A DNA stretch of 64,000 nucleotides, from contig JAFYNK010000087.1 of assembly GCA_017548125.1 (NCBI GenBank), positions 39,069-103,068 of the forward strand, in the 5' to 3' direction. The number at the start of each line of letters is the position of its first letter. The first letter of the stretch is position 1. Both the position numbers and the translations under genes were made by a program. This DNA is from Bacteroidales bacterium (GTDB lineage: Bacteria; Bacteroidota; Bacteroidia; Bacteroidales; F082). The notes under the pieces were generated by a model. It was not told where the DNA came from. It was given only the letters and a program-made list of their open reading frames with translations, and searched no databases. Of the stretch, positions 1 through 64,000 are shown piece after piece.

Positions 1-2
1 AC

Positions 3-305
3 CTTAATATACCTTTATTAATAGGCGGCGCTATCTCTTGGTACGTAAGCACACGCAGCAAAGACGAGGCTCTCAACCAAGCGCGTAACAACAGAGGAAC
101 ACTCATCGCTTCAGGATTTATCGCCGGCGGCGCATTGATGGGTGTTGTCAGTGCGATACTCAAATTCGCTAATGTCAATATGATCGTAAATGTCGGCGGC
201 GTTCCTTTCGCAGAGACACCTTGGGCTTCATTGGTTGCATTGTTCATGTATATCGCTGTCATCGCTTATATGATATGGGATTCTAAAAGAGCAAAAATAG
301 AATAA
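3..305 (+). CDS. OPT-family oligopeptide transporter, C-terminal fragment
   Basis: The window opens inside this gene; the last 100 codons are visible, ending in TAA. The peptide begins LNIPLLIGGAISWYVSTRS and continues with the glycine-rich stretch GTLIASGFIAGGALMGV and a last hydrophobic segment (LVALFMYIAVIAYMIW), which is the usual C-terminal pattern of OPT transporters. These inner-membrane proteins import oligopeptides or metal-chelate complexes. The next gene on the same strand is the tripeptidase pepT, so peptide uptake followed by cytoplasmic cleavage is a sensible pairing (inference). The start and most membrane segments lie outside the window. Confidence 0.75.
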   Translation, partial: LNIPLLIGGAISWYVSTRSKDEALNQARNNRGTLIASGFIAGGALMGVVSAILKFANVNMIVNVGGVPFAETPWASLVALFMYIAVIAYMIWDSKRAKIE

Positions 306-312
306 ACTGTAG

Positions 313-359
313 AGACGCGTCAATGTACCTTGAATAATAAATACACATTGACACGTCTC
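313..359. repeat. Dispersed hairpin repeat, family A, copy 1
   Basis: Inverted repeat with arms GAGACGCGTCAATGT and ACATTGACACGTCTC around an AT-rich loop. Further copies occur at 2646, 18999, 34706, 44805 and 48804. It lies between the transporter and pepT and could act as a terminator or processing hairpin. Confidence 0.7.
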
Positions 360-388
360 AAAAAACAAATAATAAATATTAAAACACT

Positions 389-1603
389 ATGGAAAAATTA
401 TTAGATAAATTTTTAAGATATGTGTCTGTCGATACAATGTCAGACCCAGAATCAGAGACACAGCCAAGTTCTGAAAGACAATTCAACTTATTGAGAATGC
501 TTCGCGATGAGCTGGAAGCAATGGGAATCAAAGCGGAATTAGACGAGTTCGGTTATGTGATGGCTACAATACCATCCAACATCGATAAAGAAGTTCCAGC
601 TATCGGTTTCATCGCTCACGTCGATACATCTCCAGACGCTTCTGGTAAAGATGTCAAGCCTCAAATCATAGAAGACTATCAAGGCGGTGACATTATCCTT
701 AATATTGAAAAAGACATAGTCCTTAAAGTGTCTGACTTCCCTGAGATGCAGAATTACATCGGCAAGACAATGATAACCACCGACGGAACAACATTGTTAG
801 GAGCTGACGACAAAGGCGGCGTTGCTGCTATCATGTATGCTGCTCAATATCTTATGGAACATCCAGAGGTAAAACACGGCGACATCAAAATCGGTTTCAC
901 TCCTGATGAAGAGATCGGAAGGGGCGTGGCTAAGTTTGACGTGAAGAGATTCGGCGCTCAATATGCATATACTATCGACGGCGGCGAGATAGGCGAGTTG
1001 GAATACGAGAATTTCAACGCCGCCGTCGCTAAGATTCATATCCAAGGCGCTAACATACATCCAGGCTATGCTAAAGACAAGATGGTCAACTCAATGCAGA
1101 TCGCTATGGAACTCAATGCGATGTTGCCTGTTAACCAACGCCCAGAATTCACTTGCGGCTACGAAGGCTTCTTCCTCCTCACCGAGATAAAAGGTACTGT
1201 GGAAGAGACATCGATGCAATATATCATCCGTGACCATGACAGAGCTAAGTTCGAGGAAAAGAAAGAACTCCTCAACGCTGTGGCTGAATATCTTAACAAA
1301 AAACACAACAACGCAGTTAAGATTGAGATGAAAGACCAATATTACAACATGCGTCAGGAAGTAGAACCACATTATTTCATCGTAGAGAAAGCTATCAAGG
1401 CTATCGAGATGGCAGGCATCAAGCCAAAGGTACAGCCAATACGTGGCGGCACCGACGGAGCAAACCTTAGCTTCATGGGTTTGCCATGCCCTAACATCTT
1501 CGCAGGCGGACATAACTTCCACGGCAAATACGAATACGTGCCATTGGAAAGCATGGAGAAAGCATCTGAAGTTATTTTGAATATTATTAGTTTATTTGTT
1601 TAA
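389..1603 (+). CDS. pepT: Peptidase T (tripeptide aminopeptidase)
   Basis: 404 residues, the usual length for PepT (about 408). It is an M20B di-zinc cytoplasmic peptidase that removes N-terminal residues from tripeptides. Visible motifs are GFIAHVDTSPDASG (H77, D79, metal and active-site region), TTDGTTLLGADDKGG (D140, bridging metal ligand) and TPDEEIGRG (E174/E175, general base and metal ligand). The C-terminal PIRGGTDGANLSFMGLP and AGGHNFHGKYEYVP stretches carry the last metal-binding His region. The ATG follows an AT-rich spacer after a family A hairpin. The upstream neighbour is an OPT transporter, so the product probably digests imported peptides (inference). Confidence 0.96.
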   Translation: MEKLLDKFLRYVSVDTMSDPESETQPSSERQFNLLRMLRDELEAMGIKAELDEFGYVMATIPSNIDKEVPAIGFIAHVDTSPDASGKDVKPQIIEDYQGGDIILNIEKDIVLKVSDFPEMQNYIGKTMITTDGTTLLGADDKGGVAAIMYAAQYLMEHPEVKHGDIKIGFTPDEEIGRGVAKFDVKRFGAQYAYTIDGGEIGELEYENFNAAVAKIHIQGANIHPGYAKDKMVNSMQIAMELNAMLPVNQRPEFTCGYEGFFLLTEIKGTVEETSMQYIIRDHDRAKFEEKKELLNAVAEYLNKKHNNAVKIEMKDQYYNMRQEVEPHYFIVEKAIKAIEMAGIKPKVQPIRGGTDGANLSFMGLPCPNIFAGGHNFHGKYEYVPLESMEKASEVILNIISLFV

Positions 1604-1607
1604 AGTT

Positions 1608-1695
1608 AATGGCAAAAGGCTAATGACTAATGGTTAATGACTTTTGCCTTTAGCCCTTAGTCTTTTACCTTTAGTCATTAACCTTAAACCTTAAT
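1608..1695. repeat. Low-complexity word repeat forming a hairpin
   Basis: After pepT comes a stretch built from short words such as GGCAAAAGGCTAATGAC, then the rough reverse complement (GCCTTTAGCCCTTAGTC, CATTAACC). The halves can pair imperfectly, so it may serve as a terminator. Similar word repeats recur at 12170, 16345, 24229, 25207 and 29065. Confidence 0.55.
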
Positions 1696-1703
1696 CCAAA
1701 ATT

Positions 1704-2627
1704 ATGTCAATAGATTTTTCAGAAGTATTAGTCGTCGGTGTAACAGCGAGAGCCTTGTTTAATCTCGAGGCTGAGAATGACATTTTCGAGAAGGAAGGCG
1801 TAAGGAAATATAGAGAATATCAAGATAAGAATCAGGATGTTCCATTGGAGATGGGAACGGCTTTTTATCTGGTTAAGAGTCTTTTGGAACTCAACAAACA
1901 GGCGCATAAGCCGATTGTTGAAGTCGTGGTAATGTCACGTAACAGTCCTGAGACGGGAATAAGAATCCTTAAGTCGATAGAGAAATATGATCTTGACATC
2001 ACACGACTTGCGTTCTCAGGTGGCGAGCCGATAGCACCTTATATCGATGCTTTTGGTGTTGACTTGTTCTTGTCGAAAGATGAGAACAGCGTTCAGGCTG
2101 TAATTGACTCGCATAGCAACTGCGCAGCTGCTGTTATTTATGAGCCGCCAACGGCCTTCAACTCAGCGACTAACGTCGTTAAGATTGCCTTCGATGCTGA
2201 CGCTGTACTGTTTAATGAAGACTCGGAATTGCGTTTCAAGAAAGAAGGAATAGACTCGTTCCATAAATATGAAGAGGAAAATAAAGACGTGCCTTTGCAA
2301 GAAGGTCCGTTCGCTAAATTGTTGAAGAAACTCTCTAAGATACAAGAGTGTCTGCCCGTCACAGTAGAGCTTTCACCTTTGAGACTGGCAATAGTGTCGT
2401 CGAGAAGCGCTCCTGCGCACATGAGGGTCATCAACACCTTGAAGAAATGGGGCGTTTATGTCAATGAGGTGTATTTCCTTGGAGGAATGCCTAAAGACAA
2501 GGTACTCAAGGCTTTCGGCGCGCATATCTTCTTCGACGACCAAGATATACATCTTCAGAGTTCAAGTAAAGTGGTTCCATCAGGAAAAGTGCCATATAGT
2601 TCGGATTCGCCGCTGAAGAAATTGTAA
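1704..2627 (+). CDS. Cytosolic 5'-nucleotidase (PF06189-type)
   Basis: 307 residues. The N-terminus (VLVVGVTARALFNLEAEN), the repeated pattern of KYREYQDKNQDVPLEMGTAF and KYEEENKDVPLQEGPF, and the ending LGGMPKDKVLKAFGAHIFFDD match the bacterial homologues of cytosolic 5'-nucleotidase I. Members dephosphorylate nucleoside monophosphates and adopt an HAD-like fold. The sequence appears to contain two similar halves (D..VLFN..E plus the DVPL motif appears twice), as expected for the family. It follows pepT on the same strand but a hairpin-forming repeat separates them, so co-transcription is doubtful. Substrate preference cannot be read from the sequence. Confidence 0.85.
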   Translation: MSIDFSEVLVVGVTARALFNLEAENDIFEKEGVRKYREYQDKNQDVPLEMGTAFYLVKSLLELNKQAHKPIVEVVVMSRNSPETGIRILKSIEKYDLDITRLAFSGGEPIAPYIDAFGVDLFLSKDENSVQAVIDSHSNCAAAVIYEPPTAFNSATNVVKIAFDADAVLFNEDSELRFKKEGIDSFHKYEEENKDVPLQEGPFAKLLKKLSKIQECLPVTVELSPLRLAIVSSRSAPAHMRVINTLKKWGVYVNEVYFLGGMPKDKVLKAFGAHIFFDDQDIHLQSSSKVVPSGKVPYSSDSPLKKL

Positions 2628-2645
2628 TGGATTAGGAATGAACTT

Positions 2646-2692
2646 AGAGACGTGTCAATGATTCCTATAAAATAAACACACATTGAAGCGTC
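2646..2692. repeat. Dispersed hairpin repeat, family A, copy 2
   Basis: AGAGACGTGTCAATGATTCC and CATTGAAGCGTCT form the arms around an AT-rich loop. Same family as 313-359. It lies just after the 5'-nucleotidase stop. Confidence 0.7.
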
Positions 2693-2772
2693 TAGTTAAT
2701 GATGAATTAGGAGTGAATTTTTAAACCGTTGAACTTTGAACCATTGAACTAAGAACCTTAAACTTTAGTCAT

Positions 2773-2930
2773 TAGTCTTGTTGACTCATAGACTTTATCT
2801 TGGGCGTTCCGGCTATCGCCGTCGGGCTTTCCGCTATATCTTTGCTCGCTTCGTTATCACTACGCTCGCAAAGGATGCCGCTCCAATCCCTAACGCTTTG
2901 GCGCTGCGTGCCCTGAGCCGTGAGCCATGA
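2773..2930. repeat. Dispersed repeat family C, copy 1
   Basis: This GC-richer stretch contains GGGCGTTCCGGCTATCGCC, GTCGGGCTTTCCGCTATATC and GGATGCCGCTCCAATCCC. The reverse complement of 30491-30600 carries the same blocks in the same order, so two copies exist in opposite orientation. It fills most of the 355-bp gap between the 5'-nucleotidase and the rhodanese gene; no ORF is evident in it. Confidence 0.75.
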
Positions 2931-2982
2931 ACACTTAACATGCTTTGGATTAAAATCGATTAAATATTAAAAATGGAAAAAT

Positions 2983-3354
2983 ATGAAGATTAAATACTTG
3001 TTGACATGTCTGGCATTGATGATAATGATATCATGTCAAGCACAATCGGAGTTTAAATCAGTTGGTATTGATGAATTCAAGACTGAGATTTCAAAGTCTG
3101 GAGTTCAACTTGTTGACGTTCGTACTGCACAAGAATATTCGGAAGGACATATTCCTGGAGCAATGAATATCGATGTCAATGCTCCCGATTTTGAAGAGAA
3201 GATAAAGGCTTTGGACAAAAAGGAAAATGTCGCCATCTATTGCAGAAGCGGACGCCGCAGCAAGACGGCAGCAAACAAAATGACAGCAGCAGGATTCAAA
3301 GTCATAGAACTCAACACCGGATTCCTAAGCTGGGATGGGACAGTGGAGAAATAA
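2983..3354 (+). CDS. Rhodanese-like domain lipoprotein
   Basis: 123 residues. A signal peptide ends in a lipobox (LMIMISC, Cys18), so the protein is probably lipidated and exported. One rhodanese domain follows: LVDVRTAQEYSEGHIPGAMNI (about 43-63) and the active-site loop YCRSGRRS with catalytic Cys87. Family members transfer sulfur to thiol acceptors or act as sulfide or redox carriers. It is a stand-alone gene between a dispersed repeat and a bidirectional terminator. The physiological acceptor cannot be inferred. Confidence 0.92.
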   Translation: MKIKYLLTCLALMIMISCQAQSEFKSVGIDEFKTEISKSGVQLVDVRTAQEYSEGHIPGAMNIDVNAPDFEEKIKALDKKENVAIYCRSGRRSKTAANKMTAAGFKVIELNTGFLSWDGTVEK

Positions 3355-3390
3355 AAAAAAAGTCTCTCATTTTGAAGAGACTTTTCTGTT
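3355..3390. terminator. Bidirectional terminator
   Basis: AGTCTCT (3361-3367) pairs with AGAGACT (3376-3382), flanked by an A-run on the left and T-rich sequence on the right. It sits between convergent genes. Confidence 0.75.
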
Positions 3391-3765
3391 TTATATAACG
3401 TTTTCTTTAGGATTTGGACCCCATTGGTTTTCGTTTTCTTGACTGTCGAAACAAGCCCATACTATCAGCCAAATCCATCCGATTATTGGTACAAGACATA
3501 GAAGTCCCCACCATCCGCTTCTACCAATGTCATGAAGTCTTCTGACTGAAACTGAGATTGATGGAATAAATGTGATAATACAAAATATTAAAGACAAAAT
3601 AGAATGTAAAATGTATGAGCCTACCATCATGCCCAATATAGAGCCAACTAACTCAACAAGAATTGAAAAGATAAAGCAGAAAAGCGTAAAATACCAATAC
3701 TCTTTGCGGCGTGCTCTACCTTTAAAATCGAAATACTGCTTAAAACATTTAATGAACCATTTCAT
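3391..3765 (-). CDS. DUF805 family small membrane protein
   Basis: 124 residues. It begins MKWFIKCFKQYFDFKGRARR, followed by EYWYF, three to four hydrophobic segments and the signature VRRLHDIGRSGWWGLL near residue 75-90. These are hallmarks of DUF805 (PF05656) inner-membrane proteins, whose function is unknown. The gene lies 28 bp downstream of a lipoprotein gene on the same strand, so the two may be co-transcribed. Confidence 0.88.
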   Translation of the reverse strand: MKWFIKCFKQYFDFKGRARRKEYWYFTLFCFIFSILVELVGSILGMMVGSYILHSILSLIFCIITFIPSISVSVRRLHDIGRSGWWGLLCLVPIIGWIWLIVWACFDSQENENQWGPNPKENVI

Positions 3766-3793
3766 AATTGTAAATTTTTAATTGTTAATGACT

Positions 3794-4312
3794 TTAGTTT
3801 TTAATGTGTTTTATTGATATGTTGTGCAAATCGTCTGATGAAACTTTAAACTCATCCTCATATAAAACATTTTCGCCTTGCTTTATTATGGCTTTAAAAA
3901 TCATGGAAGATCCTTTTTTGATTTCTCTATAAACAGAATAGTTGTTGCTTATCACATCAGATATGAAACTTTTTTTATTGAAGGTGTTTTTTGAATGATC
4001 TTCTAGGGCTTCCACCATGTTTTGTGTATTGATATTTACACTTTCGTCAAGACAAATGTAAAATGTGAATTTAGCGGTTTTGTTAGGAAGTGCTTCCGTT
4101 TCAATGTTGAGGTCAAAATTGTTTATGTTCTTTTTGGCAAAAGCCATATCTAATACAGGAAGAAGAATAGGTTCCATTATTTTAGTGGTATATTCTAATT
4201 CTTTTTCGAATTTTTCCTGTTCGTATTTCTCTTTGTTTTGTTTGATTTTTTCACAAGAACTGCATAAAGTTATAATGATAGCAGTTAATAAGCATATAAC
4301 TATTTTATTCAT
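3794..4312 (-). CDS. Hypothetical lipoprotein
   Basis: 172 residues from the chosen ATG at 4312. A start 48 bp further upstream is possible but would place extra residues before an obvious lipoprotein signal (MNKIVICLLTAIIITLCSSC, Cys20), and the promoter box at 4342-4349 would then lie inside the gene. The region after the signal is charged and probably helical (KIKQNKEKYEQEKFEKELEY). No known domain was recognised. The probable operator at 4324-4365 suggests tight regulation, and the small HTH gene upstream on the same strand is a candidate regulator (inference). DUF805 follows 28 bp downstream. Confidence 0.75.
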   Translation of the reverse strand: MNKIVICLLTAIIITLCSSCEKIKQNKEKYEQEKFEKELEYTTKIMEPILLPVLDMAFAKKNINNFDLNIETEALPNKTAKFTFYICLDESVNINTQNMVEALEDHSKNTFNKKSFISDVISNNYSVYREIKKGSSMIFKAIIKQGENVLYEDEFKVSSDDLHNISIKHIKN

Positions 4313-4323
4313 ATAAATTGTTT

Positions 4324-4365
4324 TTTTAATGTTAACATCAGCAAATATAGATGTTAACATTAAAA
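4324..4365 (-). promoter_or_regulatory. Perfect 16-bp inverted repeat around a -7 promoter box
   Basis: The left arm TTTAATGTTAACATC (4325-4339) is the exact reverse complement of GATGTTAACATTAAA (4350-4364), and one further T/A pair extends each arm to 16 bp. The 10-bp spacer contains CAAATATA (4342-4349), which reads TATATTTG on the minus strand and fits the -7 consensus TAnnTTTG. No U-run follows on either strand, so an operator is more likely than a terminator. It lies 12 bp upstream of the lipoprotein start. Confidence 0.75.
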
Positions 4366-4418
4366 TATCCTTTAAATATAATTGCCCTTTTGGGGCAAGT
4401 TGCCTTATTAGGGCATGC

Positions 4419-4643
4419 TTATTCAGATATGTCTTTTAATTCTTTGGAATAAAATTGGAATAGGTCGGTTTTTAGTATGAGGGAAATCTGAAACAACTGT
4501 TCGGTATCAATTATTTCTTTGAGAAAAATCTTGTTTACAGTACGGATATTGACACAAAGTCGTTCGGCAAACCATTGGTTGGTTTTATTTTGCTTACGCA
4601 ACTCTTCTTTGATAATCAATCCTATGTGAATGCCAGACCTCAT
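4419..4643 (-). CDS. Small XRE-like HTH protein, copy 1
   Basis: 74 residues, without obvious domains beyond a helix-turn-helix: HIGLIIKEELRKQNKTNQWF, then AERLCVNIRTVNKIF as the probable recognition region and IIDTEQLFQISLILKTDLFQ. It is paralogous to the protein at 30943-31236 (shared HIGxLIKxEL, W, C, R, KxF, T-LF-IS-L, D-F spacing). These short HTH proteins are common in Bacteroidetes and probably bind DNA. The gene lies immediately downstream, on the same strand, of the structured RNA at 4675-4905, and upstream of an operator-like palindrome. Its target is unknown. Confidence 0.78.
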   Translation of the reverse strand: MRSGIHIGLIIKEELRKQNKTNQWFAERLCVNIRTVNKIFLKEIIDTEQLFQISLILKTDLFQFYSKELKDISE

Positions 4644-4674
4644 ATTTGTTTCTCAAAATATTTTAACGATATAA

Positions 4675-4905
4675 CAAAAAAAAGCATGAACGATTCTAAT
4701 CCATGCTCCAAGGTCCTGAGATTACCTATCCCTACAGAAAAGTATCGCCCATGCTAAAAGGCATAGGTGTCTTCACTTATTCGTTGTAGGGACGTGCTTA
4801 TAAAATTTCTCAGGTTTTAGGAGCAAATGCCGAACAAATAGTAAACACTATTTTAAGAATTATATGTCATCCAATACTTTACATAATGAAATGTTTGTTT
4901 TTAAA
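4675..4905 (-). ncRNA. Structured RNA 1, upstream of HTH copy 1
   Basis: Read on the minus strand, a TATCTTTG box (4912-4919) precedes an AT-rich leader of about 80 nt. Then come a hairpin (AAATAGT/ACTATTT, 4836-4853), stem P1 (TGCTCC at 4820-4825 with GGAGCA at 4704-4709), stem P2 (CCTGAGA at 4808-4814 with TCTCAGG at 4715-4721), an upper stem (TCCCTACA/TGTAGGGA), an apical hairpin (CCTATGC/GCATGGG) and a terminator. In the apical hairpin only the minus strand pairs fully (U-G rather than C-A), which supports that strand. Sequence and stem layout match the RNA at 30713-30941, with compensatory changes. It looks somewhat like a 6S RNA rod but could be a leader or an independent sRNA. Confidence 0.65.
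4676..4707 (-). terminator. Intrinsic terminator of structured RNA 1
   Basis: On the minus strand AGCATG pairs with CATGCT, followed by eight U. The 5' arm shares AGCA with the 3' arm of stem P1, so P1 and the terminator cannot both form fully. This gives a possible attenuation switch ahead of the HTH gene. Confidence 0.65.
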
Positions 4906-5032
4906 TTTATGCAAAGATAATATTTAAATCATAGAAATGGAAATCATTGTTAACATAAATTAACTAATCTCTCACAATTTCATTAACATCACGTTAATAA
5001 TTGTTAAAATAGGAAAAATACCTTCTGAAAAA

Positions 5033-5065
5033 CTTGACAAAACCGTGTTAAAAATTGTAGTTTTG
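5033..5065 (+). promoter_or_regulatory. Promoter of the four-helix-bundle gene
   Basis: CTTG (5033-5036), 21 bp spacing, then TAGTTTTG (5058-5065). This matches the Bacteroidetes pattern TTG-N19..21-TAnnTTTG. Confidence 0.6.
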
Positions 5066-5075
5066 CAGTCGTGGA

Positions 5076-5148
5076 TGTAGTAATGTAGTGATGTAGTAAT
5101 GTAGTAATGTAGTACTATAAAACTCCATTACCCCATTACTTCATTACC
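5076..5148. repeat. Upstream microsatellite flank of the four-helix-bundle gene
   Basis: GTAGTAAT-type 8-9 bp units repeat about four times, followed by CATTACCCCATTACTTC. The second part is in the orientation of the downstream tract at 5523-5578 and the first part is roughly its reverse complement, so the gene is bracketed by related short repeats. Confidence 0.7.
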
Positions 5149-5164
5149 AAAAAAAAGGTACGTT

Positions 5165-5518
5165 ATGTTGTTTGTGGATTTGTATTTGTGGAAATCAGCG
5201 AGGGCACTTGTGAATGAAATTTATAAAATAATGGGTAGCTGTAAAGATTATAGTTTTAAAGACCAACTTCAACGAGCTGCAATAAGTATTATGAATAATA
5301 TTGCAGAAGGTTGTAATTCAGGAAGTAATTCTAAATATATTAACTTTTTAAAAATTGCAAGAGGCAGCTGTGCTGAAGTTGATTCAATGCTTTATCTATG
5401 TGAAGACTTCAAATATTGCACTTGTGATGAAAGGTGTAATATTCAAAAGGAAATAAATAAAATATCAAAAGGATGCCTAACTTTAATTAACATATTAAAA
5501 ACTAAAGAAACTAAATAA
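5165..5518 (+). CDS. Four-helix bundle protein (23S rRNA intervening-sequence type)
   Basis: 117 residues. The pattern LYLWKSARALVNEIYKI, then FKDQLQRAAISIMNNIAEG and FLKIARGSCAEVDSMLYL, is diagnostic of the TIGR02436 four-helix-bundle family, first found in 23S rRNA intervening sequences. The molecular function is unknown. Here it is not inside rRNA: it has its own promoter and is bracketed by 8-bp microsatellite tracts on both sides. The family is often found in repeat-flanked, apparently mobile contexts. C-terminal cysteines (CEDFKYCTCDERC) are notable. Confidence 0.88.
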   Translation: MLFVDLYLWKSARALVNEIYKIMGSCKDYSFKDQLQRAAISIMNNIAEGCNSGSNSKYINFLKIARGSCAEVDSMLYLCEDFKYCTCDERCNIQKEINKISKGCLTLINILKTKETK

Positions 5519-5522
5519 AAAA

Positions 5523-5578
5523 ACATTACTTCATTACTTCATTACTTCATTACTTCATTACTTCATTACTTCATCACT
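5523..5578. repeat. Downstream microsatellite, 8-bp unit
   Basis: The unit CATTACTT is repeated about six times in a row immediately after the four-helix-bundle gene, ending just before the promoter of the next gene. Confidence 0.85.
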
Positions 5579-5592
5579 ATTAAAAAAATCAC

Positions 5593-5600
5593 TACATTTG
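5593..5600 (+). promoter_or_regulatory. -7 promoter box of the DPP III-like gene
   Basis: TACATTTG lies 25 bp upstream of the ATG and fits TAnnTTTG. Confidence 0.55.
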
Positions 5601-5624
5601 CACTTTAACTAAATTTATATCGTA

Positions 5625-8222
5625 ATGAAAAAGTTTATTATGGGATTAAGTGTTATTGGTTTGCTATGTAGCTGTAACACAGGCAACCAACAGACAAAAA
5701 ACGACGATTTCAAATATCTCGTCGATGAATTCGCAGACATCAAAATCATTCGCTACCAAATTCCTGAATGGGAAAATCTTTCTCTTCAACAAAAGGAATA
5801 CCTTTATTATTTAGGCGAAGCTGCTAAATGTGGTCGTGACATCCTCGCTGACCAAAATTTCAAGTACAACCTCACAGTTCGCAAGACCATCGAGGCTATC
5901 TTGAATTCTTATTCCGGTAACCGTGAGACTGAAGAATTTCAGAACTTCGTGACTTACGCAAAACGCGTGTTCTTCAGCAACGGTATCCATCATCATTATG
6001 CAGAGGATAAATTCTTCCCAGAGATAACAGAAGAATACTTCGCTGAACTCGTTAGAAATTCTGATGAAAAACAACTTCCTCTTGATGAGAACGAGACAGT
6101 GAAAGAATTTTTGGCATTTATCACTCCAGTCATCTTCGACAAAGATTTATATGCGACACGTCGTAGCGGCGAAGCTGATATCATCAAGAATTCTGCTACT
6201 AACTTCTACAAAGGCGACATCTCTAAAGAAGAAGTAGAGAACTTCTATGACTCACAAAGAAAACCTAACGACGCCACTCCAATATCTTACGGCTTGAACT
6301 CTCAACTTGTGAAGGAAAACGGTAAGATTTTCGAAAACGTCTATAAATCAGGTGGCCTCTATGGTGAAGCTATCGACCAGATTATTTTCTGGCTCGAAAA
6401 AGCTAACGCCGTGGCAGAAAACGACGCTCAACGTAATTATACAAATCACCTTATCAATTATTACAAAACAGGCGACCTAAAGACTTGGGATGAATACAAC
6501 ATCGCTTGGGTGCAAGACTCTGTCTCAACAATCGACTTCGTCAATGGTTTTATCGAAGACTACGGCGACCCAATGGGCATGAAAGCTACTTGGGAAGCTG
6601 TGGTTAACTTCAAAGATATGGAAGCAACAAAACGCGCTGAACTCATCAGCCAAAACGCTCAATGGTTTGAAGATAACTCACCTGTAGATGCACGTTTCAA
6701 GAAAAAAGAATGTAAAGGCGTAACAGCAAAAGGCATCATAGTCACAACATTGGCTGGTGACTGTTTCCCAGCTCCTCCAATCGGTATCAATCTTCCTAAT
6801 GCAGACTGGATTCGTAAGGATTATGGTTCTAAATCAGTTACTATCACCAACTTGATGGATGCTTACGATAAAGCAGCTCAAGAATCTCCAAAGAGTGTCT
6901 TAGCAGAATTCGCTTACTCACAAGAAGAAATAGACCTCTGCAAAAAATACGGTTCAAACGCTGACGTAGTGCACACCGACTTGCATGAATGTCTCGGTCA
7001 CGGTTCTGGACAGCTTCTTCCAACAACACAACCTAATGCATTGAAAGAATATAACTCAGCTCTCGAAGAATCACGTGCCGACTTGTTCGGTCTCTATTAT
7101 TGCGCTGACCCAATTATGGTTGAACTCGGCATCATGCCTGACATGGAAGCTTATAAAGCAGCTTACGCCAACTTCATCCGTAATGGCTTGATGAGCCAGC
7201 TCTCTCGTATTGAATTAGGTAAAAATGTGACAGAATCTCACATGCAAGACCGTAAGCTCATCTCAGAATGGTGCTACGAAAAAGGTTTGGCTGACAATGT
7301 AATAGAAAAGAAAATCAAGGACGGTAAGACATATTTCGTTGTTAACGATTATGAAAAATTACGCGTGTTATTCGGTGAACTCCTCGCTGAAATACAACGT
7401 ATTAAATCTGAAGGCGACTATGAAGCTGGTAAACAACTTGTTGAGACATACGCTGTTAAAGTAGATCCTGTCTTACATAAAGAAGTTAAAGAACGTTACG
7501 ATGCTTTGAACCTCAGACCTTATGGCGGTTTTATCAACCCTGACATCGTTCCTGTAGAAAAAGGTGGTGAAATAGTTGATTACGTCGTTAACTATCCAAG
7601 CGATTTCGTACAACAGCACCTCGATTATGGCAAGCAATATGCTTTCTTGAAAGAAAACCACGCAGCTCCAACGCATCTCGTCGTTGATATGCTTTACGAT
7701 TTCATCGATGGTTCATTGGCATGTGGCAATGCAGAAGAAGCAGTTAAGAAAGTTGTTGAATATATCAACGCTCATCCTGACCAAGAAGTTATTTATATCA
7801 CCGACTGTCATCCAGCAGACCACAGTTCTTTCGCTGAATTTGGCGGCATCTGGCCATCACACTGCGTTGAAGGAACACGCGGCGGCGCTATACATGAAGC
7901 TTTCTATACAGATGTTATTAATGTTATAAATCGTCCAGATCCAGAACGCAACATCTTCCGTAAAGGCTGCAAGCAAGACGAAGAACAATATTCAGGTTTT
8001 GAAGCTGTTAACAGCAAAGGCGTGGCTTTGAAAGACTATGCAAACAAAGACGTTGTTATCAGCGGCATCGCAACAGAATATTGCGTTAAAAACACAGTGG
8101 AAGAATTTCTCAACTCAGGACGTAATATTGAATTATTACTCGAAGGCCTTGGCTATGTAGATTTCAAAGGTCACAAAGAGACAATAAAAGACTTGGAAAA
8201 AGTTGTTACAGTTGTGGAATGA
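5625..8222 (+). CDS. DPP III-like (M49) peptidase fused to a nicotinamidase/isochorismatase-like domain, lipoprotein
   Basis: 865 residues. A lipobox ends at Cys17 (IGLLCSC), so the protein is probably anchored and exported. Residues about 30-660 resemble M49 dipeptidyl peptidase III: zinc motif HECLGH (454-459) and second motif EESRAD (481-486). Residues about 684-865 look like an isochorismatase-fold amidase: VVDMLYDF with catalytic D688, ITDCHPADHSSF (D727, H729, H733 as metal ligands), IWPSHCVEGT (H747), Lys780 (FRKG) and nucleophile Cys820 in IATEYCVKNT. The catalytic D-K-C triad therefore appears complete. The reaction could pair dipeptide release with amide hydrolysis, but this is inference. 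Both domains are in one frame with no internal stop. Confidence 0.88.
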   Translation: MKKFIMGLSVIGLLCSCNTGNQQTKNDDFKYLVDEFADIKIIRYQIPEWENLSLQQKEYLYYLGEAAKCGRDILADQNFKYNLTVRKTIEAILNSYSGNRETEEFQNFVTYAKRVFFSNGIHHHYAEDKFFPEITEEYFAELVRNSDEKQLPLDENETVKEFLAFITPVIFDKDLYATRRSGEADIIKNSATNFYKGDISKEEVENFYDSQRKPNDATPISYGLNSQLVKENGKIFENVYKSGGLYGEAIDQIIFWLEKANAVAENDAQRNYTNHLINYYKTGDLKTWDEYNIAWVQDSVSTIDFVNGFIEDYGDPMGMKATWEAVVNFKDMEATKRAELISQNAQWFEDNSPVDARFKKKECKGVTAKGIIVTTLAGDCFPAPPIGINLPNADWIRKDYGSKSVTITNLMDAYDKAAQESPKSVLAEFAYSQEEIDLCKKYGSNADVVHTDLHECLGHGSGQLLPTTQPNALKEYNSALEESRADLFGLYYCADPIMVELGIMPDMEAYKAAYANFIRNGLMSQLSRIELGKNVTESHMQDRKLISEWCYEKGLADNVIEKKIKDGKTYFVVNDYEKLRVLFGELLAEIQRIKSEGDYEAGKQLVETYAVKVDPVLHKEVKERYDALNLRPYGGFINPDIVPVEKGGEIVDYVVNYPSDFVQQHLDYGKQYAFLKENHAAPTHLVVDMLYDFIDGSLACGNAEEAVKKVVEYINAHPDQEVIYITDCHPADHSSFAEFGGIWPSHCVEGTRGGAIHEAFYTDVINVINRPDPERNIFRKGCKQDEEQYSGFEAVNSKGVALKDYANKDVVISGIATEYCVKNTVEEFLNSGRNIELLLEGLGYVDFKGHKETIKDLEKVVTVVE

Positions 8223-8248
8223 CATCTTATTCTTTAGTTATAAAAAAA

Positions 8249-8279
8249 CAAAACCTCAGAGATATTTCTGGGGTTTTGT
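8249..8279. terminator. Bidirectional terminator
   Basis: CAAAACCTCAGAG pairs with TTCTGGGGTTTTG, with A-rich sequence before and T-rich sequence after. It separates convergent genes. Confidence 0.8.
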
Positions 8280-8298
8280 TTTATGTTTTAACTGATTT

Positions 8299-9183
8299 TC
8301 ATTTTAATGATTTCTCAGCTTTCTTCTCGGCTTTTTCTCTTTCTTTTCTTAACTTATTCAGTTTCTTGTCAATGGTCTTTTGTTTTATTTTAGGATTGTC
8401 GCCAGTGAATTCGTATTCGTCGTATATATAATTGCTTCTTTCTTCATTGATGACATATATCGCTCTTATTGAGATGCTTTTATTTCTCTGATAAGGTCTC
8501 ATGCTAGGACTAAGTTCATCTATTATTTCTGGTGGAGTGTTGTAGTTGAGTTCTAAATTGTCCATCACGGTTTTTAAGTCATATCGTTTTCTGATGTCAA
8601 AAATGGAATACTGAAAGCGAATGCCTAACTTCCATCTCTCATGTAATCTTATTTTACCTTCAGCCAATATACACCAGTCGTCTATTTTATAACCGCCGTT
8701 TTCATAGCCGGTGTCAAGAGTGATGTTGGTTTTTTCACCGCCTTCATATTCTCTCAATCCAATCATTCTGCCGTATGACGCACCTAAGCCTAATGAATAT
8801 AATTGTCTGTCAGAGAAATAGAAAAGGAAAGGCACTTCCAGATAATTCATATATAAGTCATAAGATCCATAACGATAGTTGTCGAGTGAGCCGTCGCCGC
8901 TTGAGTCATAAAGATAACATACTTCAGCGTCGTGCGAGCCTCTTTGATTGAATGCCACTTCCAAGGTGAAATCGATGTCGAATAATCCCTGGCTATAGAT
9001 TGGCACTATAGCTCCCAATCCGCCGTGAAGGCCAAAACGTTTGTATCCTATTGTCCCGTCGGCATCAACTTGAGATAAGTTCAAGCCGAAAAATGCTTCG
9101 CTCTTAACTATTTGCGCTTTCATGTCTTTGTTGAAAGATAAGAACAAAGCACACATTGCTAATATTATATAATATCTTTTCAT
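8299..9183 (-). CDS. Outer-membrane beta-barrel protein (PorT-like)
   Basis: 294 residues with a signal peptide ending near KAQ (MKRYYIILAMCALFLSFN..MKAQ). The mature part has alternating aromatic and glycine-rich strands (YKRFGLHGGLGAIVPIY, YLEVPFLFYFSDRQLYSLG, WKLGIRFQYSIFDIRKR), typical of the small outer-membrane barrels of Bacteroidetes (PF13568-like). The C-terminus is an unusual lysine-rich helix (KKLNKLRKEREKAEKKAEKS). The gene lies 19 bp downstream of tex on the same strand and is probably in the same transcript. The specific role is unknown. Confidence 0.72.
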   Translation of the reverse strand: MKRYYIILAMCALFLSFNKDMKAQIVKSEAFFGLNLSQVDADGTIGYKRFGLHGGLGAIVPIYSQGLFDIDFTLEVAFNQRGSHDAEVCYLYDSSGDGSLDNYRYGSYDLYMNYLEVPFLFYFSDRQLYSLGLGASYGRMIGLREYEGGEKTNITLDTGYENGGYKIDDWCILAEGKIRLHERWKLGIRFQYSIFDIRKRYDLKTVMDNLELNYNTPPEIIDELSPSMRPYQRNKSISIRAIYVINEERSNYIYDEYEFTGDNPKIKQKTIDKKLNKLRKEREKAEKKAEKSLK

Positions 9184-9202
9184 GTGTTTATAACGATATG
9201 TT

Positions 9203-11344
9203 TTACTTAATATTTTTCATGCTGAGACTTATTCTTTTTCTCTCGATGTCGAGTTCCATTACCGTCACTTTCACTTTCTGATTGAGTTTCACGATTTCAT
9301 TAGGGTCTTTTATGAATTGATTTGACATCTGGCTGATGTGGACAAGTCCGTCTTGATGAACGCCTACATCGACGAAACAGCCGAATGCTGTGATATTTGT
9401 GACGATGCCAACTAGCTGCATTCCAACTTTCAAATCGTTGATTGTGCGGATGTCTTTGTTAAACTCGAAGAACTCGAATGTCTTTCTTGGGTCGCGTCCT
9501 GGTTTTTCAAGTTCGCTGATGATGTCGTTTATTGTCTCTATTCCGAAGTCATTTTCTATGTAGTCCTTAGGATTTATCTTGGCTATAAGTTCTTTGTTTC
9601 CAATCAGATCTCTGACTTCTACATCAAGTTTCTTTGCCATTTTTTCGACTATATGATAGCTTTCTGGGTGTACGGCACTTGCGTCTAAAGGCTGTGCGGC
9701 GGCGTGTATTCTCAGGAATCCGGCGCATTGTTCGTATGCTTTTTCGCCGAGACGCGGCACTTTCAACAACTGTTTACGGCTCTTGAAGCCTCCGTTTTCA
9801 TTACGGTATTTTACTATGTTGCTTGCTATCTGAGGGCCGACGCCGCTGACGTATGAGAGCAGCTGTTCGCTTGCTGAGTTAAGCTCTACGCCGACAGCAT
9901 TGACGCAGCTTTCCACCACATGACCAAGCTCTTCGTTTAGAAGCTTCTGATTTACATCATGTTGATACTGTCCTACACCGATCGACTTAGGGTCTATCTT
10001 GACTAATTCTGCGAGAGGGTCCATAAGACGACGTCCTATGCTTACAGCGCCTCTCACTGTGATGTCGTATTCCGGAAACTCGTCGCGAGCCACTTTAGAT
10101 GCAGAATATACCGAAGCGCCGCTCTCGTTAACCATGACAGCTACTATGTCACGGTCGAATTTTATTCCACGGATGAAGTCTTCGGTCTCGCGTCCTGCGG
10201 TGCCGTTTCCGATAGCGATGACTTCAATTTTATAGGCATTGACAAGTGAACGTATTTTGTTTGTCGCTTGTCGCACTTCATTTTGCGGTGGGTGAGGGTA
10301 GATGGTCTCGTTATGTAGCAACGCTCCATATTCGTTGAGTATGACTACCTTACATCCTGTTCTGAAGCCAGGGTCGAGGGCAAGGACGCGTTTCTGTCCT
10401 ATAGGCGCTGCCAAGAGAAGCTGGCGAAGGTTTTCAGCAAAGACTTTAATCGCTATCTCGTCGGCTTTTTCTTTGTACAATGCACGTATTTCTGTCTCTA
10501 ACGACGGCTCCAACAGACGCTTCCATGCGTCATCGATGGCATCTTGTACCAAGTCGGTTGATGCGTTGTCAGCTTTGATGAATATATTGTCGAGGGTCTT
10601 GAGTGCTTCTTCGTCATTGATTTTCAGCTTCACTTTCAGCATACCTTCAGCCTCGGCACGAAACATCGCCAGAAGTCGGTGCGAAGGCGCCTCGGCAATA
10701 GATTCTTTCCAGTCGAAATATTGCTGGTATGTCTTGCCTTCTTCCTCTTTGCCTTTGACGATAGCTGATGATATAACACCTTCTTTATGATATATGTTAC
10801 GAATGAGATTACGTCCTTTTATATTCTCTGAGACCCATTCCGCCATGATGTCGCAAGCTCCTTTGAGAGCGTCTTTGGCTGTCTCTACGCCTTTTTCTTT
10901 ATCGATATATTTTTCTGCAAGACCTTCAACGTCGTCGCTGTTTTGCGACATGATGATTTTAGCAAGAGGTTCCAAGCCTTTCTGACGAGCTATCTCAGCT
11001 CTTGTCTTACGTTTTGGTTTATATGGAAGGTAAAGGTCTTCAACATCTTGCAAAGTCTTTGCGTTCTTGATGCTGAGTTCTAGTTCTGGAGTGAGTTTCT
11101 CTTGTTCTGCTATCGACTTCAAGACTGCCTCTTTTCTCTTCTCGAGCTCTTCAAGTTGCTCGAGGCGCTTTTGAATGGCAGCGACCACCTCTTCATTCAT
11201 AGTGTTGGTCATCTCCTTACGATAACGCGCGATGAAAGGTACGGTACAACCTTCACTCAAGAGTTTTATAACATTACCAGCGACTGTCAAAGTCACTGAA
11301 AATTCCGTTGCTATCTGCTTGCTGAAATCAAATATATCGTTCAT
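9203..11344 (-). CDS. tex: Tex-family RNA-binding transcription accessory protein
   Basis: 713 residues, full length for Tex. The order is an N-terminal helical domain (FIARYRKEMTNTMNEE), a YqgF/RNase H-like domain with KRVLALDPGFRTGCKVVILN (about 318-335), tandem helix-hairpin-helix (YVSGVGPQIASNIVKYRNE, LLKVPRLGEKAYEQCAGFLR) and a C-terminal S1 domain (VGIVTNITAFGCFVDVGVHQ). Tex binds nucleic acid and affects transcription and RNA turnover. It follows aroE on the same strand, with a short word repeat between them, and is followed by the barrel gene after 19 bp. Confidence 0.95.
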   Translation of the reverse strand: MNDIFDFSKQIATEFSVTLTVAGNVIKLLSEGCTVPFIARYRKEMTNTMNEEVVAAIQKRLEQLEELEKRKEAVLKSIAEQEKLTPELELSIKNAKTLQDVEDLYLPYKPKRKTRAEIARQKGLEPLAKIIMSQNSDDVEGLAEKYIDKEKGVETAKDALKGACDIMAEWVSENIKGRNLIRNIYHKEGVISSAIVKGKEEEGKTYQQYFDWKESIAEAPSHRLLAMFRAEAEGMLKVKLKINDEEALKTLDNIFIKADNASTDLVQDAIDDAWKRLLEPSLETEIRALYKEKADEIAIKVFAENLRQLLLAAPIGQKRVLALDPGFRTGCKVVILNEYGALLHNETIYPHPPQNEVRQATNKIRSLVNAYKIEVIAIGNGTAGRETEDFIRGIKFDRDIVAVMVNESGASVYSASKVARDEFPEYDITVRGAVSIGRRLMDPLAELVKIDPKSIGVGQYQHDVNQKLLNEELGHVVESCVNAVGVELNSASEQLLSYVSGVGPQIASNIVKYRNENGGFKSRKQLLKVPRLGEKAYEQCAGFLRIHAAAQPLDASAVHPESYHIVEKMAKKLDVEVRDLIGNKELIAKINPKDYIENDFGIETINDIISELEKPGRDPRKTFEFFEFNKDIRTINDLKVGMQLVGIVTNITAFGCFVDVGVHQDGLVHISQMSNQFIKDPNEIVKLNQKVKVTVMELDIERKRISLSMKNIK

Positions 11345-11395
11345 TTCTTAGTTTATTTTTAACGTTTAAAACTTAAAACTCCCAATTCCTAACTT

Positions 11396-12157
11396 CTAAC
11401 TCCTCCAAATCTCCCACGCCGCTTCTGCCTGTTCATGTAGCATTGTCATTCCATTATATGTTGCAGCGCCTTGAGCTTTGCCTTTTTTCATGAATAATGT
11501 CTCTTCAGGATTGTAAATCAAATCGATGAAGACCATTTGCTCGTTGGCAGTGGAGTAGGGAAGTTCCAGACATTCATTGACATTAGGATACATACCTACA
11601 GGCGTCGTATTGATTATTATGGAATAAGGTTCAAAACCGGTAATATTAAGTTCCTCATAACTGATTCCTAATTCCTCATTCCTCATTCCTAATTTAAAAG
11701 CTCTGCTTACAATTTTATATGGAATGCCTTTCTTGTTTAAAACATATTGAACAGCCTTTGATGCGCCGCCGTTTCCAAAAATCAAACTTGGTGACTTGGT
11801 GACTTGGTGACTTGGTGTCTTATCAAGAAGCTTCTTGAAACCAACGACATCAGTGTTAAATCCTATTAACTTTCCGTCTTCAATTTTAACAGTGTTGACA
11901 GCTCCGACTTCCTTTGCGGTAAGGTCAACTTCATCAAGAAATGGAATTATCTCTTCTTTGTATGGAATTGTAACGTTAAAACCTTTTAAATTTTTGTTTT
12001 TCTTAATGAAAGGAATAATGTCGCTGATATTCTCTAATTCTATGTTTTGATAAGAATAGTCAAGGTTCAATTCGGAAAATTTCTTAGTGAAATAATCCTT
12101 CGAAAAAGAATGTCCCAATGATTTTCCAAGTAAACCGTACATCTTATCGTAATTCAT
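11396..12157 (-). CDS. aroE: Shikimate dehydrogenase with repeat-derived insertions
   Basis: 253 residues. It catalyses NADPH-dependent reduction of 3-dehydroshikimate in aromatic amino-acid synthesis. Motifs are LLGKSLGHSFSKDYF (substrate-binding serines), NVTIPYK with catalytic K67, AVNTV and NTDVVGFKKLL with D103, the nucleotide loop FGNGGASK, NTTPVGMYP and GMTMLHEQA. Two segments are unusual: residues about 114-124 (TPSHQVTKSPS) come from a tandem CTTGGTGA repeat at 11786-11821, and residues about 155-170 (KLGMRNEELGISYEEL) come from an ATTCCTCATTCCTAA-type repeat at 11649-11693. Both keep the frame. All catalytic motifs are intact, so the enzyme is probably active. It sits in a same-strand run with DUF368 and tex. 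Confidence 0.93.
   Translation of the reverse strand: MNYDKMYGLLGKSLGHSFSKDYFTKKFSELNLDYSYQNIELENISDIIPFIKKNKNLKGFNVTIPYKEEIIPFLDEVDLTAKEVGAVNTVKIEDGKLIGFNTDVVGFKKLLDKTPSHQVTKSPSLIFGNGGASKAVQYVLNKKGIPYKIVSRAFKLGMRNEELGISYEELNITGFEPYSIIINTTPVGMYPNVNECLELPYSTANEQMVFIDLIYNPEETLFMKKGKAQGAATYNGMTMLHEQAEAAWEIWRS
11649..11693. repeat. Word repeat inside aroE (ATTCCTCATT type)
   Basis: Short repeated words CTGATTCCTAATTCCTCATT continue as CCTCATTCCTAA. The reverse-complement words (AGGAATTGAGGA, GAGTTAGGAA) recur at 34625-34699. Within aroE it encodes NEELGISYEEL. Confidence 0.7.
11786..11821. repeat. Tandem repeat inside aroE (CTTGGTGA unit)
   Basis: The 8-bp unit CTTGGTGA is repeated about four times and encodes SHQVTKSPS in aroE. 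Three units plus a partial one keep the reading frame. Confidence 0.8.
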
Positions 12158-12235
12158 TTTTTCCTTTTGTTTTAATGACTAATGACGAAAGGCAAATGAC
12201 TAAAGTTGTTGTCTTTAGGCATTGGTCTTTTGTCT

Positions 12236-13129
12236 TTATAATTTCTTCGCCATCTTTTCTGTCAATACGATTAATGCTGCGCCTATAAGCATGATAACCA
12301 ATGCTATTGCGAAGTCAGTGTTTAATTCAGGGAAATAATATTCATAGCCTGTCACTTTGGCTTCGCTGCCGAAATAAGTGATGACGTCATTTTTCCAAGG
12401 CCAGATGATAGGCATGCTGCCTAAGATGAAGCCTGTCAAAACTGCAATAGTAATATCTCTGAAATTCTTGAAAATCCATGATAAAAGATGAGAGAAGGCG
12501 AGCAGACCAACAACGCCGCCTATGGCTACAGGAATTAATATCTTAAGATTCAAATCGTTGACAGCGTCAATCATGATGAGTTGATAATTGCCCATCAACA
12601 CCAAAACGAATGAGCCTGATAAACCTGGAAGAATCATGCTGCATGTTGCAACGGCGCCGCATATCATAAGATAAATTATGTTGCTGTTTTCTTTTGCTGG
12701 TGTTCCAAAAGCGATGAACAATGCAAATGCCGTTCCGACTACGAATGATAAAATGACTTTCCAGTTGAACTTTTCAATCGTTATTCCGACATAATATATT
12801 GAAACTAAAATCATTCCGAAGAAGAATGACCATAAATAAATAGGATATTCTGCAAATAGGAATTCAAATAATCTAGCTATTGAAAAGATGGCTGCAACGA
12901 CACCGCATCCTACCGATGCCAAGAACCATAAGTCGATGTGTTCTGCAAATTCTTTGAACTTGCCTGTGAAAAATAACTTAATAGCTGTTAAGTTACACGA
13001 TTTCAGTGCATTTATCAAACGTTCAAATATACCTGTTATGAGAGCTATTGTTCCACCTGAAACACCTGGGATAACATTGGCAGAGCCTACGCCAACTCCT
13101 TTGAAAAAATTAGCAATGTACTGATTCAT
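12236..13129 (-). CDS. DUF368 membrane protein, PopT-like polyprenyl-phosphate transporter
   Basis: 297 residues with about eight hydrophobic segments. The signature FFKGVGVGSANVIPGVSGGT at the N-terminus and ICGAVATCSMILPGLSGSFV in the middle identify DUF368 (PF04018). Members of this family (PopT) have been shown to return undecaprenyl phosphate across the inner membrane for reuse in envelope synthesis. The start codon lies 1 bp after the stop of the TPR gene, so the two are almost certainly co-transcribed. aroE follows after a word repeat. Confidence 0.9.
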   Translation of the reverse strand: MNQYIANFFKGVGVGSANVIPGVSGGTIALITGIFERLINALKSCNLTAIKLFFTGKFKEFAEHIDLWFLASVGCGVVAAIFSIARLFEFLFAEYPIYLWSFFFGMILVSIYYVGITIEKFNWKVILSFVVGTAFALFIAFGTPAKENSNIIYLMICGAVATCSMILPGLSGSFVLVLMGNYQLIMIDAVNDLNLKILIPVAIGGVVGLLAFSHLLSWIFKNFRDITIAVLTGFILGSMPIIWPWKNDVITYFGSEAKVTGYEYYFPELNTDFAIALVIMLIGAALIVLTEKMAKKL

Positions 13130-13130
13130 A

Positions 13131-14564
13131 CTAAATAAGTTTGTTGTTTTTATTTCTATATTCGTTTATTAAATTTACAATATTGTCGTTGTTCAAGATA
13201 TAATTAGGGTCGAAGTCTATAAATTCTTGAACGCCTTCCGTGTCAAGCTCCAAAGCTTCTTCAAGATTCATAAGTCCTAACTGTTCTTCGTCGTCTATGA
13301 AGTTTATGAATGCCATTCTGTACAACAAAGGAGCTTGTCTTCCAAGTAGTTCCAGACCTTTTTCGATATATTTTATAGCTTTATTGATGTCGTCCATCAA
13401 AATATACACTTCCATAAAAGCGATATATAGGTTGACGTCATAAGGATAGAGTTCTTCTATTTCTTTTAGGTATTTGATGGATGTTTTATATTTTCCTAGT
13501 TTATTGTTTTCTTCAACGAGAACAAAGAGGTAGTCGGTGTTGAAAGGCGAGAGTTCGTGAGCGCGCTTTAAGAATTTAACGGCAGATTTATGGTTTTCTT
13601 CTTCGCAGAAGATGAATCCTAATCCGGCGTATGCTTCAGCCATGTTTTCGTCCAATTCCAAGGCTTTCTTGAAGTTGTTTATGGCTTCTAGTTTCATTCC
13701 TGTTTTTGCGAGCGCCTCGCCGTAAAGGCAGTACAGAATAGGCTTTTTCACGTTGTTTCTGAAAGCCTCTTCAACGATGTCTATAGTGTCTTGATATTTG
13801 TCAAGCTCGTTGTTGATAGTCGCGATATTGATATAAGCCTTGTCATAGTGTTGGTCGATGGCAAGTGCGTATTCATATTGTTCGACAGCTTTTTCGAGGA
13901 GATGAAGTCTTAAATAACTGTTGCCTAGCGACATCCATGCTGGTATGCTATGAGGGTTTTTGTCAATTTCTTCTTTCAAGAAATCAATGCTTTCGAATCC
14001 TCTGTCGAGGTTGAAATAGCAGTTTATAATCTGCATATACTGTTCGCTGTAGTCGATGTTGTCTGTGAGACCTTTTTTGAGATAATAAAGCGCTTTTTCG
14101 TAGTCTCTCAGAATCATATATTCAGTGCCGATGGAGCCGTATATGTCAGTGACATTTTCGTTTTCGCCAAGGAGTTTGACAGCTTTTTTGTAAGCTATGA
14201 TTGATTCTTTGTGCATATTGAGCAATCCATAGCAATAACCTAAATTGACATGATAATCAGGGTCTTCGGTGTTATTGTCTTCTTCCTGAAGATATTTCAA
14301 GGCATTGTGGGCATCTTGCACGGAGAGATATTTCTTCGCCATGATGCTGTATATTATGGGGCTCTCTGAATGATATTTCACAGCCATGTCAGCAAGTATA
14401 TTTATTTTTTCAATATCATCATGCTGAATGTAATAGTCAATCATTATGTTCAATTCATCAACGTCAAAATATGAAAGTATATCGTTTTCAAGCTGATTTT
14501 CAAATCTTTCAATCAATTCCTGAATCTCATAATCATCTAAAAAACTATCGTCGTCAAATCCCAT
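13131..14564 (-). CDS. TPR-repeat protein
   Basis: 477 residues from the ATG at 14564. A TTG five codons upstream is possible, but it would overlap the likely promoter region. After an acidic N-terminus (MGFDDDSFLDDYEIQELIER) the protein is about ten tetratricopeptide repeats, seen in units such as AEAYAGLGFIFCEEENHKSA and ALYYLKKGL. No signal peptide or membrane segment is visible, so it should be cytoplasmic. TPR proteins mediate protein contacts; the partner is unknown. It heads the reverse-strand run TPR-DUF368-aroE-tex-barrel and diverges from glmM. Confidence 0.9.
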   Translation of the reverse strand: MGFDDDSFLDDYEIQELIERFENQLENDILSYFDVDELNIMIDYYIQHDDIEKINILADMAVKYHSESPIIYSIMAKKYLSVQDAHNALKYLQEEDNNTEDPDYHVNLGYCYGLLNMHKESIIAYKKAVKLLGENENVTDIYGSIGTEYMILRDYEKALYYLKKGLTDNIDYSEQYMQIINCYFNLDRGFESIDFLKEEIDKNPHSIPAWMSLGNSYLRLHLLEKAVEQYEYALAIDQHYDKAYINIATINNELDKYQDTIDIVEEAFRNNVKKPILYCLYGEALAKTGMKLEAINNFKKALELDENMAEAYAGLGFIFCEEENHKSAVKFLKRAHELSPFNTDYLFVLVEENNKLGKYKTSIKYLKEIEELYPYDVNLYIAFMEVYILMDDINKAIKYIEKGLELLGRQAPLLYRMAFINFIDDEEQLGLMNLEEALELDTEGVQEFIDFDPNYILNNDNIVNLINEYRNKNNKLI

Positions 14565-14597
14565 ATCTTTTTTTTGCAAATTTAAGAAAATCTGTGT

Positions 14598-14605
14598 TAT
14601 CTTTG
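14598..14605 (+). promoter_or_regulatory. -7 promoter box of the glmM-like gene
   Basis: TATCTTTG lies 16 bp before the ATG and matches TAnnTTTG. The same gap carries CAAATTTA at 14577-14584, which reads TAAATTTG for the divergent TPR gene. Confidence 0.6.
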
Positions 14606-14621
14606 CAAAAAAATAAAAACT

Positions 14622-15998
14622 ATGCCTTTAATTAAATCTATATCAGGATTCCGTGGAACTATTGGTGGAAAGGCTGATAATGGTCTTACACCTATTGATA
14701 TTGTAAAACTTACATCATCATTTATATGTTTAATTCGTCGTTCTGGCGTAAGTCGTCCTCGTATCGTTGTCGGTCGTGATGGTCGTCTTTCTGGAACAAT
14801 GGTAAATCAGTTGGTTTGCGGCAATTTGCAAGCTATGGGCGCTGATGTCATCGACATCGGATTAAGTACCACTCCAACTGTTGAAGTGGCTGTGACAGAG
14901 ATGAAAGCTGATGGCGGTGTCATCCTTACTGCAAGTCACAATCCAAGAGAATGGAACGCGCTTAAACTGCTCAACAGCAAAGGTGAATTTATCTCTAAAG
15001 AAGATGGCGAATGGCTGCTCGAAAAAGCTGCTGCTGACGATTACGAATTTGCATATATCGATGAAATAGGTTCTTATTCATTAGAAAACGAATGGATTGA
15101 ACGTCACGCTGACATGGTTTGCAACCTACCTCTCGTCAACAAAGAAATCATAGCAAAAGCTAACCTTAAAGTCGTTGTTGATGCAGTCAACTCAACAGGA
15201 GGCATCGCAATTCCAATGTTACTCAGAAAATTGGGCGTTAATGATATTATTGAACTCAACTGTGAAGTGACAGGCAACTTCGCTCACAATCCAGAACCAC
15301 TCGCAGCTCACTTGGTTGATACATGCGCTAAGGTTAAAGAAACTGGCGCCGACTTCGGTATCGTCGTTGACCCTGACGTTGATCGTCTTGCTTTCATCGA
15401 TGAGAGAGGTGAGATGTATGGCGAAGAATACACTCTCGTGACAATAGCATCTTACATTTTACAACATAAAAAAGGTAATACTGTTTCAAACCTTTCTTCA
15501 ACAAGAGCTTTACGTGATGTAACACAGCAATTTGGTGGTGAATATTTTGCTGCAGCAGTAGGTGAGGTTAATGTCGTTGAAAAAATGAAAGAAGTAGGAG
15601 CTGTAATCGGTGGTGAAGGCAATGGCGGCGTCATCTATCCAGAATTGCACTACGGCCGTGACGCTCTCGTCGGTGTCGGACTTTTCCTTACTTATCTCTG
15701 TGAATCACAATGCACTTGTTCAGAATTGAAATCTAAGTTCCCATTATATTATATGTCGAAGAACAAGATTCAATTAGACCCTTCTACAAATGTGGATTTG
15801 ATTCTCGAAAAGATTGCTGATAAGTTCAAAAATGAAAAAGTCACAACCATTGATGGCGTGAAAATCGACTTTGAAGAAGGTTGGGTACATCTTCGTAAAT
15901 CCAATACAGAACCTATCATCAGAGTTTATTCAGAAGGTAAGACAGAAGCTGAGGCTGAACGACTTGCACAAATTATGCTTGAAGAAGCGACTAAATAA
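14622..15998 (+). CDS. glmM: Phosphoglucosamine mutase / phosphomannomutase family
   Basis: 458 residues. Motifs of alpha-D-phosphohexomutases appear in order: VVGRDGRLSG, the phosphoserine loop TASHNP (103-108, Ser105), the magnesium loop DPDVDR (250-255), the sugar loop GEGNGG (331-336) and the phosphate loop RKSNTEPIIRV near the C-terminus. The reaction moves phosphate between C6 and C1, most likely glucosamine-6-P to glucosamine-1-P for UDP-GlcNAc synthesis. Many Bacteroidetes have this GEGNGG form annotated as GlmM; a phosphomannomutase role cannot be excluded. It has its own TATCTTTG box and is followed by a family B hairpin. Confidence 0.88.
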   Translation: MPLIKSISGFRGTIGGKADNGLTPIDIVKLTSSFICLIRRSGVSRPRIVVGRDGRLSGTMVNQLVCGNLQAMGADVIDIGLSTTPTVEVAVTEMKADGGVILTASHNPREWNALKLLNSKGEFISKEDGEWLLEKAAADDYEFAYIDEIGSYSLENEWIERHADMVCNLPLVNKEIIAKANLKVVVDAVNSTGGIAIPMLLRKLGVNDIIELNCEVTGNFAHNPEPLAAHLVDTCAKVKETGADFGIVVDPDVDRLAFIDERGEMYGEEYTLVTIASYILQHKKGNTVSNLSSTRALRDVTQQFGGEYFAAAVGEVNVVEKMKEVGAVIGGEGNGGVIYPELHYGRDALVGVGLFLTYLCESQCTCSELKSKFPLYYMSKNKIQLDPSTNVDLILEKIADKFKNEKVTTIDGVKIDFEEGWVHLRKSNTEPIIRVYSEGKTEAEAERLAQIMLEEATK

Positions 15999-16005
15999 TA
16001 TTTGC

Positions 16006-16050
16006 CTTCGACAAGCTCAGTGAACATAATGATATCTGAGCTTGTCGAAG
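16006..16050. repeat. Dispersed hairpin repeat, family B, copy 1
   Basis: CTTCGACAAGCTCAG (16006-16020) and CTGAGCTTGTCGAAG (16036-16050) form a perfect 15-bp stem with a 15-nt loop. Copies occur at 30342 and 48749. The position after glmM suggests a terminator. Confidence 0.85.
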
Positions 16051-16087
16051 TGACAAAATAAAAAAGAGTCCAAAAATCCAGAAAAAT

Positions 16088-16342
16088 ATGTCAGTCAGAA
16101 ACAATAAGAAAAAAAGTCGCCGCAGGAATTACAAATATCATGCGGTGACTTTTAAATTGACATCAGGTCAATATAAGTCGTTGAGAAATTATTGCAAGGC
16201 GAGAAAGACCACGCCGATAAAACTGATCAAGAAAAGCATAGAACGCTTCATATCACATTACGAGTATGAAGTACCTCATGAATTATATCTCACAGAAAAC
16301 CAATTAGAACTCTTCAACCTTGATGAGTTTAATGATAAATGA
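16088..16342 (+). CDS. Small basic ribbon-helix-helix-like protein
   Basis: 84 residues, strongly basic at the N-terminus (NNKKKSRRRNYKYH). The central part, VTFKLTSGQYKSLRNYCKAR followed by TPIKLIKKSIERFI, has a strand followed by two helices as in ribbon-helix-helix DNA-binding proteins. A distinct C-terminal tail (LYLTENQLELFNLDEF) may bind a partner. The protein could be a transcriptional regulator or a nucleic-acid-binding factor; no target is evident. Confidence 0.65.
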   Translation: MSVRNNKKKSRRRNYKYHAVTFKLTSGQYKSLRNYCKARKTTPIKLIKKSIERFISHYEYEVPHELYLTENQLELFNLDEFNDK

Positions 16343-16382
16343 CAAAAGTCTAAAGACTAATGGCTAAAGGTAAAAGATTCTC

Positions 16383-16994
16383 TCAACCCTTATTATAAGG
16401 GATTCTATTCGCTATAGATCTTCCCAGAGTCACTTCGTCGGCATATTCCAGAGCGTCGCCAACGGAGATGCCCTTAGCGATAGTCGTTATCGTTCCGTTA
16501 AAATCCTTTAACACTCGCGACAGATAATAATTTGTTGTGTCGCCTTCTATCGTGGCAGGCAATGCCAGAATTATTTCACTTATCTCTTCTCTCTTGGTTC
16601 TCTCTAGAAGTTCGTTGATTCTTAAGTCGTTTGGCGAGATGCCTTCGATAGGGTTGATGATGCCGCCGAGCACGTGGTATAGTCCGTTGAAGGAACAGGT
16701 GCGTTCGATGGCGAGGACGTCTCTCATGTCGGCGACGACGCATAAGATGTTCTCATCGCGTTTTGGATTAGAGCATATCGAGCATAAAGGCTCATCGCTT
16801 ATGTTATAGCAGCGTCGGCATAAGACGATGTTATTTCTCATGTCGTTCAACGACTTACACAATTGTTCCGTCTTAATCTTTTCTTCGCCTAACAAATGCA
16901 AGGCGAGTCGCAAGGCGGTCTTTTTTCCAATGCCCGGCAACTTTGATAACTCATCGACTGCTTTTTCCAATAAAATGGAAGAATATTCTGCCAT
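16383..16994 (-). CDS. recR: Recombination mediator RecR
   Basis: 203 residues, the normal RecR length. It contains helix-hairpin-helix KLPGIGKKTALRLALHLL (18-35), a C4 zinc finger with C59, C62, C71 and C74 (LCRRCYN, LCSICSN), a Toprim domain (ILCVVADMRDVLAIE, VLGGIINPIEG) and the C-terminal ALPATIEGDTTNYYLSRVL. RecR works with RecO (and RecF) to load RecA onto gapped DNA. It diverges from the MORN-like gene; CAAAGATA at 17012-17019 gives a minus-strand TATCTTTG box. Confidence 0.97.
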   Translation of the reverse strand: MAEYSSILLEKAVDELSKLPGIGKKTALRLALHLLGEEKIKTEQLCKSLNDMRNNIVLCRRCYNISDEPLCSICSNPKRDENILCVVADMRDVLAIERTCSFNGLYHVLGGIINPIEGISPNDLRINELLERTKREEISEIILALPATIEGDTTNYYLSRVLKDFNGTITTIAKGISVGDALEYADEVTLGRSIANRIPYNKG

Positions 16995-17011
16995 AAATTA
17001 CAATTTTGGCG

Positions 17012-17047
17012 CAAAGATACGTTATTTCTTAAAACTTTTTAACTTTG
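17012..17047. promoter_or_regulatory. Divergent promoter pair recR / MORN-like gene
   Basis: CAAAGATA (17012-17019) reads TATCTTTG toward recR, and TAACTTTG (17040-17047) faces the MORN-like gene. Both fit TAnnTTTG. Confidence 0.65.
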
Positions 17048-17063
17048 CAAAAAAAATGAAATC

Positions 17064-17756
17064 ATGAAAAAAATATTAGGATTATTTGCTTTAACATTGA
17101 CATTATTATTTGGTTTTTCATTAGAAAACATCAACGCGCAAAATGATTATAACAAGACAGACAACTTAGGACGCAGACAAGGTAAATGGGTTGATTTTTA
17201 TGATAATGGAAAAATACGATATACAGGTGAATTTAAAAACAACGAACCGATAGGAGAGTTCTTATATTATTCAGAAGATGGAACTCTCGTTGCCAAGAAT
17301 ACACACTTGAAAAAATCAAACGTCACTGAGACTGAGATGTATGCAGCAAATGGTAAAGTCATTGCCAAAGGAAAATATATAAACAAGAAGAGACACGATA
17401 AATGGGAATATTATAGCGAATCAAACGGTGCTCTCATTTTGACGGAGAATTATGAAAATGGAACGCTTGTGGGAAAAAGTGTTGCTTATTCTTCTGTAAC
17501 ACAAAAGATTATAGAAGAAACAGAATACTCCGACGGCAAGAAAAACGGAAGCTATGTCAAATATTACGACAACGGAAGAATCATGGAAAGAGCCACATAC
17601 CAAAACGACAAATTAAACGGCGATTATTCTTTCTATTATCCTAACGGCGTCGTCAAGGAAGAAGGCAAATATCTTGATAACCGGAAAGTAGGAGAGTGGA
17701 AAACCTACGACATGGAAGAAGGACTTATCTCTGTTGATGTTTACTCTGAGTTTTGA
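17064..17756 (+). CDS. Secreted MORN-like repeat protein (YwqK type)
   Basis: 230 residues with a signal peptide ending near NINAQ. The mature part is made of about 20-24 residue repeats with the pattern G.W..Y..NG.....G.Y.NG...G (GKWVDFYDNGKIRYTGEFKN, GSYVKYYDNGRIMERATY, YYPNGVVKEEGKYLDNRKVG). These are the MORN-variant repeats of proteins often labelled YwqK-family antitoxins. In Bacteroidetes such secreted versions are usually not linked to a toxin, and no toxin gene is next to it here. The function is unknown. Confidence 0.8.
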   Translation: MKKILGLFALTLTLLFGFSLENINAQNDYNKTDNLGRRQGKWVDFYDNGKIRYTGEFKNNEPIGEFLYYSEDGTLVAKNTHLKKSNVTETEMYAANGKVIAKGKYINKKRHDKWEYYSESNGALILTENYENGTLVGKSVAYSSVTQKIIEETEYSDGKKNGSYVKYYDNGRIMERATYQNDKLNGDYSFYYPNGVVKEEGKYLDNRKVGEWKTYDMEEGLISVDVYSEF

Positions 17757-17885
17757 AGACAACAAGTCAACAAGACTACAAGACAACAAGTTTTTTTAGT
17801 TAGGAATGATGAATAATTGTAGGACGCGATACATTGCGTCTGTTATGCGCAATATCTGTTGTCAATTGTCCCTTTTATTCGTGTG

Positions 17886-18524
17886 TTAGGATGTGATAAT
17901 CTTCTGAATGTCAGAGAGTCTTTCTATAATTCTGTGTCCTTTGGTTTTTAGTCGTTCTTTAGATACGTGGCCGCCGCTGTACAAAATGCAGTCGAAGCCG
18001 CATTGTTCTGCCACTTCGGCGTCGTGAAGTGAGTCGCCAATCATCACGCATTCTTCTGGATTCAGATTCAACTTTTCGATGACTTGTTTTCCTATCGTGA
18101 CTTTCTCTCTAGCGTAATTGTCCTTAATTCCAAAAATGCCGTCAAAGAAATGCGCGATGTCCAAGTTGTTGATCATCAACTTAAGATTGTCATCTTTCAT
18201 TGCCGATAACACTATCAGCTGATAGTTGTTTTCTTTCAGGTAAGATAGTGTTTCAACGACATCTGGGAACAACTTCAATTCAGAAGCTCCGGAAGCATAT
18301 AATTTAACGTATTGTTTTGCTGGAACTTCAAATGGTTCTTGTTCAAAATTGAAACCAGCTTTGATATAATAATCAATAATAGGAAAACCGAAAATATCCT
18401 TATATTTCTCTACACTAAGTCTTGGAAGATTTCTTTCCTCCAATAAAATATTTACGGAATGCAATGACAGTTCAAGGTCATTGAGCAAGGTGCCGTTCCA
18501 GTCCCAGATTATAGTCTTATACAT
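17886..18524 (-). CDS. HAD-family phosphatase (phosphoglycolate phosphatase-like)
   Basis: 212 residues. HAD motif I is IIWDWNGTLLND with nucleophile D8; the usual second acid is N10, a form seen in some subfamily members. Motif II is VLSAMKD, motif III the lysine in NYAREKVTIG, and motif IV CVMIGDSLHDAEVAEQCG. The cap domain lies between motifs I and II. It probably removes phosphate from a small metabolite; the substrate is not clear. The ATG overlaps the stop of the upstream TPR lipoprotein by 1 nt (TGATG), so translation is probably coupled. Confidence 0.85.
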   Translation of the reverse strand: MYKTIIWDWNGTLLNDLELSLHSVNILLEERNLPRLSVEKYKDIFGFPIIDYYIKAGFNFEQEPFEVPAKQYVKLYASGASELKLFPDVVETLSYLKENNYQLIVLSAMKDDNLKLMINNLDIAHFFDGIFGIKDNYAREKVTIGKQVIEKLNLNPEECVMIGDSLHDAEVAEQCGFDCILYSGGHVSKERLKTKGHRIIERLSDIQKIITS

Positions 18525-18934
18525 CAGCGGCAGTGTTTTGTGTAGTCTTCCATGTTAGGTCTGCCTTTGGCTTCTGCTATCTTGAAATAATAGCAAGCCA
18601 TATCGTAATCGTTTATGCTTCTGTAATATAATCCTATATTGAAATAAGCTTGTAGATAATCAGGATTTAACTCGATGACTTTGAGATAGTCTTGCAAAGC
18701 GGCTTCTCTTTGGAAGATGTTGTATTTGGCGCATCCGCGATGGAAATAGGCTTCATGGTTTTCTGGGTCGTATTTTATTGCTTGGTCGAAGTATTCTATA
18801 GATTCTTCAAATTGTGAGTGGTAAAGATAATCAACGCCTTTGTCGTACAAATTTCTTGATTTGTCAGGGTTGCTACCGCAGCTGACCATAAATAAAACTA
18901 AACCTAATGTTATAATTTTTAATGTTTTCATCAT
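18524..18934 (-). CDS. TPR-repeat lipoprotein
   Basis: 136 residues from the ATG at 18934; the next codon at 18931 is also ATG. The longer frame upstream to 19039 is not favoured, because a TATCTTTG box (CAAAGATA at 18950-18957) lies inside that extension and a clean lipoprotein signal (ITLGLVLFMVSC) begins here. Three TPR units follow (YDKGVDYLYHSQFEESIEYF, AYFHRGCAKYNIFQREAALQ, AYFNIGLYYRSINDYDMACY). It is translationally coupled to the HAD phosphatase. The function is unknown. Confidence 0.8.
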   Translation of the reverse strand: MMKTLKIITLGLVLFMVSCGSNPDKSRNLYDKGVDYLYHSQFEESIEYFDQAIKYDPENHEAYFHRGCAKYNIFQREAALQDYLKVIELNPDYLQAYFNIGLYYRSINDYDMACYYFKIAEAKGRPNMEDYTKHCR

Positions 18935-18998
18935 GATTTTTATTTTTTGCAAAGATAAGAAAAAGTCAACAAGACTACAAGACCACAAGACAAAAAGT

Positions 18999-19050
18999 AG
19001 AGATGTATCAATGATTCCTAAAATCATGTATATAAACATTGATGAGTCTT
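18999..19050. repeat. Dispersed hairpin repeat, family A, copy 3
   Basis: AGAGATGTATCAATGATTCC and ACATTGATGAGTCTT form the degenerate arms. It lies between two reverse-strand genes. Confidence 0.6.
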
Positions 19051-19058
19051 TTGTATTT

Positions 19059-20027
19059 TTAAAAATAAAGCCAGTATGCGCTGAGTTTGCCTTGTGAGTC
19101 GAGCATGAGTGCTGGCATTGGTATCTTAATGAAACTTAACACTTTCAATGTCGTCTTCAGGAATTTGTTGTCTGTAGGTATTCTTGTCAAATCGATGTCA
19201 GGTGAAAGGACGAATTGTCTGGTTCTCGTGAATTCTGGTATTGCTTGTCCTTTGTAATAGTTTGTGTTATAAACGGCTCCTGTCATTCCTTCGGCGCTGT
19301 ATCCCAAAGCCAAATTTATCCATGAAGGGAATTTTGCATCATTATTCATGAACGATTTTATGTTACATGAAACCCAGATTGTTTGTCCGTTGTAATCTTT
19401 TAACATTCTTTCTGTAAACGTACTTCCAAGTAAATCAGGGCGATATTGCGGATATTGAGTGTTGTGGTAAGAATATTTCATTGATATTCTTTGTTCGTGC
19501 CAGAGCGCTTGCTGTCCCATGAACAATGCAGTTCCCAAGGCATTGGCAGCCATGTCGCCCCATGAAAATCCCCATCCAGACGACAATCCGTCGAAAACCT
19601 CAACGGTGGTAAGGAAAACGAATCCTATAGGACCTCCATATAGATTGGATTTTCTTTCATCGCAACCGGCAAGACGAAGTGCTTCATAACCAAGCATTCC
19701 AACATAATAAGATGTCATGGTATGTCCCATTTTATCCATCTGCAACCAGTTGTTGTTGTCGTTATGAAGATGGAAAGGCTCTTGTTCATAATCGGCATAC
19801 CATAGAAAATAAAGTCCGCTCATTGTTCCGGCGTACAAGGCTGCTTCAGTTCCCATCACGATGCCTACGTTTCTCTTGAGGTTTAATGAATCATTGCTCG
19901 TTGTTATGTCGTTTTGTGAAAACGCTGACAATGAATATAAAAGCAGCAGCATCAAACTAATGACGTTGACCTTTGACTTTTGACCTTTGGCTTTTGGTCT
20001 TTGATATGACTTTTCTAAATTTATCAT
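19059..20027 (-). CDS. DUF2279 family secreted or periplasmic protein
   Basis: 322 residues from the ATG at 20027, which has an AGGA-like site about 8 nt upstream; an ATG ten codons earlier is possible. A signal segment (VISLMLLLLYSLSAFSQ) comes only after a basic stretch SYQRPKAKGQKSKVN, which is encoded by a GACCTTTGACTTTTGACC word repeat at 19966-20003. The mature part includes WYADYEQEPFHLHNDNNNWL, DKMGHTMTSYYVG, SGWGFSWGDMAANALG and QYRPDLLGSTFTERMLKDYN, typical of DUF2279 (PF10043). The function is unknown. Confidence 0.82.
   Translation of the reverse strand: MINLEKSYQRPKAKGQKSKVNVISLMLLLLYSLSAFSQNDITTSNDSLNLKRNVGIVMGTEAALYAGTMSGLYFLWYADYEQEPFHLHNDNNNWLQMDKMGHTMTSYYVGMLGYEALRLAGCDERKSNLYGGPIGFVFLTTVEVFDGLSSGWGFSWGDMAANALGTALFMGQQALWHEQRISMKYSYHNTQYPQYRPDLLGSTFTERMLKDYNGQTIWVSCNIKSFMNNDAKFPSWINLALGYSAEGMTGAVYNTNYYKGQAIPEFTRTRQFVLSPDIDLTRIPTDNKFLKTTLKVLSFIKIPMPALMLDSQGKLSAYWLYF
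19966..20003. repeat. Word repeat inside the DUF2279 gene start
   Basis: TTGACCTTTGACTTTTGACC continues as TTTGGCTTTTGGTCTTTG, resembling the intergenic GACTTTAGTC-type words. It encodes RPKAKGQKSKVN just before the signal peptide core. Confidence 0.7.
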
Positions 20028-20115
20028 CTTTATCCTATAACACCTGAAGTTATACATTAAAAATCATAACCCTAGCTAATTTACAAAAGATTTACTCGTT
20101 GTCTTGTAGTTTTTC

Positions 20116-21198
20116 TTATTTCCAAATCTTCTTTTTATTCAATGCTTTTCTATATTTCTCGGCGTTGATGTTGTGTTCCCTCATGTTTTTTGCAAATACA
20201 TGATAACCTGAAAGGTCGTCTTTCGCGCAGAAATAGAAGTACTTATGGTTTTCGGCGTTTAAGACTGCATCGATTGCCGCGATAGAAGGAATGCATATTG
20301 GTCCTGGAGGAAGCCCTATATATTTATAGGTGTTGTATGGCGACTCGACTTCCTTGTGTACGTCCAGGACTCTTTTTATCTCGAAGTCGCCGAGAGCGAA
20401 CACCAGGGTAGGGTCGGCTTGCAAAAGCCAGTTTTTCTTTAGCCTATTGACATAGACTCCAGCGATACGCGGCATCTCTGAGACTTTGGTAGTTTCCTTG
20501 TCAACGATGGATGCCATGATGCTTACTTCTATTGGACTCATATTCAATGATTCAGCTTTGCTTCTGCGTTCTTCGTTCCAGAATCTGTTGTATTCGTTGA
20601 TCATTTTTTCAACGAAGTCGTTGGCGTCGATGTTCCAATATAATTCGTATGTGTTGGGTATAAAAAGAGACGCGGCGTTTTCTTCGTTGAATCCCATTTC
20701 TTTAAGCGCCGCGTTTTCTCTGACGGCTTTCAATAAAGAAACAGAATCCATTTCAAGTTGTTCTGCAACGCGTCCGGCAAATTGCTCTATTGTCCTCATA
20801 TTATTAAAGGTGAATTTCACCGGCGTCTGACTTCCCGAACGTAACATATTCAACAGCTTGTTGTTATTCATATTGTTGGAAATGACGTAATGTCCCGACT
20901 TGATATATTTAGGATATTCTAGTTTCTTGGCAAGCCATTCAAATGATTTCTGATTTATGATGATGCTGTCGGAATAGAGTTTTTGCTTCACATCGTCGAA
21001 ATTATCATCGGAATAAATATAAAGTGATACTTTTTCTCCGTTAATAATCAATATGTTAGGAAAGATGATGGCTTTATACATCTTGACAAAAACAAAGACT
21101 GATATTACCGCCATGACAGCCAACGTCATGAACATATATCGTTTTATCTTTTTCAATTTATTGACTTGTTTGTTGTGATATGATCTTATTGTTTCCAT
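20116..21198 (-). CDS. mltG: Endolytic murein transglycosylase MltG
   Basis: 360 residues. One N-terminal membrane segment (FMTLAVMAVISVFVFVKMY) is followed by a LysM-like region and the YceG/MltG catalytic domain: LFIPNTYELYWN, the active-site region SIVDKETTKVSEMPRIAGVY, and ADPTLVFALG, SPYNTYKYIGLPPGPICIPS, YFYFCAKDDLSGYHVFA. MltG cuts nascent glycan strands and helps set their length. The glutamate of DKET is the probable catalytic residue. Its start overlaps the stop of the GNAT gene, so the two are coupled. Confidence 0.95.
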   Translation of the reverse strand: METIRSYHNKQVNKLKKIKRYMFMTLAVMAVISVFVFVKMYKAIIFPNILIINGEKVSLYIYSDDNFDDVKQKLYSDSIIINQKSFEWLAKKLEYPKYIKSGHYVISNNMNNNKLLNMLRSGSQTPVKFTFNNMRTIEQFAGRVAEQLEMDSVSLLKAVRENAALKEMGFNEENAASLFIPNTYELYWNIDANDFVEKMINEYNRFWNEERRSKAESLNMSPIEVSIMASIVDKETTKVSEMPRIAGVYVNRLKKNWLLQADPTLVFALGDFEIKRVLDVHKEVESPYNTYKYIGLPPGPICIPSIAAIDAVLNAENHKYFYFCAKDDLSGYHVFAKNMREHNINAEKYRKALNKKKIWK

Positions 21199-21722
21199 CA
21201 GAAATTTTGGTTTATAAGTTGAAATTCAATCTCATCGATAAATCCTTGCGGCGTTCTTATCCATTCTTTGCGATAGCCGCATTGCTCGAAACCGAGTTTT
21301 TTGAAAAGGCTGAGACTGTCGTTATTTAGAACGTCAATGAGGCAATATATCTGTTTAAGCATAAGAATATCAAAGCAATATTCAATCATAAGCTTGAGAG
21401 ACTCGTTGGCGTAGCCTAGTTTTCTATATTCTTTTTGTAATAATATTCCGATGCCGGCTCTGAAATGGACGGGGTCGAAGTCGTAGATGTCGATGCATCC
21501 TATTTCTTTATTATCTTCTTTTCTTTCAATGATAAAACGCATCTGACGGTTGGCGAAGATGTCGTTGTTGCCGAGCAGAAACTGTTCAATCTGATACATT
21601 GAATAAGGTACGTAAGTCTCGCTTACGCGCCATATTTCCTGATCGTTTTCCCACTGATATATGAGGGCTGCGTCTTGTGGCTCGGCAGCTCTTATTATTA
21701 AGTTCTCGTTTTGTGCAAACAT
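21198..21722 (-). CDS. GNAT-family N-acetyltransferase
   Basis: 174 residues. The fold pattern is LIIRAAEPQDAALIYQWEND, FIIERKEDNKEIGCIDIYDF, the acetyl-CoA loop IGILLQKEYRKLGYANESLK, and LMIEYCFDILMLKQIYCLID with SLSLFKKLGFEQCGYRKEW. This is close to the SpeG/RimL branch, so the substrate could be a polyamine, an amino acid or a protein N-terminus. It sits between dapF and mltG on the same strand and overlaps mltG by 1 nt. Confidence 0.88.
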   Translation of the reverse strand: MFAQNENLIIRAAEPQDAALIYQWENDQEIWRVSETYVPYSMYQIEQFLLGNNDIFANRQMRFIIERKEDNKEIGCIDIYDFDPVHFRAGIGILLQKEYRKLGYANESLKLMIEYCFDILMLKQIYCLIDVLNNDSLSLFKKLGFEQCGYRKEWIRTPQGFIDEIEFQLINQNF

Positions 21723-21733
21723 TGTAAATAAAT

Positions 21734-22537
21734 TTATGCAAAGATAAACATTCCGTCAAAGACATGTGTTGCCGGACCTGTTAAAACTACGTTTTTAAAT
21801 GTGTCGTTTTCCTTGTCGAAACGAACGTTTAATTTGGCTATCCTGGTGTAAATGTCGATGTTGTCGCCTCCGTACCAAAGTGATGCCGCCATAGCTGAGG
21901 CCGTCACTCCCGTGCCACATGCCAAAGTCTCATCTTCAACGCCTCTTTCGTAAGTTCTGATATGAATGTTGCCATTGTCGTTTAATAGAAAATCAACGTT
22001 GACGCCGTCGGTGGAAATATTTTTGTCATAACGTATTTCCGCACCTGCTTTTTTGACATCCAAATCTTTAAGATTATTAACTTTTTTGACGTAATGTGGT
22101 GAGCCAGTGTTAATTGTAAGGAAGTCGTTGTCGAGTTGGTACGACAAAATGTCACGCATTGACAGCTCGACAAGATATTCGCATGATGAGATTTCCGTGA
22201 CTTTAGCCTTGTGGATTCCGTCAACGGCTTCATAGACTGCTTCGTTTTTTATTATGCCTTGCTGATGCGCAAAAGCGGCTATACAGCGTCCTCCATTACC
22301 ACAGAAAGTGCTTTCCTTGCCGTCACAGTTATAATATCTCATTCTAAAATCATGATTATCAGAATGCATCAAAATTATCAAGCCGTCGGCTCCGATGCCG
22401 ATGCGTCTGTCACACATTTTAAATATTAATTCTTCCGACAATACTATTTCATTTTTTATTGCGTTTATCATGATGAAATCGTTGCCAGCACCATGGAATT
22501 TGCTGAAATTAATGTAATGATTTTCAGATATATTCAT
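21734..22537 (-). CDS. dapF: Diaminopimelate epimerase
   Basis: 267 residues. It converts LL- to meso-diaminopimelate for lysine and peptidoglycan synthesis. Seen are FSKFHGAGNDFIMI, RRIGIGADGLIIL, the first catalytic cysteine in FCGNGGR (C79), GSPHYV, TYERGVEDET and the second catalytic cysteine in LACGTGVTASA (C207). It is first in a reverse-strand unit dapF-GNAT-mltG, with 11 bp between dapF and GNAT. Confidence 0.97.
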   Translation of the reverse strand: MNISENHYINFSKFHGAGNDFIMINAIKNEIVLSEELIFKMCDRRIGIGADGLIILMHSDNHDFRMRYYNCDGKESTFCGNGGRCIAAFAHQQGIIKNEAVYEAVDGIHKAKVTEISSCEYLVELSMRDILSYQLDNDFLTINTGSPHYVKKVNNLKDLDVKKAGAEIRYDKNISTDGVNVDFLLNDNGNIHIRTYERGVEDETLACGTGVTASAMAASLWYGGDNIDIYTRIAKLNVRFDKENDTFKNVVLTGPATHVFDGMFIFA

Positions 22538-22728
22538 AAAAATATTATTGTTTTAAAACTGCAATGTTTTGGCAGGAATTTTGAACGTAAAAGTAGTAAA
22601 TTTTTAAACGCAAACTAATTATAGAAGAAAGAATCTTTACCCTTATAAAAAGATTCGGGATGATGTCGCCCGAGGAGACTTGAAAATGAAGAATGACATC
22701 ATTTTTATTAACTAACTGATTTTAAAAT
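22538..22728. other. Divergent intergenic region with hairpin before htrA
   Basis: Between dapF and htrA, GAATCTTT (22631-22638) and AAAGATTC (22649-22656) form an 8-bp hairpin in the htrA leader. No clear -7 box was recognised on either strand. Confidence 0.4.
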
Positions 22729-24216
22729 ATGAAAAACAAAACTAAATTCTCAATCGTGACCTTGAGCGTGTTATTCGCAGCATTTGGTCTAATGACAATC
22801 AAGCTTTATTTTTCTCAACAGGAGATAGAGAAATCGTTGGCTGATGCAGAGTTACGACAAACTTCAACAAACGAAGAGCCGACACCTATTTTAAGGACTT
22901 CCTTTATGTCAAATGACGAAGGCGAAAGTTTCGTCAACGCAGCGGAAAATACGGTCAACACCGTTGTACACATCAAAACGGAAATTGTCTCAAAAGGCAA
23001 CAGCTATTATGATTTCTTCGGTTCATTGCTTGAACAACTATATGGTGGACAGATGCAAGTTCCTAATAATGTTTCTGTTGGATATGGATCTGGTGTTGTT
23101 ATTTCTCCTGACGGTTATATAGTTACAAATAACCACGTTGTTGAGGGTGCAAGTAAAATTGAAGTGACTTTCAATGATAAACATAAGAGAACTGCAACGA
23201 TAATTGGTAACGACCCAAGCACTGATTTGGCTTTGATTAAGGTAGATGCCAAAGACTTGGAATATCTAACTTTCGCTGATTCTGACAAGGTCAGGGTGGG
23301 AGAGTGGGTGCTCGCTGTCGGCAATCCGTTCAATTTGACATCAACGGTCACAGCTGGTATAGTAAGCGCTAAAGCTCGTAACATCAATATCTTAGGCGAT
23401 GGCAGCACAATAGAGTCGTTCATTCAGACCGATGCGGCTATCAATCCAGGAAACAGCGGCGGCGCTTTGGTTAACATGGACGGTAATCTTGTAGGTATTA
23501 ACGCAGCTATTGCCTCTCGTACTGGAAGTTATGAAGGATATTCATTCGCAATTCCATCAAATATAGTTAAAAAGGTGGTGGAGGATTTCTTGCAATATGG
23601 AGCTTTGCAAAGAGCGTATATTGGAGTTAGCATAGCTGAGATAACAGAGGAACTTGCTGAAGCAAAAGGCATTGAAGTGACATCGGGAGTTTATGTGATT
23701 GATGTACATGAAAACGGAGGAGCAAAGTCGGCTGGCATCAAGAAAGATGACATCATATTAAGTATCAACAATATCACGGTAAATTCCAACTCTCAGCTAA
23801 TTGGTGTCGTAAGTCAATATCGACCTGGTGATAAAGTGAATGTCAAGATAAAACGTAATGGCAATATCATTATAAAAGAACTGACGCTCAAGAATTTGGA
23901 GGGAACAGAGGAGATGCACGGCGACACAGATGCTTTCTATAATGAAGTATTGGGAATTAAGGCTCAGGCGTTGTCATCTTCATTGAAAAGCGAACTCGGA
24001 ATAAACTACGGATTGAAGATAGTTGAAGTGAAAGACGGTATTTTCAAACAAAAAGGAATAACGGACGACTTTATAATTTTATCTGTAAATTATCAGAAAG
24101 TAAGCTCGGAAAATGACCTCAGAAAAGCTTTAAGCAATGACAGAAATGGCAAGATTCGTATCGAAGGCATCAATTCTACAGGAACTTATAATATCACATT
24201 CGAGTTTTATAGATAA
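22729..24216 (+). CDS. HtrA/DegP-family serine protease
   Basis: 495 residues. An N-terminal signal/anchor segment (FSIVTLSVLFAAFGLMTIKL) leads to the trypsin-like domain: GSGVVISPDGYIVTNNHVV with H136, NDPSTDLALIKVD with D166, and NPGNSGGALVNMDG with S243. Two PDZ domains follow (about 285-385 and 405-495; RAYIGVSIAEITEELAEAKG, IILSINNITVNSNSQLIG). Members degrade and chaperone damaged envelope proteins in the periplasm. It is a single gene, followed by a strong hairpin. Confidence 0.96.
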   Translation: MKNKTKFSIVTLSVLFAAFGLMTIKLYFSQQEIEKSLADAELRQTSTNEEPTPILRTSFMSNDEGESFVNAAENTVNTVVHIKTEIVSKGNSYYDFFGSLLEQLYGGQMQVPNNVSVGYGSGVVISPDGYIVTNNHVVEGASKIEVTFNDKHKRTATIIGNDPSTDLALIKVDAKDLEYLTFADSDKVRVGEWVLAVGNPFNLTSTVTAGIVSAKARNINILGDGSTIESFIQTDAAINPGNSGGALVNMDGNLVGINAAIASRTGSYEGYSFAIPSNIVKKVVEDFLQYGALQRAYIGVSIAEITEELAEAKGIEVTSGVYVIDVHENGGAKSAGIKKDDIILSINNITVNSNSQLIGVVSQYRPGDKVNVKIKRNGNIIIKELTLKNLEGTEEMHGDTDAFYNEVLGIKAQALSSSLKSELGINYGLKIVEVKDGIFKQKGITDDFIILSVNYQKVSSENDLRKALSNDRNGKIRIEGINSTGTYNITFEFYR

Positions 24217-24228
24217 TTTTTGAGCTAA

Positions 24229-24271
24229 GAACCATTGAGCTAAGAACTTTGGTTCAATGGCTCAATGGTTC
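24229..24271. terminator. Hairpin terminator after htrA
   Basis: GAACCATTGAGC (24229-24240) and GCTCAATGGTTC (24260-24271) form a perfect 12-bp stem made of low-complexity words. Confidence 0.75.
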
Positions 24272-24340
24272 AAAGTAAAAAAATGCAATTCAATAAAACA
24301 TTTCTGTAACAACATTGTTTAGATAGCAGTAATAAGAAAT

Positions 24341-25207
24341 ATGAGGCAATTAAAAATTTCAAAATCAATTACCAATCGAGAGCTGGCGTCGCTCGACAAA
24401 TATCTTGCAGACATTGCAAGAGAAGATTTGATTTCTCCTGAGGAGGAAGTTGTGCTTGCCCAGAAGATAAAGGCTGGCGACGAGCAGGCGCTCGAGAGAT
24501 TGGTCAGAGCGAATCTGAGATTCGTCGTTTCCGTAGCGAAACAATATCAGAATCAGGGGATAAGTCTTCCTGATCTGATTAACGAAGGAAATGTGGGACT
24601 GATAAAGGCTGCGCAGCGTTTTGATGAGACAAAAGGCTTTAAATTCATATCATACGCCGTGTGGTGGATACGTCAGTCAATCTTACAGGCTGTTGCAGAA
24701 CAGTCGAGGATGGTGCGACTCCCTTTAAACCAAGTAGGTTCTTTGTCAAAGATTAAAAAGACTTCTTCACGTCTAGAACAGCTGTACCATCGACAGCCTA
24801 CTATAAAGGAAATAGCCGAGGAACTCGACCTTCCTGAACATAAAGTGATTGCGGCGTTACGCATGAATACCAAGGAAGTGTCGATGGACGCTCCTGTTGG
24901 AGAAGACGATGATATGTCGTTGATTGACACTATTATACCAGAAGGAGCAAAGTCGGCCGACTATAACATTGTCCGTAAACTCGACAATGCCGAGATTCAT
25001 CGTTCAATGTCTATATTGACAGATAAAGAACGTGAGATAATAAATCTCTATTTTGGCATCGACGCTTCGCACAGCTACACTCTTGAAGAGATAGCCTACA
25101 GGCTGGACCTTACAAGAGAACGCGTCAGACAGATTAAAGACAAGGCTCTTAAAAAGTTGAAGCAAAACCCAAGCAAGAGCCTGCTTAAGATGTATATGGA
25201 TTGTTAA
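24341..25207 (+). CDS. rpoD: Primary sigma factor RpoD, short Bacteroidetes type
   Basis: 288 residues and no region 1.1, typical for Bacteroidetes. Region 1.2 is LDKYLADIAREDLISPEEE; region 2 is NLRFVVSVAKQYQNQG, LPDLINEGNVGLIKAAQRFD and KFISYAVWWIRQSI; region 3 is MVRLPLNQV; region 4 is YTLEEIAYRLDLTRERVRQI. It directs RNA polymerase to the TAnnTTTG promoters seen through this window. It is framed by the htrA hairpin upstream and a strong hairpin terminator. Confidence 0.96.
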   Translation: MRQLKISKSITNRELASLDKYLADIAREDLISPEEEVVLAQKIKAGDEQALERLVRANLRFVVSVAKQYQNQGISLPDLINEGNVGLIKAAQRFDETKGFKFISYAVWWIRQSILQAVAEQSRMVRLPLNQVGSLSKIKKTSSRLEQLYHRQPTIKEIAEELDLPEHKVIAALRMNTKEVSMDAPVGEDDDMSLIDTIIPEGAKSADYNIVRKLDNAEIHRSMSILTDKEREIINLYFGIDASHSYTLEEIAYRLDLTRERVRQIKDKALKKLKQNPSKSLLKMYMDC

Positions 25208-25258
25208 GACAAAAGGCAAATGGCGAAAGGTATAGTTTTCGCCATTTGCCCTTTGTCT
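25207..25258. terminator. Hairpin terminator after rpoD
   Basis: AGACAAAAGGCAAATGGCGA and TCGCCATTTGCCCTTTGTCT are almost perfect complements around a short loop. It overlaps the last base of the rpoD stop. Confidence 0.8.
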
Positions 25259-25327
25259 CTAGTCATTTGTTTTTAAACACTCTTATATCCTCTAAACCCT
25301 TTCAGCCCTCTAAAAAATAAATATTAA

Positions 25328-27037
<1,710 letters not shown>

Positions 27038-27104
27038 TCAATAAAACGTCAAATTTTATCATTGAAAAAACAAGTGCAAAGTAATGTAAATACCTTATTT
27101 ATGT

Positions 27105-27112
27105 TACTTTTG
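27105..27112 (+). promoter_or_regulatory. -7 promoter box of yidC
   Basis: TACTTTTG lies 26 bp before the ATG and matches TAnnTTTG. Confidence 0.6.
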
Positions 27113-27138
27113 CACGTTAAATAAATAAGCTTAAATAT

Positions 27139-29061
27139 ATGGATAAAAATTCTCTTATTGGTATCATCTTGATATTAGGTGTGTTGATTGGTTGGTCAGT
27201 ATGGATGACACCATCAAAAGAAGAAATTGCACAGCAACGTCACATTCAGGACTCTATAAACAGAGTCAAGAGAGAACGTTTCGTGAAAGACTCTATCAGC
27301 ATGGCAGAAGCTATGACTGCAATGAACCAAACAACGGAAAAGACAGATGATGGTTCATATTCAGAACGTTACACACAATACGGCTCTTTTGCAAAAGCAT
27401 CACAAGGCGAAGAAAAAACATGGGTTCTCGAAAATGAATTGCTTAAAGTTGACCTCTCATCACGTGGAGCTTACGTTAAAACAATAGAACTCAAAGACTA
27501 TAAAACATACGACTCACTTCCACTCATAGGATTTGATGAAGAAACCTCAAAATTCAACCTTGAATTCATAGCCGACGGCAAAGGCATCAACTCATACGAC
27601 CTTTATTTCGAGCCATATATCAATGGCAACAAATATGAAGGTGACGAAACAATCAATGTTGGAAGCAAAGACTCATTAGTATTTTCATTGCGTGCTTATA
27701 CAGCTGACAATGAAGGTAATATGAGTATGGATAAATACTTGGAATTCCGTTATACAATGTACAAAGACCAATATATGGTCGGTTTTGACATCGTTACCAA
27801 TAATCTCAAAGGCATCATTCCAGCAAACACACGTTTCATGACAATGGATTGGGCTGTCGATGTTCTTAAACAAGAAAAGGCAAGCGACCGCTTGAATTTC
27901 GAGACTATATATTACATGTATGCCAACAACGATGTTGAAGCTCTTTCAAAGACAGAAGTCGCTAATGAAGAAAAAGAATTGCGTTCAGGCGTGAAATGGA
28001 TTTCTTTCAAACAGAAATTCTTCAGCTATGCACTTATCTCTAAAGATAGCTTCAACGACGCATTCGTAGAGTTACATACTAAATCAAGACCTTCTAACTC
28101 ACGTTATCAAAAATCAATGAGTACAGTTATCGACGTTCCTTTCGATGGCTTGAATGAAGATAATAAAATAGAAATGTCATATTATTTCGGACCTAACAAC
28201 TTTAAGGTGATGAAACAATATGGCATAGGCCTTGAAGATCAAATACCTCTCGGTGGCAAGCTGATCTCATGGATCAACAAATACATCGTTATCAACGTGT
28301 TTGATTGGTTAGGACATTATGGTTGGAGCTATGGCGTTGTAATTCTTGTATTGACACTTATCATCAAAATATGTTTGATGCCTATCGCTTTCAAATCTTA
28401 TATGTCAACAGCTAAGATGCGTGTCTTGAAACCTGAAATTGACGCTATCAATGAGAGATATCCTAAGCAAGAAGACGCCATGAAAAAACAACAGGCTGTC
28501 ATGGATTTGTACAAAAAAGCTGGCGCAAGTCCAATGTCAGGTTGTCTCCCGATGTTATTGCAATTCCCAATATTGATTGCTATCTTCCGTTTCTTCCCAT
28601 CAAGTATTGAATTGCGTCAACAGTCATTCTTGTGGGCAGACGACTTGTCAACATACGACAGCATTTTGGACTTGCCTTTCAACATTCCATTCTATGGTGA
28701 TCACGTAAGTTTGTTCACATTATTAATGACAGCATCAACATTGCTTTATACATATATAAATAATAAGCAAATGCAACAGGCACAAGGCAATCAAGCTATG
28801 CCAGGAATGAAAATGATGATGTATCTCATGCCAATTATGTTCCTCGGAATCTTCAATAGCTATTCAGCTGGTTTGAGCTACTATTATCTCTTAGTTAACT
28901 TGTTCACATTCTTACAAATGTATATCTTCAAGGTTTGCATCAACGAAGACAGACTCCGCAAGCAAATTGAATTGGCTAAGAAGAAACCTGTAAAGAAATC
29001 CAATTTCCAAAAGAGATTGGAAGAAATGCAGAAACAGCAGCAACAACAAATGAGAAGATAA
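27139..29061 (+). CDS. yidC: Membrane protein insertase YidC
   Basis: 640 residues. The first membrane segment is SLIGIILILGVLIGWSVW, followed by the large periplasmic beta domain (about 75-370; WVLENELLKVDLSSRGAYVK). The C-terminal conserved core begins WLGHYGWSYGVVILVLTLII and includes PIAFKSYMSTAKMRVLKPEI, KKAGASPMSGCLPMLLQFPI and GLSYYYLLVNLFTFLQMYIF. A basic tail and polyglutamine end the protein. YidC inserts and folds inner-membrane proteins, alone or with SecYEG. The 3' side is a word-repeat hairpin. Confidence 0.97.
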   Translation: MDKNSLIGIILILGVLIGWSVWMTPSKEEIAQQRHIQDSINRVKRERFVKDSISMAEAMTAMNQTTEKTDDGSYSERYTQYGSFAKASQGEEKTWVLENELLKVDLSSRGAYVKTIELKDYKTYDSLPLIGFDEETSKFNLEFIADGKGINSYDLYFEPYINGNKYEGDETINVGSKDSLVFSLRAYTADNEGNMSMDKYLEFRYTMYKDQYMVGFDIVTNNLKGIIPANTRFMTMDWAVDVLKQEKASDRLNFETIYYMYANNDVEALSKTEVANEEKELRSGVKWISFKQKFFSYALISKDSFNDAFVELHTKSRPSNSRYQKSMSTVIDVPFDGLNEDNKIEMSYYFGPNNFKVMKQYGIGLEDQIPLGGKLISWINKYIVINVFDWLGHYGWSYGVVILVLTLIIKICLMPIAFKSYMSTAKMRVLKPEIDAINERYPKQEDAMKKQQAVMDLYKKAGASPMSGCLPMLLQFPILIAIFRFFPSSIELRQQSFLWADDLSTYDSILDLPFNIPFYGDHVSLFTLLMTASTLLYTYINNKQMQQAQGNQAMPGMKMMMYLMPIMFLGIFNSYSAGLSYYYLLVNLFTFLQMYIFKVCINEDRLRKQIELAKKKPVKKSNFQKRLEEMQKQQQQQMRR

Positions 29062-29064
29062 ATA

Positions 29065-29145
29065 AAGACTACAAGACTACAAGACAACAAGACAACAAGT
29101 GCATTTAGTCTTTTAGTCTTTTAGTCTTGTTGACTTGTTGTCTTT
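29065..29145. repeat. Word repeat hairpin (GACTACAAGAC type)
   Basis: ACTACAAGACTACAAGACAA is followed by AGTCTTTTAGTCTTGTTGAC and TTGTTGTCTT. The two halves are complementary and can fold as a terminator for yidC. The same words recur at 17757, 18965, 30597 and 35757. Confidence 0.7.
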
Positions 29146-29195
29146 ATAAAACCAAATCATTTCTTAAACGTTTTAATATATTGAGATACGACAAT

Positions 29196-30257
29196 ATGTT
29201 AAAACGTTTTTTTATATTGATAATCATAATTTCTTCATGTTTCTCGCTTCGGGCGGAAGGCGAGGAGTTGTCTGTTGGTGTGACCAATAGTCCTCCTTTT
29301 ATAATTATCGAAGATGACGAGATAACAGGACTTACCATCGATTTGTGGAGTGTGATTTCTGATTCAATGAATATTGACTATCATTTTGTTCAGAATGATT
29401 TTAACGATGTGATGACAAATATCTATGAAGGCGAAGTCAATATTTCTATTGCCCCGATGGCGATAAATTCGTCGCATGCCGACAGCACTTTTTTCTCGCA
29501 ACCGTTTTATATCACGTCGATGTGCGTCGCTGTTGAGAACCACTATGAATCAGGATTTGTGACGATAGTGAAGAATCTCTTTTCTCTTTCTTTTTTAAAG
29601 ACAATCGGACTATTGCTGTTCATCAACTTATGTATTGGAATCTTGATATGGATTGCAGAAAGAAAAAAGAATCCTGCTTTTTCCGATAAAATGCTTAGCG
29701 GAATCGTAGATGGATTCTGGTGGTCGTGGGTGACGATGACGACGGTAGGTTACGGCGACAAATCGCCTTTAAGCAAAAACGGCAAGATATTAGGAACCAT
29801 CTGGATGCTCGTTGCCATTCTCATAATAAGCGGTTTCACGGCGACAATTTCTTCAGAATTAACAACGAAAAGACTGCAAAACAACGTCACCAACATCCAT
29901 GACTTACATAAGATGAAAGTCGGATGCCTTGAAGGAAGAAATACAGCTATATATCTGGATTATAAACATATAAAGCATAAACAATATGATTCTTTTGATG
30001 CAGCGTTTGAAGCTTTAGAGAAAGGAGAGATAAACGCCTTGGTTGACGACGGTGCTACTTTAAGCTATTATTTCAAGAAGAAGGAAAAAGACATGAGCAA
30101 GAATGTCACGTTGATAGAGCTGCCTAATAACAAGGAATATTACTGTTTCATGTCGTCGCAGCCTTATCTTGTGAATAGGATAAATCCGTATCTGCTTGGC
30201 TTTCTGGAGTCGGAGCAATGGAACAGGCTGCTGAGAAAATATGGACTTTCGGAGTAA
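29196..30257 (+). CDS. Ionotropic glutamate receptor-like potassium channel (GluR0 type)
   Basis: 353 residues from the ATG at 29196, which directly precedes a signal peptide (MLKRFFILIIIISSCFSLRA); an ATG 23 codons upstream is less likely. A periplasmic ligand-binding lobe 1 (LSVGVTNSPPFIIIEDDEIT) is followed by a membrane segment (TIGLLLFINLCIGILIWIAE), a pore loop with K+-selective filter TTVGYGD (residues 182-188), another membrane segment (ILGTIWMLVAILIISGFTAT), and lobe 2 (VGCLEGRNTAIYLDYKHIK). The architecture S1-M1-P-M2-S2 matches the prokaryotic GluR0 channels. The ligand may be an amino acid. There is no recognised partner gene. Confidence 0.88.
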   Translation: MLKRFFILIIIISSCFSLRAEGEELSVGVTNSPPFIIIEDDEITGLTIDLWSVISDSMNIDYHFVQNDFNDVMTNIYEGEVNISIAPMAINSSHADSTFFSQPFYITSMCVAVENHYESGFVTIVKNLFSLSFLKTIGLLLFINLCIGILIWIAERKKNPAFSDKMLSGIVDGFWWSWVTMTTVGYGDKSPLSKNGKILGTIWMLVAILIISGFTATISSELTTKRLQNNVTNIHDLHKMKVGCLEGRNTAIYLDYKHIKHKQYDSFDAAFEALEKGEINALVDDGATLSYYFKKKEKDMSKNVTLIELPNNKEYYCFMSSQPYLVNRINPYLLGFLESEQWNRLLRKYGLSE

Positions 30258-30341
30258 AAAGTCACCAAGACGCTAAAGCTCTGAGACAGCGAGTGGAGAT
30301 GTAATAATTGTCAATGGACAACATATTTGGGGTATATGGTG

Positions 30342-30395
30342 CCTGAGCTTGTCGAAGGCATGAACTCGTCACTTTGACAGGCTCAGCGACCGAAT
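30342..30395. repeat. Dispersed hairpin repeat, family B, copy 2
   Basis: GCCTGAGCTTGTCGAAGGC and ACTTTGACAGGCTCAGCGAC are imperfect complementary arms of the family B hairpin. Confidence 0.7.
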
Positions 30396-30400
30396 GAGCC

Positions 30401-30612
30401 CTGAAAGGGCGAAACAGATATAACGTAAGGCAACGCCTTATGGGTTACGAAAACACCAAGTGTTAAAACCCCGCCACTTCCATCGCCCAATGCGTTAGGG
30501 ATTGCAGCGGCATCCTTTTGAAGCGAAGCGGAAAAAGATATAGCGGAAAGCCCGACGGCGATAGCCGTAACGCCCAAAGAAAAGTCTATGAGTCAATAAG
30601 ACTACAAGACAA
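30401..30612. repeat. Dispersed repeat family C, copy 2 (inverted)
   Basis: Contains GGATTGCAGCGGCATCC, CGGAAAGCCCGACGGCGATA and GCCGTAACGCCC, which are the reverse complement of blocks in 2773-2930. It also includes a GGCAACGCCTTATGGGTTAC block absent from copy 1. The whole 30258-30676 gap is repeats; no gene was recognised. Confidence 0.75.
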
Positions 30613-30676
30613 CGAGACTTGGGATTTAAGGGTGTCGGGAATTGGAAATTTTTAGATGAAAAATGTTAAATACTAA

Positions 30677-30706
30677 TTGCCAATTGTTAATTTTATATTA
30701 TCTTTG
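30677..30706 (+). promoter_or_regulatory. Promoter of structured RNA 2
   Basis: TTG (30677-30679), 19 bp, then TATCTTTG (30699-30706): a full match to TTG-N19..21-TAnnTTTG. Confidence 0.7.
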
Positions 30707-30712
30707 CCAATA

Positions 30713-30941
30713 ATCAAAAAAATAAAAAATATAGAAAGGAAAATATAATCAACATATTATAAAATAGAGCTTAAGGCTCTTGTTCTCTACTCATAAAATC
30801 TGGTAAATTTTAAAGCAAGGAGGATAAGAGATCAAGTTGTTTACGTCAAACGGCGTGAATTGATCGTGCTTATTTAGTTGCTGCGGTTTTACCAGAACCC
30901 TATGAGTCTATTTAGGCAGTTGAAGCGGTTCACGCTTTTTT
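30713..30941 (+). ncRNA. Structured RNA 2, upstream of HTH copy 2
   Basis: After a TATCTTTG promoter and about 75 nt of AT-rich leader come a hairpin (AGAGC/GCTCT, 30766-30780), stem P1 (ACTCATA 30789-30795 with TATGAGT 30901-30907) and stem P2 (TCTGGTAAA 30799-30807 with TTTACCAGA 30888-30896). An upper stem follows (GATAAG 30823-30828 with CTTATT 30869-30874; GATCAA 30830-30835 with TTGATC 30860-30865), then an apical ACG/CGT loop and a terminator (AAGCG/CGCTT plus U-run). Aligned with the RNA at 4675-4905, P1 and P2 differ by compensatory pairs while CTC.TAAAA.CTG, AAATTTTA and AAGCA are conserved. The RNA could act alone or as a leader for the HTH gene. Confidence 0.7.
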
Positions 30942-30942
30942 C
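30923..30942 (+). terminator. Terminator of structured RNA 2
   Basis: AAGCG (30923-30927) and CGCTT (30933-30937) form a short stem followed by U residues. The stem is weak, so read-through to the HTH gene is plausible. The 3' end GTTCAxGCTTTTTT is shared with structured RNA 1. Confidence 0.55.
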
Positions 30943-31236
30943 ATGCTTATGAGCAAGAGTTTGAGCGTAAAACGTAATTCTATGGACAGCAGACGACAAT
31001 ATCAGGAAAATGAATTGCATATCGGCAATCTGATAAAAAGCGAATTGGTAAGGCAGGGCAGGAGTATCACTTGGCTGTCGTCGCAGGTGAATTGCACAAG
31101 AGAGAATTTGTATAAGGTATTCCGTCGATCATGGATTTATACTGACTTGCTGTTTGAAATAAGCGAGGCCTTAAACCACGATTTTTTCAAAGACTGTTCG
31201 GATTATCATAAAAGTCGTAAGGAAACAAAAATATAA
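30943..31236 (+). CDS. Small XRE-like HTH protein, copy 2
   Basis: 97 residues from the first ATG, but the start is uncertain: that ATG abuts the terminator U-run, and ATGs at 30949 and 30982 are also in frame. The core HIGNLIKSELVRQGRSITWL, SSQVNCTRENLYKVF and YTDLLFEISEALNHDFFKDC is a helix-turn-helix of the short Bacteroidetes XRE-like type and is paralogous to the protein at 4419-4643. It is predicted to bind DNA. It follows structured RNA 2 directly and is followed by a good terminator. Confidence 0.8.
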   Translation: MLMSKSLSVKRNSMDSRRQYQENELHIGNLIKSELVRQGRSITWLSSQVNCTRENLYKVFRRSWIYTDLLFEISEALNHDFFKDCSDYHKSRKETKI

Positions 31237-31269
31237 ATATCTTGAATTTAATATAATTTTAAAATGATG

Positions 31270-31297
31270 AAGGTCGCCTGCTAAAACAGACGACCTT
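31270..31297 (+). terminator. Terminator after HTH copy 2
   Basis: AAGGTCG (31270-31276) pairs with CGACCTT (31291-31297), followed by T-rich sequence. Confidence 0.75.
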
Positions 31298-31428
31298 TAA
31301 ATTTGCTATAATAGACAAAAATAGTTGGTAAAATCATTATAAAACAATGTTTATCAATTGAATATATTAACTTTGATGAAAACGTTTTCATCAAATTTAT
31401 TTTTTATGTCAAAAAAGTAAACTCAAAT

Positions 31429-31640
31429 CAGCTCCGAAGGAGCGGCAGTTTCTAGGCAGGTGATGAAGCACGTAGTGCGGAATCCCTGCAAAATAAGTTT
31501 ACAAAAAAAATTAAAGCTCCGTAGGTGCGACAGATGCAATCTCTGTCGTCTTTACAGGACTAGGATTGTAATTCAATCATTTTAAGCAGGGGTTCCGTGC
31601 TACGCACTCCACCACCTGCCTAGAAACTATCGTCCCTAAT
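31429..31640. repeat. Palindromic repeat family D (about 210 bp)
   Basis: A long inverted repeat: TTTCTAGGCAGGTGATG and the following CACGTAGTGCGGAATCCCTG pair imperfectly with GCAGGGGTTCCGTGCTACGC and CCACCTGCCTAGAAA near 31586-31625. The centre contains CGACAGA/TCTGTCG. Blocks GCTCCGAAGGAGC and CGTCCCTAATGGGAC flank it. It looks like a REP- or MITE-like element without any ORF. Confidence 0.75.
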
Positions 31641-31680
31641 GGGACTTATTTTTGTTGTGAATTTTAAAATAGGAATAAAA

Positions 31681-31730
31681 AAAGACAAGTAACTTGAGCT
31701 GTTTTGGATGCCCGTTACCTGTCTTTTTTT
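31681..31730. terminator. Strong hairpin terminator
   Basis: AAAGACAAGTAAC (31681-31693) pairs with GTTACCTGTCTTT (31714-31726), followed by a T-run. It lies after the family D repeat and faces the convergent lipoprotein gene. Confidence 0.75.
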
Positions 31731-31789
31731 TCGCTCAATTACCAACTATTTTTGGCAACATTACCTTAAATTTAGAAGCTGATATAATA

Positions 31790-32802
31790 TCATTCGTCTT
31801 TGACTAAAGTGAAGTGCGCATTTATTGATTTTTGATCAATGGCAGCTCTGAGATTAAAGACTTTCTTCTGAGGCAGATATCCTGGTTTTTCACAAGATAT
31901 TTCTATCTGAACGTTTGCTGAATTGTTATAAGTAATCCTTTTATATCAAATGATTCTGTTGACTCATAAGGAGTTGTTGACTTATAGTTTTTGTTTGTGT
32001 TTTTTACATCAGGAGTAGATGAAATAACTCTCCAATAAACGTCAGCTCCAGCAGGACGAGAGGTAACTTCCCAACTTAAAATGGTATGTTCTAAAGCTGT
32101 ATTGCCATCTCCTGTAACTTGCTTGTTTTTTTCTTGTGACGGTGTGTCTGCTCTTTTTAATATATAAGCTATTCTATCCCAATCAATATCATTAAGCGCA
32201 TTTATATAAGCAGCGTTGATTACTTCTGTAGCAACATAGTAATTGTTGCCAGAAGATTGTTTAGTTTCTCTACCTACAATTTCAACGTTTGGATATACAA
32301 GCTGATTGTTATTGTCATTAATAGAAATCGTCATTGTCACAGTTCCAGACCAGCCTATGCCACTCAAATAACTGACATTATAATCTTTGATTCTTACATT
32401 AAAAAGATAGTCTGTTAAAATATCAGAATCAATAGAAAATCCCATGGTTTTCATATAACGTTTCATGCTTTCAGAAACAAAAGAGACCACATCAGGATAA
32501 GCATTAACTTCTGGTTTTAACGTTAAGTAATTGTCGTGTTTGTATAAGATGTTTTGCTTATGGCTTGCTCTTTCATCTCTTATATTAAGTCTGATGCCAT
32601 AATCCAAATTGACATATTTATTATAAGCCTGCTCTGTTAATGCAAGGTTTATAATTTGAGGTTCTATATTAGGTGTCTGAACAATGACATTAGGACTTGT
32701 AGTAGGTGTACTTTTAGGACTTGTAGTAGGTGTACTTGAACTACAAGAAACTAAATTTGCTATAGATATTACTGAGAAGATAAAAGCAATTACTTTTTTC
32801 AT
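31790..32802 (-). pseudogene. Lipoprotein gene with a 3' frameshift
   Basis: The first frame (31903-32802) encodes 299 residues: lipobox NLVSC (Cys20), a T/S/P-rich linker (TPTTSPKSTPTTSP), and a mixed domain ending in a PEGA-like part (VTSRPAGADVYWRVISSTPD). It stops soon after FDIKGL. One base added near 31932 would restore a frame continuing YNNSANVQIEISCEKPGYLP and then FNLRAAIDQKSINAHFTLVK to a TGA at 31790-31792. This continuation fits the beta-strand pattern, so a one-base deletion is likely, either real or a sequencing error. It follows another lipoprotein gene on the same strand. The function is unknown; it is probably a surface or periplasmic protein. Confidence 0.72.
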
Positions 32803-32835
32803 GATTATAATTACTTATATTATTAGCAAATGAAA

Positions 32836-33441
32836 TTAATTGTCAGCTTTGATAACTACGACTTTAGCTGATGCTGTTGTATGATATACGAAAGTTGTAC
32901 CTTTATCTTTTTTGTCTTTTTTGTCTTTTTTGTCCTTTTGATTATCTAATATTTTTTCTTCCAAATTAGTTGCAACAATAGGTTCTATTAATGCGTCACC
33001 ACCAACCTCTTTTGCCATGCCAACTAATCTGCTAAAAGCAGTTGCTCTTGCTATAGCTTCTGGATTGTTATAATCTATATTGCCATAGTCATTTGTCAAG
33101 AAACCAGCTCTCAAAACTCCAGATGTTTTTGTTGACATTATAATATTTGAATATTTATTTTTTGTTAATTCTACAGAGTAGCCACCATCATCGGTGATTT
33201 TAATTATTGTTATTGTAGAATTATTTGGGCTATCTTGATAATTTACAGTTACAACTGAAGATACTTCAATGGTATTAAGGATTTTGTAATCTTCTCTCGA
33301 CAGATTTAATTCGCTAAAACTAACGGAATTCATTGTGTTAGTAGCGACAGGAGTAATCGTTGTTGTTGGTAAACTTGATAAACAAGATGTCATTGATACG
33401 CATAATGCTGTTACTGTTAAAAAATAACAAATTTTTTTCAT
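32836..33441 (-). CDS. Hypothetical lipoprotein with KKD repeat
   Basis: 201 residues from the ATG at 33441, which starts the clean signal MKKICYFLTVTALCVSMTSC; an ATG 12 codons upstream is less likely. The mature protein begins with a T/P-rich linker, then a domain with LNLSREDYKILNTIEVSSVV and AIARATAFSRLVGMAKEVGG that resembles small DUF6567-like lipoproteins of Bacteroidetes (tentative). A KDKKDKKDKKDK tract comes from a repeated TCTTTTTTG unit, a likely site of length variation. The downstream lipoprotein gene lies 33 bp away, so they form a pair. Confidence 0.72.
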   Translation of the reverse strand: MKKICYFLTVTALCVSMTSCLSSLPTTTITPVATNTMNSVSFSELNLSREDYKILNTIEVSSVVTVNYQDSPNNSTITIIKITDDGGYSVELTKNKYSNIIMSTKTSGVLRAGFLTNDYGNIDYNNPEAIARATAFSRLVGMAKEVGGDALIEPIVATNLEEKILDNQKDKKDKKDKKDKGTTFVYHTTASAKVVVIKADN

Positions 33442-33612
33442 TTTTTTTCTTACTCTGTTATATCCCATCGAGTACATCGGTTTTGATTATTAATTAAATT
33501 GATTTTTGCAAAAGAAGCTAATTTTAACATAATGAATGTGTAACTATTAGTTTAAAAATTAGAATATTTGGTAATACATTATCCATATAATTCACAAATT
33601 AACTTAACAGAA

Positions 33613-33642
33613 AACAATCTTGTCTGGTTAGGCGAGATTGTT
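33613..33642. terminator. Terminator hairpin, AACAATCT family, copy 1
   Basis: AACAATCTTGTCTG and GGCGAGATTGTT are complementary arms followed by a T-run. Near-identical hairpins occur at 43441 and 44764. Confidence 0.7.
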
Positions 33643-33806
33643 TTTGTTTTTATAGCCTCACAGTATTAACGTTTATACCAAGAATTTCAAATAGTCATTT
33701 CCATCATTTAAAGTCAAAGTCGTTAGAATGCCGCCTCGGCTAAATAGCCTTTTCTGTTTCTCTTTTTTGAGGTTAAAAAAGAGAAAGTGAATTTTTTTTC
33801 ATTTTT

Positions 33807-33840
33807 CACTAAATTTTTCACCACTTTTTGTTATATATAA
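33807..33840 (+). promoter_or_regulatory. Shared TATATATAA element, copy 1 (before sirtuin)
   Basis: CACTAAATTTTTCACCAC is followed by TTTTTGTTATATATAA. The same arrangement occurs at 34877-34917 and 42619-42658, each upstream of an accessory gene. It may be a promoter or a protein-binding site. Confidence 0.5.
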
Positions 33841-33913
33841 AATAAAAGCGTATTATTACGAAGTAAATTGGAATATTGAAAGTATAATATAATTAACTGA
33901 TACATAAAAAGAT

Positions 33914-34633
33914 ATGGATAAAAAGAAAAGGATAGTAGTGTTTACAGGCGCTGGCGTCAGTGCCGATAGTGGTATTGCGACCTTTCGTGATGCCGATGGT
34001 CTTTGGGCGAACTACCGCATAGAGGAGGTGTGTACTCCAGAGGCATTGAAGGACAACAGAGCGAAAGTCATTGAGTTTTATAATCTTCGTCGCAGGGAGT
34101 CGTTGACGAAGAAACCTAACGCAGGACATATTGCCATCGCCGAGATGGAACAATGGGCGGATGTCTGCGTGATAACACAGAATGTCGATAACCTACACGA
34201 GCAGGCTGGTTCTACGAGAGTGGTGCATCTTCACGGCGAACTGATGAAGTTGCGTTCTGAGGCGGATCCTGATTTAATATACGAAATCAACAAAGGATGG
34301 GAGCAGGAACTCGATGCACGCGGTGAAGACGGAGCCTTGCTACGCCCTCACATCGTGTTTTTCGGCGAGGATGTGCCGATGTTCGACTACGCAAGTAGGA
34401 TTGTAGAAAGTGCAGATATTTTGATAGTTGTGGGAACCTCGCTGGCAGTATATCCAGCAGCCTCGTTAGTTTACTATGTGCGTGACAAACAAGTGCCGAT
34501 TTATTTGGTCGACCCAGGTACACCCGACACATCTAATATTCAAAACCCATTGACGCACATCAAAGAACGTGGCGCTGTGGGAGTGCCGCAGTTGGTGGAG
34601 AAATTGAGAGGATCTGAGGAATTGGGGAACTGA
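33914..34633 (+). CDS. cobB: SIR2-family NAD-dependent deacylase (sirtuin)
   Basis: 239 residues. The Rossmann motif is GAGVSADSGIATFRD (12-26), the NAD/catalytic motif TQNVDNLHEQAG (88-99) and the catalytic His is in HLHGE (H107). GTSLAVYPAASL and YLVDPGT complete the fold. The YxxR pair in FYNLRRR (Y56, R59) is the acyl-lysine specificity motif of desuccinylase-type sirtuins. The four zinc-binding cysteines usual in many sirtuins are not visible. It removes acyl groups from lysine using NAD+. Its end is formed by a tandem repeat, so the last residues (GSEELGN) are repeat-derived. It sits at the left edge of the accessory island. Confidence 0.93.
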   Translation: MDKKKRIVVFTGAGVSADSGIATFRDADGLWANYRIEEVCTPEALKDNRAKVIEFYNLRRRESLTKKPNAGHIAIAEMEQWADVCVITQNVDNLHEQAGSTRVVHLHGELMKLRSEADPDLIYEINKGWEQELDARGEDGALLRPHIVFFGEDVPMFDYASRIVESADILIVVGTSLAVYPAASLVYYVRDKQVPIYLVDPGTPDTSNIQNPLTHIKERGAVGVPQLVEKLRGSEELGN

Positions 34634-34699
34634 GGAGTTAGGAATTGAGGAACTGAGGAGTTAGGAATTGAGGAACTGAGGAGTTAGGAATTGAGGAAT
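34625..34699. repeat. 24-bp tandem repeat overlapping the sirtuin stop
   Basis: The unit GGAACTGAGGAGTTAGGAAT plus TGAG is repeated about three times, starting inside the last sirtuin codons. Related words occur in aroE (11649-11693). Confidence 0.85.
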
Positions 34700-34705
34700 G
34701 ATTGG

Positions 34706-34759
34706 TAGAGACGTGGTAACAATACCTGTGAAATGAAAAATGATTGTTGATGCGTCTTT
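34706..34759. repeat. Dispersed hairpin repeat, family A, copy 4
   Basis: TAGAGACGTGGTAACAAT and GATTGTTGATGCGTCT are the degenerate arms of family A. Confidence 0.6.
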
Positions 34760-34790
34760 TTTTATAAAGATTTATCTTATTCCCACCTAA

Positions 34791-34816
34791 AGTCGCACAT
34801 CTGTGCGATTTTTTTT
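34791..34816. terminator. Hairpin terminator
   Basis: TCGCACA (34793-34799) pairs with TGTGCGA (34802-34808), followed by a run of T. Confidence 0.65.
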
Positions 34817-34876
34817 ATTAATTATAACTTCAACATAATCAACTCAATATCTATTGTTAAAAAAAATTCTTCAAAA

Positions 34877-34917
34877 TTTACTGAATTATTTACTAGTTTT
34901 TGATATATATAAGTAAT
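34877..34917 (+). promoter_or_regulatory. Shared TATATATAA element, copy 2
   Basis: TTACTGAATTATTTACTAG then TTTTTGATATATATAAGTAA, upstream of the first zinc-ribbon gene. It is followed by a spacer with CTCACAGCTCACAGC. Confidence 0.5.
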
Positions 34918-34999
34918 GAGCAACGAGCATTTTATCCTAAAACTCACAGCTCACAGCAAAAAAATAGTGGACAAAGACTGTTGACTTTTAAAAAATTAT

Positions 35000-35644
35000 A
35001 TGATACCAGGATTTGCAAGAATTACATTATGTCCTCACTGTGGAGGCGAGAAAGAAATCATGTCGTTAATGTCTGGAAATAGCATCGGCGCCGAGCGTTG
35101 GTCGGATGACAAACTCATCGCTCCGATATTGCGGAAACCATCTCCGGTGCAAAAGTGTCCGCATTGCGGAAATTACTATTTTATGCCACCGCACGAAGAG
35201 ACAAGAAAATCAGAAAGTTTATTCGGAACACGAGGACTGCTTGGTTATCAGGAATGGAAAGAGGCGTATTGGCAGTTTTGCGAAAGTCTTGAAAGTCCTG
35301 AAAATATATGCAAAGTCAACCCGATCAGATTGAATAAGGTCAGATTATGGGTACTGCAGGCATATAACGACTTTTATTACAGAGGTAATGATGAGCAATT
35401 TCCATCAGCAGAGGAATTCGAGTTCGTTAGAAGCATAGCGATAAGATTTGTCGAGGAATATGAAGACGTTGAACCATTGATGAAAGCGGAAATATATCGC
35501 GAAATCAATGAGATGCAAAAATGCTTAGAAATGCTTTCAAACATTTCTTATGAACAACTCAACGAATCCCAAAAGAGAATTTATTGCGAAATAAAAGAAA
35601 GAATGGAGAAAAGCGACAATAGGATTTTTAGGTTAAAACAATGA
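35000..35644 (+). CDS. Zinc-ribbon hypothetical protein, copy 1
   Basis: 214 residues. Two CPHC motifs, LCPHCGGEKEIMSLMSGN (about 11-28) and KCPHCGNYYFMPPHEE (about 51-66), should bind one zinc. The rest is mixed helical (LGYQEWKEAYWQFCESLESP, VRLWVLQAYNDFYYRG, FVRSIAIRFVEEYEDVEPLM). It is a close paralogue of the protein at 40740-41390. No known family was recognised; it may be a nucleic-acid-binding or metal-binding accessory protein. It is the first gene of the accessory run after the shared spacer. Confidence 0.75.
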   Translation: MIPGFARITLCPHCGGEKEIMSLMSGNSIGAERWSDDKLIAPILRKPSPVQKCPHCGNYYFMPPHEETRKSESLFGTRGLLGYQEWKEAYWQFCESLESPENICKVNPIRLNKVRLWVLQAYNDFYYRGNDEQFPSAEEFEFVRSIAIRFVEEYEDVEPLMKAEIYREINEMQKCLEMLSNISYEQLNESQKRIYCEIKERMEKSDNRIFRLKQ

Positions 35645-35827
35645 AACTGAAAATTGAAAACGGAAAGTTGAAAATTAGCAGTGAGCTGCGAGCCATGAGT
35701 TGTGAGCAAAACTGCCCAAAGCTCACGGCTCATAGCAAAAATGGAAATAGTGGACAAAGACTTGTTGTCTTGTAGTCTTGTTGACTTGTAGTCTTTAAAA
35801 AAATATAATAACCAAAAAATATTTTAT

Positions 35828-36334
35828 ATGATAACATTAATATCAATTCTAGCAGATTTAGATGACCAATTAAATTATGGTGATAATAAAATGACAAGAA
35901 TGGAAAAATTGTCTGATAATCCTTATAGGGAAGGATCTTCTATTGAAGACTATTTGCATAATATAAATATCTATGCTCAGATGATGAAAATCTATGTCGA
36001 TTTTTTCACCGAGTATTGGTATGAAGACAATGTGGAGAAAACCAACGAGATGATGAATAAGGAACTGGAAAGAGTTGGTATATGTGGACCGAATAGGATA
36101 TGGTCTGGTCTTACAGCAGAAGAAAACAACTCATTAGGAAAATATGTGCTCAGTCTGGATTTACCTGTCAAACGCTCAGAAATGGAAGAATTCTTTGAGC
36201 GTGTTAGATGCGGCGACTTGGAGTTCCTTTGCAGATACTCCAGAAGTCAATACGGCACTTGCGCATGGGAGTTGTTGAAAGACGTGAGGAGAAGTTTAAA
36301 ATTAGCTAACAGCAAAATTAAAAACAGTGGATAA
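35828..36334 (+). CDS. Hypothetical protein, accessory island
   Basis: 168 residues, acidic and mainly helical (SIEDYLHNINIYAQMMKIYV, NEMMNKELERVGICGPNRIW). No domain was recognised. The last residues (LANSKIKNSG) come from the spacer-type repeat that follows, so the natural end may have been altered. It is preceded by a spacer with repeated GACTTGTTGTCTTGTAGTC words. It could be a small immunity or regulatory protein, but there is no direct evidence. Confidence 0.6.
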   Translation: MITLISILADLDDQLNYGDNKMTRMEKLSDNPYREGSSIEDYLHNINIYAQMMKIYVDFFTEYWYEDNVEKTNEMMNKELERVGICGPNRIWSGLTAEENNSLGKYVLSLDLPVKRSEMEEFFERVRCGDLEFLCRYSRSQYGTCAWELLKDVRRSLKLANSKIKNSG

Positions 36335-36382
36335 AGTCTGTTGACTGTAGTCCGTTGTCTGTTGACTTAAAAAAATAATAAT

Positions 36383-37846
36383 ATGAAAAACAAAATCTTA
36401 AATCTTATCAATAGTATAGAGTTTCAAGAACTTAACTCGTATTACAATGAGAAGACTATCTTCGGTGCTCTCAATGTTGAACGTAACGAGAATCGTCATA
36501 GTGCATTTGTAGCATGGTGGTTAAACCCTAAATCTGAGCACGGTTTGGGTGACGCTACGCTGAAGTTGTTCCTGCGTCTTGTGGCTACGAAGGAGTGGGG
36601 AGAGAGTATTTTTAAGCAAAATGATAAAGTAGATTTCTATAGTCGAGTTCTTGCTGGAGACTATAACATCACTATTCGTGAAGACTTTGAATTAGAAAAG
36701 AGTGTGGGCAAGTTAAGCTCAAATAATTCAAAAGGTCGTATTGACATTTGGTCTGCTTTGGAATTGACTGCCGAGGACGAAGATGGTAAGGATAGTTCTC
36801 TTGCAGTCGGAATGGTTATCGAAAATAAAATATATAGCAACGAAGGTAAAAACCAGACGGTGCGATATTTTGATGCTGTAAATTCATATATGAAAGAGCT
36901 TCCATCTGAGATGGAGTATAGCGGTATGGGTATCTTGTTGACAGCAACAAAACAGAAGCCTTCTTGCGATCAATTTATCAATATTACTTACCAAGAGCTA
37001 TTGACATACGTCATAGAACCACTTATGTCGAGCGTTGATGCGGATAGTTCGCAATTTGTTGAGGCATTTGTTCGCAATCTCGGTCGTCCTGCCTTGACTG
37101 AAAACAATAAGCATTATGGCGTATTGGCTGTTTCTAAGAAAGAGAAGATGTTGCTTGAGCGTGTCGTGACGAACAACCGCGATATATTTGAAAGTACTTT
37201 TGCTTCGCTATATCCTTCGTCTGATGTTAAAAAGATTATCGGTGAACGTTATGAGACTCTGACTTCTGGTAACGTTGATGACGACAATATCCTTCGTATG
37301 CTTTGGGATGCCAACGAGATTCTTTTCAAGGCTGTTATATATCATTTGTATGGTGAACACAGTGCAAAGTTGGATAAACTCTTTAAATCCTCAAACAGAG
37401 ATAACAGCAAATATTTAGTCTCATACAACGAAAAGGAGATATTCCCTGACAAACGTCTCTCAAAAGCGATGGCAGCTTGTGCTATATTCAAGGCTTATCT
37501 TATGGAATATCCTGCAACAACGCTTGCAGAACTGCGAAAGGCTTTCCCTTGCGAAAAGCTTAATGCTTACTATTATGACCGTTACTACAACGATTTGTTC
37601 TACGAATCTAATCCAGACAATGTTGACGAGACCGGCTATGAAATCTTGACTTATACCGCTGGTAAACATAAAGGTAAAGAAGCGAAGGCAAAGTGGGATT
37701 TCTATCTCGATGAGGAAAAATTGTTACCTATTGAGAACGGACAGAAAAATGCGATGTGCGTTAAAATGTGGCGTAAATGCGACTTTGATAAACTCGTTGA
37801 ATTTGTTGAAGAAAACTATAAGTTTATTGGTATAGAAGAATGTTAG
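36383..37846 (+). CDS. PD-(D/E)XK nuclease-superfamily protein (PDDEXK_4-like), copy 1
   Basis: 487 residues. The N-terminal nuclease-like core has NRHSAFVAWWLNP (about 37-49), GRIDIW with D121 and the E-x-K pair VIENKIYSNEGKNQT (E147, K149), with a downstream glutamine as in PF14281. The C-terminal half has a domain shared with the split gene at 38892-40655: WDFYLDEEKLLPIENGQK and MCVKMWRKCDFDKLVEFVEE. This family is common in accessory and defence islands; the substrate is unknown. It is intact and preceded by a spacer with GTCTGTTGACT words. Confidence 0.85.
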   Translation: MKNKILNLINSIEFQELNSYYNEKTIFGALNVERNENRHSAFVAWWLNPKSEHGLGDATLKLFLRLVATKEWGESIFKQNDKVDFYSRVLAGDYNITIREDFELEKSVGKLSSNNSKGRIDIWSALELTAEDEDGKDSSLAVGMVIENKIYSNEGKNQTVRYFDAVNSYMKELPSEMEYSGMGILLTATKQKPSCDQFINITYQELLTYVIEPLMSSVDADSSQFVEAFVRNLGRPALTENNKHYGVLAVSKKEKMLLERVVTNNRDIFESTFASLYPSSDVKKIIGERYETLTSGNVDDDNILRMLWDANEILFKAVIYHLYGEHSAKLDKLFKSSNRDNSKYLVSYNEKEIFPDKRLSKAMAACAIFKAYLMEYPATTLAELRKAFPCEKLNAYYYDRYYNDLFYESNPDNVDETGYEILTYTAGKHKGKEAKAKWDFYLDEEKLLPIENGQKNAMCVKMWRKCDFDKLVEFVEENYKFIGIEEC

Positions 37847-37935
37847 GCAATTAGGAATTTATGCCTCTCATGCTTTCGATAATCTCACATCTCACAGCAA
37901 AAAATAAAATTATTAATGAGTTAAAAATAAGTAAT

Positions 37936-38550
37936 ATGAGTAATTATGGTTCAAATAGTTTTGTCATTGAAGGTGCTGTAGGCATAGAAATGTACAAAAA
38001 AATCTCAAAGGCGTTCGACATCTGTGTTGAAGAGTATACGCCATACGAAATAGGCAGATTGAATGGTAAACTATACACAATAGAGATGTCTAAATCCGAA
38101 TATTCTATAGATGATAGAGAGTATATTTTCAGTGTATACAACATCGAGGATTATGAAAACAAGCATTTCGGTCTTTCACTTGCTTACTCGTGGATTCAAC
38201 CATACAATATTGAATTGGAAGATGGCAATCTGCATATTTCTGAAAGCTGGCTCAATTCAGTTGGCGCGGTGGAATATTACATCAGAGATGTGAAATTACA
38301 CAAGCAAACAAATGTGTATTTTGAAACTAATTGCGAAGCGGATATCGCAGGAGCGACAAATGACAGTGAGGGCAAATACTTTGAGAGGTATTGCTATTAT
38401 GAGTGCGAATGTGACACTATGATTCCCGAAAACTTTAATGATTTACCCGTTGATGAGCAATTGTTAATTTGTAAGTTATTGAAGGATAAAGGTATAGGTA
38501 TCGAATATAATGCTACAAGAATCATTGAAACAGATAAGTTCTTCGGTTAA
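37936..38550 (+). CDS. Hypothetical protein, accessory island
   Basis: 204 residues from the ATG at 37936; a longer frame begins at 37861 but its first codons are spacer repeat. The sequence mixes strands and helices (FVIEGAVGIEMYKKISKAFD, FSVYNIEDYENKHFGLSL) with a cysteine-rich stretch (YCYYECECD). No family was recognised. It follows nuclease copy 1 closely and may be its partner (inference). Confidence 0.6.
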   Translation: MSNYGSNSFVIEGAVGIEMYKKISKAFDICVEEYTPYEIGRLNGKLYTIEMSKSEYSIDDREYIFSVYNIEDYENKHFGLSLAYSWIQPYNIELEDGNLHISESWLNSVGAVEYYIRDVKLHKQTNVYFETNCEADIAGATNDSEGKYFERYCYYECECDTMIPENFNDLPVDEQLLICKLLKDKGIGIEYNATRIIETDKFFG

Positions 38551-38650
38551 GATGTGAAATGTTAATCGTCGCCGTATAATCACTGCAAGGACTATAATGA
38601 CAAATTTAAAATTATAAGTAAAGTGATAAATATTTAAATAAGTTAAAGTT

Positions 38651-38854
38651 ATGATTATGGTTAAAACATTTACTATGGGAAGTTCCATGAATCCACTTCA
38701 TCATGAAAGATTGGATTGTAGAATAAATAAATTTTTGGAAGAAAATAATGTGGAGGTAATAGATATAAAGTATTCAACTTGCTGTTGTATAAATGGTTCT
38801 GCTGTATCATGGTTGCCATCTGCAATGTTGATTTATAAGGAATTAGATAAATAA
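38651..38854 (+). CDS. Small Cse60-like protein (DUF2758-like)
   Basis: 67 residues. The pattern VKTFTMGSSMNPLHHERLDC, INKFLEENNVEVIDIKYSTC, then SAMLIYKELDK resembles the short Cse60/DUF2758 proteins (acidic start, helix with IN-FL, VIDIKYS strand, final ALIIY strand). This assignment is tentative. A start at the second ATG (38657) is possible. The function of the family is unknown. Confidence 0.55.
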   Translation: MIMVKTFTMGSSMNPLHHERLDCRINKFLEENNVEVIDIKYSTCCCINGSAVSWLPSAMLIYKELDK

Positions 38855-38891
38855 TGTGTATTTAAAAAAATAAAATCTTAAATCACAGATT

Positions 38892-40655
38892 ATGGATATT
38901 ATGACTTCCAAACATAATTATCAAGAGATGATAATAAAGTTCAATAGTGATAAGGATATTATTGCATTGAGAGAAAAATATAAAGAACCTACATTTTTTG
39001 AAATCATTTCCAAACAAAGAAGCGAAACTACATATAGTTCGTTCCTTAAGTGGTTGTTTCAGTCGAGCTGTACAGATTCAGGTACGGTTTCTCCGATATT
39101 GTTGCTTTTGGATGTACTTGTTGCCAAGAGTAAGAACACTCAGATTGCTGATGACATCAAGAGGCATATAATTACTCGAGACTTTATGATTAACGATATA
39201 CAAGTAGAAACTGAAAAATCTGTGAGTTCTGTTGCAGCGGCTTTGGATATAAAAAACAATTCTCTTTATCAATGGGGAGAAGATGATATTCAAAAGATTA
39301 TTGCAAAGTGCCAAGATAGAATAGATGTTTTTATCAGTTGTGATATAGAATTTAATGACGAAGACGATAAAGCAAGAAAATTACAGATAGTCATTGAAAA
39401 TAAAATCGATTCTGGAGAAGGCAAAGGTAAAAAAAAGACTGGTGTTGAAAGTTATGATAATGCTATACAAACCCAACGCTATCACTATGCGACTGCGTTA
39501 AAGAATAGTGAATATGTTACACAGTTATATGTTTATTTAGCTCCTGCAGGTGCTGATAAATGTGAACTTGATGATGTTTATATACAGATAAATTATCAAG
39601 ATATTGTAGATGGCATTATTCTGCCGATGTTGGCTTCATCTGCTTTGTCGTTAAGGCAAAGGTTTTTCTTGGAAGAATTTAAAACAGAATTGACATTCCC
39701 AAGTTTGGAAAGTGATAAAGTACGTAACAGTATAGCTAATAGCATGGAGAGCACGGAGTGTTTCAAAAAAATATGGGATAACCATAAGGCGTTGATTCTT
39801 GATGCTGCTATATGTTCAATAGAGTCTGATATATATCTTTGGGCAGATGAATATGTACTTAGACCTAGCAATAAGGAACTATTAAAGAAATGTAAGGAAG
39901 TTGATGAATCTAGAATACCCGAAAAGTGGTTAAAGAAGCTGGGAAATATAAGGGTTGTCTTTGGTTCTAATGAAAAAAATGATTTCAATAAATTGCTTAA
40001 AGATTTAAAACTTCAGGTGTCGAGTGTTAGGTCAATGATTGCAGATGAGGATGCAACTAAGTTGCTGGAACCATTTTGGAATAATAATCAGAGATTTTTA
40101 CTTGCTGTTATGAGTGGTGTGAAAGACGACAATGATGTGAAAGAAAAAGAGGTGATAGAATAATTGTTGGGTGATCTTTCGAAGCGTGATACGACGAAGT
40201 ATCAGGTGTTTTATAATAACGAGTGCTTGAATGAACGAATGTTGGCAGGAAAAGATGCTAATAACGGAGAGACCGCTTGGTTGATAATTAATGCTTGGCT
40301 GAAAAGTATGGAGAATGACAAGGTTGATTTAGGAAAACTCAATGAAGTGTTCAAGCCTAATACATGCAACTCGTATTATGGTAATGGCAGATGGTTGAAG
40401 AATCTGTTTTATGAATACAATAAAGATGGAAAATATACAGCAGATGGAACTCAGTCTGATGGTTATGAAGTTAAAGCTGGAGGATGGGATTTCTATAAGC
40501 CAAAAGATGATAATGATTTGAAGTTTCAATTTGAACTCAGCGATGGCACTAAAGTTATTATGTTGAAAATGTGGAGAAAAAATAGTTTGAAAATATTATA
40601 CGAATATGTGAAGAAGTCCACAAGTATGGATATAGATATTCAACCTGCACTTTGA
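38892..40655 (+). pseudogene. PDDEXK_4-like nuclease gene, copy 2, split by an in-frame TAA
   Basis: The frame is open from 38892 but stops at TAA (40161-40163) after 423 residues. It continues in the same frame to 40655, giving a further 163 residues. The first part has TYSSFLKWLFQ, the nuclease motif DRIDVF (D145) and IENKIDSGEG (E169, K171). The second part (GGWDFYKPKDDNDLKF, VIMLKMWRKNSLKILYEYVK) aligns with the C-terminal domain of copy 1 at 36383-37846. The gene was therefore one unit; the stop is a nonsense change, a readthrough site or a sequence error. If translated separately, the second part would need the TTG directly after the stop. Confidence 0.8.
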
Positions 40656-40739
40656 TAATTTTTCCCATAATTTTAGAGTGTATGAGCAATGAGAATTTTC
40701 CTCATAGCTCAAGGCTCACAGCAAAAAAAATAATAATAT

Positions 40740-41390
40740 ATGAGACTAGGTTTTGCAAAAATTACATCATGTCCTCATTGTGGAGGTGAGAAAGAAATCA
40801 TGTCGTTAATGTCTGGAAATTACATCGGCGCAGAGCTTTGGTCGGATGGAAAACTCATTGCTCCTATGTTGCAGAAGCCATCTCCAGTACAAAAGTGTCC
40901 GCATTGCAGAAAATACTATTTTATGCCACCGTACGAAGAGACAAAAAAATCAGAAAGTTTATTTGGAGCACGTGGTTTACTGAGTTATCTGGAATGGAAA
41001 GAGGTATATTGGCAGTTTTGCGAAAGTCTCGAAAGCCCTGAAAATATAAGCAAAGTCAACTCTATCAAATTGAACAATGTAAGGTTTTGGGTGCTACAGG
41101 CATATAATGACTTTTATTACAGAGGTAATGATGAGCATGTTCCATCGGCGGAGGAATTTGAGTTTGTTAAAAGCATAGCGATAAGATTTGTCGAGGAATA
41201 TGGAGACGTGGAGCCATTGATGAAAGCGGAAATATATCGCGAAATCAATGAGATGCAAAAATGTTCAGCGATACTTTCAAGCATTTGTACCGAACATCTA
41301 AACGATTCCCAAATGGGAATTTATTGCGAAATAAAAGAAAGAATGGAGAAAGGCGACAATAGGGTTTTTAGGATAAAACATGGAAAATAA
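40740..41390 (+). CDS. Zinc-ribbon hypothetical protein, copy 2
   Basis: 216 residues, paralogue of 35000-35644 along its whole length. Both CPHC motifs are kept (SCPHCGGEKEIMSLMSGN, KCPHCRKYYFMPPYEE), with substitutions elsewhere. It is preceded by the same kind of spacer (CTCAAGGCTCACAGC). It overlaps the next gene by 11 nt, unlike copy 1. Confidence 0.75.
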   Translation: MRLGFAKITSCPHCGGEKEIMSLMSGNYIGAELWSDGKLIAPMLQKPSPVQKCPHCRKYYFMPPYEETKKSESLFGARGLLSYLEWKEVYWQFCESLESPENISKVNSIKLNNVRFWVLQAYNDFYYRGNDEHVPSAEEFEFVKSIAIRFVEEYGDVEPLMKAEIYREINEMQKCSAILSSICTEHLNDSQMGIYCEIKERMEKGDNRVFRIKHGK

Positions 41391-41766
41391 AAATAAATTC
41401 AACGATTTGAGCAAGGTTCCGGTTGAGCTCTACGACGATGGTGTCAACTACGGAATGATTTATAACATACAGGCATCGGAAGAAGTGCTGGAGGATGTGG
41501 CGAAACTGATGGATGGCTTCTACGAACTTTGCGGAGGAAGTCCTGAAGACGAGGACTGGACTCGCTTCGTTCTTTTGTCTTTCTTTCTTTTTTCCATCAA
41601 TGGTGCCGATGGAGAATGGGACTATGAAGGCAATATCATCGGATATGACAAGAATTCCGACGAATTGGAGATTTTCGTCAACTGCAGAGGCAATGCTATA
41701 ATCCCTTTCCGTGACGCTTTGCTCAAACGCTTCCCTGAAATATCTTATATCGAAGTGTATAACTAA
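41380..41766 (+). CDS. Hypothetical protein coupled to zinc-ribbon copy 2
   Basis: 128 residues. It starts 11 nt before the stop of the upstream gene, which suggests translational coupling. The composition is acidic with one moderately hydrophobic stretch (RFVLLSFFLFSINGADGEW). No known domain was recognised. A strand-rich C-terminus (DELEIFVNCRGNAIIPFRDA) is visible. It may act with the zinc-ribbon protein (inference). Confidence 0.65.
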   Translation: MENKNKFNDLSKVPVELYDDGVNYGMIYNIQASEEVLEDVAKLMDGFYELCGGSPEDEDWTRFVLLSFFLFSINGADGEWDYEGNIIGYDKNSDELEIFVNCRGNAIIPFRDALLKRFPEISYIEVYN

Positions 41767-41859
41767 TTGCACTTTGTTAAAGTCAATAAGTCAATGAGTT
41801 CTGAGTCAGTGTCAGAGTTTAGAGTTCAAAGTTCAACAACCGTGGATATATGAAATTAT

Positions 41860-42522
41860 ATGAAAAATTCACCAGATTATATCAATGAAACTAATTGTGA
41901 TTCAGTATATACGCCGTTTGTATATGAAGATCGTAAATTGGAACCGTTTAATGAGGCCTTGTATCAACTATTAGATAAGCATTCTGAAAACGGTTATATA
42001 ATAGTCAGTCTCTGTAATGACGAGGATGATTGTATAAGGAAACTCATCACCATCCTTAAGAAATCGCCATGGTCATATATGCCAGTGTATGGTGGTTTTA
42101 TTGAAAATAAAGGTAAAGAAAATGAGACTGTCGTATATGAGAAAAGCTTTATGATATTTAATTATGATAAAAAGGGAAATCCTAATAAGTTGGATGATTT
42201 ATTTAATTTCGGTGTTGAATTATCTGAAAAAATCAATCAGGATTCATTTTTATATCATGAACATGGAAAGAAACCAACATACTATAAATACGGCAAACAC
42301 ATTTCAGTTTTTAGTGATAAAATGAAATTTAAAGATTATGCCGAGATGTATTTTACTGGTTTACATAAAAACACGCATGAATATTCTGGGATACCAGCCA
42401 AAGTCACACGTTTTAAATTCATAGAATGTTATGCGAACCCGAAACCGCAGGTCGTATGCACTCGTTTTATGAGAGATAAAGCCGGCGAAATATTTTTAGG
42501 AAAAAACATCTTTAATGATTGA
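41860..42522 (+). CDS. Hypothetical protein, accessory island
   Basis: 220 residues, without signal peptide or membrane segment. Segments such as NGYIIVSLCNDEDDCIRKLI, SPWSYMPVYGGFIENKG and YEKSFMIFNYDKKGNPNKLD suggest an alpha/beta protein. No family was recognised. It lies between the zinc-ribbon operon and the FISUMP-like gene, preceded by a word-repeat spacer. Confidence 0.65.
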   Translation: MKNSPDYINETNCDSVYTPFVYEDRKLEPFNEALYQLLDKHSENGYIIVSLCNDEDDCIRKLITILKKSPWSYMPVYGGFIENKGKENETVVYEKSFMIFNYDKKGNPNKLDDLFNFGVELSEKINQDSFLYHEHGKKPTYYKYGKHISVFSDKMKFKDYAEMYFTGLHKNTHEYSGIPAKVTRFKFIECYANPKPQVVCTRFMRDKAGEIFLGKNIFND

Positions 42523-42618
42523 ATCTTTTTATGTGGTTATGAGCTGTGAGCATTGAGAAGTGAGCAAAAAAATCATTGTCCAATTTTTTTTGACATTTTT
42601 ACAAAACGGTATATATAA

Positions 42619-42658
42619 TCACTGAATTTTTGTAACACTTTTGTTATATATAAGTAAT
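42619..42658 (+). promoter_or_regulatory. Shared TATATATAA element, copy 3
   Basis: TCACTGAATTTTTGTAACAC then TTTTGTTATATATAAGTAAT, upstream of the FISUMP-like gene. A related ACAAAACGGTATATATAATC lies just upstream. Confidence 0.5.
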
Positions 42659-42701
42659 AAAAAATAATGAACAAAGTCTGTTGACTGTTGACTTAAAAAA
42701 T

Positions 42702-43244
42702 ATGGACCACGAATACATTGATTTAGGATTGCCAAGCGGCGTAAAATGGGCGGCTTGCAACATCGGCGCGAATTCTCCAGAGGAAATCGGCGACTATTTC
42801 GCTTGGGGCGAGATAAAACCAAAAGAAAATTATTGCCTAGAGAACAGTCTGACTCATGAAAAGAATATTGCGACAAGCAAGAACAGACTGTGGAACATTT
42901 CTGGCAACCCGAAATATGACGCTGCCACTGCCAACTGGGGCGAGGAGTGGAGAATGCCGACAAAAGACGAGATGCTGGAACTGATAACCTTTTGTGAGTT
43001 GGAAAAGGACGTGATGCTGAATGGAAAACAAGGACTTAAGATTATAGGACCTAACGGCAATAGCATCTTCCTTCCACACAACAGTGTGGCTTTTGAGAAA
43101 ATGTTCCTTAAAAAGACATACTGTAATTATTGGACATCGTCGGCGATGGCAGGCGTTTTTCTTTCATTTCGATTAGAGGCGTGGGATGTGGTCCCGACAA
43201 GCCGTGCCTTTGGTTATGGAGTAAGAGCGGTGAGGAATGAGTAA
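42702..43244 (+). CDS. FISUMP-like (major paralogous domain) protein
   Basis: 180 residues from the ATG at 42702; upstream in-frame codons are spacer repeat. The motif YIDLGLPSGVKWAACNIGAN, then GDYFAWGEIKPKENY, EEWRMPTKDEMLELI, YWTSS and GYGVRAVRN is the Fibrobacter succinogenes major paralogous domain common in Bacteroidetes. No signal peptide is visible, which is unusual because many members are exported. The function of the domain is unknown. Confidence 0.82.
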   Translation: MDHEYIDLGLPSGVKWAACNIGANSPEEIGDYFAWGEIKPKENYCLENSLTHEKNIATSKNRLWNISGNPKYDAATANWGEEWRMPTKDEMLELITFCELEKDVMLNGKQGLKIIGPNGNSIFLPHNSVAFEKMFLKKTYCNYWTSSAMAGVFLSFRLEAWDVVPTSRAFGYGVRAVRNE

Positions 43245-43264
43245 TTAAAATTGAAAATTGACAC

Positions 43265-43435
43265 TTAGACTATACCTATGATGGTTATACCACTCTCGAT
43301 GGCGACGATGGTTATATGGAATGTCATAGTCATCCGCCGGTAGTTCAATGTTTTCCGGCAAACACTTTGAAAATGAATGATGATCATAAGAAGAAACTGC
43401 TCAACGGATATCAGAAATTAGTTCATGAGGAATAA
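43265..43435 (+). pseudogene. Short gene remnant
   Basis: An open frame without a good start, following an in-frame TGA, reads HLDYTYDGYTTLDGDDGYME, CHSHPPVVQCFPANTLKMND and DHKKKLLNGYQKLVHEE. The only ATG near the beginning would give 39 residues (43316-43435). It may be the tail of a decayed gene; a terminator follows at once. Confidence 0.45.
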
Positions 43436-43440
43436 AAAAC

Positions 43441-43472
43441 AATCTCGTCTGAATCCAGACGAGATTTTTTTT
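43441..43472 (+). terminator. Terminator hairpin, AACAATCT family, copy 2
   Basis: AATCTCGTCTG (43441-43451) and CAGACGAGATT (43456-43466) form a perfect 11-bp stem followed by a long T-run. Confidence 0.85.
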
Positions 43473-43567
43473 TTTTTGTTTTTATATCCGTGATTGTCAT
43501 TACACATTGTTAATTTTCTATTACACTTTTTAACATTTTTTAACTTTTTTATTTGATTCCGATATTC

Positions 43568-43575
43568 TAATTTTG
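43568..43575 (+). promoter_or_regulatory. -7 promoter box of the DUF1016 gene
   Basis: TAATTTTG lies 33 bp before the ATG and fits TAnnTTTG. Confidence 0.55.
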
Positions 43576-43607
43576 CAGTATGAAACCAAAGTTAATTTTA
43601 TAATATT

Positions 43608-44759
43608 ATGGAATCAAAAATTGAAATTGTAAAACATCATTGTCCGCAAACAGAATTAGAGAAACAATTTGAATATGTAAATTTACTAATAGAACTGCAT
43701 CATGTATCGGCTGTTGTAAATGTGAATGTAGAAGTCTTGCTTACGAGTTGGGAAGTAGGGCAATATATATCAAAACAATTAAAATATTCAAATTGGGGAA
43801 CAAAAGTCGTAAGTGATTTAGCTGATTATCTTAAATCTCAAAATCCTAAAAGAAGAGGCTTTGGGAAACGTCATTTGTACAATATGGTAAAATTTTATGA
43901 TACCTATAGTCAAGTGGAATTTCTTAATATGACAGAACGCCTGCATATGTTTGAATTTGTGCAATTGGGAATTGCACAATTGGAACAAAATAAAATTGTG
44001 CAGTTGTCAACTGCACAATTAACCTCATCTGAAATAAATCTAAAAATGCCATTAGTGTTAACTATAACAACATTTACTAATCATATCGAAATCATGAACC
44101 GTTGTAATAGTTATGAAGAACGTATTTTTTATATGCTTTATGCTTCGCAATATGGCTTGAAAACAGATGAGATAAGAAGATGTATTGTCAATCAAACATA
44201 TTTATCTTTAATGAGTAAGGATAAGATGTTGTCTCCAAAAATGAAAGCTGAATATTCAAATGTGGAATTTATCTTAAAGGATAAAGCATTTGTCGATTTC
44301 TTAAATCTTCCTTCCAAACATAATGAACGTCATTTACATAGTGGATTATTAGAGCACATGAAAGAATTTATTCTTGAACTTGGTAAAGATTTCTTGTTTG
44401 TAGAAAGTGAATATGCTGTTCAAGTCGGAGGTTCTGTTAAACGTATTGACTTGCTCTTTTATCATAGAGCATTACAATGTCTGGTCGCAATTGAATTGAA
44501 AACTACCGATTTTCAACCTGAATTTGTGGGAAAAATGGATATGTATTTGGAAGCACTTGATCGTGACGTAAAAAGAGAAAATGAAAATCCAAGTATTGGA
44601 ATTATTCTTTGTCCTTCGGCAGATCGTAGCATGGTGGAATATACATTAAGCAGATCTCTTTCACCAACAATGATTGCAGAATATCAGCGTAAATTAATTC
44701 CATTAGATGTTATGCAAAAATCGTTGGAAGAATATTGTACTTTTTTAAATAACAAATAA
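43608..44759 (+). CDS. DUF1016 / YhcG-type PDDEXK nuclease
   Basis: 383 residues. The N-terminal DUF1016_N winged-helix part has SWEVGQYISKQLKYSNWGTK and GFGKRHLYNMVKFYDTYSQ. The C-terminal nuclease domain has VGGSVKRIDLLFYHRALQCL with D281 and IELKTTDFQPEFVGKM with E296 and K298. The family occurs with restriction-modification and mobile DNA and is thought to be a nuclease or Holliday-junction-related enzyme. The linker (about 118-139) is encoded by two palindromes (43957-43979 and 43994-44020), giving QLGIAQLEQNKIVQLSTAQL. It is bounded by two matching terminator hairpins. Confidence 0.9.
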   Translation: MESKIEIVKHHCPQTELEKQFEYVNLLIELHHVSAVVNVNVEVLLTSWEVGQYISKQLKYSNWGTKVVSDLADYLKSQNPKRRGFGKRHLYNMVKFYDTYSQVEFLNMTERLHMFEFVQLGIAQLEQNKIVQLSTAQLTSSEINLKMPLVLTITTFTNHIEIMNRCNSYEERIFYMLYASQYGLKTDEIRRCIVNQTYLSLMSKDKMLSPKMKAEYSNVEFILKDKAFVDFLNLPSKHNERHLHSGLLEHMKEFILELGKDFLFVESEYAVQVGGSVKRIDLLFYHRALQCLVAIELKTTDFQPEFVGKMDMYLEALDRDVKRENENPSIGIILCPSADRSMVEYTLSRSLSPTMIAEYQRKLIPLDVMQKSLEEYCTFLNNK

Positions 44760-44763
44760 ACAA

Positions 44764-44795
44764 ACAATCTCGCCTGAAATCCAGACGAGATTGTT
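44764..44795. terminator. Terminator hairpin, AACAATCT family, copy 3
   Basis: AACAATCTCGCCTG and CCAGACGAGATTGTTT are complementary arms just after the DUF1016 stop. Confidence 0.85.
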
Positions 44796-44804
44796 TGTTT
44801 TTAT

Positions 44805-44853
44805 GAGACATGTCAATGTGTGTTTATATTTGGGTAACTTCGACACATCTCTT
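44805..44853. repeat. Dispersed hairpin repeat, family A, copy 5
   Basis: GAGACATGTCAATGTGTG and CTTCGACACATCTCT form degenerate arms of family A. Confidence 0.55.
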
Positions 44854-44858
44854 CAATT

Positions 44859-44893
44859 ATGAATTATGCATTATGAATTATGCATTATGAATT
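44859..44893. repeat. ATGAATTATGCATT tandem repeat
   Basis: Two to three copies of a 15-bp unit abut the stop of the reverse-strand S9 peptidase gene. Confidence 0.75.
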
Positions 44894-46967
44894 ACTTCAA
44901 GTATTTGTCAAGCCAGTTGAAGAATCTTCTTTGCCATAAGATTCCGTTCTGTGCCTGGAGAACCCAGTGGTTTTCATCTGGGAAGTACAAGAACTCTGCT
45001 GGGATGCCTCTCAACACTGCTGCGTTGTATGCCTGCATGCCTTGTGTGAAGCAGATTCTGTAGTCTTCAGCGCCGTGTACGACCATGATAGGCGCGGTCC
45101 ATTTGTCAACGAATTTATGTGGCGAGTTGGCGTATGACCATTGTACTACCGGATTGTCCTTGTCCCAATAAGGTCCGCCTAAGTCCCAGTTGACGAACCA
45201 CATCTCTTCTGTTTCAAGATATTGTGACTCGAAGTTGAACATGCCGTCGTGTGCTATCAATGCCTTGAAGCGTCCTTCGTGATGGCCGGCGAGCCAGAAT
45301 ACTGAGAAGCCGCCGAAGCTTGCGCCTACAGCGCCGAGTCTTTCTTCATCAACGAATGGTTCTTTTGCGATGGCGTCGATGGCTGAGAGATAATCCTTCA
45401 TACATTGTCCGCCGTAGTCGCCGCTGATGGCTTCACACCATTCCTGACCGAATCCTGGGAGACCTCTTCTGTTAGGAGCCACTACGATATAGTCGTTCGC
45501 TGCCATCATCTGGAAGTTCCAGCGATATGACCAGAACTGACTTACTGTGCTTTGAGGACCGCCTTCGCAGAAGAGAAGAGCTGGATATTTCTTGTTCTTG
45601 TCGAAGTGAGGAGGGTAGATGACCCATACTAACATTCTCTTGCCGTCGGTTGTCTCAACCCAGCGTTCTTCAACATTGCCCATTGTGAGTTGGTTGAAGA
45701 TGTTGTCGTTGACTTTAGTGAGTTGTCTTGCTTCGCCGCTCTGTGGATCAACGATGTATAACTCTGTAGCGTGCGACATCGACTGACGTCCAGCGATGAG
45801 TTTGTCGCCTGCCCAAGCGATAGAGATATAATTATGTTTGCCTTCTGTTATCTTTCTGATAGAACCTGTTGCGAGGCTGAGAGCATAAATCTGCTCTGTA
45901 GCGTTGCGGTCGCTGATGAAATAGATTGTCTGACCGTCGGCAGCCCATAAGAGGTTGGTGGCGTTTTGGTCGAAGCCGATAGAATAGTCTTTCTTTTCGC
46001 CTGTCTTTAAATCCATCACGAAGAGACGTTGTTTATCTGCTTCGTAACCATCACGTTCCATGCTTTCCCAAGCTATCTTGTCGCCTTGTGGAGAAACGAC
46101 GACATTCATGTCGTAACCCATCATGCCTTCTGTGAGGTTGATGCATTCGCCTGTTGGAATGTTGTATTGATAAATGTCAGTGTTTGTTGATGTTGCATAT
46201 TCCAAACCGACTTTCTTTCTGCAAGAATAGAGGATGTTTTGTCCGTCATTTGTCCATGTCACTTGTTCGAGGCCGCCCCATGGTCTTACAGGAGCTTCCC
46301 ACATTTCACCTTCCATAATATCTAAGGTGTTCTTGCCATTGTCGGCAGTGATGAAGATATGTCCGTAGGTGTCAACCCATTGATCCCAGTGACGATACAT
46401 CAAGTCGTTGTTGATTCTTCCTGAAGAAAGCTGTAGGTCAGGGTAGATGTCGGCGACATTGTCTTTAAGTTTCACTTCAGCGGTATAAAGAAGCTGCGAT
46501 TCGTCAGGAGAATACTCGAAGCCGCCGATGCCGCCTTCCACGAATGACACTTGTTTTCTTCCGCTGCCGTCAGGGTTCATTTCCCATACTTGCATGTCGC
46601 CGCTCGCTGCGCTCATGAAGAGAATCTTGCTTCCGTCGTTGTTCCATGTCGGGCTGTATTCGCTGGCGAATGACTGGGTGAGACATCTGTTGTTGTTGCC
46701 GTCGATGTCGATGATGTAGATGTCTGTTTTGCTTCTGTTTTCTGGAATGATGAAATAGGTGAGGTTGTAAACTACTGATTTTCCGTCAGGAGACACAGCG
46801 TATTCACCGATACGGTTCATCGACCACATTACTTCAGGAGTCATGATGTCTGACTCGATGACGATGTCTTGAGGTGGTGCGTAAGTCGCTGCTTTTTCGT
46901 TAGTTGGCTTTCCGCATGAAACCATAAACAAAGCAGCTAAAGCAATGATAAAAAGGTTTTTTCTCAT
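44892..46967 (-). CDS. S9-family serine peptidase (DPP5-like), lipoprotein
   Basis: 691 residues. Signal and lipobox: LAALFMVSC (Cys18). A beta-propeller of WD40-like/TolB units occupies about 50-430 (YAVSPDGKSVVYNLTYF, ASEYSPTWNNDGSKILFM). The alpha/beta hydrolase domain has S550 in GASFGG, D635 in HGAEDYR and H667 in ENHW. The family releases dipeptides or acylated residues from peptide N-termini. In Bacteroidetes the DPP5 enzymes are periplasmic and feed peptide use. It diverges from the PNGase F-like gene. Confidence 0.93.
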   Translation of the reverse strand: MRKNLFIIALAALFMVSCGKPTNEKAATYAPPQDIVIESDIMTPEVMWSMNRIGEYAVSPDGKSVVYNLTYFIIPENRSKTDIYIIDIDGNNNRCLTQSFASEYSPTWNNDGSKILFMSAASGDMQVWEMNPDGSGRKQVSFVEGGIGGFEYSPDESQLLYTAEVKLKDNVADIYPDLQLSSGRINNDLMYRHWDQWVDTYGHIFITADNGKNTLDIMEGEMWEAPVRPWGGLEQVTWTNDGQNILYSCRKKVGLEYATSTNTDIYQYNIPTGECINLTEGMMGYDMNVVVSPQGDKIAWESMERDGYEADKQRLFVMDLKTGEKKDYSIGFDQNATNLLWAADGQTIYFISDRNATEQIYALSLATGSIRKITEGKHNYISIAWAGDKLIAGRQSMSHATELYIVDPQSGEARQLTKVNDNIFNQLTMGNVEERWVETTDGKRMLVWVIYPPHFDKNKKYPALLFCEGGPQSTVSQFWSYRWNFQMMAANDYIVVAPNRRGLPGFGQEWCEAISGDYGGQCMKDYLSAIDAIAKEPFVDEERLGAVGASFGGFSVFWLAGHHEGRFKALIAHDGMFNFESQYLETEEMWFVNWDLGGPYWDKDNPVVQWSYANSPHKFVDKWTAPIMVVHGAEDYRICFTQGMQAYNAAVLRGIPAEFLYFPDENHWVLQAQNGILWQRRFFNWLDKYLK

Positions 46968-47004
46968 AATTATTTATTTTAAATTGATTTGCTGATGATG
47001 CTTA

Positions 47005-47034
47005 CAAAAATAACGATTAAAAACATTATATTTG
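47005..47034. promoter_or_regulatory. Divergent promoter pair S9 peptidase / PNGase F-like gene
   Basis: CAAAAATA (47005-47012) reads TATTTTTG on the minus strand toward the S9 gene, and TATATTTG (47027-47034) faces the plus-strand gene. Both match TAnnTTTG. Confidence 0.65.
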
Positions 47035-47050
47035 CACAAAATTATTTATT

Positions 47051-48742
47051 ATGAGCAGAAAGTTATTTTTATCGTTTTTATTTACATTAATTTTATTGAC
47101 AGCAAGCGCACAGCAACGTCTCACTTATCAAATCTATTCACTCGGTTCTAACAACGGTGACACTACTTTTGTAGAACTGCAACGCTATGGTCAACAGACT
47201 AAATTCCAAGATGTTAACGTATTTCAAGGTGATTTGATTCCTGGTATTTCAGAAGACATCACTTACGTTAATTATGAAACTGACAGCGCTTATTTCCAGA
47301 TGAAGTTTGCCGACGGCGATTCTTACTTCGCATCATTCCCTTTGTCATCAAATATCCAATTCTCTGAAGAGGGCAGCGAGAAAATCAACGGCTACGAATG
47401 CAAAAAATATCGCACAAGCATAAATTCCAATACAATTGAAGTATGGATGACCGAGTCTCTCGGTTATGACGCTATGCCTACTATTAGCAGAGGCGTGCTC
47501 AAAGGCGTCATGGTTCGCCAACTCATCAACGGCAACAGAATGTTCGAGTTGAGAAGTATCAAGAAAGACAAAAAAATCAAAAAAGAAATCATCCCTTCAG
47601 AAATGGGTCAACGTGTCGCTCCAAGAGACATAGACAAAATCTCAAAAGACAAACTCATAATCAAGACTCCAATATTCGATAAAGAACAGATTCATTTCTC
47701 TGAGATAGAGAAGTTTACAGGCGAAATTCCTTACGATACTGTCATTCATTTCGCTTACGGAACATTGATATTAAAAAGAGTGCAACTCGAAAATCTCCCA
47801 GAACATTATTCTTATTTTATTGAAGTTGAAGAACAATCAAACGGCGATGCATACGACCGCTCAGGTTCTATCTTCGTTATTCCAACCGACAGAGAGTTGA
47901 GTTTAAAAGATGCTTTAATAGACAGTATTCAACTGCTTCATTCTTATACTGATAGAAGAGATATAACATACAGAGCGATTAAATTGGAAGACGATTTCCT
48001 TCCTGTTGTAGAGCTTATGCGTTTCTTCACTCCATTTGGTGTCAATCACTTCAACGACAGAGTCAGAATTGATGGCTTGGAATGGTCTGATGTCGCTTAT
48101 TACAAACAAGATGTCACAGATGTAGCGAAACATCTTCGTGGCGATGTCTTGATAGGTGCTTTCATTGGCAACTACGATGGCGGCGGTCATAAATTGAGTC
48201 TCGATCTCCTCGCTTATCCTGGTGATTATTCATGGGATTTAAGTCAAAATGATGACTGGACTTTACCTTTATTTAATACATGTAACGTAATGGAAATGGC
48301 AGGTCAGCACTACGGACGTATGTTCAAGACAGACAGCCTCACCGTTGAGTTTGAACTTCCAGAAAACGTTGAGAATCTTAGATTGAGATATATCAGCACC
48401 GGTCATGGCGGCTGGGGTGGCGGCGATGAGTTCAACCCAAAAGAAAACAGCATCATCATCGATGGTGAAAAAGTGTTCACTCATACACCATGGCGTTGCG
48501 ACTGTGCCACTTACAGAGAAATGAATCCAGTGTCAGGTAATTTCTGGAACGGTCAGTCTTCTTCAGATCTCTCACGTTCAGGCTGGTGCCCAGGAACAGC
48601 AACACAGCCAGTTTATTTCGACTTGGGTTTCTTGAAAGCAGGAAAACATACAATCACAATAGCGATACCACAAGGCGACGACGAAGGCAGCAGCTTCAAC
48701 CATTGGATGGTATCGGGAGTGCTTTTGGGAACTTTAGAATAA
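47051..48742 (+). CDS. Secreted PNGase F-like protein with GLPGLI-like N-terminal part
   Basis: 563 residues with a signal peptide (LFLSFLFTLILLTASAQ). Residues about 20-180 resemble a GLPGLI-type domain (VNYETDSAYFQMKFADGDSY, YECKKYRTSINSNTIEVWMT). From about residue 310 the sequence follows peptide-N-glycosidase F: FTPFGVNHFNDRVR, IGAFIGNYDGGGHKLSLDLL, RYISTGHGGWGGGDEFNPKE (about 443-462), TPWRCDCATYREMNPVSGNF and DLSRSGWCPGTATQPVYF. Such enzymes remove N-linked glycans from glycoproteins. Acidic catalytic residues need an alignment to confirm. It shares its promoter region with a peptidase. Confidence 0.88.
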   Translation: MSRKLFLSFLFTLILLTASAQQRLTYQIYSLGSNNGDTTFVELQRYGQQTKFQDVNVFQGDLIPGISEDITYVNYETDSAYFQMKFADGDSYFASFPLSSNIQFSEEGSEKINGYECKKYRTSINSNTIEVWMTESLGYDAMPTISRGVLKGVMVRQLINGNRMFELRSIKKDKKIKKEIIPSEMGQRVAPRDIDKISKDKLIIKTPIFDKEQIHFSEIEKFTGEIPYDTVIHFAYGTLILKRVQLENLPEHYSYFIEVEEQSNGDAYDRSGSIFVIPTDRELSLKDALIDSIQLLHSYTDRRDITYRAIKLEDDFLPVVELMRFFTPFGVNHFNDRVRIDGLEWSDVAYYKQDVTDVAKHLRGDVLIGAFIGNYDGGGHKLSLDLLAYPGDYSWDLSQNDDWTLPLFNTCNVMEMAGQHYGRMFKTDSLTVEFELPENVENLRLRYISTGHGGWGGGDEFNPKENSIIIDGEKVFTHTPWRCDCATYREMNPVSGNFWNGQSSSDLSRSGWCPGTATQPVYFDLGFLKAGKHTITIAIPQGDDEGSSFNHWMVSGVLLGTLE

Positions 48743-48748
48743 TGGTGA

Positions 48749-48791
48749 CTGAGCTTGTCGAAGGCAGCATTCGACACTTCGACAAGCTCAG
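48749..48791. repeat. Dispersed hairpin repeat, family B, copy 3
   Basis: CTGAGCTTGTCGAAG (48749-48763) and CTTCGACAAGCTCAG (48777-48791) form a perfect 15-bp stem, in the opposite arm order to copy 1. Confidence 0.85.
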
Positions 48792-48803
48792 TGAACGAAT
48801 GTA

Positions 48804-48854
48804 TAGACGTTTCAATGTAACCTAAAAAATAAACAAGATGTCGTTGATGCGTCT
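48804..48854. repeat. Dispersed hairpin repeat, family A, copy 6
   Basis: TAGACGTTTCAATGTAACC and GTCGTTGATGCGTCTA form the arms. It follows the family B copy directly. Confidence 0.6.
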
Positions 48855-48869
48855 AATTGGTTAAATTGT

Positions 48870-48877
48870 TATTTTTG
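48870..48877 (+). promoter_or_regulatory. -7 promoter box of the glycosyltransferase gene
   Basis: TATTTTTG lies 20 bp before the TTG start and fits TAnnTTTG. Confidence 0.55.
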
Positions 48878-48896
48878 TGAAAATAAAAATTGGATT

Positions 48897-50024
48897 TTGA
48901 AAATAGCTGTAAATACACGATTGTTGCTTAAGGACAAGCTCGAAGGCATCGGCTGGGTGACATACGAATGTCTGCGTCGTATGGTGCTGTCGCATCCTGA
49001 GGTGGAGTTTCATTTCATCTTCGACAGAGAACCAGATCCAAAGTTCATATTCGCCGATAATGTGAAGCCTGTCGTACTCTTTCCTCCAGCACGTCATCCT
49101 TTTTTATATATAGCGTTCTTCGAATTTGCAGTGGCAAAATATCTCCGTAAGATAAAAGCAGATCTGTATCTTTCGCCTGACGCATATCTTAGTTTGAGAA
49201 GTAAGACCAAACAAATAGCCGTCTTTCATGACTTGAACTTCGAGCATTTTCCACAGGATTTCCCTAAGATTCATCTTTGGCATTATAAGAAATTCTTCCC
49301 TAAATATGCCAAGAAAGCAGATAAGATCATAACAGTGTCTGAATTTTCAAAGAAAGACATTTGCGAATGCTACGGCATAAATCCTGACAAGATTCATGTG
49401 GCATATAATGGAGCTAATGATGTCTTTATTCCTGTAAATGATGAAGTTAAAGATGAGATAAGAAAGAAGTATTCAGAAGGAAAACCTTATTTTATGTTTG
49501 TGGGTTCCTTGCATCCACGTAAGAACCTCGCTCGTCTTTTCACTTCTTTCGATTTGTTTAAGAAGAAAAACAGTAATGATATAAAACTCGTCATAGTCGG
49601 AAGTAAGAGATGGTGGACAGAACCGATAAAAAACGCTTACGAATCTATGACATTTAAAGACGAAGTCATCTTCACTGGACGCTTGTCTGCGGAAGATCTG
49701 CATCTTGTCACAGCATCGGCATTGGCATCAGTTTATGTCTCATATTTTGAAGGCTTTGGAATACCTATCGTTGAAGCTTTCAAATGCGATACGCCAGTCA
49801 TCACATCCAACGTCACCTCAATGCCTGAGGTGGCAGCCGGCGCAGCATTGCTCGTCGATCCTTTCCAGGAAGAGTCGATAGCAGAGGCGATGGAAAAAAT
49901 CATGGATGAGAAAATACGCGAGGAATTGATAGAAAAAGGAAGAATCAGACGACAAGACTTCTCATGGGATAAGGCAGCGGAAATGTGGTGGAAATGCATA
50001 GAAAAATTTAAAACTGGAAATTGA
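48897..50024 (+). CDS. Family 4 glycosyltransferase
   Basis: 375 residues starting with TTG; no ATG lies near the expected N-terminus, and KIAVNTRLLLKDKLEGIGW is the usual beginning for this group. The GT-B fold shows KADLYLSPDAYLS, DKIITVSEFSKKDICECYGI, PYFMFVGSLHPRKNLARLF and the nucleotide-sugar motif EGFGIPIVEAFKCDTPVITS (catalytic E-x7-E pattern). It transfers a sugar in surface-glycan or glycoprotein synthesis; donor and acceptor are unknown. It stands alone between repeat-rich gaps. Confidence 0.9.
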   Translation: MKIAVNTRLLLKDKLEGIGWVTYECLRRMVLSHPEVEFHFIFDREPDPKFIFADNVKPVVLFPPARHPFLYIAFFEFAVAKYLRKIKADLYLSPDAYLSLRSKTKQIAVFHDLNFEHFPQDFPKIHLWHYKKFFPKYAKKADKIITVSEFSKKDICECYGINPDKIHVAYNGANDVFIPVNDEVKDEIRKKYSEGKPYFMFVGSLHPRKNLARLFTSFDLFKKKNSNDIKLVIVGSKRWWTEPIKNAYESMTFKDEVIFTGRLSAEDLHLVTASALASVYVSYFEGFGIPIVEAFKCDTPVITSNVTSMPEVAAGAALLVDPFQEESIAEAMEKIMDEKIREELIEKGRIRRQDFSWDKAAEMWWKCIEKFKTGN

Positions 50025-50035
50025 AAATAAATAAT

Positions 50036-50145
50036 TGGTTTAAGGTTTAATGCTTAAGGTTTAAGGTTTGATTAGGATAAACCTTCAACTCTAAACTTCA
50101 AAACTGCTTTAAACTTTAAACCTTAAACTTTAAACTAAATAAAAA
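50036..50145. repeat. Word repeat hairpin (TTTAAGGTTT type)
   Basis: TTTAAGGTTTAATGCTTAAG is followed by AACTTTAAACCTTAAAC words; the halves can pair. It lies between the glycosyltransferase and purD. Confidence 0.7.
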
Positions 50146-50149
50146 AAGT

Positions 50150-51430
50150 ATGAATATCTTAGTATTAGGTTCAGGTGGTCGCGAGTATGCTTTCGCATGG
50201 AAACTCGCTCAAAGTGAATTGGTTAATAAACTTTATATCGCTCCAGGTAACGCTGGAACAAACTCAATAGGCGAGAATATCAATATCAACATCGCTGATT
50301 TTAATATTGTTAAAGAAACAGTGTTGAATCTCAATATTGAAATGGTCGTTGTTGGTCCTGAGCAGCCTCTTGTTGACGGCATCGTTGATTTCTTCAAAAA
50401 CGATGAAAAGTTAAAAGATATTAAGATTATCGGTCCTGATCAAAAAGGCGCTCAGTTAGAAGGCAGCAAGGCTTTTGCAAAGGCTTTCATGGAAAAATAT
50501 AACGTGCCAACAGCATCATGTTTCACAGTGACTGCCGACAATCTCGAAGAAGGATTGCAATATCTCACAACACAAAAAGCACCTTATGTCCTTAAGGCTG
50601 ACGGTCTTGCAGCAGGCAAAGGCGTTCTCATCATCGACTCATTGGAAGAAGCTCAATATGAATTGAAAGACATGCTCTCAGGTAAGTTCGGTTCAGCTTC
50701 TGCTAAAGTCGTTATTGAGACTTTCTTGAAAGGCATCGAGGTTTCTATGTTCGTCTTGACCGACGGTGAACATTATGTCGTTCTTCCAGAAGCTAAAGAC
50801 TACAAACGTATCGGTGACGGTGACACAGGCTTGAACACAGGCGGCATGGGCGCTGTTTCTCCAGTTCCTTTCGTGACACCAGAATTTGTCGAGAAAGTTG
50901 AGAACAGAATCATAAAACCAACAATACAAGGTCTCAAAGAAGAAAATATCGATTATAAAGGATTCATCTTCATTGGTTTGATGAACGTTGACGGCGACCC
51001 ATACGTCATTGAATATAACGTAAGAATGGGCGATCCTGAGACTGAAGGCGTCATGACACGCATCGACTCCGACTTAGTCGCTTTACTCGATGCCTGTGCT
51101 CAAGGCAAATTGAACGAAGTTGATTATCAGACATCAAAAAACACATCTGTGACCGTAATGCTCGTATCTGGCGGTTATCCTGAAGATTATAAAAAAGGTA
51201 TGGTGATGACAGGATTCGAAGAACTCTCAGATTGTATCATCGCTCATGCTGGAACAAAATTCAACGATAAAGGTGAGGTGGTAACTTCAGGCGGTCGCGT
51301 CATCGCGGTGACTGCTCACGGCAAAGATATTGAAGAAGCAAGAACTAAGGCTTATCAAAATGTTGAAAAAATCAAGTTTGAAGGCGTCAACTATCGTCAT
51401 GACATCGGTCTAGACTTGATGAATCTCTAA
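50150..51430 (+). CDS. purD: Phosphoribosylamine-glycine ligase
   Basis: 426 residues, the normal GARS length. Motifs are LVLGSGGREYAFAWKLAQS, APGNAGTNS, the ATP-grasp core PYVLKADGLAAGKGVLII and EFLKGIEVSM-like FLKGIEVSMFVLTDG, KRIGDGDTGLNTGGMGAVSP, and YNVRMGDPETEGVM. It joins glycine to phosphoribosylamine in purine synthesis. The next gene begins 4 bp after its stop, so purD, DUF6427 and rnhB form an operon. Confidence 0.97.
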   Translation: MNILVLGSGGREYAFAWKLAQSELVNKLYIAPGNAGTNSIGENININIADFNIVKETVLNLNIEMVVVGPEQPLVDGIVDFFKNDEKLKDIKIIGPDQKGAQLEGSKAFAKAFMEKYNVPTASCFTVTADNLEEGLQYLTTQKAPYVLKADGLAAGKGVLIIDSLEEAQYELKDMLSGKFGSASAKVVIETFLKGIEVSMFVLTDGEHYVVLPEAKDYKRIGDGDTGLNTGGMGAVSPVPFVTPEFVEKVENRIIKPTIQGLKEENIDYKGFIFIGLMNVDGDPYVIEYNVRMGDPETEGVMTRIDSDLVALLDACAQGKLNEVDYQTSKNTSVTVMLVSGGYPEDYKKGMVMTGFEELSDCIIAHAGTKFNDKGEVVTSGGRVIAVTAHGKDIEEARTKAYQNVEKIKFEGVNYRHDIGLDLMNL

Positions 51431-51434
51431 TGTA

Positions 51435-52424
51435 ATGCTAAACTTTTTTAAACACAGTTATCTTTCACAACAAATAGTTGTTGTAGCAATAGCACTCGTA
51501 TTATGGTTGCCGGCTTTTATCACAAAGTCGGCATTCATACCGAGTGAATATAACACGCCATTATATAGCATAATAGTCTCAGCATTCGACTTCTCCCCAA
51601 TTATACTTAACATATTGACGTTCATAGTATATCTGCTTTCAGTATTTCTGTTTAACTCAATGCTTTCGGCAAACCGCCTCGTCTCCAAATACAGTACAGT
51701 AGGAGCGTTTACCTTTGTAATGATGATGTGCTGTTCGCCTGAATTGCATTCCTGTTATCCATTTATCTTCGCATGTCCGTTCATACTGATGGCAATGCAC
51801 ACGCTATTCCTTATATATCAGACAGATGCACCTGAAAATTATATGATGAACATCGGTTATTTCATAGGAATAGCATCTTTGTTTTATTATCCTTCCGTTT
51901 TCTTGATATTTTGGGTTCTGCTGTCGTTTTTGATATTCAGATTCGATCAGTTAAGATACACATTGATACCAATAGTATCATTCTTGATTGTCAGCGCATT
52001 AGTGCTAGGCATAAGTTTCTTGTTCGGCAGTTACGACATGCTTATAGACTCGTATTCTCATTTTTTCAGAAACATAAGATTCTCGTTTGAATTAACTGCT
52101 TTAAATAAGATAATGCTAGTCATAAGTGGAACATTGTTTATTGTTTCGTTATTGAAAATCTTTGGCAACGCAAATTCCGATAAAGGAACAAACGTAAGAA
52201 AAAGGGTAGGGGTGTCGCTTGTCTTGACGATATTCGCTTTCATCATATTTTTTATGCAAAAACCGCTTATGAACAACGCATTGATTTTTATGATGTTTGC
52301 TTTGTTTTATGCGATAGCGTTGTCTGAAATTAAGAAATCAAGAATCGCAAATGTCATTATGATTATATTTTTAACATTTGTTTTGATTAATCAGTATTTA
52401 CCATTATTTGGTGTAATGATATGA
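51435..52424 (+). CDS. DUF6427 membrane protein
   Basis: 329 residues, about nine to ten hydrophobic segments ([54 protein letters not shown]). It matches the Bacteroidetes polytopic family DUF6427 by its start [14 protein letters not shown] and pattern. It may work in the envelope, but the function is unknown. The stop overlaps the rnhB start by 4 nt (ATGA). Confidence 0.8.
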
Positions 52425-53017
52425 ATCTCATAGCACACTATACAGACAATTTGATTGAAGCAGGCTGTGATGAAGCTGGTCGCGGATGTATTGCAGGACC
52501 AGTGGTTGCTGCTGCGGTGATATTAGATAGAAACAAGGACTATCCGATGTTAGATGATTCTAAAAAACTCACTGAGAGACAACGCAATAAGTTAAGAAAC
52601 GTGATTATTGAAGAAGCTCTGGCATACGGAATAGGAATCGTTGATAATAAAGAAATAGACGAGATAAATATCTTGAACGCTTCTTTCCTTGCAATGCATA
52701 GAGCCATCGAACAACTCAAAGTAAAACCAGAATTTCTGCTTATAGACGGCAACCGCTTCAATCCTTATAAAGATATTAAGCATCAATGTATTGTAGGCGG
52801 CGACGCCAAATATCAGGCAATAGCGGCAGCATCTATCTTAGCAAAGACGACAAGAGATGCTATGATGGAAGAATATGACTTGCAATATCCAATCTATAAC
52901 TGGAAGAAAAACAAAGGCTATCCCACATTGGAACACAAAAACGCCGTCGCAGAATATGGAACAACACCGTTGCACCGCATGACATTCAACATGACGATTC
53001 AGCTGAAATTGTTTTAA
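52421..53017 (+). CDS. rnhB: Ribonuclease HII
   Basis: 198 residues. Catalytic acids are in [20 protein letters not shown] (D17, E18) and LLIDGNRF (D109), followed by [19 protein letters not shown] and [20 protein letters not shown]. It cuts the RNA strand of RNA-DNA hybrids and removes single ribonucleotides from DNA. It is the last gene of the purD operon. Confidence 0.97.
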
Positions 53018-53071
53018 TGGCAAAAGGCTATAATTCAATGGCAAAAGAACATTATTTTTTAACAAAAAAAA

Positions 53072-53103
53072 CTTGATAAATAAAAATAATATAAATACAT
53101 TTG
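53072..53103 (+). promoter_or_regulatory. Promoter of the giant BspA-like gene
   Basis: CTTG (53072-53075), about 20 bp, then TACATTTG (53096-53103). This matches TTG-N19..21-TAnnTTTG and predicts a 5' leader of about 230 nt. Confidence 0.65.
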
Positions 53104-53109
53104 CCAGTG

Positions 53110-53303
53110 AACGAGTTCTAATAAATATCAGATACGTTGGCTTATATTTACGTACTCTAAGCATAGACACAAAAATCTATGTTATGAAATAACTCACTAC
53201 TAATCAAACAACTGCCTTTGCCAACATCTGACATAATTATTTTATTGTAAAAATGAAAATATACAAGGCGTAGATTGAAACGCTTTGTTTTTTGCGTTTT
53301 TGT
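53110..53303 (+). promoter_or_regulatory. Structured 5' leader of the BspA-like gene
   Basis: A long-range stem pairs CAGAT plus GTTGGC (53129-53141, with a 2-nt bulge) to GCCAAC plus ATCTG (53220-53230). Inside it CATAGA (53162-53167) pairs with TCTATG (53176-53181). Downstream AAACGC (53278-53283) pairs with GCGTTT (53294-53299) before a T-rich run, 40 nt before the ATG. An alternative AGGCG/CGCTT pairing overlaps that hairpin. The leader may be an attenuator or a separate sRNA. Confidence 0.5.
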
Positions 53304-53343
53304 GATATTTGATAATGAATATAAAACTATTAAAATAAAAATT

Positions 53344-55311
53344 ATGAAGAAGTTTTTACTTTTAATTGCAATCATAATCTCTGGAATGGGATTGTTTGCG
53401 CAAACTGAAATTACAATTGGTGATGGAACATCATCCTCTTACAATGCTCCATTCAACAATAATTACAGACATTCATGGAATGAAACTATTTACTCAAAAG
53501 ATGACATCGGCGAAAGATGTTTGATTAATTCCATCGCTTATCATCGGGCAAATAATTATTCCTATAGTACTTCCACCATTAAAATATACATGGGCGAGAC
53601 GGATAGAAATAACATTTCGTCAACAACAGATTGGACTCCTTTGAGTTCGCTAACAATGGTTTATTCTGGCAGTAATGTTATTATTGGAGATAGCGAATGG
53701 GAAACATTTATTCTGGACGAACCATTCGAATATTCAGGAGAAAGCAATCTGGTCGTTGTGGTAGCAAAGACTGCTAGCAGCTATACAAGTTCATTAAAAT
53801 GGTATTGCACAAGTTATTCGAGTGGCAATTATATTTCTATGTATAGACAAAATGACAATTCAACATCTTATAGCGAACATCCTTCTGGTAATTCTGGAAC
53901 ACGATTAGCGTATGCATCAAACATAAAACTCGATGTTGAAGAACTATCGCAATTTAGCACAACAATTGACTATGATAACTATTCTTTGAAATTTATTGTA
54001 ACTGATGAAGAACTAGCTGAGTGTAAGGTTAAATGCAGCACAAAACCTACTGTTGAAACTTCAATATCTATTCCATCCACAGTTACAATATCTGGAATAG
54101 ATTATACAGTCACATCAATCGCAAATTCAGCTTTCTATAACGCAGATTATATAACAAGTGTTGAAATTCCAAGCACAGTGACTTCTATAGGAACAAACGC
54201 CTTCTACGACTGCGACGGATTGGCTAATGTTGAAATGTCAGATAATATTACCTCAATAGGAGATTACGCCTTCTACGATTGCGACGCATTATCAAATGTT
54301 GAATTGCCAAACGCTCTTACTTCAATAGGAAATTATGCATTTTATAGCTGCTCAATTTTGGCAAATATAGAAATTCCAAGTTCAGTCACTTCTATTGGCA
54401 ATTATGCGTTTAATTATTGTACAAAATTAGGCAGTGTGACATTTGCAGAAAACTCACAGCTTGCAACTATCGGAGCGTATGCTTTCGCTGGAAATTCAAG
54501 CAATTACATGCAATTTACAAGCATTGAAATTCCAAGTTCAGTCACTTCAATAGGAAATTATGCGTTTAATTATTGTACAAAATTAGATAATATCACCTTT
54601 GAAGAAAACTCCCAACTTACTTCTATAGGTCAATATGCTTTCCAAAATTGTACAAGTCTGACAAACATAGAATTGCCAAGTTCTCTCACGTCAATAGGAA
54701 ATTATGCCTTTAGTAATTGTACAAAATTATATAGTATAAGATGTTTTGCAGAAGCTGTGCCTACAACCGCAAGTACCGCATTCAACAATGCACCTTCCAA
54801 CATGAGCATCCAAGTTCCTGAAAATTCTGTTGATTTGTACAAAGCAGCATCACCTTGGAATAATTATAAGGTGACAAAAATGTATGATGCAATAGCAGGT
54901 GACAATATTACTGTAAATTATGGAAACTATTCATTGAAATTTACTATTGTAGGTTTTGAACCAACAGAATGTGAGGTTTTATGTACAACAAAACCATCAT
55001 CCGCAACAGCAATAACAATTCCTTCTTCTGTGACAATCTCAGGAATGGAATGTGACGTGACAGCCTTAGCTAATGATGCTTTTAAATATGGCTACTGGTA
55101 CGTTACATCTGTGGAAATACCTAATACCGTAACACGTATCGGCGATTATGCTTTTTATCATTGCTATGATATGGCATCAATAGAAATACCAGACGCTGTT
55201 GTCACAATTGGTCAATATGCTTTCTCAAGCTGTTCCGATTTAGCAAGCGTTGAAATTCCAAGTTCTGTTACTTCAATAGGCATTACGCATTCTCATATTG
55301 TTCAAGTTTAG
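53344..55311 (+). CDS. Giant BspA-like leucine-rich-repeat surface protein, 5' part up to a frameshift
   Basis: 655 residues from the ATG at 53344, which starts a signal peptide (MKKFLLLIAIIISGMGLFAQ); an upstream TTG frame is not favoured. An N-terminal adhesin-like domain (about 20-200; YRHSWNETIYSKDDIGERCL) precedes a strand-rich module (IDYDNYSLKFIVTDEELAEC) and many 23-residue BspA-type LRRs (VEIPSTVTSIGTNAFYDCDG). The frame ends at 55311 because of an apparent one-base deletion at 55282-55283: the repeat SVTSIG(N)YAFSYC continues in the frame starting at 55284. Full function needs the downstream part. The protein is predicted to be secreted and may bind host or matrix proteins. Confidence 0.85.
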   Translation: MKKFLLLIAIIISGMGLFAQTEITIGDGTSSSYNAPFNNNYRHSWNETIYSKDDIGERCLINSIAYHRANNYSYSTSTIKIYMGETDRNNISSTTDWTPLSSLTMVYSGSNVIIGDSEWETFILDEPFEYSGESNLVVVVAKTASSYTSSLKWYCTSYSSGNYISMYRQNDNSTSYSEHPSGNSGTRLAYASNIKLDVEELSQFSTTIDYDNYSLKFIVTDEELAECKVKCSTKPTVETSISIPSTVTISGIDYTVTSIANSAFYNADYITSVEIPSTVTSIGTNAFYDCDGLANVEMSDNITSIGDYAFYDCDALSNVELPNALTSIGNYAFYSCSILANIEIPSSVTSIGNYAFNYCTKLGSVTFAENSQLATIGAYAFAGNSSNYMQFTSIEIPSSVTSIGNYAFNYCTKLDNITFEENSQLTSIGQYAFQNCTSLTNIELPSSLTSIGNYAFSNCTKLYSIRCFAEAVPTTASTAFNNAPSNMSIQVPENSVDLYKAASPWNNYKVTKMYDAIAGDNITVNYGNYSLKFTIVGFEPTECEVLCTTKPSSATAITIPSSVTISGMECDVTALANDAFKYGYWYVTSVEIPNTVTRIGDYAFYHCYDMASIEIPDAVVTIGQYAFSSCSDLASVEIPSSVTSIGITHSHIVQV

Positions 55312-58300
55312 ACACTATTGCGTTTGAAGAAAATTCCCAACTCGCAACTATTGGTCAATATGCATTTCAATCTTGTTCAAATTTGAAAAGTGTTGAAATC
55401 CCTAATTCTGTTACTTCAATAGGTAATTATGCTTTCCAATCTTGTTCTAATTTAGCCACTTTAACATTTGAAGAAAATTCTCAACTTACAACTATAGGAC
55501 AATATTTATTTTCAAGCTGTTCAAATTTGAAAAGTGTTGAAATTCCAAGTTCTGTTACTTCAATAGGAAGTTACGCTTTCAGATATTGCAAAAAATTGGA
55601 AACAGTGACTTTTGAAGAGAACTCACAGCTGAAAACCATTGGAGAATATGCTTTCGCAGGTGATTGGCAAAATGATAATTACATGCAATTGAGAAGCATT
55701 GAAATTCCAAGTACTGTCACTTCAATAGGCAACTACGCTTTTTATTATTGCTCAAATTTATTAGGCATTAGATGTTATGCTGAAAATGTACCAACAGCAT
55801 ATAATTACACTTTCAGCGGCACTCCTTCAAACATGAACATACAAGTTCCTGAAAATTCAGTCAATGCATACAAAGCTGTTTCTTATTGGAAAAATTACAA
55901 CATTACACCTATACATCCTGTATTTATCGGTGAATATGCTATAGTCGATTATGAAAACTACAGTCTGAAATTTACTATCAAAAACTTCGAGACTAAAGAA
56001 TGTGAAGTGACTTGCTCAACAATGCCAACAACAAATATCTCAATAACAATCCCAACGACAGCAACAATTTCCGGATATGAATTTGATGTTACAAGTTTGG
56101 GTGAAAACGCTTTTTATGATTGTGATTATCTAACAGATGTAGAATTGCCTAATACTTTGACTTCAATTGGCAATAATGCTTTTCAATATTGCAACGGCTT
56201 AAAAAACATAGAAATTCCAGATTCTGTCGTTTCAATAGGCAATAGTGCTTTCTTTAATAATTATTTAGAAAACGTAACATTCGGCGAAAACTCACAGCTT
56301 GAAATTATAGGAAATCATGCTTTTGCTTATTGCTACAATATTACGAATATTGAGATTCCTAATTATGTTGCGACAATCGGAAATAGTGCTTTTAGGAACT
56401 GTAAAATAACAAAAATTGAAATTCCAGCAAGTGTCACTTCTATTGGAAGTTATGCTTTTAGCGACTGCTCAACATTATACGGTATAAAATGTTATGCGAC
56501 AGAAGTCCCAACAACCGATGTTACCGCTTTTAACGGTGTTCCAGCAACAATGAGCATCCAAGTTCCAGAACAATCTGTAGATTCATATAAGACTACCGAA
56601 CCTTGGAGCAATTATAAAATCACAAAGTTCTACACAATTGAAGCTGGTGATTTCGCGATAGTGGATTATGAAAACTATAGCCTTAAATATACAGTGATAG
56701 GGTTGGAGCCTATGGAATGCGATGTGGTTTGCTCAACAAAGCCAACAGTTGATGCAGAGATAACAATTCCAGAAACAGCAACTATATCAGGTGTTGAATG
56801 CACTGTGACAGCTATAGGTAGAAATGCTTTTAGTAATTGTTATAATCTGAAAGCTATTGAAATGCCAAATACCATCACTCGCATTGAAAGCAGCGCTTTT
56901 AATTATTGCCGTTATTTGAATAATATTGAACTTTCAAGTGCTCTTACTTCAATTGGTGGAAGCGCATTTTATGAATGTGATGGCTTGACAAACATTGAAA
57001 TTCCAAATTCTCTTACAACAATAGCAGGAAGCGCTTTCTCTTATTGCGACGGATTGACAAGCATTGAAATTCCAAGTTCTGTCACTTCAATTTATTACAA
57101 TACATTCCAAAGCTGTTCAAACTTGGAAACAATTATTGTTGAAAACGGCAATACAGTATATGACAGCAGAAATAATTGCAACGCAATCATTGAAACTGAA
57201 AGCAATAAATTGTTGGCAGGATGTAAAAATACTATAATACCTAATACAGTAACCTCTATTGGAGAAAACGCTTTCTATAATAATAACTTGACAAGCATAG
57301 AAATACCAAATTCTGTTACATCTATTGGCAATGGAGCTTTCCAATATTGTAATAATTTAACAAGTGTAGAAATACCAAATTCTGTTACAACTATTGACGG
57401 TTATGCATTTTATGATTGCGATGCATTGTCGAGTGTGACATTTGAAAACAACTCACAACTTACATACATTGGAAATCAGACGTTTTCAGATTGTGAAAGT
57501 TTGACAAGTATAGTAATACCAAGTTCTGTTACAAATATTGTTGATAATGCTTTCATTTATACCAAATTGGAAAACATAAGCGTAGAAAGTGGTAATACAA
57601 CGTATGACAGCAGAAATGGTTGTAACGCTATTATAGAAACTTCAAACAACAGAATGATAGTAGGATGTAAGAACTCATCTATACCAAATACTGTACAATC
57701 AATTGCTTATTCTGCATTCCAATATTGCGATGGCTTGACAGACATTTTCATTCCAAATTCAGTCACTTCAATTGATAATAGCGCATTTAATGGATGTAAA
57801 GATTTGGAAAGCATAGTTGTTGAAGAAGACAATCCATATTACGATAGCAGAAATGATTGTAATGCTCTAATTTATGATCCAGGATCTTATTATTATAATG
57901 AAGTAACATTGATACAAGGATGTAAAAATACCGTAATACCAAATTCTGTAACACATATCGGCTCATACGCATTTTATGAATCTGATTTGACAGAAATTGC
58001 TATTCCAGCAAGCGTTGAATATATAGGCTCATGCGCCTTTGAATATTGTTACGAATTGGAAAAAGTCTATTGCTTTGGTGAAGCTGTTAAAGAAACAGAT
58101 TATGATGTTTTCTATGGTTGCTGGGATTTGACAATCTATGTTCCTGAATATCTTGTTTCAGAATATCAGTCAACATATCCATGGAACGAATATAATATAG
58201 AAGCAATTTCATTGGAAGAAGAAAGTGTGACAATAGATTACGGCTCATACGAATTGACATTTTTCGTTTCCAATGCAAGCAATGCGGAATGTATCGTTTA

Positions 58301-61300
58301 TTGCAGTGAATATCCAGATGAGTCAACAGAAATAATAATACCATCAACAGTAACAATTTCTGACATTAAATTTAATGTTACATATATCAACAATGATGCC
58401 TTTGATTACTGTTATAACTTAACAAGCATAGAAATTCCAGCTTCAGTTAATTATATTGGCTATAGTGCTTTTTATGATTGTTCTAATTTGGAAAAAATAT
58501 ATTGCTATGCAGAATCTGTTCCAGAAACATATTATGAAGACCCATTCCAAAACACTTCCGACAATCTGATTATTTATGTTCCTGAAGAATCTTTAAATAA
58601 TTATCAAGAATCATATCCTTGGTATAATTACACAATAAAACCTATTCCTGCACCAGAATATGGAGAAGAAATAACAATTCAATATGAAGATTATTCTTTA
58701 AGATTTGTTATTATAAATACATATCCATACGAATGTGAGGTTAGTTTGGCCGAAAACAATTATTCGTCTGTGGACATAGTAATTCCTTCAGGTGTAACAA
58801 TCAGAGGTTATTCATGCAAGGTGACAACGATAGCAGGTCAAGGTTTCGGAAGTAGTTACATCTCAAGCGTAAAAATTCCAAATACAATAACACATATTGG
58901 CTGGGAAGCTTTTTATTATTGTAATAATTTAACAAGCGTAAAAATACCAAGTTCTGTAATTTTCATAGAAAACAGCGCTTTCCGTTATTGCAACAATTTA
59001 GAAACTATTGAAGTACAAGGTGGAAATGCCGTATATGACAGCAGAAACAATTGCAACGCAATCATAGAAACTGAAAATAACAAATTGATTGCCGGATTCA
59101 AAACATCTGTAATACCTAATAGCGTTACTTCAATAGGTGAATATGCTTTCTATGATTGTGATAATTTGACTTCATTAACATTTGATGCGAACTCTCAACT
59201 TGCGACTATCGACAGTCAAGCTTTCTATGATTGTGATAATCTGACAAGCATAGAATTTCCTAATTCTCTCACGATAATAGATGATTATGCTTTTTATTCA
59301 TGCGACAAATTGGAAGAAATCTCATTTGGAGAAGGCTCTCAATTAACTACTATTGACAGTCAAGCTTTCGCATATTGTTCAAGTCTGACAGAAATTGCAA
59401 TTCCAAGTTCTGTTACATCAGTTTCGGGCAATGCATTCTCAAATTGTTCTAAATTGGAAAGCATAACAGTTGCAAGTGAAAATACAGTTTATGATAGCAG
59501 AAACGAATGTAACGCAATTGTTGCAACAGAAACAAACACATTGATATTGGGATGTAAAAATACAGTCATACCAAACACAGTGACAGCAATTGGAAGTTAT
59601 GCTTTTTATAATTGTGACGCAATAACAACTATGGAAATCCCAAATTCAGTCACTACAATTGGAGATTATGTATTTTATGATTGCGATAATTTGACAAGCA
59701 TGGAAATACCAAGTTCTGTCACTTCCTTGGGAGGTCGTATTTTCTATTATTGTGAAAAATTAGAAAGCATAAACTTTGCAGAAAACTCTCAACTCACTTC
59801 AATCGGTGATTATGCTTTTGCAAATTGCAGCATGTTGTTAAATATTATTTTGCCAAGTAGCATTACTTCCATCGGAGAAAACGCATTCGTATATTGTTCA
59901 AAATTATATGGTATCAGATGCCTCGCTGAAGAAGTGCCAGAAACTGCTCTCAATGCATTTAATACAATTCCATATCATACTAACATTCAGGTTCCAGAAC
60001 AGTCTGTAGAATTGTACAAAGCGACTTTGCCATGGAGCAATTACAATATCACAAAAATATATTCTTCAATGCCAGGTGAATTTGCTACAGTTGATTATGG
60101 AAATTACAGCCTCAAGTTCTCTATCATTGGCTTTGAACCTGCAGAATGCGATGTTGTTTGCAACATAAAACCATCAGCAAATACCGAAATTACAATTCCA
60201 ACTACAGCCACAATTTCTGATGCTGAATATACTGTTACTGCATTAGGAAACAAAGCCTTCCAATCATGTTCATATTTGACTGGCATCGAAATGCCTGAAA
60301 ATATTAGAACTATAGGAAATAACGCCTTCGAATCATGTTCAAAACTGACAAACATCGAAATACCTGATAATGTCACTTATATAGGTAATTATGCGTTCAG
60401 ATACAGTTCGTTGAGAAATGTTGAAATTACCAATAATGTAACATATCTTGGAGAGAGCGCTTTCTCCAGCTCTCAATTATCAAAGATAACATTTGAAGAA
60501 AACTCACAATTGACAGAAATCAAACCATATACTTTTGCTTATTGTGATGCATTGACAAGCATTGAGATACCAACTACAGTCACTTCTATCGGAAATAATG
60601 CATTCTATGATTGTGATGGTTTTGTTGATTTTGAACTCCACGATTCTATTGCATATATTGGCAGTTGGGCTTTTGAATATTGTGATAATTTGGAAAATGT
60701 TTATTCTTATAATTTAACGCCTGCAACTATTGAATGGGGAACGTTTTCTTCTATCAACTCATCTGCAAAAATATATGTTCCTTCTGAATCATTAGATGAG
60801 TACAAATCACGATGGTCAAATTATCAAGATATGATTGTAGGTTTCGTGACATATAGCGAAAACGGATGGACATCAGTACCTGTGCCGACAGATTATGCAT
60901 ACGTAGATTATCCTCTCGTTATTTCAGAAGATGAGACATTGTCGGTTTACTCGTTATATATCAGTAACAATGGCACTGTCACTGTTGAAGATGGCGGACA
61001 ACTCATTTGTCATAAGACAAGAGGCGAGGTGACCGTTGAAAAAGAAATAAGCGGATACTTCTCCCAAACAAACGGTAAATGGAATATAATATCATCCCCA
61101 TTGAAGAATGACATTGATTTGTCAACTGCATCAGAAACCAACATAACATCTAATTCATACGAATTGTATCGTTATGACGAGCCAACACATTCATTGCAAG
61201 CTTATAACAATGGAGATTTCTCTACTTTAGAAACAGGACGAGCCTACGTTTATGCAAACTCAAATGACGTCACCTTGTCATTTACAGGCAATATCAATAC

Positions 61301-64000
61301 AAGCGATGTAGAATATAATCTTACAAAAGAAAGCGAAGAATTTGCAGGCTTCAATATGGTTGCAAATCCTTTCACACATGACATCACTATAGATAACTTT
61401 AACCTCAAAGGAAATGTGATGAATATAACATTTGAATTGACAGACTCATACGGCGACGGATGGAACGGCTGCGCTTTGTTGGTTACATCTAAAAACGGAT
61501 TAAATGAAAGTTATACAATTTCAAGCGGAAGAAATGCATCATATAACTTGGAAATTAATACGTATGAAGAAGTGACAGTAAAATGGAAGAAAGGAAGCTA
61601 TCCTGGAGAGTGTTCATTTGTCATTAAAGATGAAAACGGCAGTATAATCTATAGTAACAGCTCGCTCGGCAATGTATCTAACAACAGTGTCTTATATACT
61701 TTTAGCAATATTGTAAATATTATTGAAGACCAGTTGGTTTTTGAATTGACAGACTCATACGGTGACGGATGGAACGGTTGTAAATTGAATGTAAGCTTCA
61801 GCGATGGAAGCGCAGGCAAGTCTTATACAATCTCTAACGGATATACAGCGACATACAACTTAAATGTTCCAAGAGGTGTTGAAGCAACAGTAAAATGGGA
61901 AAAAGGAAACCACCCTGGAGAGTGTTCATTCGTAATCAAAAAAGGAAACGGAACAGTTGTATGCAACAAGGTTAAGGGTTCACTCACAAATACAGAAACA
62001 GGTGCTGTATTATTCACATTCAAGGAAGAACTTGAAAATTATTCAAGTAATGGCTTAGCAGAAGGTTATTACAAACTCTTAAACGATGGAACATGGAAAG
62101 TAGTTGTTGACAGAAACGAAACTATCAAATCTTGTGAAGGTATAATGATTAAGGCTTTGAATGAAAATCCTATAATCATTAGAAATACAGTGTCACAAAA
62201 TGCGAATGCGTCAACAAATAAATTCATTGAAATAACTGTTGCTAACAACGATTATCAAGATAGAGCCTATATCACATTCAATAATGGTTTCAGCTTGGAT
62301 AAGATAAATCATCAGAATGAAAATATACCATTATTGTACATTCCTATAGATGGCGTCGATTGCGCAGTCGCATCAATGTCAATCAATTTCAATGAAACGC
62401 CAGTTTATTTCGAGGCTAAGACTATGGGACAATATACAATTTCGGTAAGTCAAGAAAACTGCGGCTATGATGGGTTGTTCTTATATGATAAATTCAGCGA
62501 TGTTTGCGTCAATATACTTCAATCTGACTACAGCTTCACTGCTACAGCAAACGACAATGCTGACCGTTTCGTTCTCATGACAACTAATGTTATGAATATC
62601 AACGTGACAGTCAATCCAGAAGATGCTGGCTCAGTCTCAGGCTCTAACGAATGGTATTTCAATGAAACAGCAACATTGACAGCAATGCCAAATGATGGTT
62701 ATACTTTCGTAAATTGGACTGAAAATGACGAAGTCATTTCTGAAAACGCGGCTTATTCATTCGTCGTAAAACAAGACAGAAACTTGATCGCCAACTTTGA
62801 ATTGTTGACATATAGTGTAACAGCATCGGCAAATCCAGCCGAAGGCGGTTCTATAAACGGTGCCGGAGTCTATACTCACGGCGAGACTGCAACCTTAACA
62901 GCAACAGCAAACGAAGGCTATCAATTCATCAGCTGGACAGAAAACGGCGAAGTCGTTTCAACAGACGCTGAGTATTCTTTCACAGTCACAGAGGCTAAAG
63001 AATTGGTCGCTAACTTTGAATTGTTAACTTACAGTGTAACAGCATCAGCAAATCCAGCCGAAGGCGGTTCTATAAACGGTGACGGAGTCTATACTCACGG
63101 CGAGACTGCAACCTTAACAGCAACAGCAAACGAAGGCTTCTCGTTCAAGAACTGGACAATTAATGGAAACGTGGTCTCAACAGAAACAGAATATTCGTTC
63201 ACAGTCGCAGAAGATGTTGATTTAACCGCTAACTTCAACTATGTACAAAGCAGAAATCTTAAATCAGGATGGAGCTGGTTCTCTTCATACATTGAAATCT
63301 CAGGCGCCAACGGACTTGAAATGCTTGAAGACGCTCTCGGAGAAAACGGTCTCCAAATCAAGAACCAGACAGCTTTCGTATCTAACTCAAATTCTGGCTG
63401 GTACGGCTCACTTACTTCAGTCTCTGTTGAAAGCATGTACATGATACAGGCATCAGCAGCTCATGAACTGACATTGGTTGGCGACATTGTAAACCCAGAA
63501 AATCATCCTATTACTATAGGAACTAACTGGAGATGGATTTCTTATCCTGTAAGCGAAAGCATCTCTGTTGAAGAAGCGCTTGCCACAATCAATCCAAGCC
63601 ACGGTGATTATATCAAGTCACATACTTTATTCTCACAATATTACGACGGCATCGGCTGGCTCGGCGGTCTCAACACAATGAATCCTGGCGAAGGTTATAT
63701 GTACCAGAATACTTCTGGAACAACAAAGACTTTAGTCTATCCAACATCGGCATCAAAGGGAACAAGAGCTAACGTCACTTCAGAAAACAACTACTGGATT
63801 GCAGACGCTGGAAAATACTCAGACAACATGAGCTTGATAGCATTTGTTAAAGATAATTTAGAAATGGATTATGAAATCGGCGCATTCGTCGGTGAAGAAT
63901 TACGCGGCAGCGCAAGACCTATTTACATCGAAGCTTTAGACAGACACATGATTTTCATGACAATCTACGGTAAAGCTAATGAAGAACTTACATTTAGATA
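55284..64000 (+). CDS. Giant BspA-like surface protein, 3' part after the frameshift, open at the window end
   Basis: More than 2900 codons follow without a visible stop. The part to about 60.8 kb is LRR_5-type repeats (IEIPNSVTSIGNYAFYNC-like) interrupted by recurring modules: DYxNYSLKFxI with ITIPxTxTISG (near 55930, 56650, 58230, 58670, 60080), YDSRNNCNAII units (57160, 57605, 57850, 59035, 59490) and IQVPExSVxxYK-PW-NY linkers. From 60.8 kb come a mixed strand-rich region, two ELTDSYGDGWNG domains (61.4 and 61.75 kb), three InlB-like B repeats (62.6-63.24 kb) and a region GWSWFSSYIEISGANGLEML. Any C-terminal sorting signal lies beyond the window. Confidence 0.85.
62805..63139 (+). repeat. 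Two near-identical 120-bp coding repeats (InlB-like B repeats)
   Basis: Segments 62805-62922 and 63019-63139 share almost every base, for example AATCCAGCCGAAGGCGGTTC and ACGGCGAGACTGCAACC. Both encode ANPAEGGSINGxGVYTHGET, pointing to a recent duplication. Confidence 0.85.

Follow-up and report, generated by a model that had tools for sequence, protein, structure and literature searches.

The 64,000 nucleotides of Bacteroidales DNA analysed here (hereafter the window) hold two structured RNAs, each lying directly ahead of a gene for a small helix-turn-helix (HTH) protein, and the question raised by this locus is what such an RNA does and whether the HTH protein is its dedicated partner. We report a computational analysis of the copy that we call M2, of its paralogue M1 and of their homologues. 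The comparison of these sequences and of their predicted folds suggests, with a probability of roughly three in four, that the RNA is a cis-acting 5' leader, a transcription attenuator of the terminator type in which a rod-like fold serves as the antiterminator.

M1 and M2 can be aligned over the conserved blocks first described for them, the RNA precedes its HTH gene in the same order and on the same strand in both (Table 1), and the compensatory changes in the stems are genuine: P2, for example, joins TCTGGTAAA to TTTACCAGA in M2 and CCTGAGA to TCTCAGG in M1. In these respects the initial annotation was correct. Compared with their own dinucleotide shuffles, the folds have z scores of -3.88 (M2) and -4.64 (M1). 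The covariance model R1, of whose seed M2 is a member, matches M2 at 30767-30915 (+) with 117.4 bits. M1, with a covariance-model match at 4696-4849 (-), is absent from both training alignments (A4 and A6) of the covariance models R1 and R2 and was found by R1 with 28.6 bits (E 0.0012 over 100 sources) and by R2 with 52.3 bits (E 1.9e-7 over the genome); it was not among the matches of a blastn search of the genome with M2 as the query. At E 0.01 the window holds no R1 match other than these two. A third RNA-HTH pair, M3, lies on contig C55 (locus L010) and has the same architecture with little stem sequence in common; it was recognised by eye and is scored as a match by neither model. The genome has further R2 matches on contigs C90 (60.3 bits) and C62 (38.2 bits), neither of which precedes an HTH gene of the M1/M2 family. 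The proteins encoded behind M2 and M1 have Pfam matches below the cutoff, to HTH_7 (weak, E 0.0043) and to HTH_3 (E 0.0019), respectively.

Table 1. Parts of the two leader RNAs of the window and the genes behind them
Feature	Positions	Strand	Remarks
M2 leader RNA	30713-30941	+	about 229 nt, putative 5' end
M2 TAnnTTTG promoter-like box	30699-30706	+	from sequence
M2 P0, small hairpin (GAGC...GCTC)	30767-30779	+	4 pairs
M2 strand A	30777-30787	+	partner B in the alternative fold, 11 bp, -14.4 kcal/mol
M2 P1 5' strand	30789-30795	+	partner 30901-30907
M2 H1, short AU hairpin	30795-30811	+	loop L1, 30799-30807, TCTGGTAAA, is the P2 5' strand
M2 strand B	30820-30830	+	contains the P4 5' strand; partner A or C
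M2 strand X	30853-30877	+	P5 3' strand and C (P4 3' strand); exchanges between rod and terminator
M2 H2, hairpin GGY...RCC	30885-30899	+	loop L2, 30888-30896, TTTACCAGA, is the P2 3' strand
M2 P1 3' strand	30901-30907	+	partner 30789-30795
M2 tail strand	30908-30935	+	with X forms the terminator, -22.0 kcal/mol
M2 U-tract	30936-30941	+	abuts the X:tail helix
M2 downstream gene, small XRE-like HTH protein	30943-31236	+	97 aa counted from the first ATG
M1 leader RNA	4675-4905	-	fold and covariance-model matches
M1 TAnnTTTG box	4912-4919	-	from sequence
M1 strand A	4829-4845	-	A:B -10.7 kcal/mol
M1 strand B	4772-4797	-	pairing prediction
M1 strand X	4734-4754	-	pairing prediction
M1 tail strand	4684-4704	-	X:tail -21.0 kcal/mol
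M1 U-tract	4676-4683	-	from the sequence after the X:tail helix
M1 downstream gene, HTH protein	4419-4643	-	74 aa from the first ATG

Several other elements were seen around these loci. Flavo-1 RNAs (Rfam RF01705), just over the gathering score, lie at 30480-30561 (+), about 150 nt 5' of M2, and at 2816-2901 (-), about 1.5 kb past the M1 HTH gene, and their closeness to M1 and M2 is probably a coincidence. On the 3' side of the M2 HTH gene, a 63-nt inverted repeat (31438-31637) has arms that are 75% complementary and 74 nt apart. Downstream of the M1 HTH gene, beyond a 188-aa ORF, is a gene for a DUF805 membrane protein (3391-3765, -), and at the related locus L014 a DUF805b RNA (RF02914, at 1674-1709) follows shortly 3' of the leader-RNA homologue; the two classes of RNA may be connected. 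The region 5060-5600 of the window includes a gene (5165-5518) for an IVP, a protein of the 23S rRNA intervening-sequence type, with runs of short repeats (TGTAGTAA and ATTACTTC units) on either side of it. A giant gene, an open frame of at least 2872 aa at 55383-63998 (+), runs off the end of the window.

The covariation that was first read from two copies extends to abundant homologues and is strong in 92 of them, the opposite of the outcome that would have counted against the initial annotation. In these 92 distinct homologues aligned to R1 (alignment A6, with rows from 92 of 100 sources at a tighter E-value), 95.8% of the rod cells are paired against 74.3% in shuffles, figures that lean towards the model because the alignment was fitted to it. 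Changes on both sides are seen at 33 of the 35 rod pairs, among them 6/6 pairs of P1, and at all four pairs of P0 in some of the homologues; the rod has 699 double-change cells against 183 in shuffles, the homologues being related so that these counts are of non-independent events. When the partner strand is slid by one to three columns, pairing in the rod falls to 36-46%. A6 omits the sense matches M1, L025, L069, L127, L135, L148 and L156, and M3 and L161 gave no match and so are not in it; with weak and unmatched copies left out, the alignment is biased towards copies that score well. The antisense strand of many copies (L053, L059 and L049, for example) also scores in the model, reaching 38.9 bits, the element being quasi-palindromic owing to its repeated A/C and B/D strands; a separate alignment, A7, comprises 60 matches with three antisense rows removed.

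Within the rod, P2 is a complementarity between two loops, L1 and L2, which are held by the hairpins H1 and H2. The pairs of these hairpins lie outside the model structure and have more modest support than the rod: they are paired in 91.1% of cells against 67.4% in the best slid version, with 36 double-change cells against 12.5 in shuffles. H1 takes forms such as GAAA...TTTC or AAAA...TTTT and H2 the form GGY...RCC, once GAT...ATC. We infer that L1 and L2 meet in a loop-loop (kissing) contact; alternatively, the two could form an ordinary helix of the rod.

What the initial annotation overlooked is a second fold, mutually exclusive with the first and involving the U-tract, together with the wide distribution of the RNA and its many targets other than HTH genes. 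The tail that follows P1 lies outside the model, and its pairing with strand X was for this reason chosen for a swap test, in which the X (P5 3' strand and P4 3' strand) of each of a set of divergent RNAs was paired with its own tail or with that of another RNA. The cognate pairing was the stronger in 0.98 of 800 swaps, against 0.41 and 0.44 for control pairings of the tail with the P5 5' strand and with B; a second set, in which the loops varied, gave 0.985 of 1537. The X:tail helix has a mean of 19.8 bp and -23.1 kcal/mol and is followed, within 8 nt, by at least five T in 135 of 148 homologues (13 are without); these 8 nt hold a mean of 5.9 T, compared with 2.5 at positions taken at random in the tail. 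In M1, M2 and M3 (X:tail -20.9 kcal/mol in the last) the helix ends at, or no more than two bases from, the T-run. The other pairing of this fold, A:B, was cognate-specific in 0.80 of swaps and is paired in 87.7% of cells of the 92-homologue alignment with 53 double-change cells against 18, although a slide of +3 still leaves 76.8% paired and 23 of 500 shuffles match its number of double-change pairs. For B:C alone, cognate specificity was moderate (0.75). A pairing of A with D was to be expected, as A resembles C and D resembles B, and was dropped after a swap test of 0.53.

Strands B and X are used by both folds, which makes the two mutually exclusive. The rod is predicted to be the more stable, at -68.0 against -52.9 for the terminator fold in M2 (about 15 kcal/mol apart) and -65.4 against -52.6 in M1 (about 13 kcal/mol apart), which should leave the outcome to the order of folding or to a trigger; on these modelled energies the OFF fold may be rare, or may depend on kinetic trapping or on a trigger. 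Covariation and cross-pairing of the aligned sequences support both folds and the U-tract, and from them the assignment of ON and OFF states and of termination in cells is drawn as the presumptive function.

We propose that transcription would start from the RNA's own promoter, about 60 nt 5' of P0, and that the parts would be made in the order P0, A, P1 5' strand, L1, B, P5, C, L2, P1 3' strand, tail and U-tract. In the presumed ON state, the closed rod of P1, P2 (L1:L2), P3, P4 (B:C) and P5 would lead to read-through. In the presumed OFF state, A would pair with B and so release the P5 3'/C strand, which together with the tail would form a hairpin of about 20 bp with the U-tract, an intrinsic terminator shortly 5' of the gene. 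Read-through would be decided by the closing of the rod before the tail is made, with the meeting of L1 and L2 as the probable nucleation, and candidate triggers would be a protein or an RNA acting on L1/L2, a small molecule, or the kinetics of folding and pausing. For M1 and M2 the regulated gene would be that of the small HTH protein. The succession of A:B, B:C and X:tail has the classical 1:2, 2:3 and 3:4 layout of attenuators like that of trp, in which the ribosome exerts control through a leader peptide. Short ATG-initiated ORFs of at least eight codons are, however, depleted in the leader, being present in 91 of 148 RNAs against a shuffled mean of 110.7 (20 shuffles, range 103-126); for ATG starts, to which the count applies, this argues against a leader peptide and leaves control of that type highly improbable.

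The position of the RNA relative to genes was examined for 223 RNAs, unique by their L1-to-L2 string, with ORFs of at least 60 aa from a simple caller and a start no more than 600 nt from the RNA; M1, M2 and M3 as such are not counted, with near-identical or other-contig copies of them possibly among the 223. There is a downstream ORF for 205 of these RNAs and 190 of the 205 are co-directional with the RNA, whereas upstream the figure is 98 of 147. In the set from a pattern scan 99 of 106 downstream ORFs are co-directional and start at a median of 92 nt past L2. A TAnnTTTG box, whose consensus we take to be that of a promoter, stands between -120 and -40 relative to the first hairpin in 89 of 147 homologues against a shuffled mean of 7.8; near the box of M2 a well-spaced -33 box was looked for and none was found. 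In the L1 and promoter-box counts, as in the short-ORF counts and the second X:tail set, L328 was left out as a duplicate.

With its own promoter box, a terminator-like end and a transcript of about 230 nt, the RNA might instead act in trans as a small RNA in its own right, with its end at the U-tract; the downstream gene would then be read from elsewhere or by leakage, and its closeness to the RNA would be incidental. The co-direction of the downstream ORFs and their short distance from L2 speak against this, as does the first ATG of the M2 HTH frame one base past the U-tract (the true start may be a later ATG), and a stand-alone RNA has no need of two conserved folds that exclude each other; we regard this explanation as decidedly unlikely. 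The same fixed gene orientation and promoter box count against a mobile palindromic repeat of the REP or MITE kind with no regulatory role, which would account for up to 30 matches in one genome and for antisense copies that score weakly too (of the 122 matches in alignment A5, 23 are antisense to a better match). Since structure is kept despite sequence divergence and the strand exchange comes with a U-tract, we give such a repeat almost no weight. Phage or plasmid origin is likewise disfavoured: blastn found nothing in phages with M2, the one copy tried, as the query, or in plasmids with one L116 copy, and a fixed-loop DNA pattern occurs in two stretches of viral contigs against at least 120 in genome contigs.

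The dedicated RNA-HTH unit of the initial annotation is not supported. Just 54 of the 223 RNAs have an HTH gene of the M1/M2 family in the 650 nt that follow them, and none (0/223) has one upstream. The proportion depends on how loci were chosen: 17 of 17 own-genus loci that were fetched via the HTH protein itself (L025-L053 were so fetched, and the 17 are part of the 54), 14 of 30 in the own genus when chosen via the RNA, 18 of 116 in the pattern scan, whose loci share a single fixed L1, 4 of 25 in the order and 1 of 35 in Bacteroides/Butyricimonas. From the side of the protein, the RNA was seen by eye upstream of the HTH gene in 25 of 32 loci, the three of the window's genome included, and was lacking from the 330 nt upstream in 7 of the 32. 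An autoregulated, RNA-binding HTH protein or a pair like toxin and antitoxin would fit the three of five known RNA copies of this genome that precede one HTH family, and it would fit the one-sided placement and the 14 of 30. Most RNAs, however, precede other genes, and the RNA occurs in genomes without a clear HTH protein of the family: Fibrobacter genome G299 has five RNA matches and no HTH match, while Rikenella (nine) and Flavobacterium (six) have one marginal HTH match apiece. Taken with the HTH loci that lack the RNA, this makes a dedicated pair very unlikely; the HTH protein is the commonest regulated family seen and not an obligate partner. At L039, L040, L043 and L044, RNA-less HTH paralogues stand behind genes whose ends encode an SVRLV(R/Q)D motif, an arrangement of another kind that also recurs.

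The other downstream proteins (149 unique, trimmed to 350 aa) fall into 72 Pfam families, none of which has more than four members among the top 25 families viewed, and many have no match among the families shown. They include type I, IIG and III methyltransferases, PvuRts1I-like nucleases, an EcoRI-type methylase, BACON, LRR, Por-secretion, CsgG-like and RibD-C proteins and one IS66 transposase. Restriction-modification models among the top 25, whose members may overlap, are REase_MTase_IIG (4), MTase_III (2), methyl-directed REase (2), MTase_I (2) and MTase_II (2). An enrichment of defence genes downstream was considered and rejected, as upstream genes match many PADLOC models too (124 families over 148 proteins) and include PIN, integrase, resolvase and WYL genes. 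With the upstream genes being accessory as well, the RNAs tend to occupy accessory regions, and, within the top 25 lists, only the bias towards methyltransferases and restriction seems to be peculiar to downstream genes. By a heuristic signal-peptide rule of our own, as distinct from a validated predictor, 80 of 188 downstream proteins pass against 24 of 154 upstream.

With regard to the trigger of the proposed mechanism, most conserved positions of the RNA lie in H1, H2, P2, P5 or strand A. Conservation is strong in the sequences that flank L1 and L2, AAA/TTT and GG/CC, which would be conserved unpaired nucleotides if H1 and H2 are not stems. L1 itself takes 33 different sequences in 148 RNAs, some of them, such as ATCGCCAA, CGTAGGAA, ACCGCCAA, ACGACCAA and CCTGAGAA, common to different genera. 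A metabolite riboswitch, in which the P1/H1/H2/P3 junction would be an aptamer for one ligand, would share the attenuator and differ in the trigger. It would explain an aptamer-like core with loop-loop pairing and an expression platform, and the conserved flanks could then be ligand contacts and not stems; few positions beyond these flanks are conserved, however, L1 is diverse, and the target genes have no evident pathway in common, so that we find a riboswitch unlikely. For the attenuator as we propose it, the variety of L1 suggests an avoidance of cross-talk or an address code. We put forward tentatively, as a possibility that has the odds against it, that the RNAs form a loop-addressed network, in which those with the same L1/L2 code would respond together, either to a trans-acting RNA or protein that they have in common or through cross-kissing of one leader with another, and would gate accessory genes (restriction-modification, surface lipoproteins, small HTH regulators) at the RNA level across the Bacteroidota and Fibrobacterota.

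The RNA is widespread. R1 finds it in 91 of 99 genomes of the genus at E 0.001, where the HTH protein is present in 92 of the 99, and in 56 of 198 genomes of a sample of the order at E 0.01; R2 at E 0.001 finds it in 30 of 247 genomes of a sample of the phylum. A first-pass pattern in 60 relatives matched 10 genomes, the reversed control pattern matched several too, and only L014, L016, L018 and the two copies of the window were convincing by eye. Among the fixed-loop pattern matches listed are Bacteroides xylanisolvens, B. finegoldii, Butyricimonas, Rikenella and Alistipes, as well as Prevotella, Flavobacterium, Tenacibaculum, Arcicella and Fibrobacter records. In ten genomes picked as carriers of the RNA, the matches to R2 at E 0.01 number 30, 21 and 19 in G071, G271 and G094 (at least two matches, in G071 and G094, being antisense overlaps), 17 in B. 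xylanisolvens XB1A, 15 in Butyricimonas synergistica DSM 23225, 13 in B. finegoldii DSM 17565, 9 in Rikenella microfusus, 6 in Flavobacterium microcysteis, 5 in the Fibrobacter succinogenes MAG (G299) and 4, exclusive of M3, in the window's own genome. If our reading is true, one class of leader RNA is common to Fibrobacter and to the Bacteroidetes, a dominant gut phylum; it would have up to 30 matches per genome and would control mostly accessory functions: restriction-modification, secreted proteins or lipoproteins, and small regulators. The trigger is directly searchable, because the switching strands are mapped and named isolates (XB1A, DSM 17565 and DSM 23225) carry the RNA.

It had also been suggested that the RNA may not have been described, and this stands as far as Rfam goes. 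Rfam 15 gives no match on the RNA at the gathering score in the window and in 17 + 13 related loci, nor under relaxed settings in the region of M2 (E up to 5) and in one copy from Bacteroides (E up to 2). The parts of the literature searched, which include portions of PMC8040213, PMC10994844, PMC7366714 and PMC11109978, hold no description of it, and an earlier listing or description is possible. The RNA thus appears to belong to a class of leader that is of a known general kind, uncatalogued, and unusual in the breadth of its targets.

With the terminator/antiterminator leaders, namely attenuators and riboswitch platforms, the RNA shares two mutually exclusive folds in a 5' leader, but it has neither a clear ligand pocket nor the sign of a leader peptide, and it has unrelated target genes and many copies per genome. 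The leaders of processive antitermination (put RNA, EAR and the leaders controlled by LoaP and UpxY) are similar in that an RNA leads accessory or long operons; the present RNA, in contrast, itself holds the overlapping terminator. Kissing RNAs, such as those of the purine riboswitches and ColE1 RNA I/II, likewise have two hairpins with complementary loops, whereas here the sequence of the loops varies among paralogues and the kissing is conjectural. Lastly, according to PMC8040213, HTH-XRE is among the two commonest neighbours of the novel candidate RNAs from human microbiomes, 3161 in total, and several of the candidates are mostly of Bacteroidetes; by this description of neighbour gene and taxon, on which the likeness rests, the RNA of the present work may be one of the 3161.
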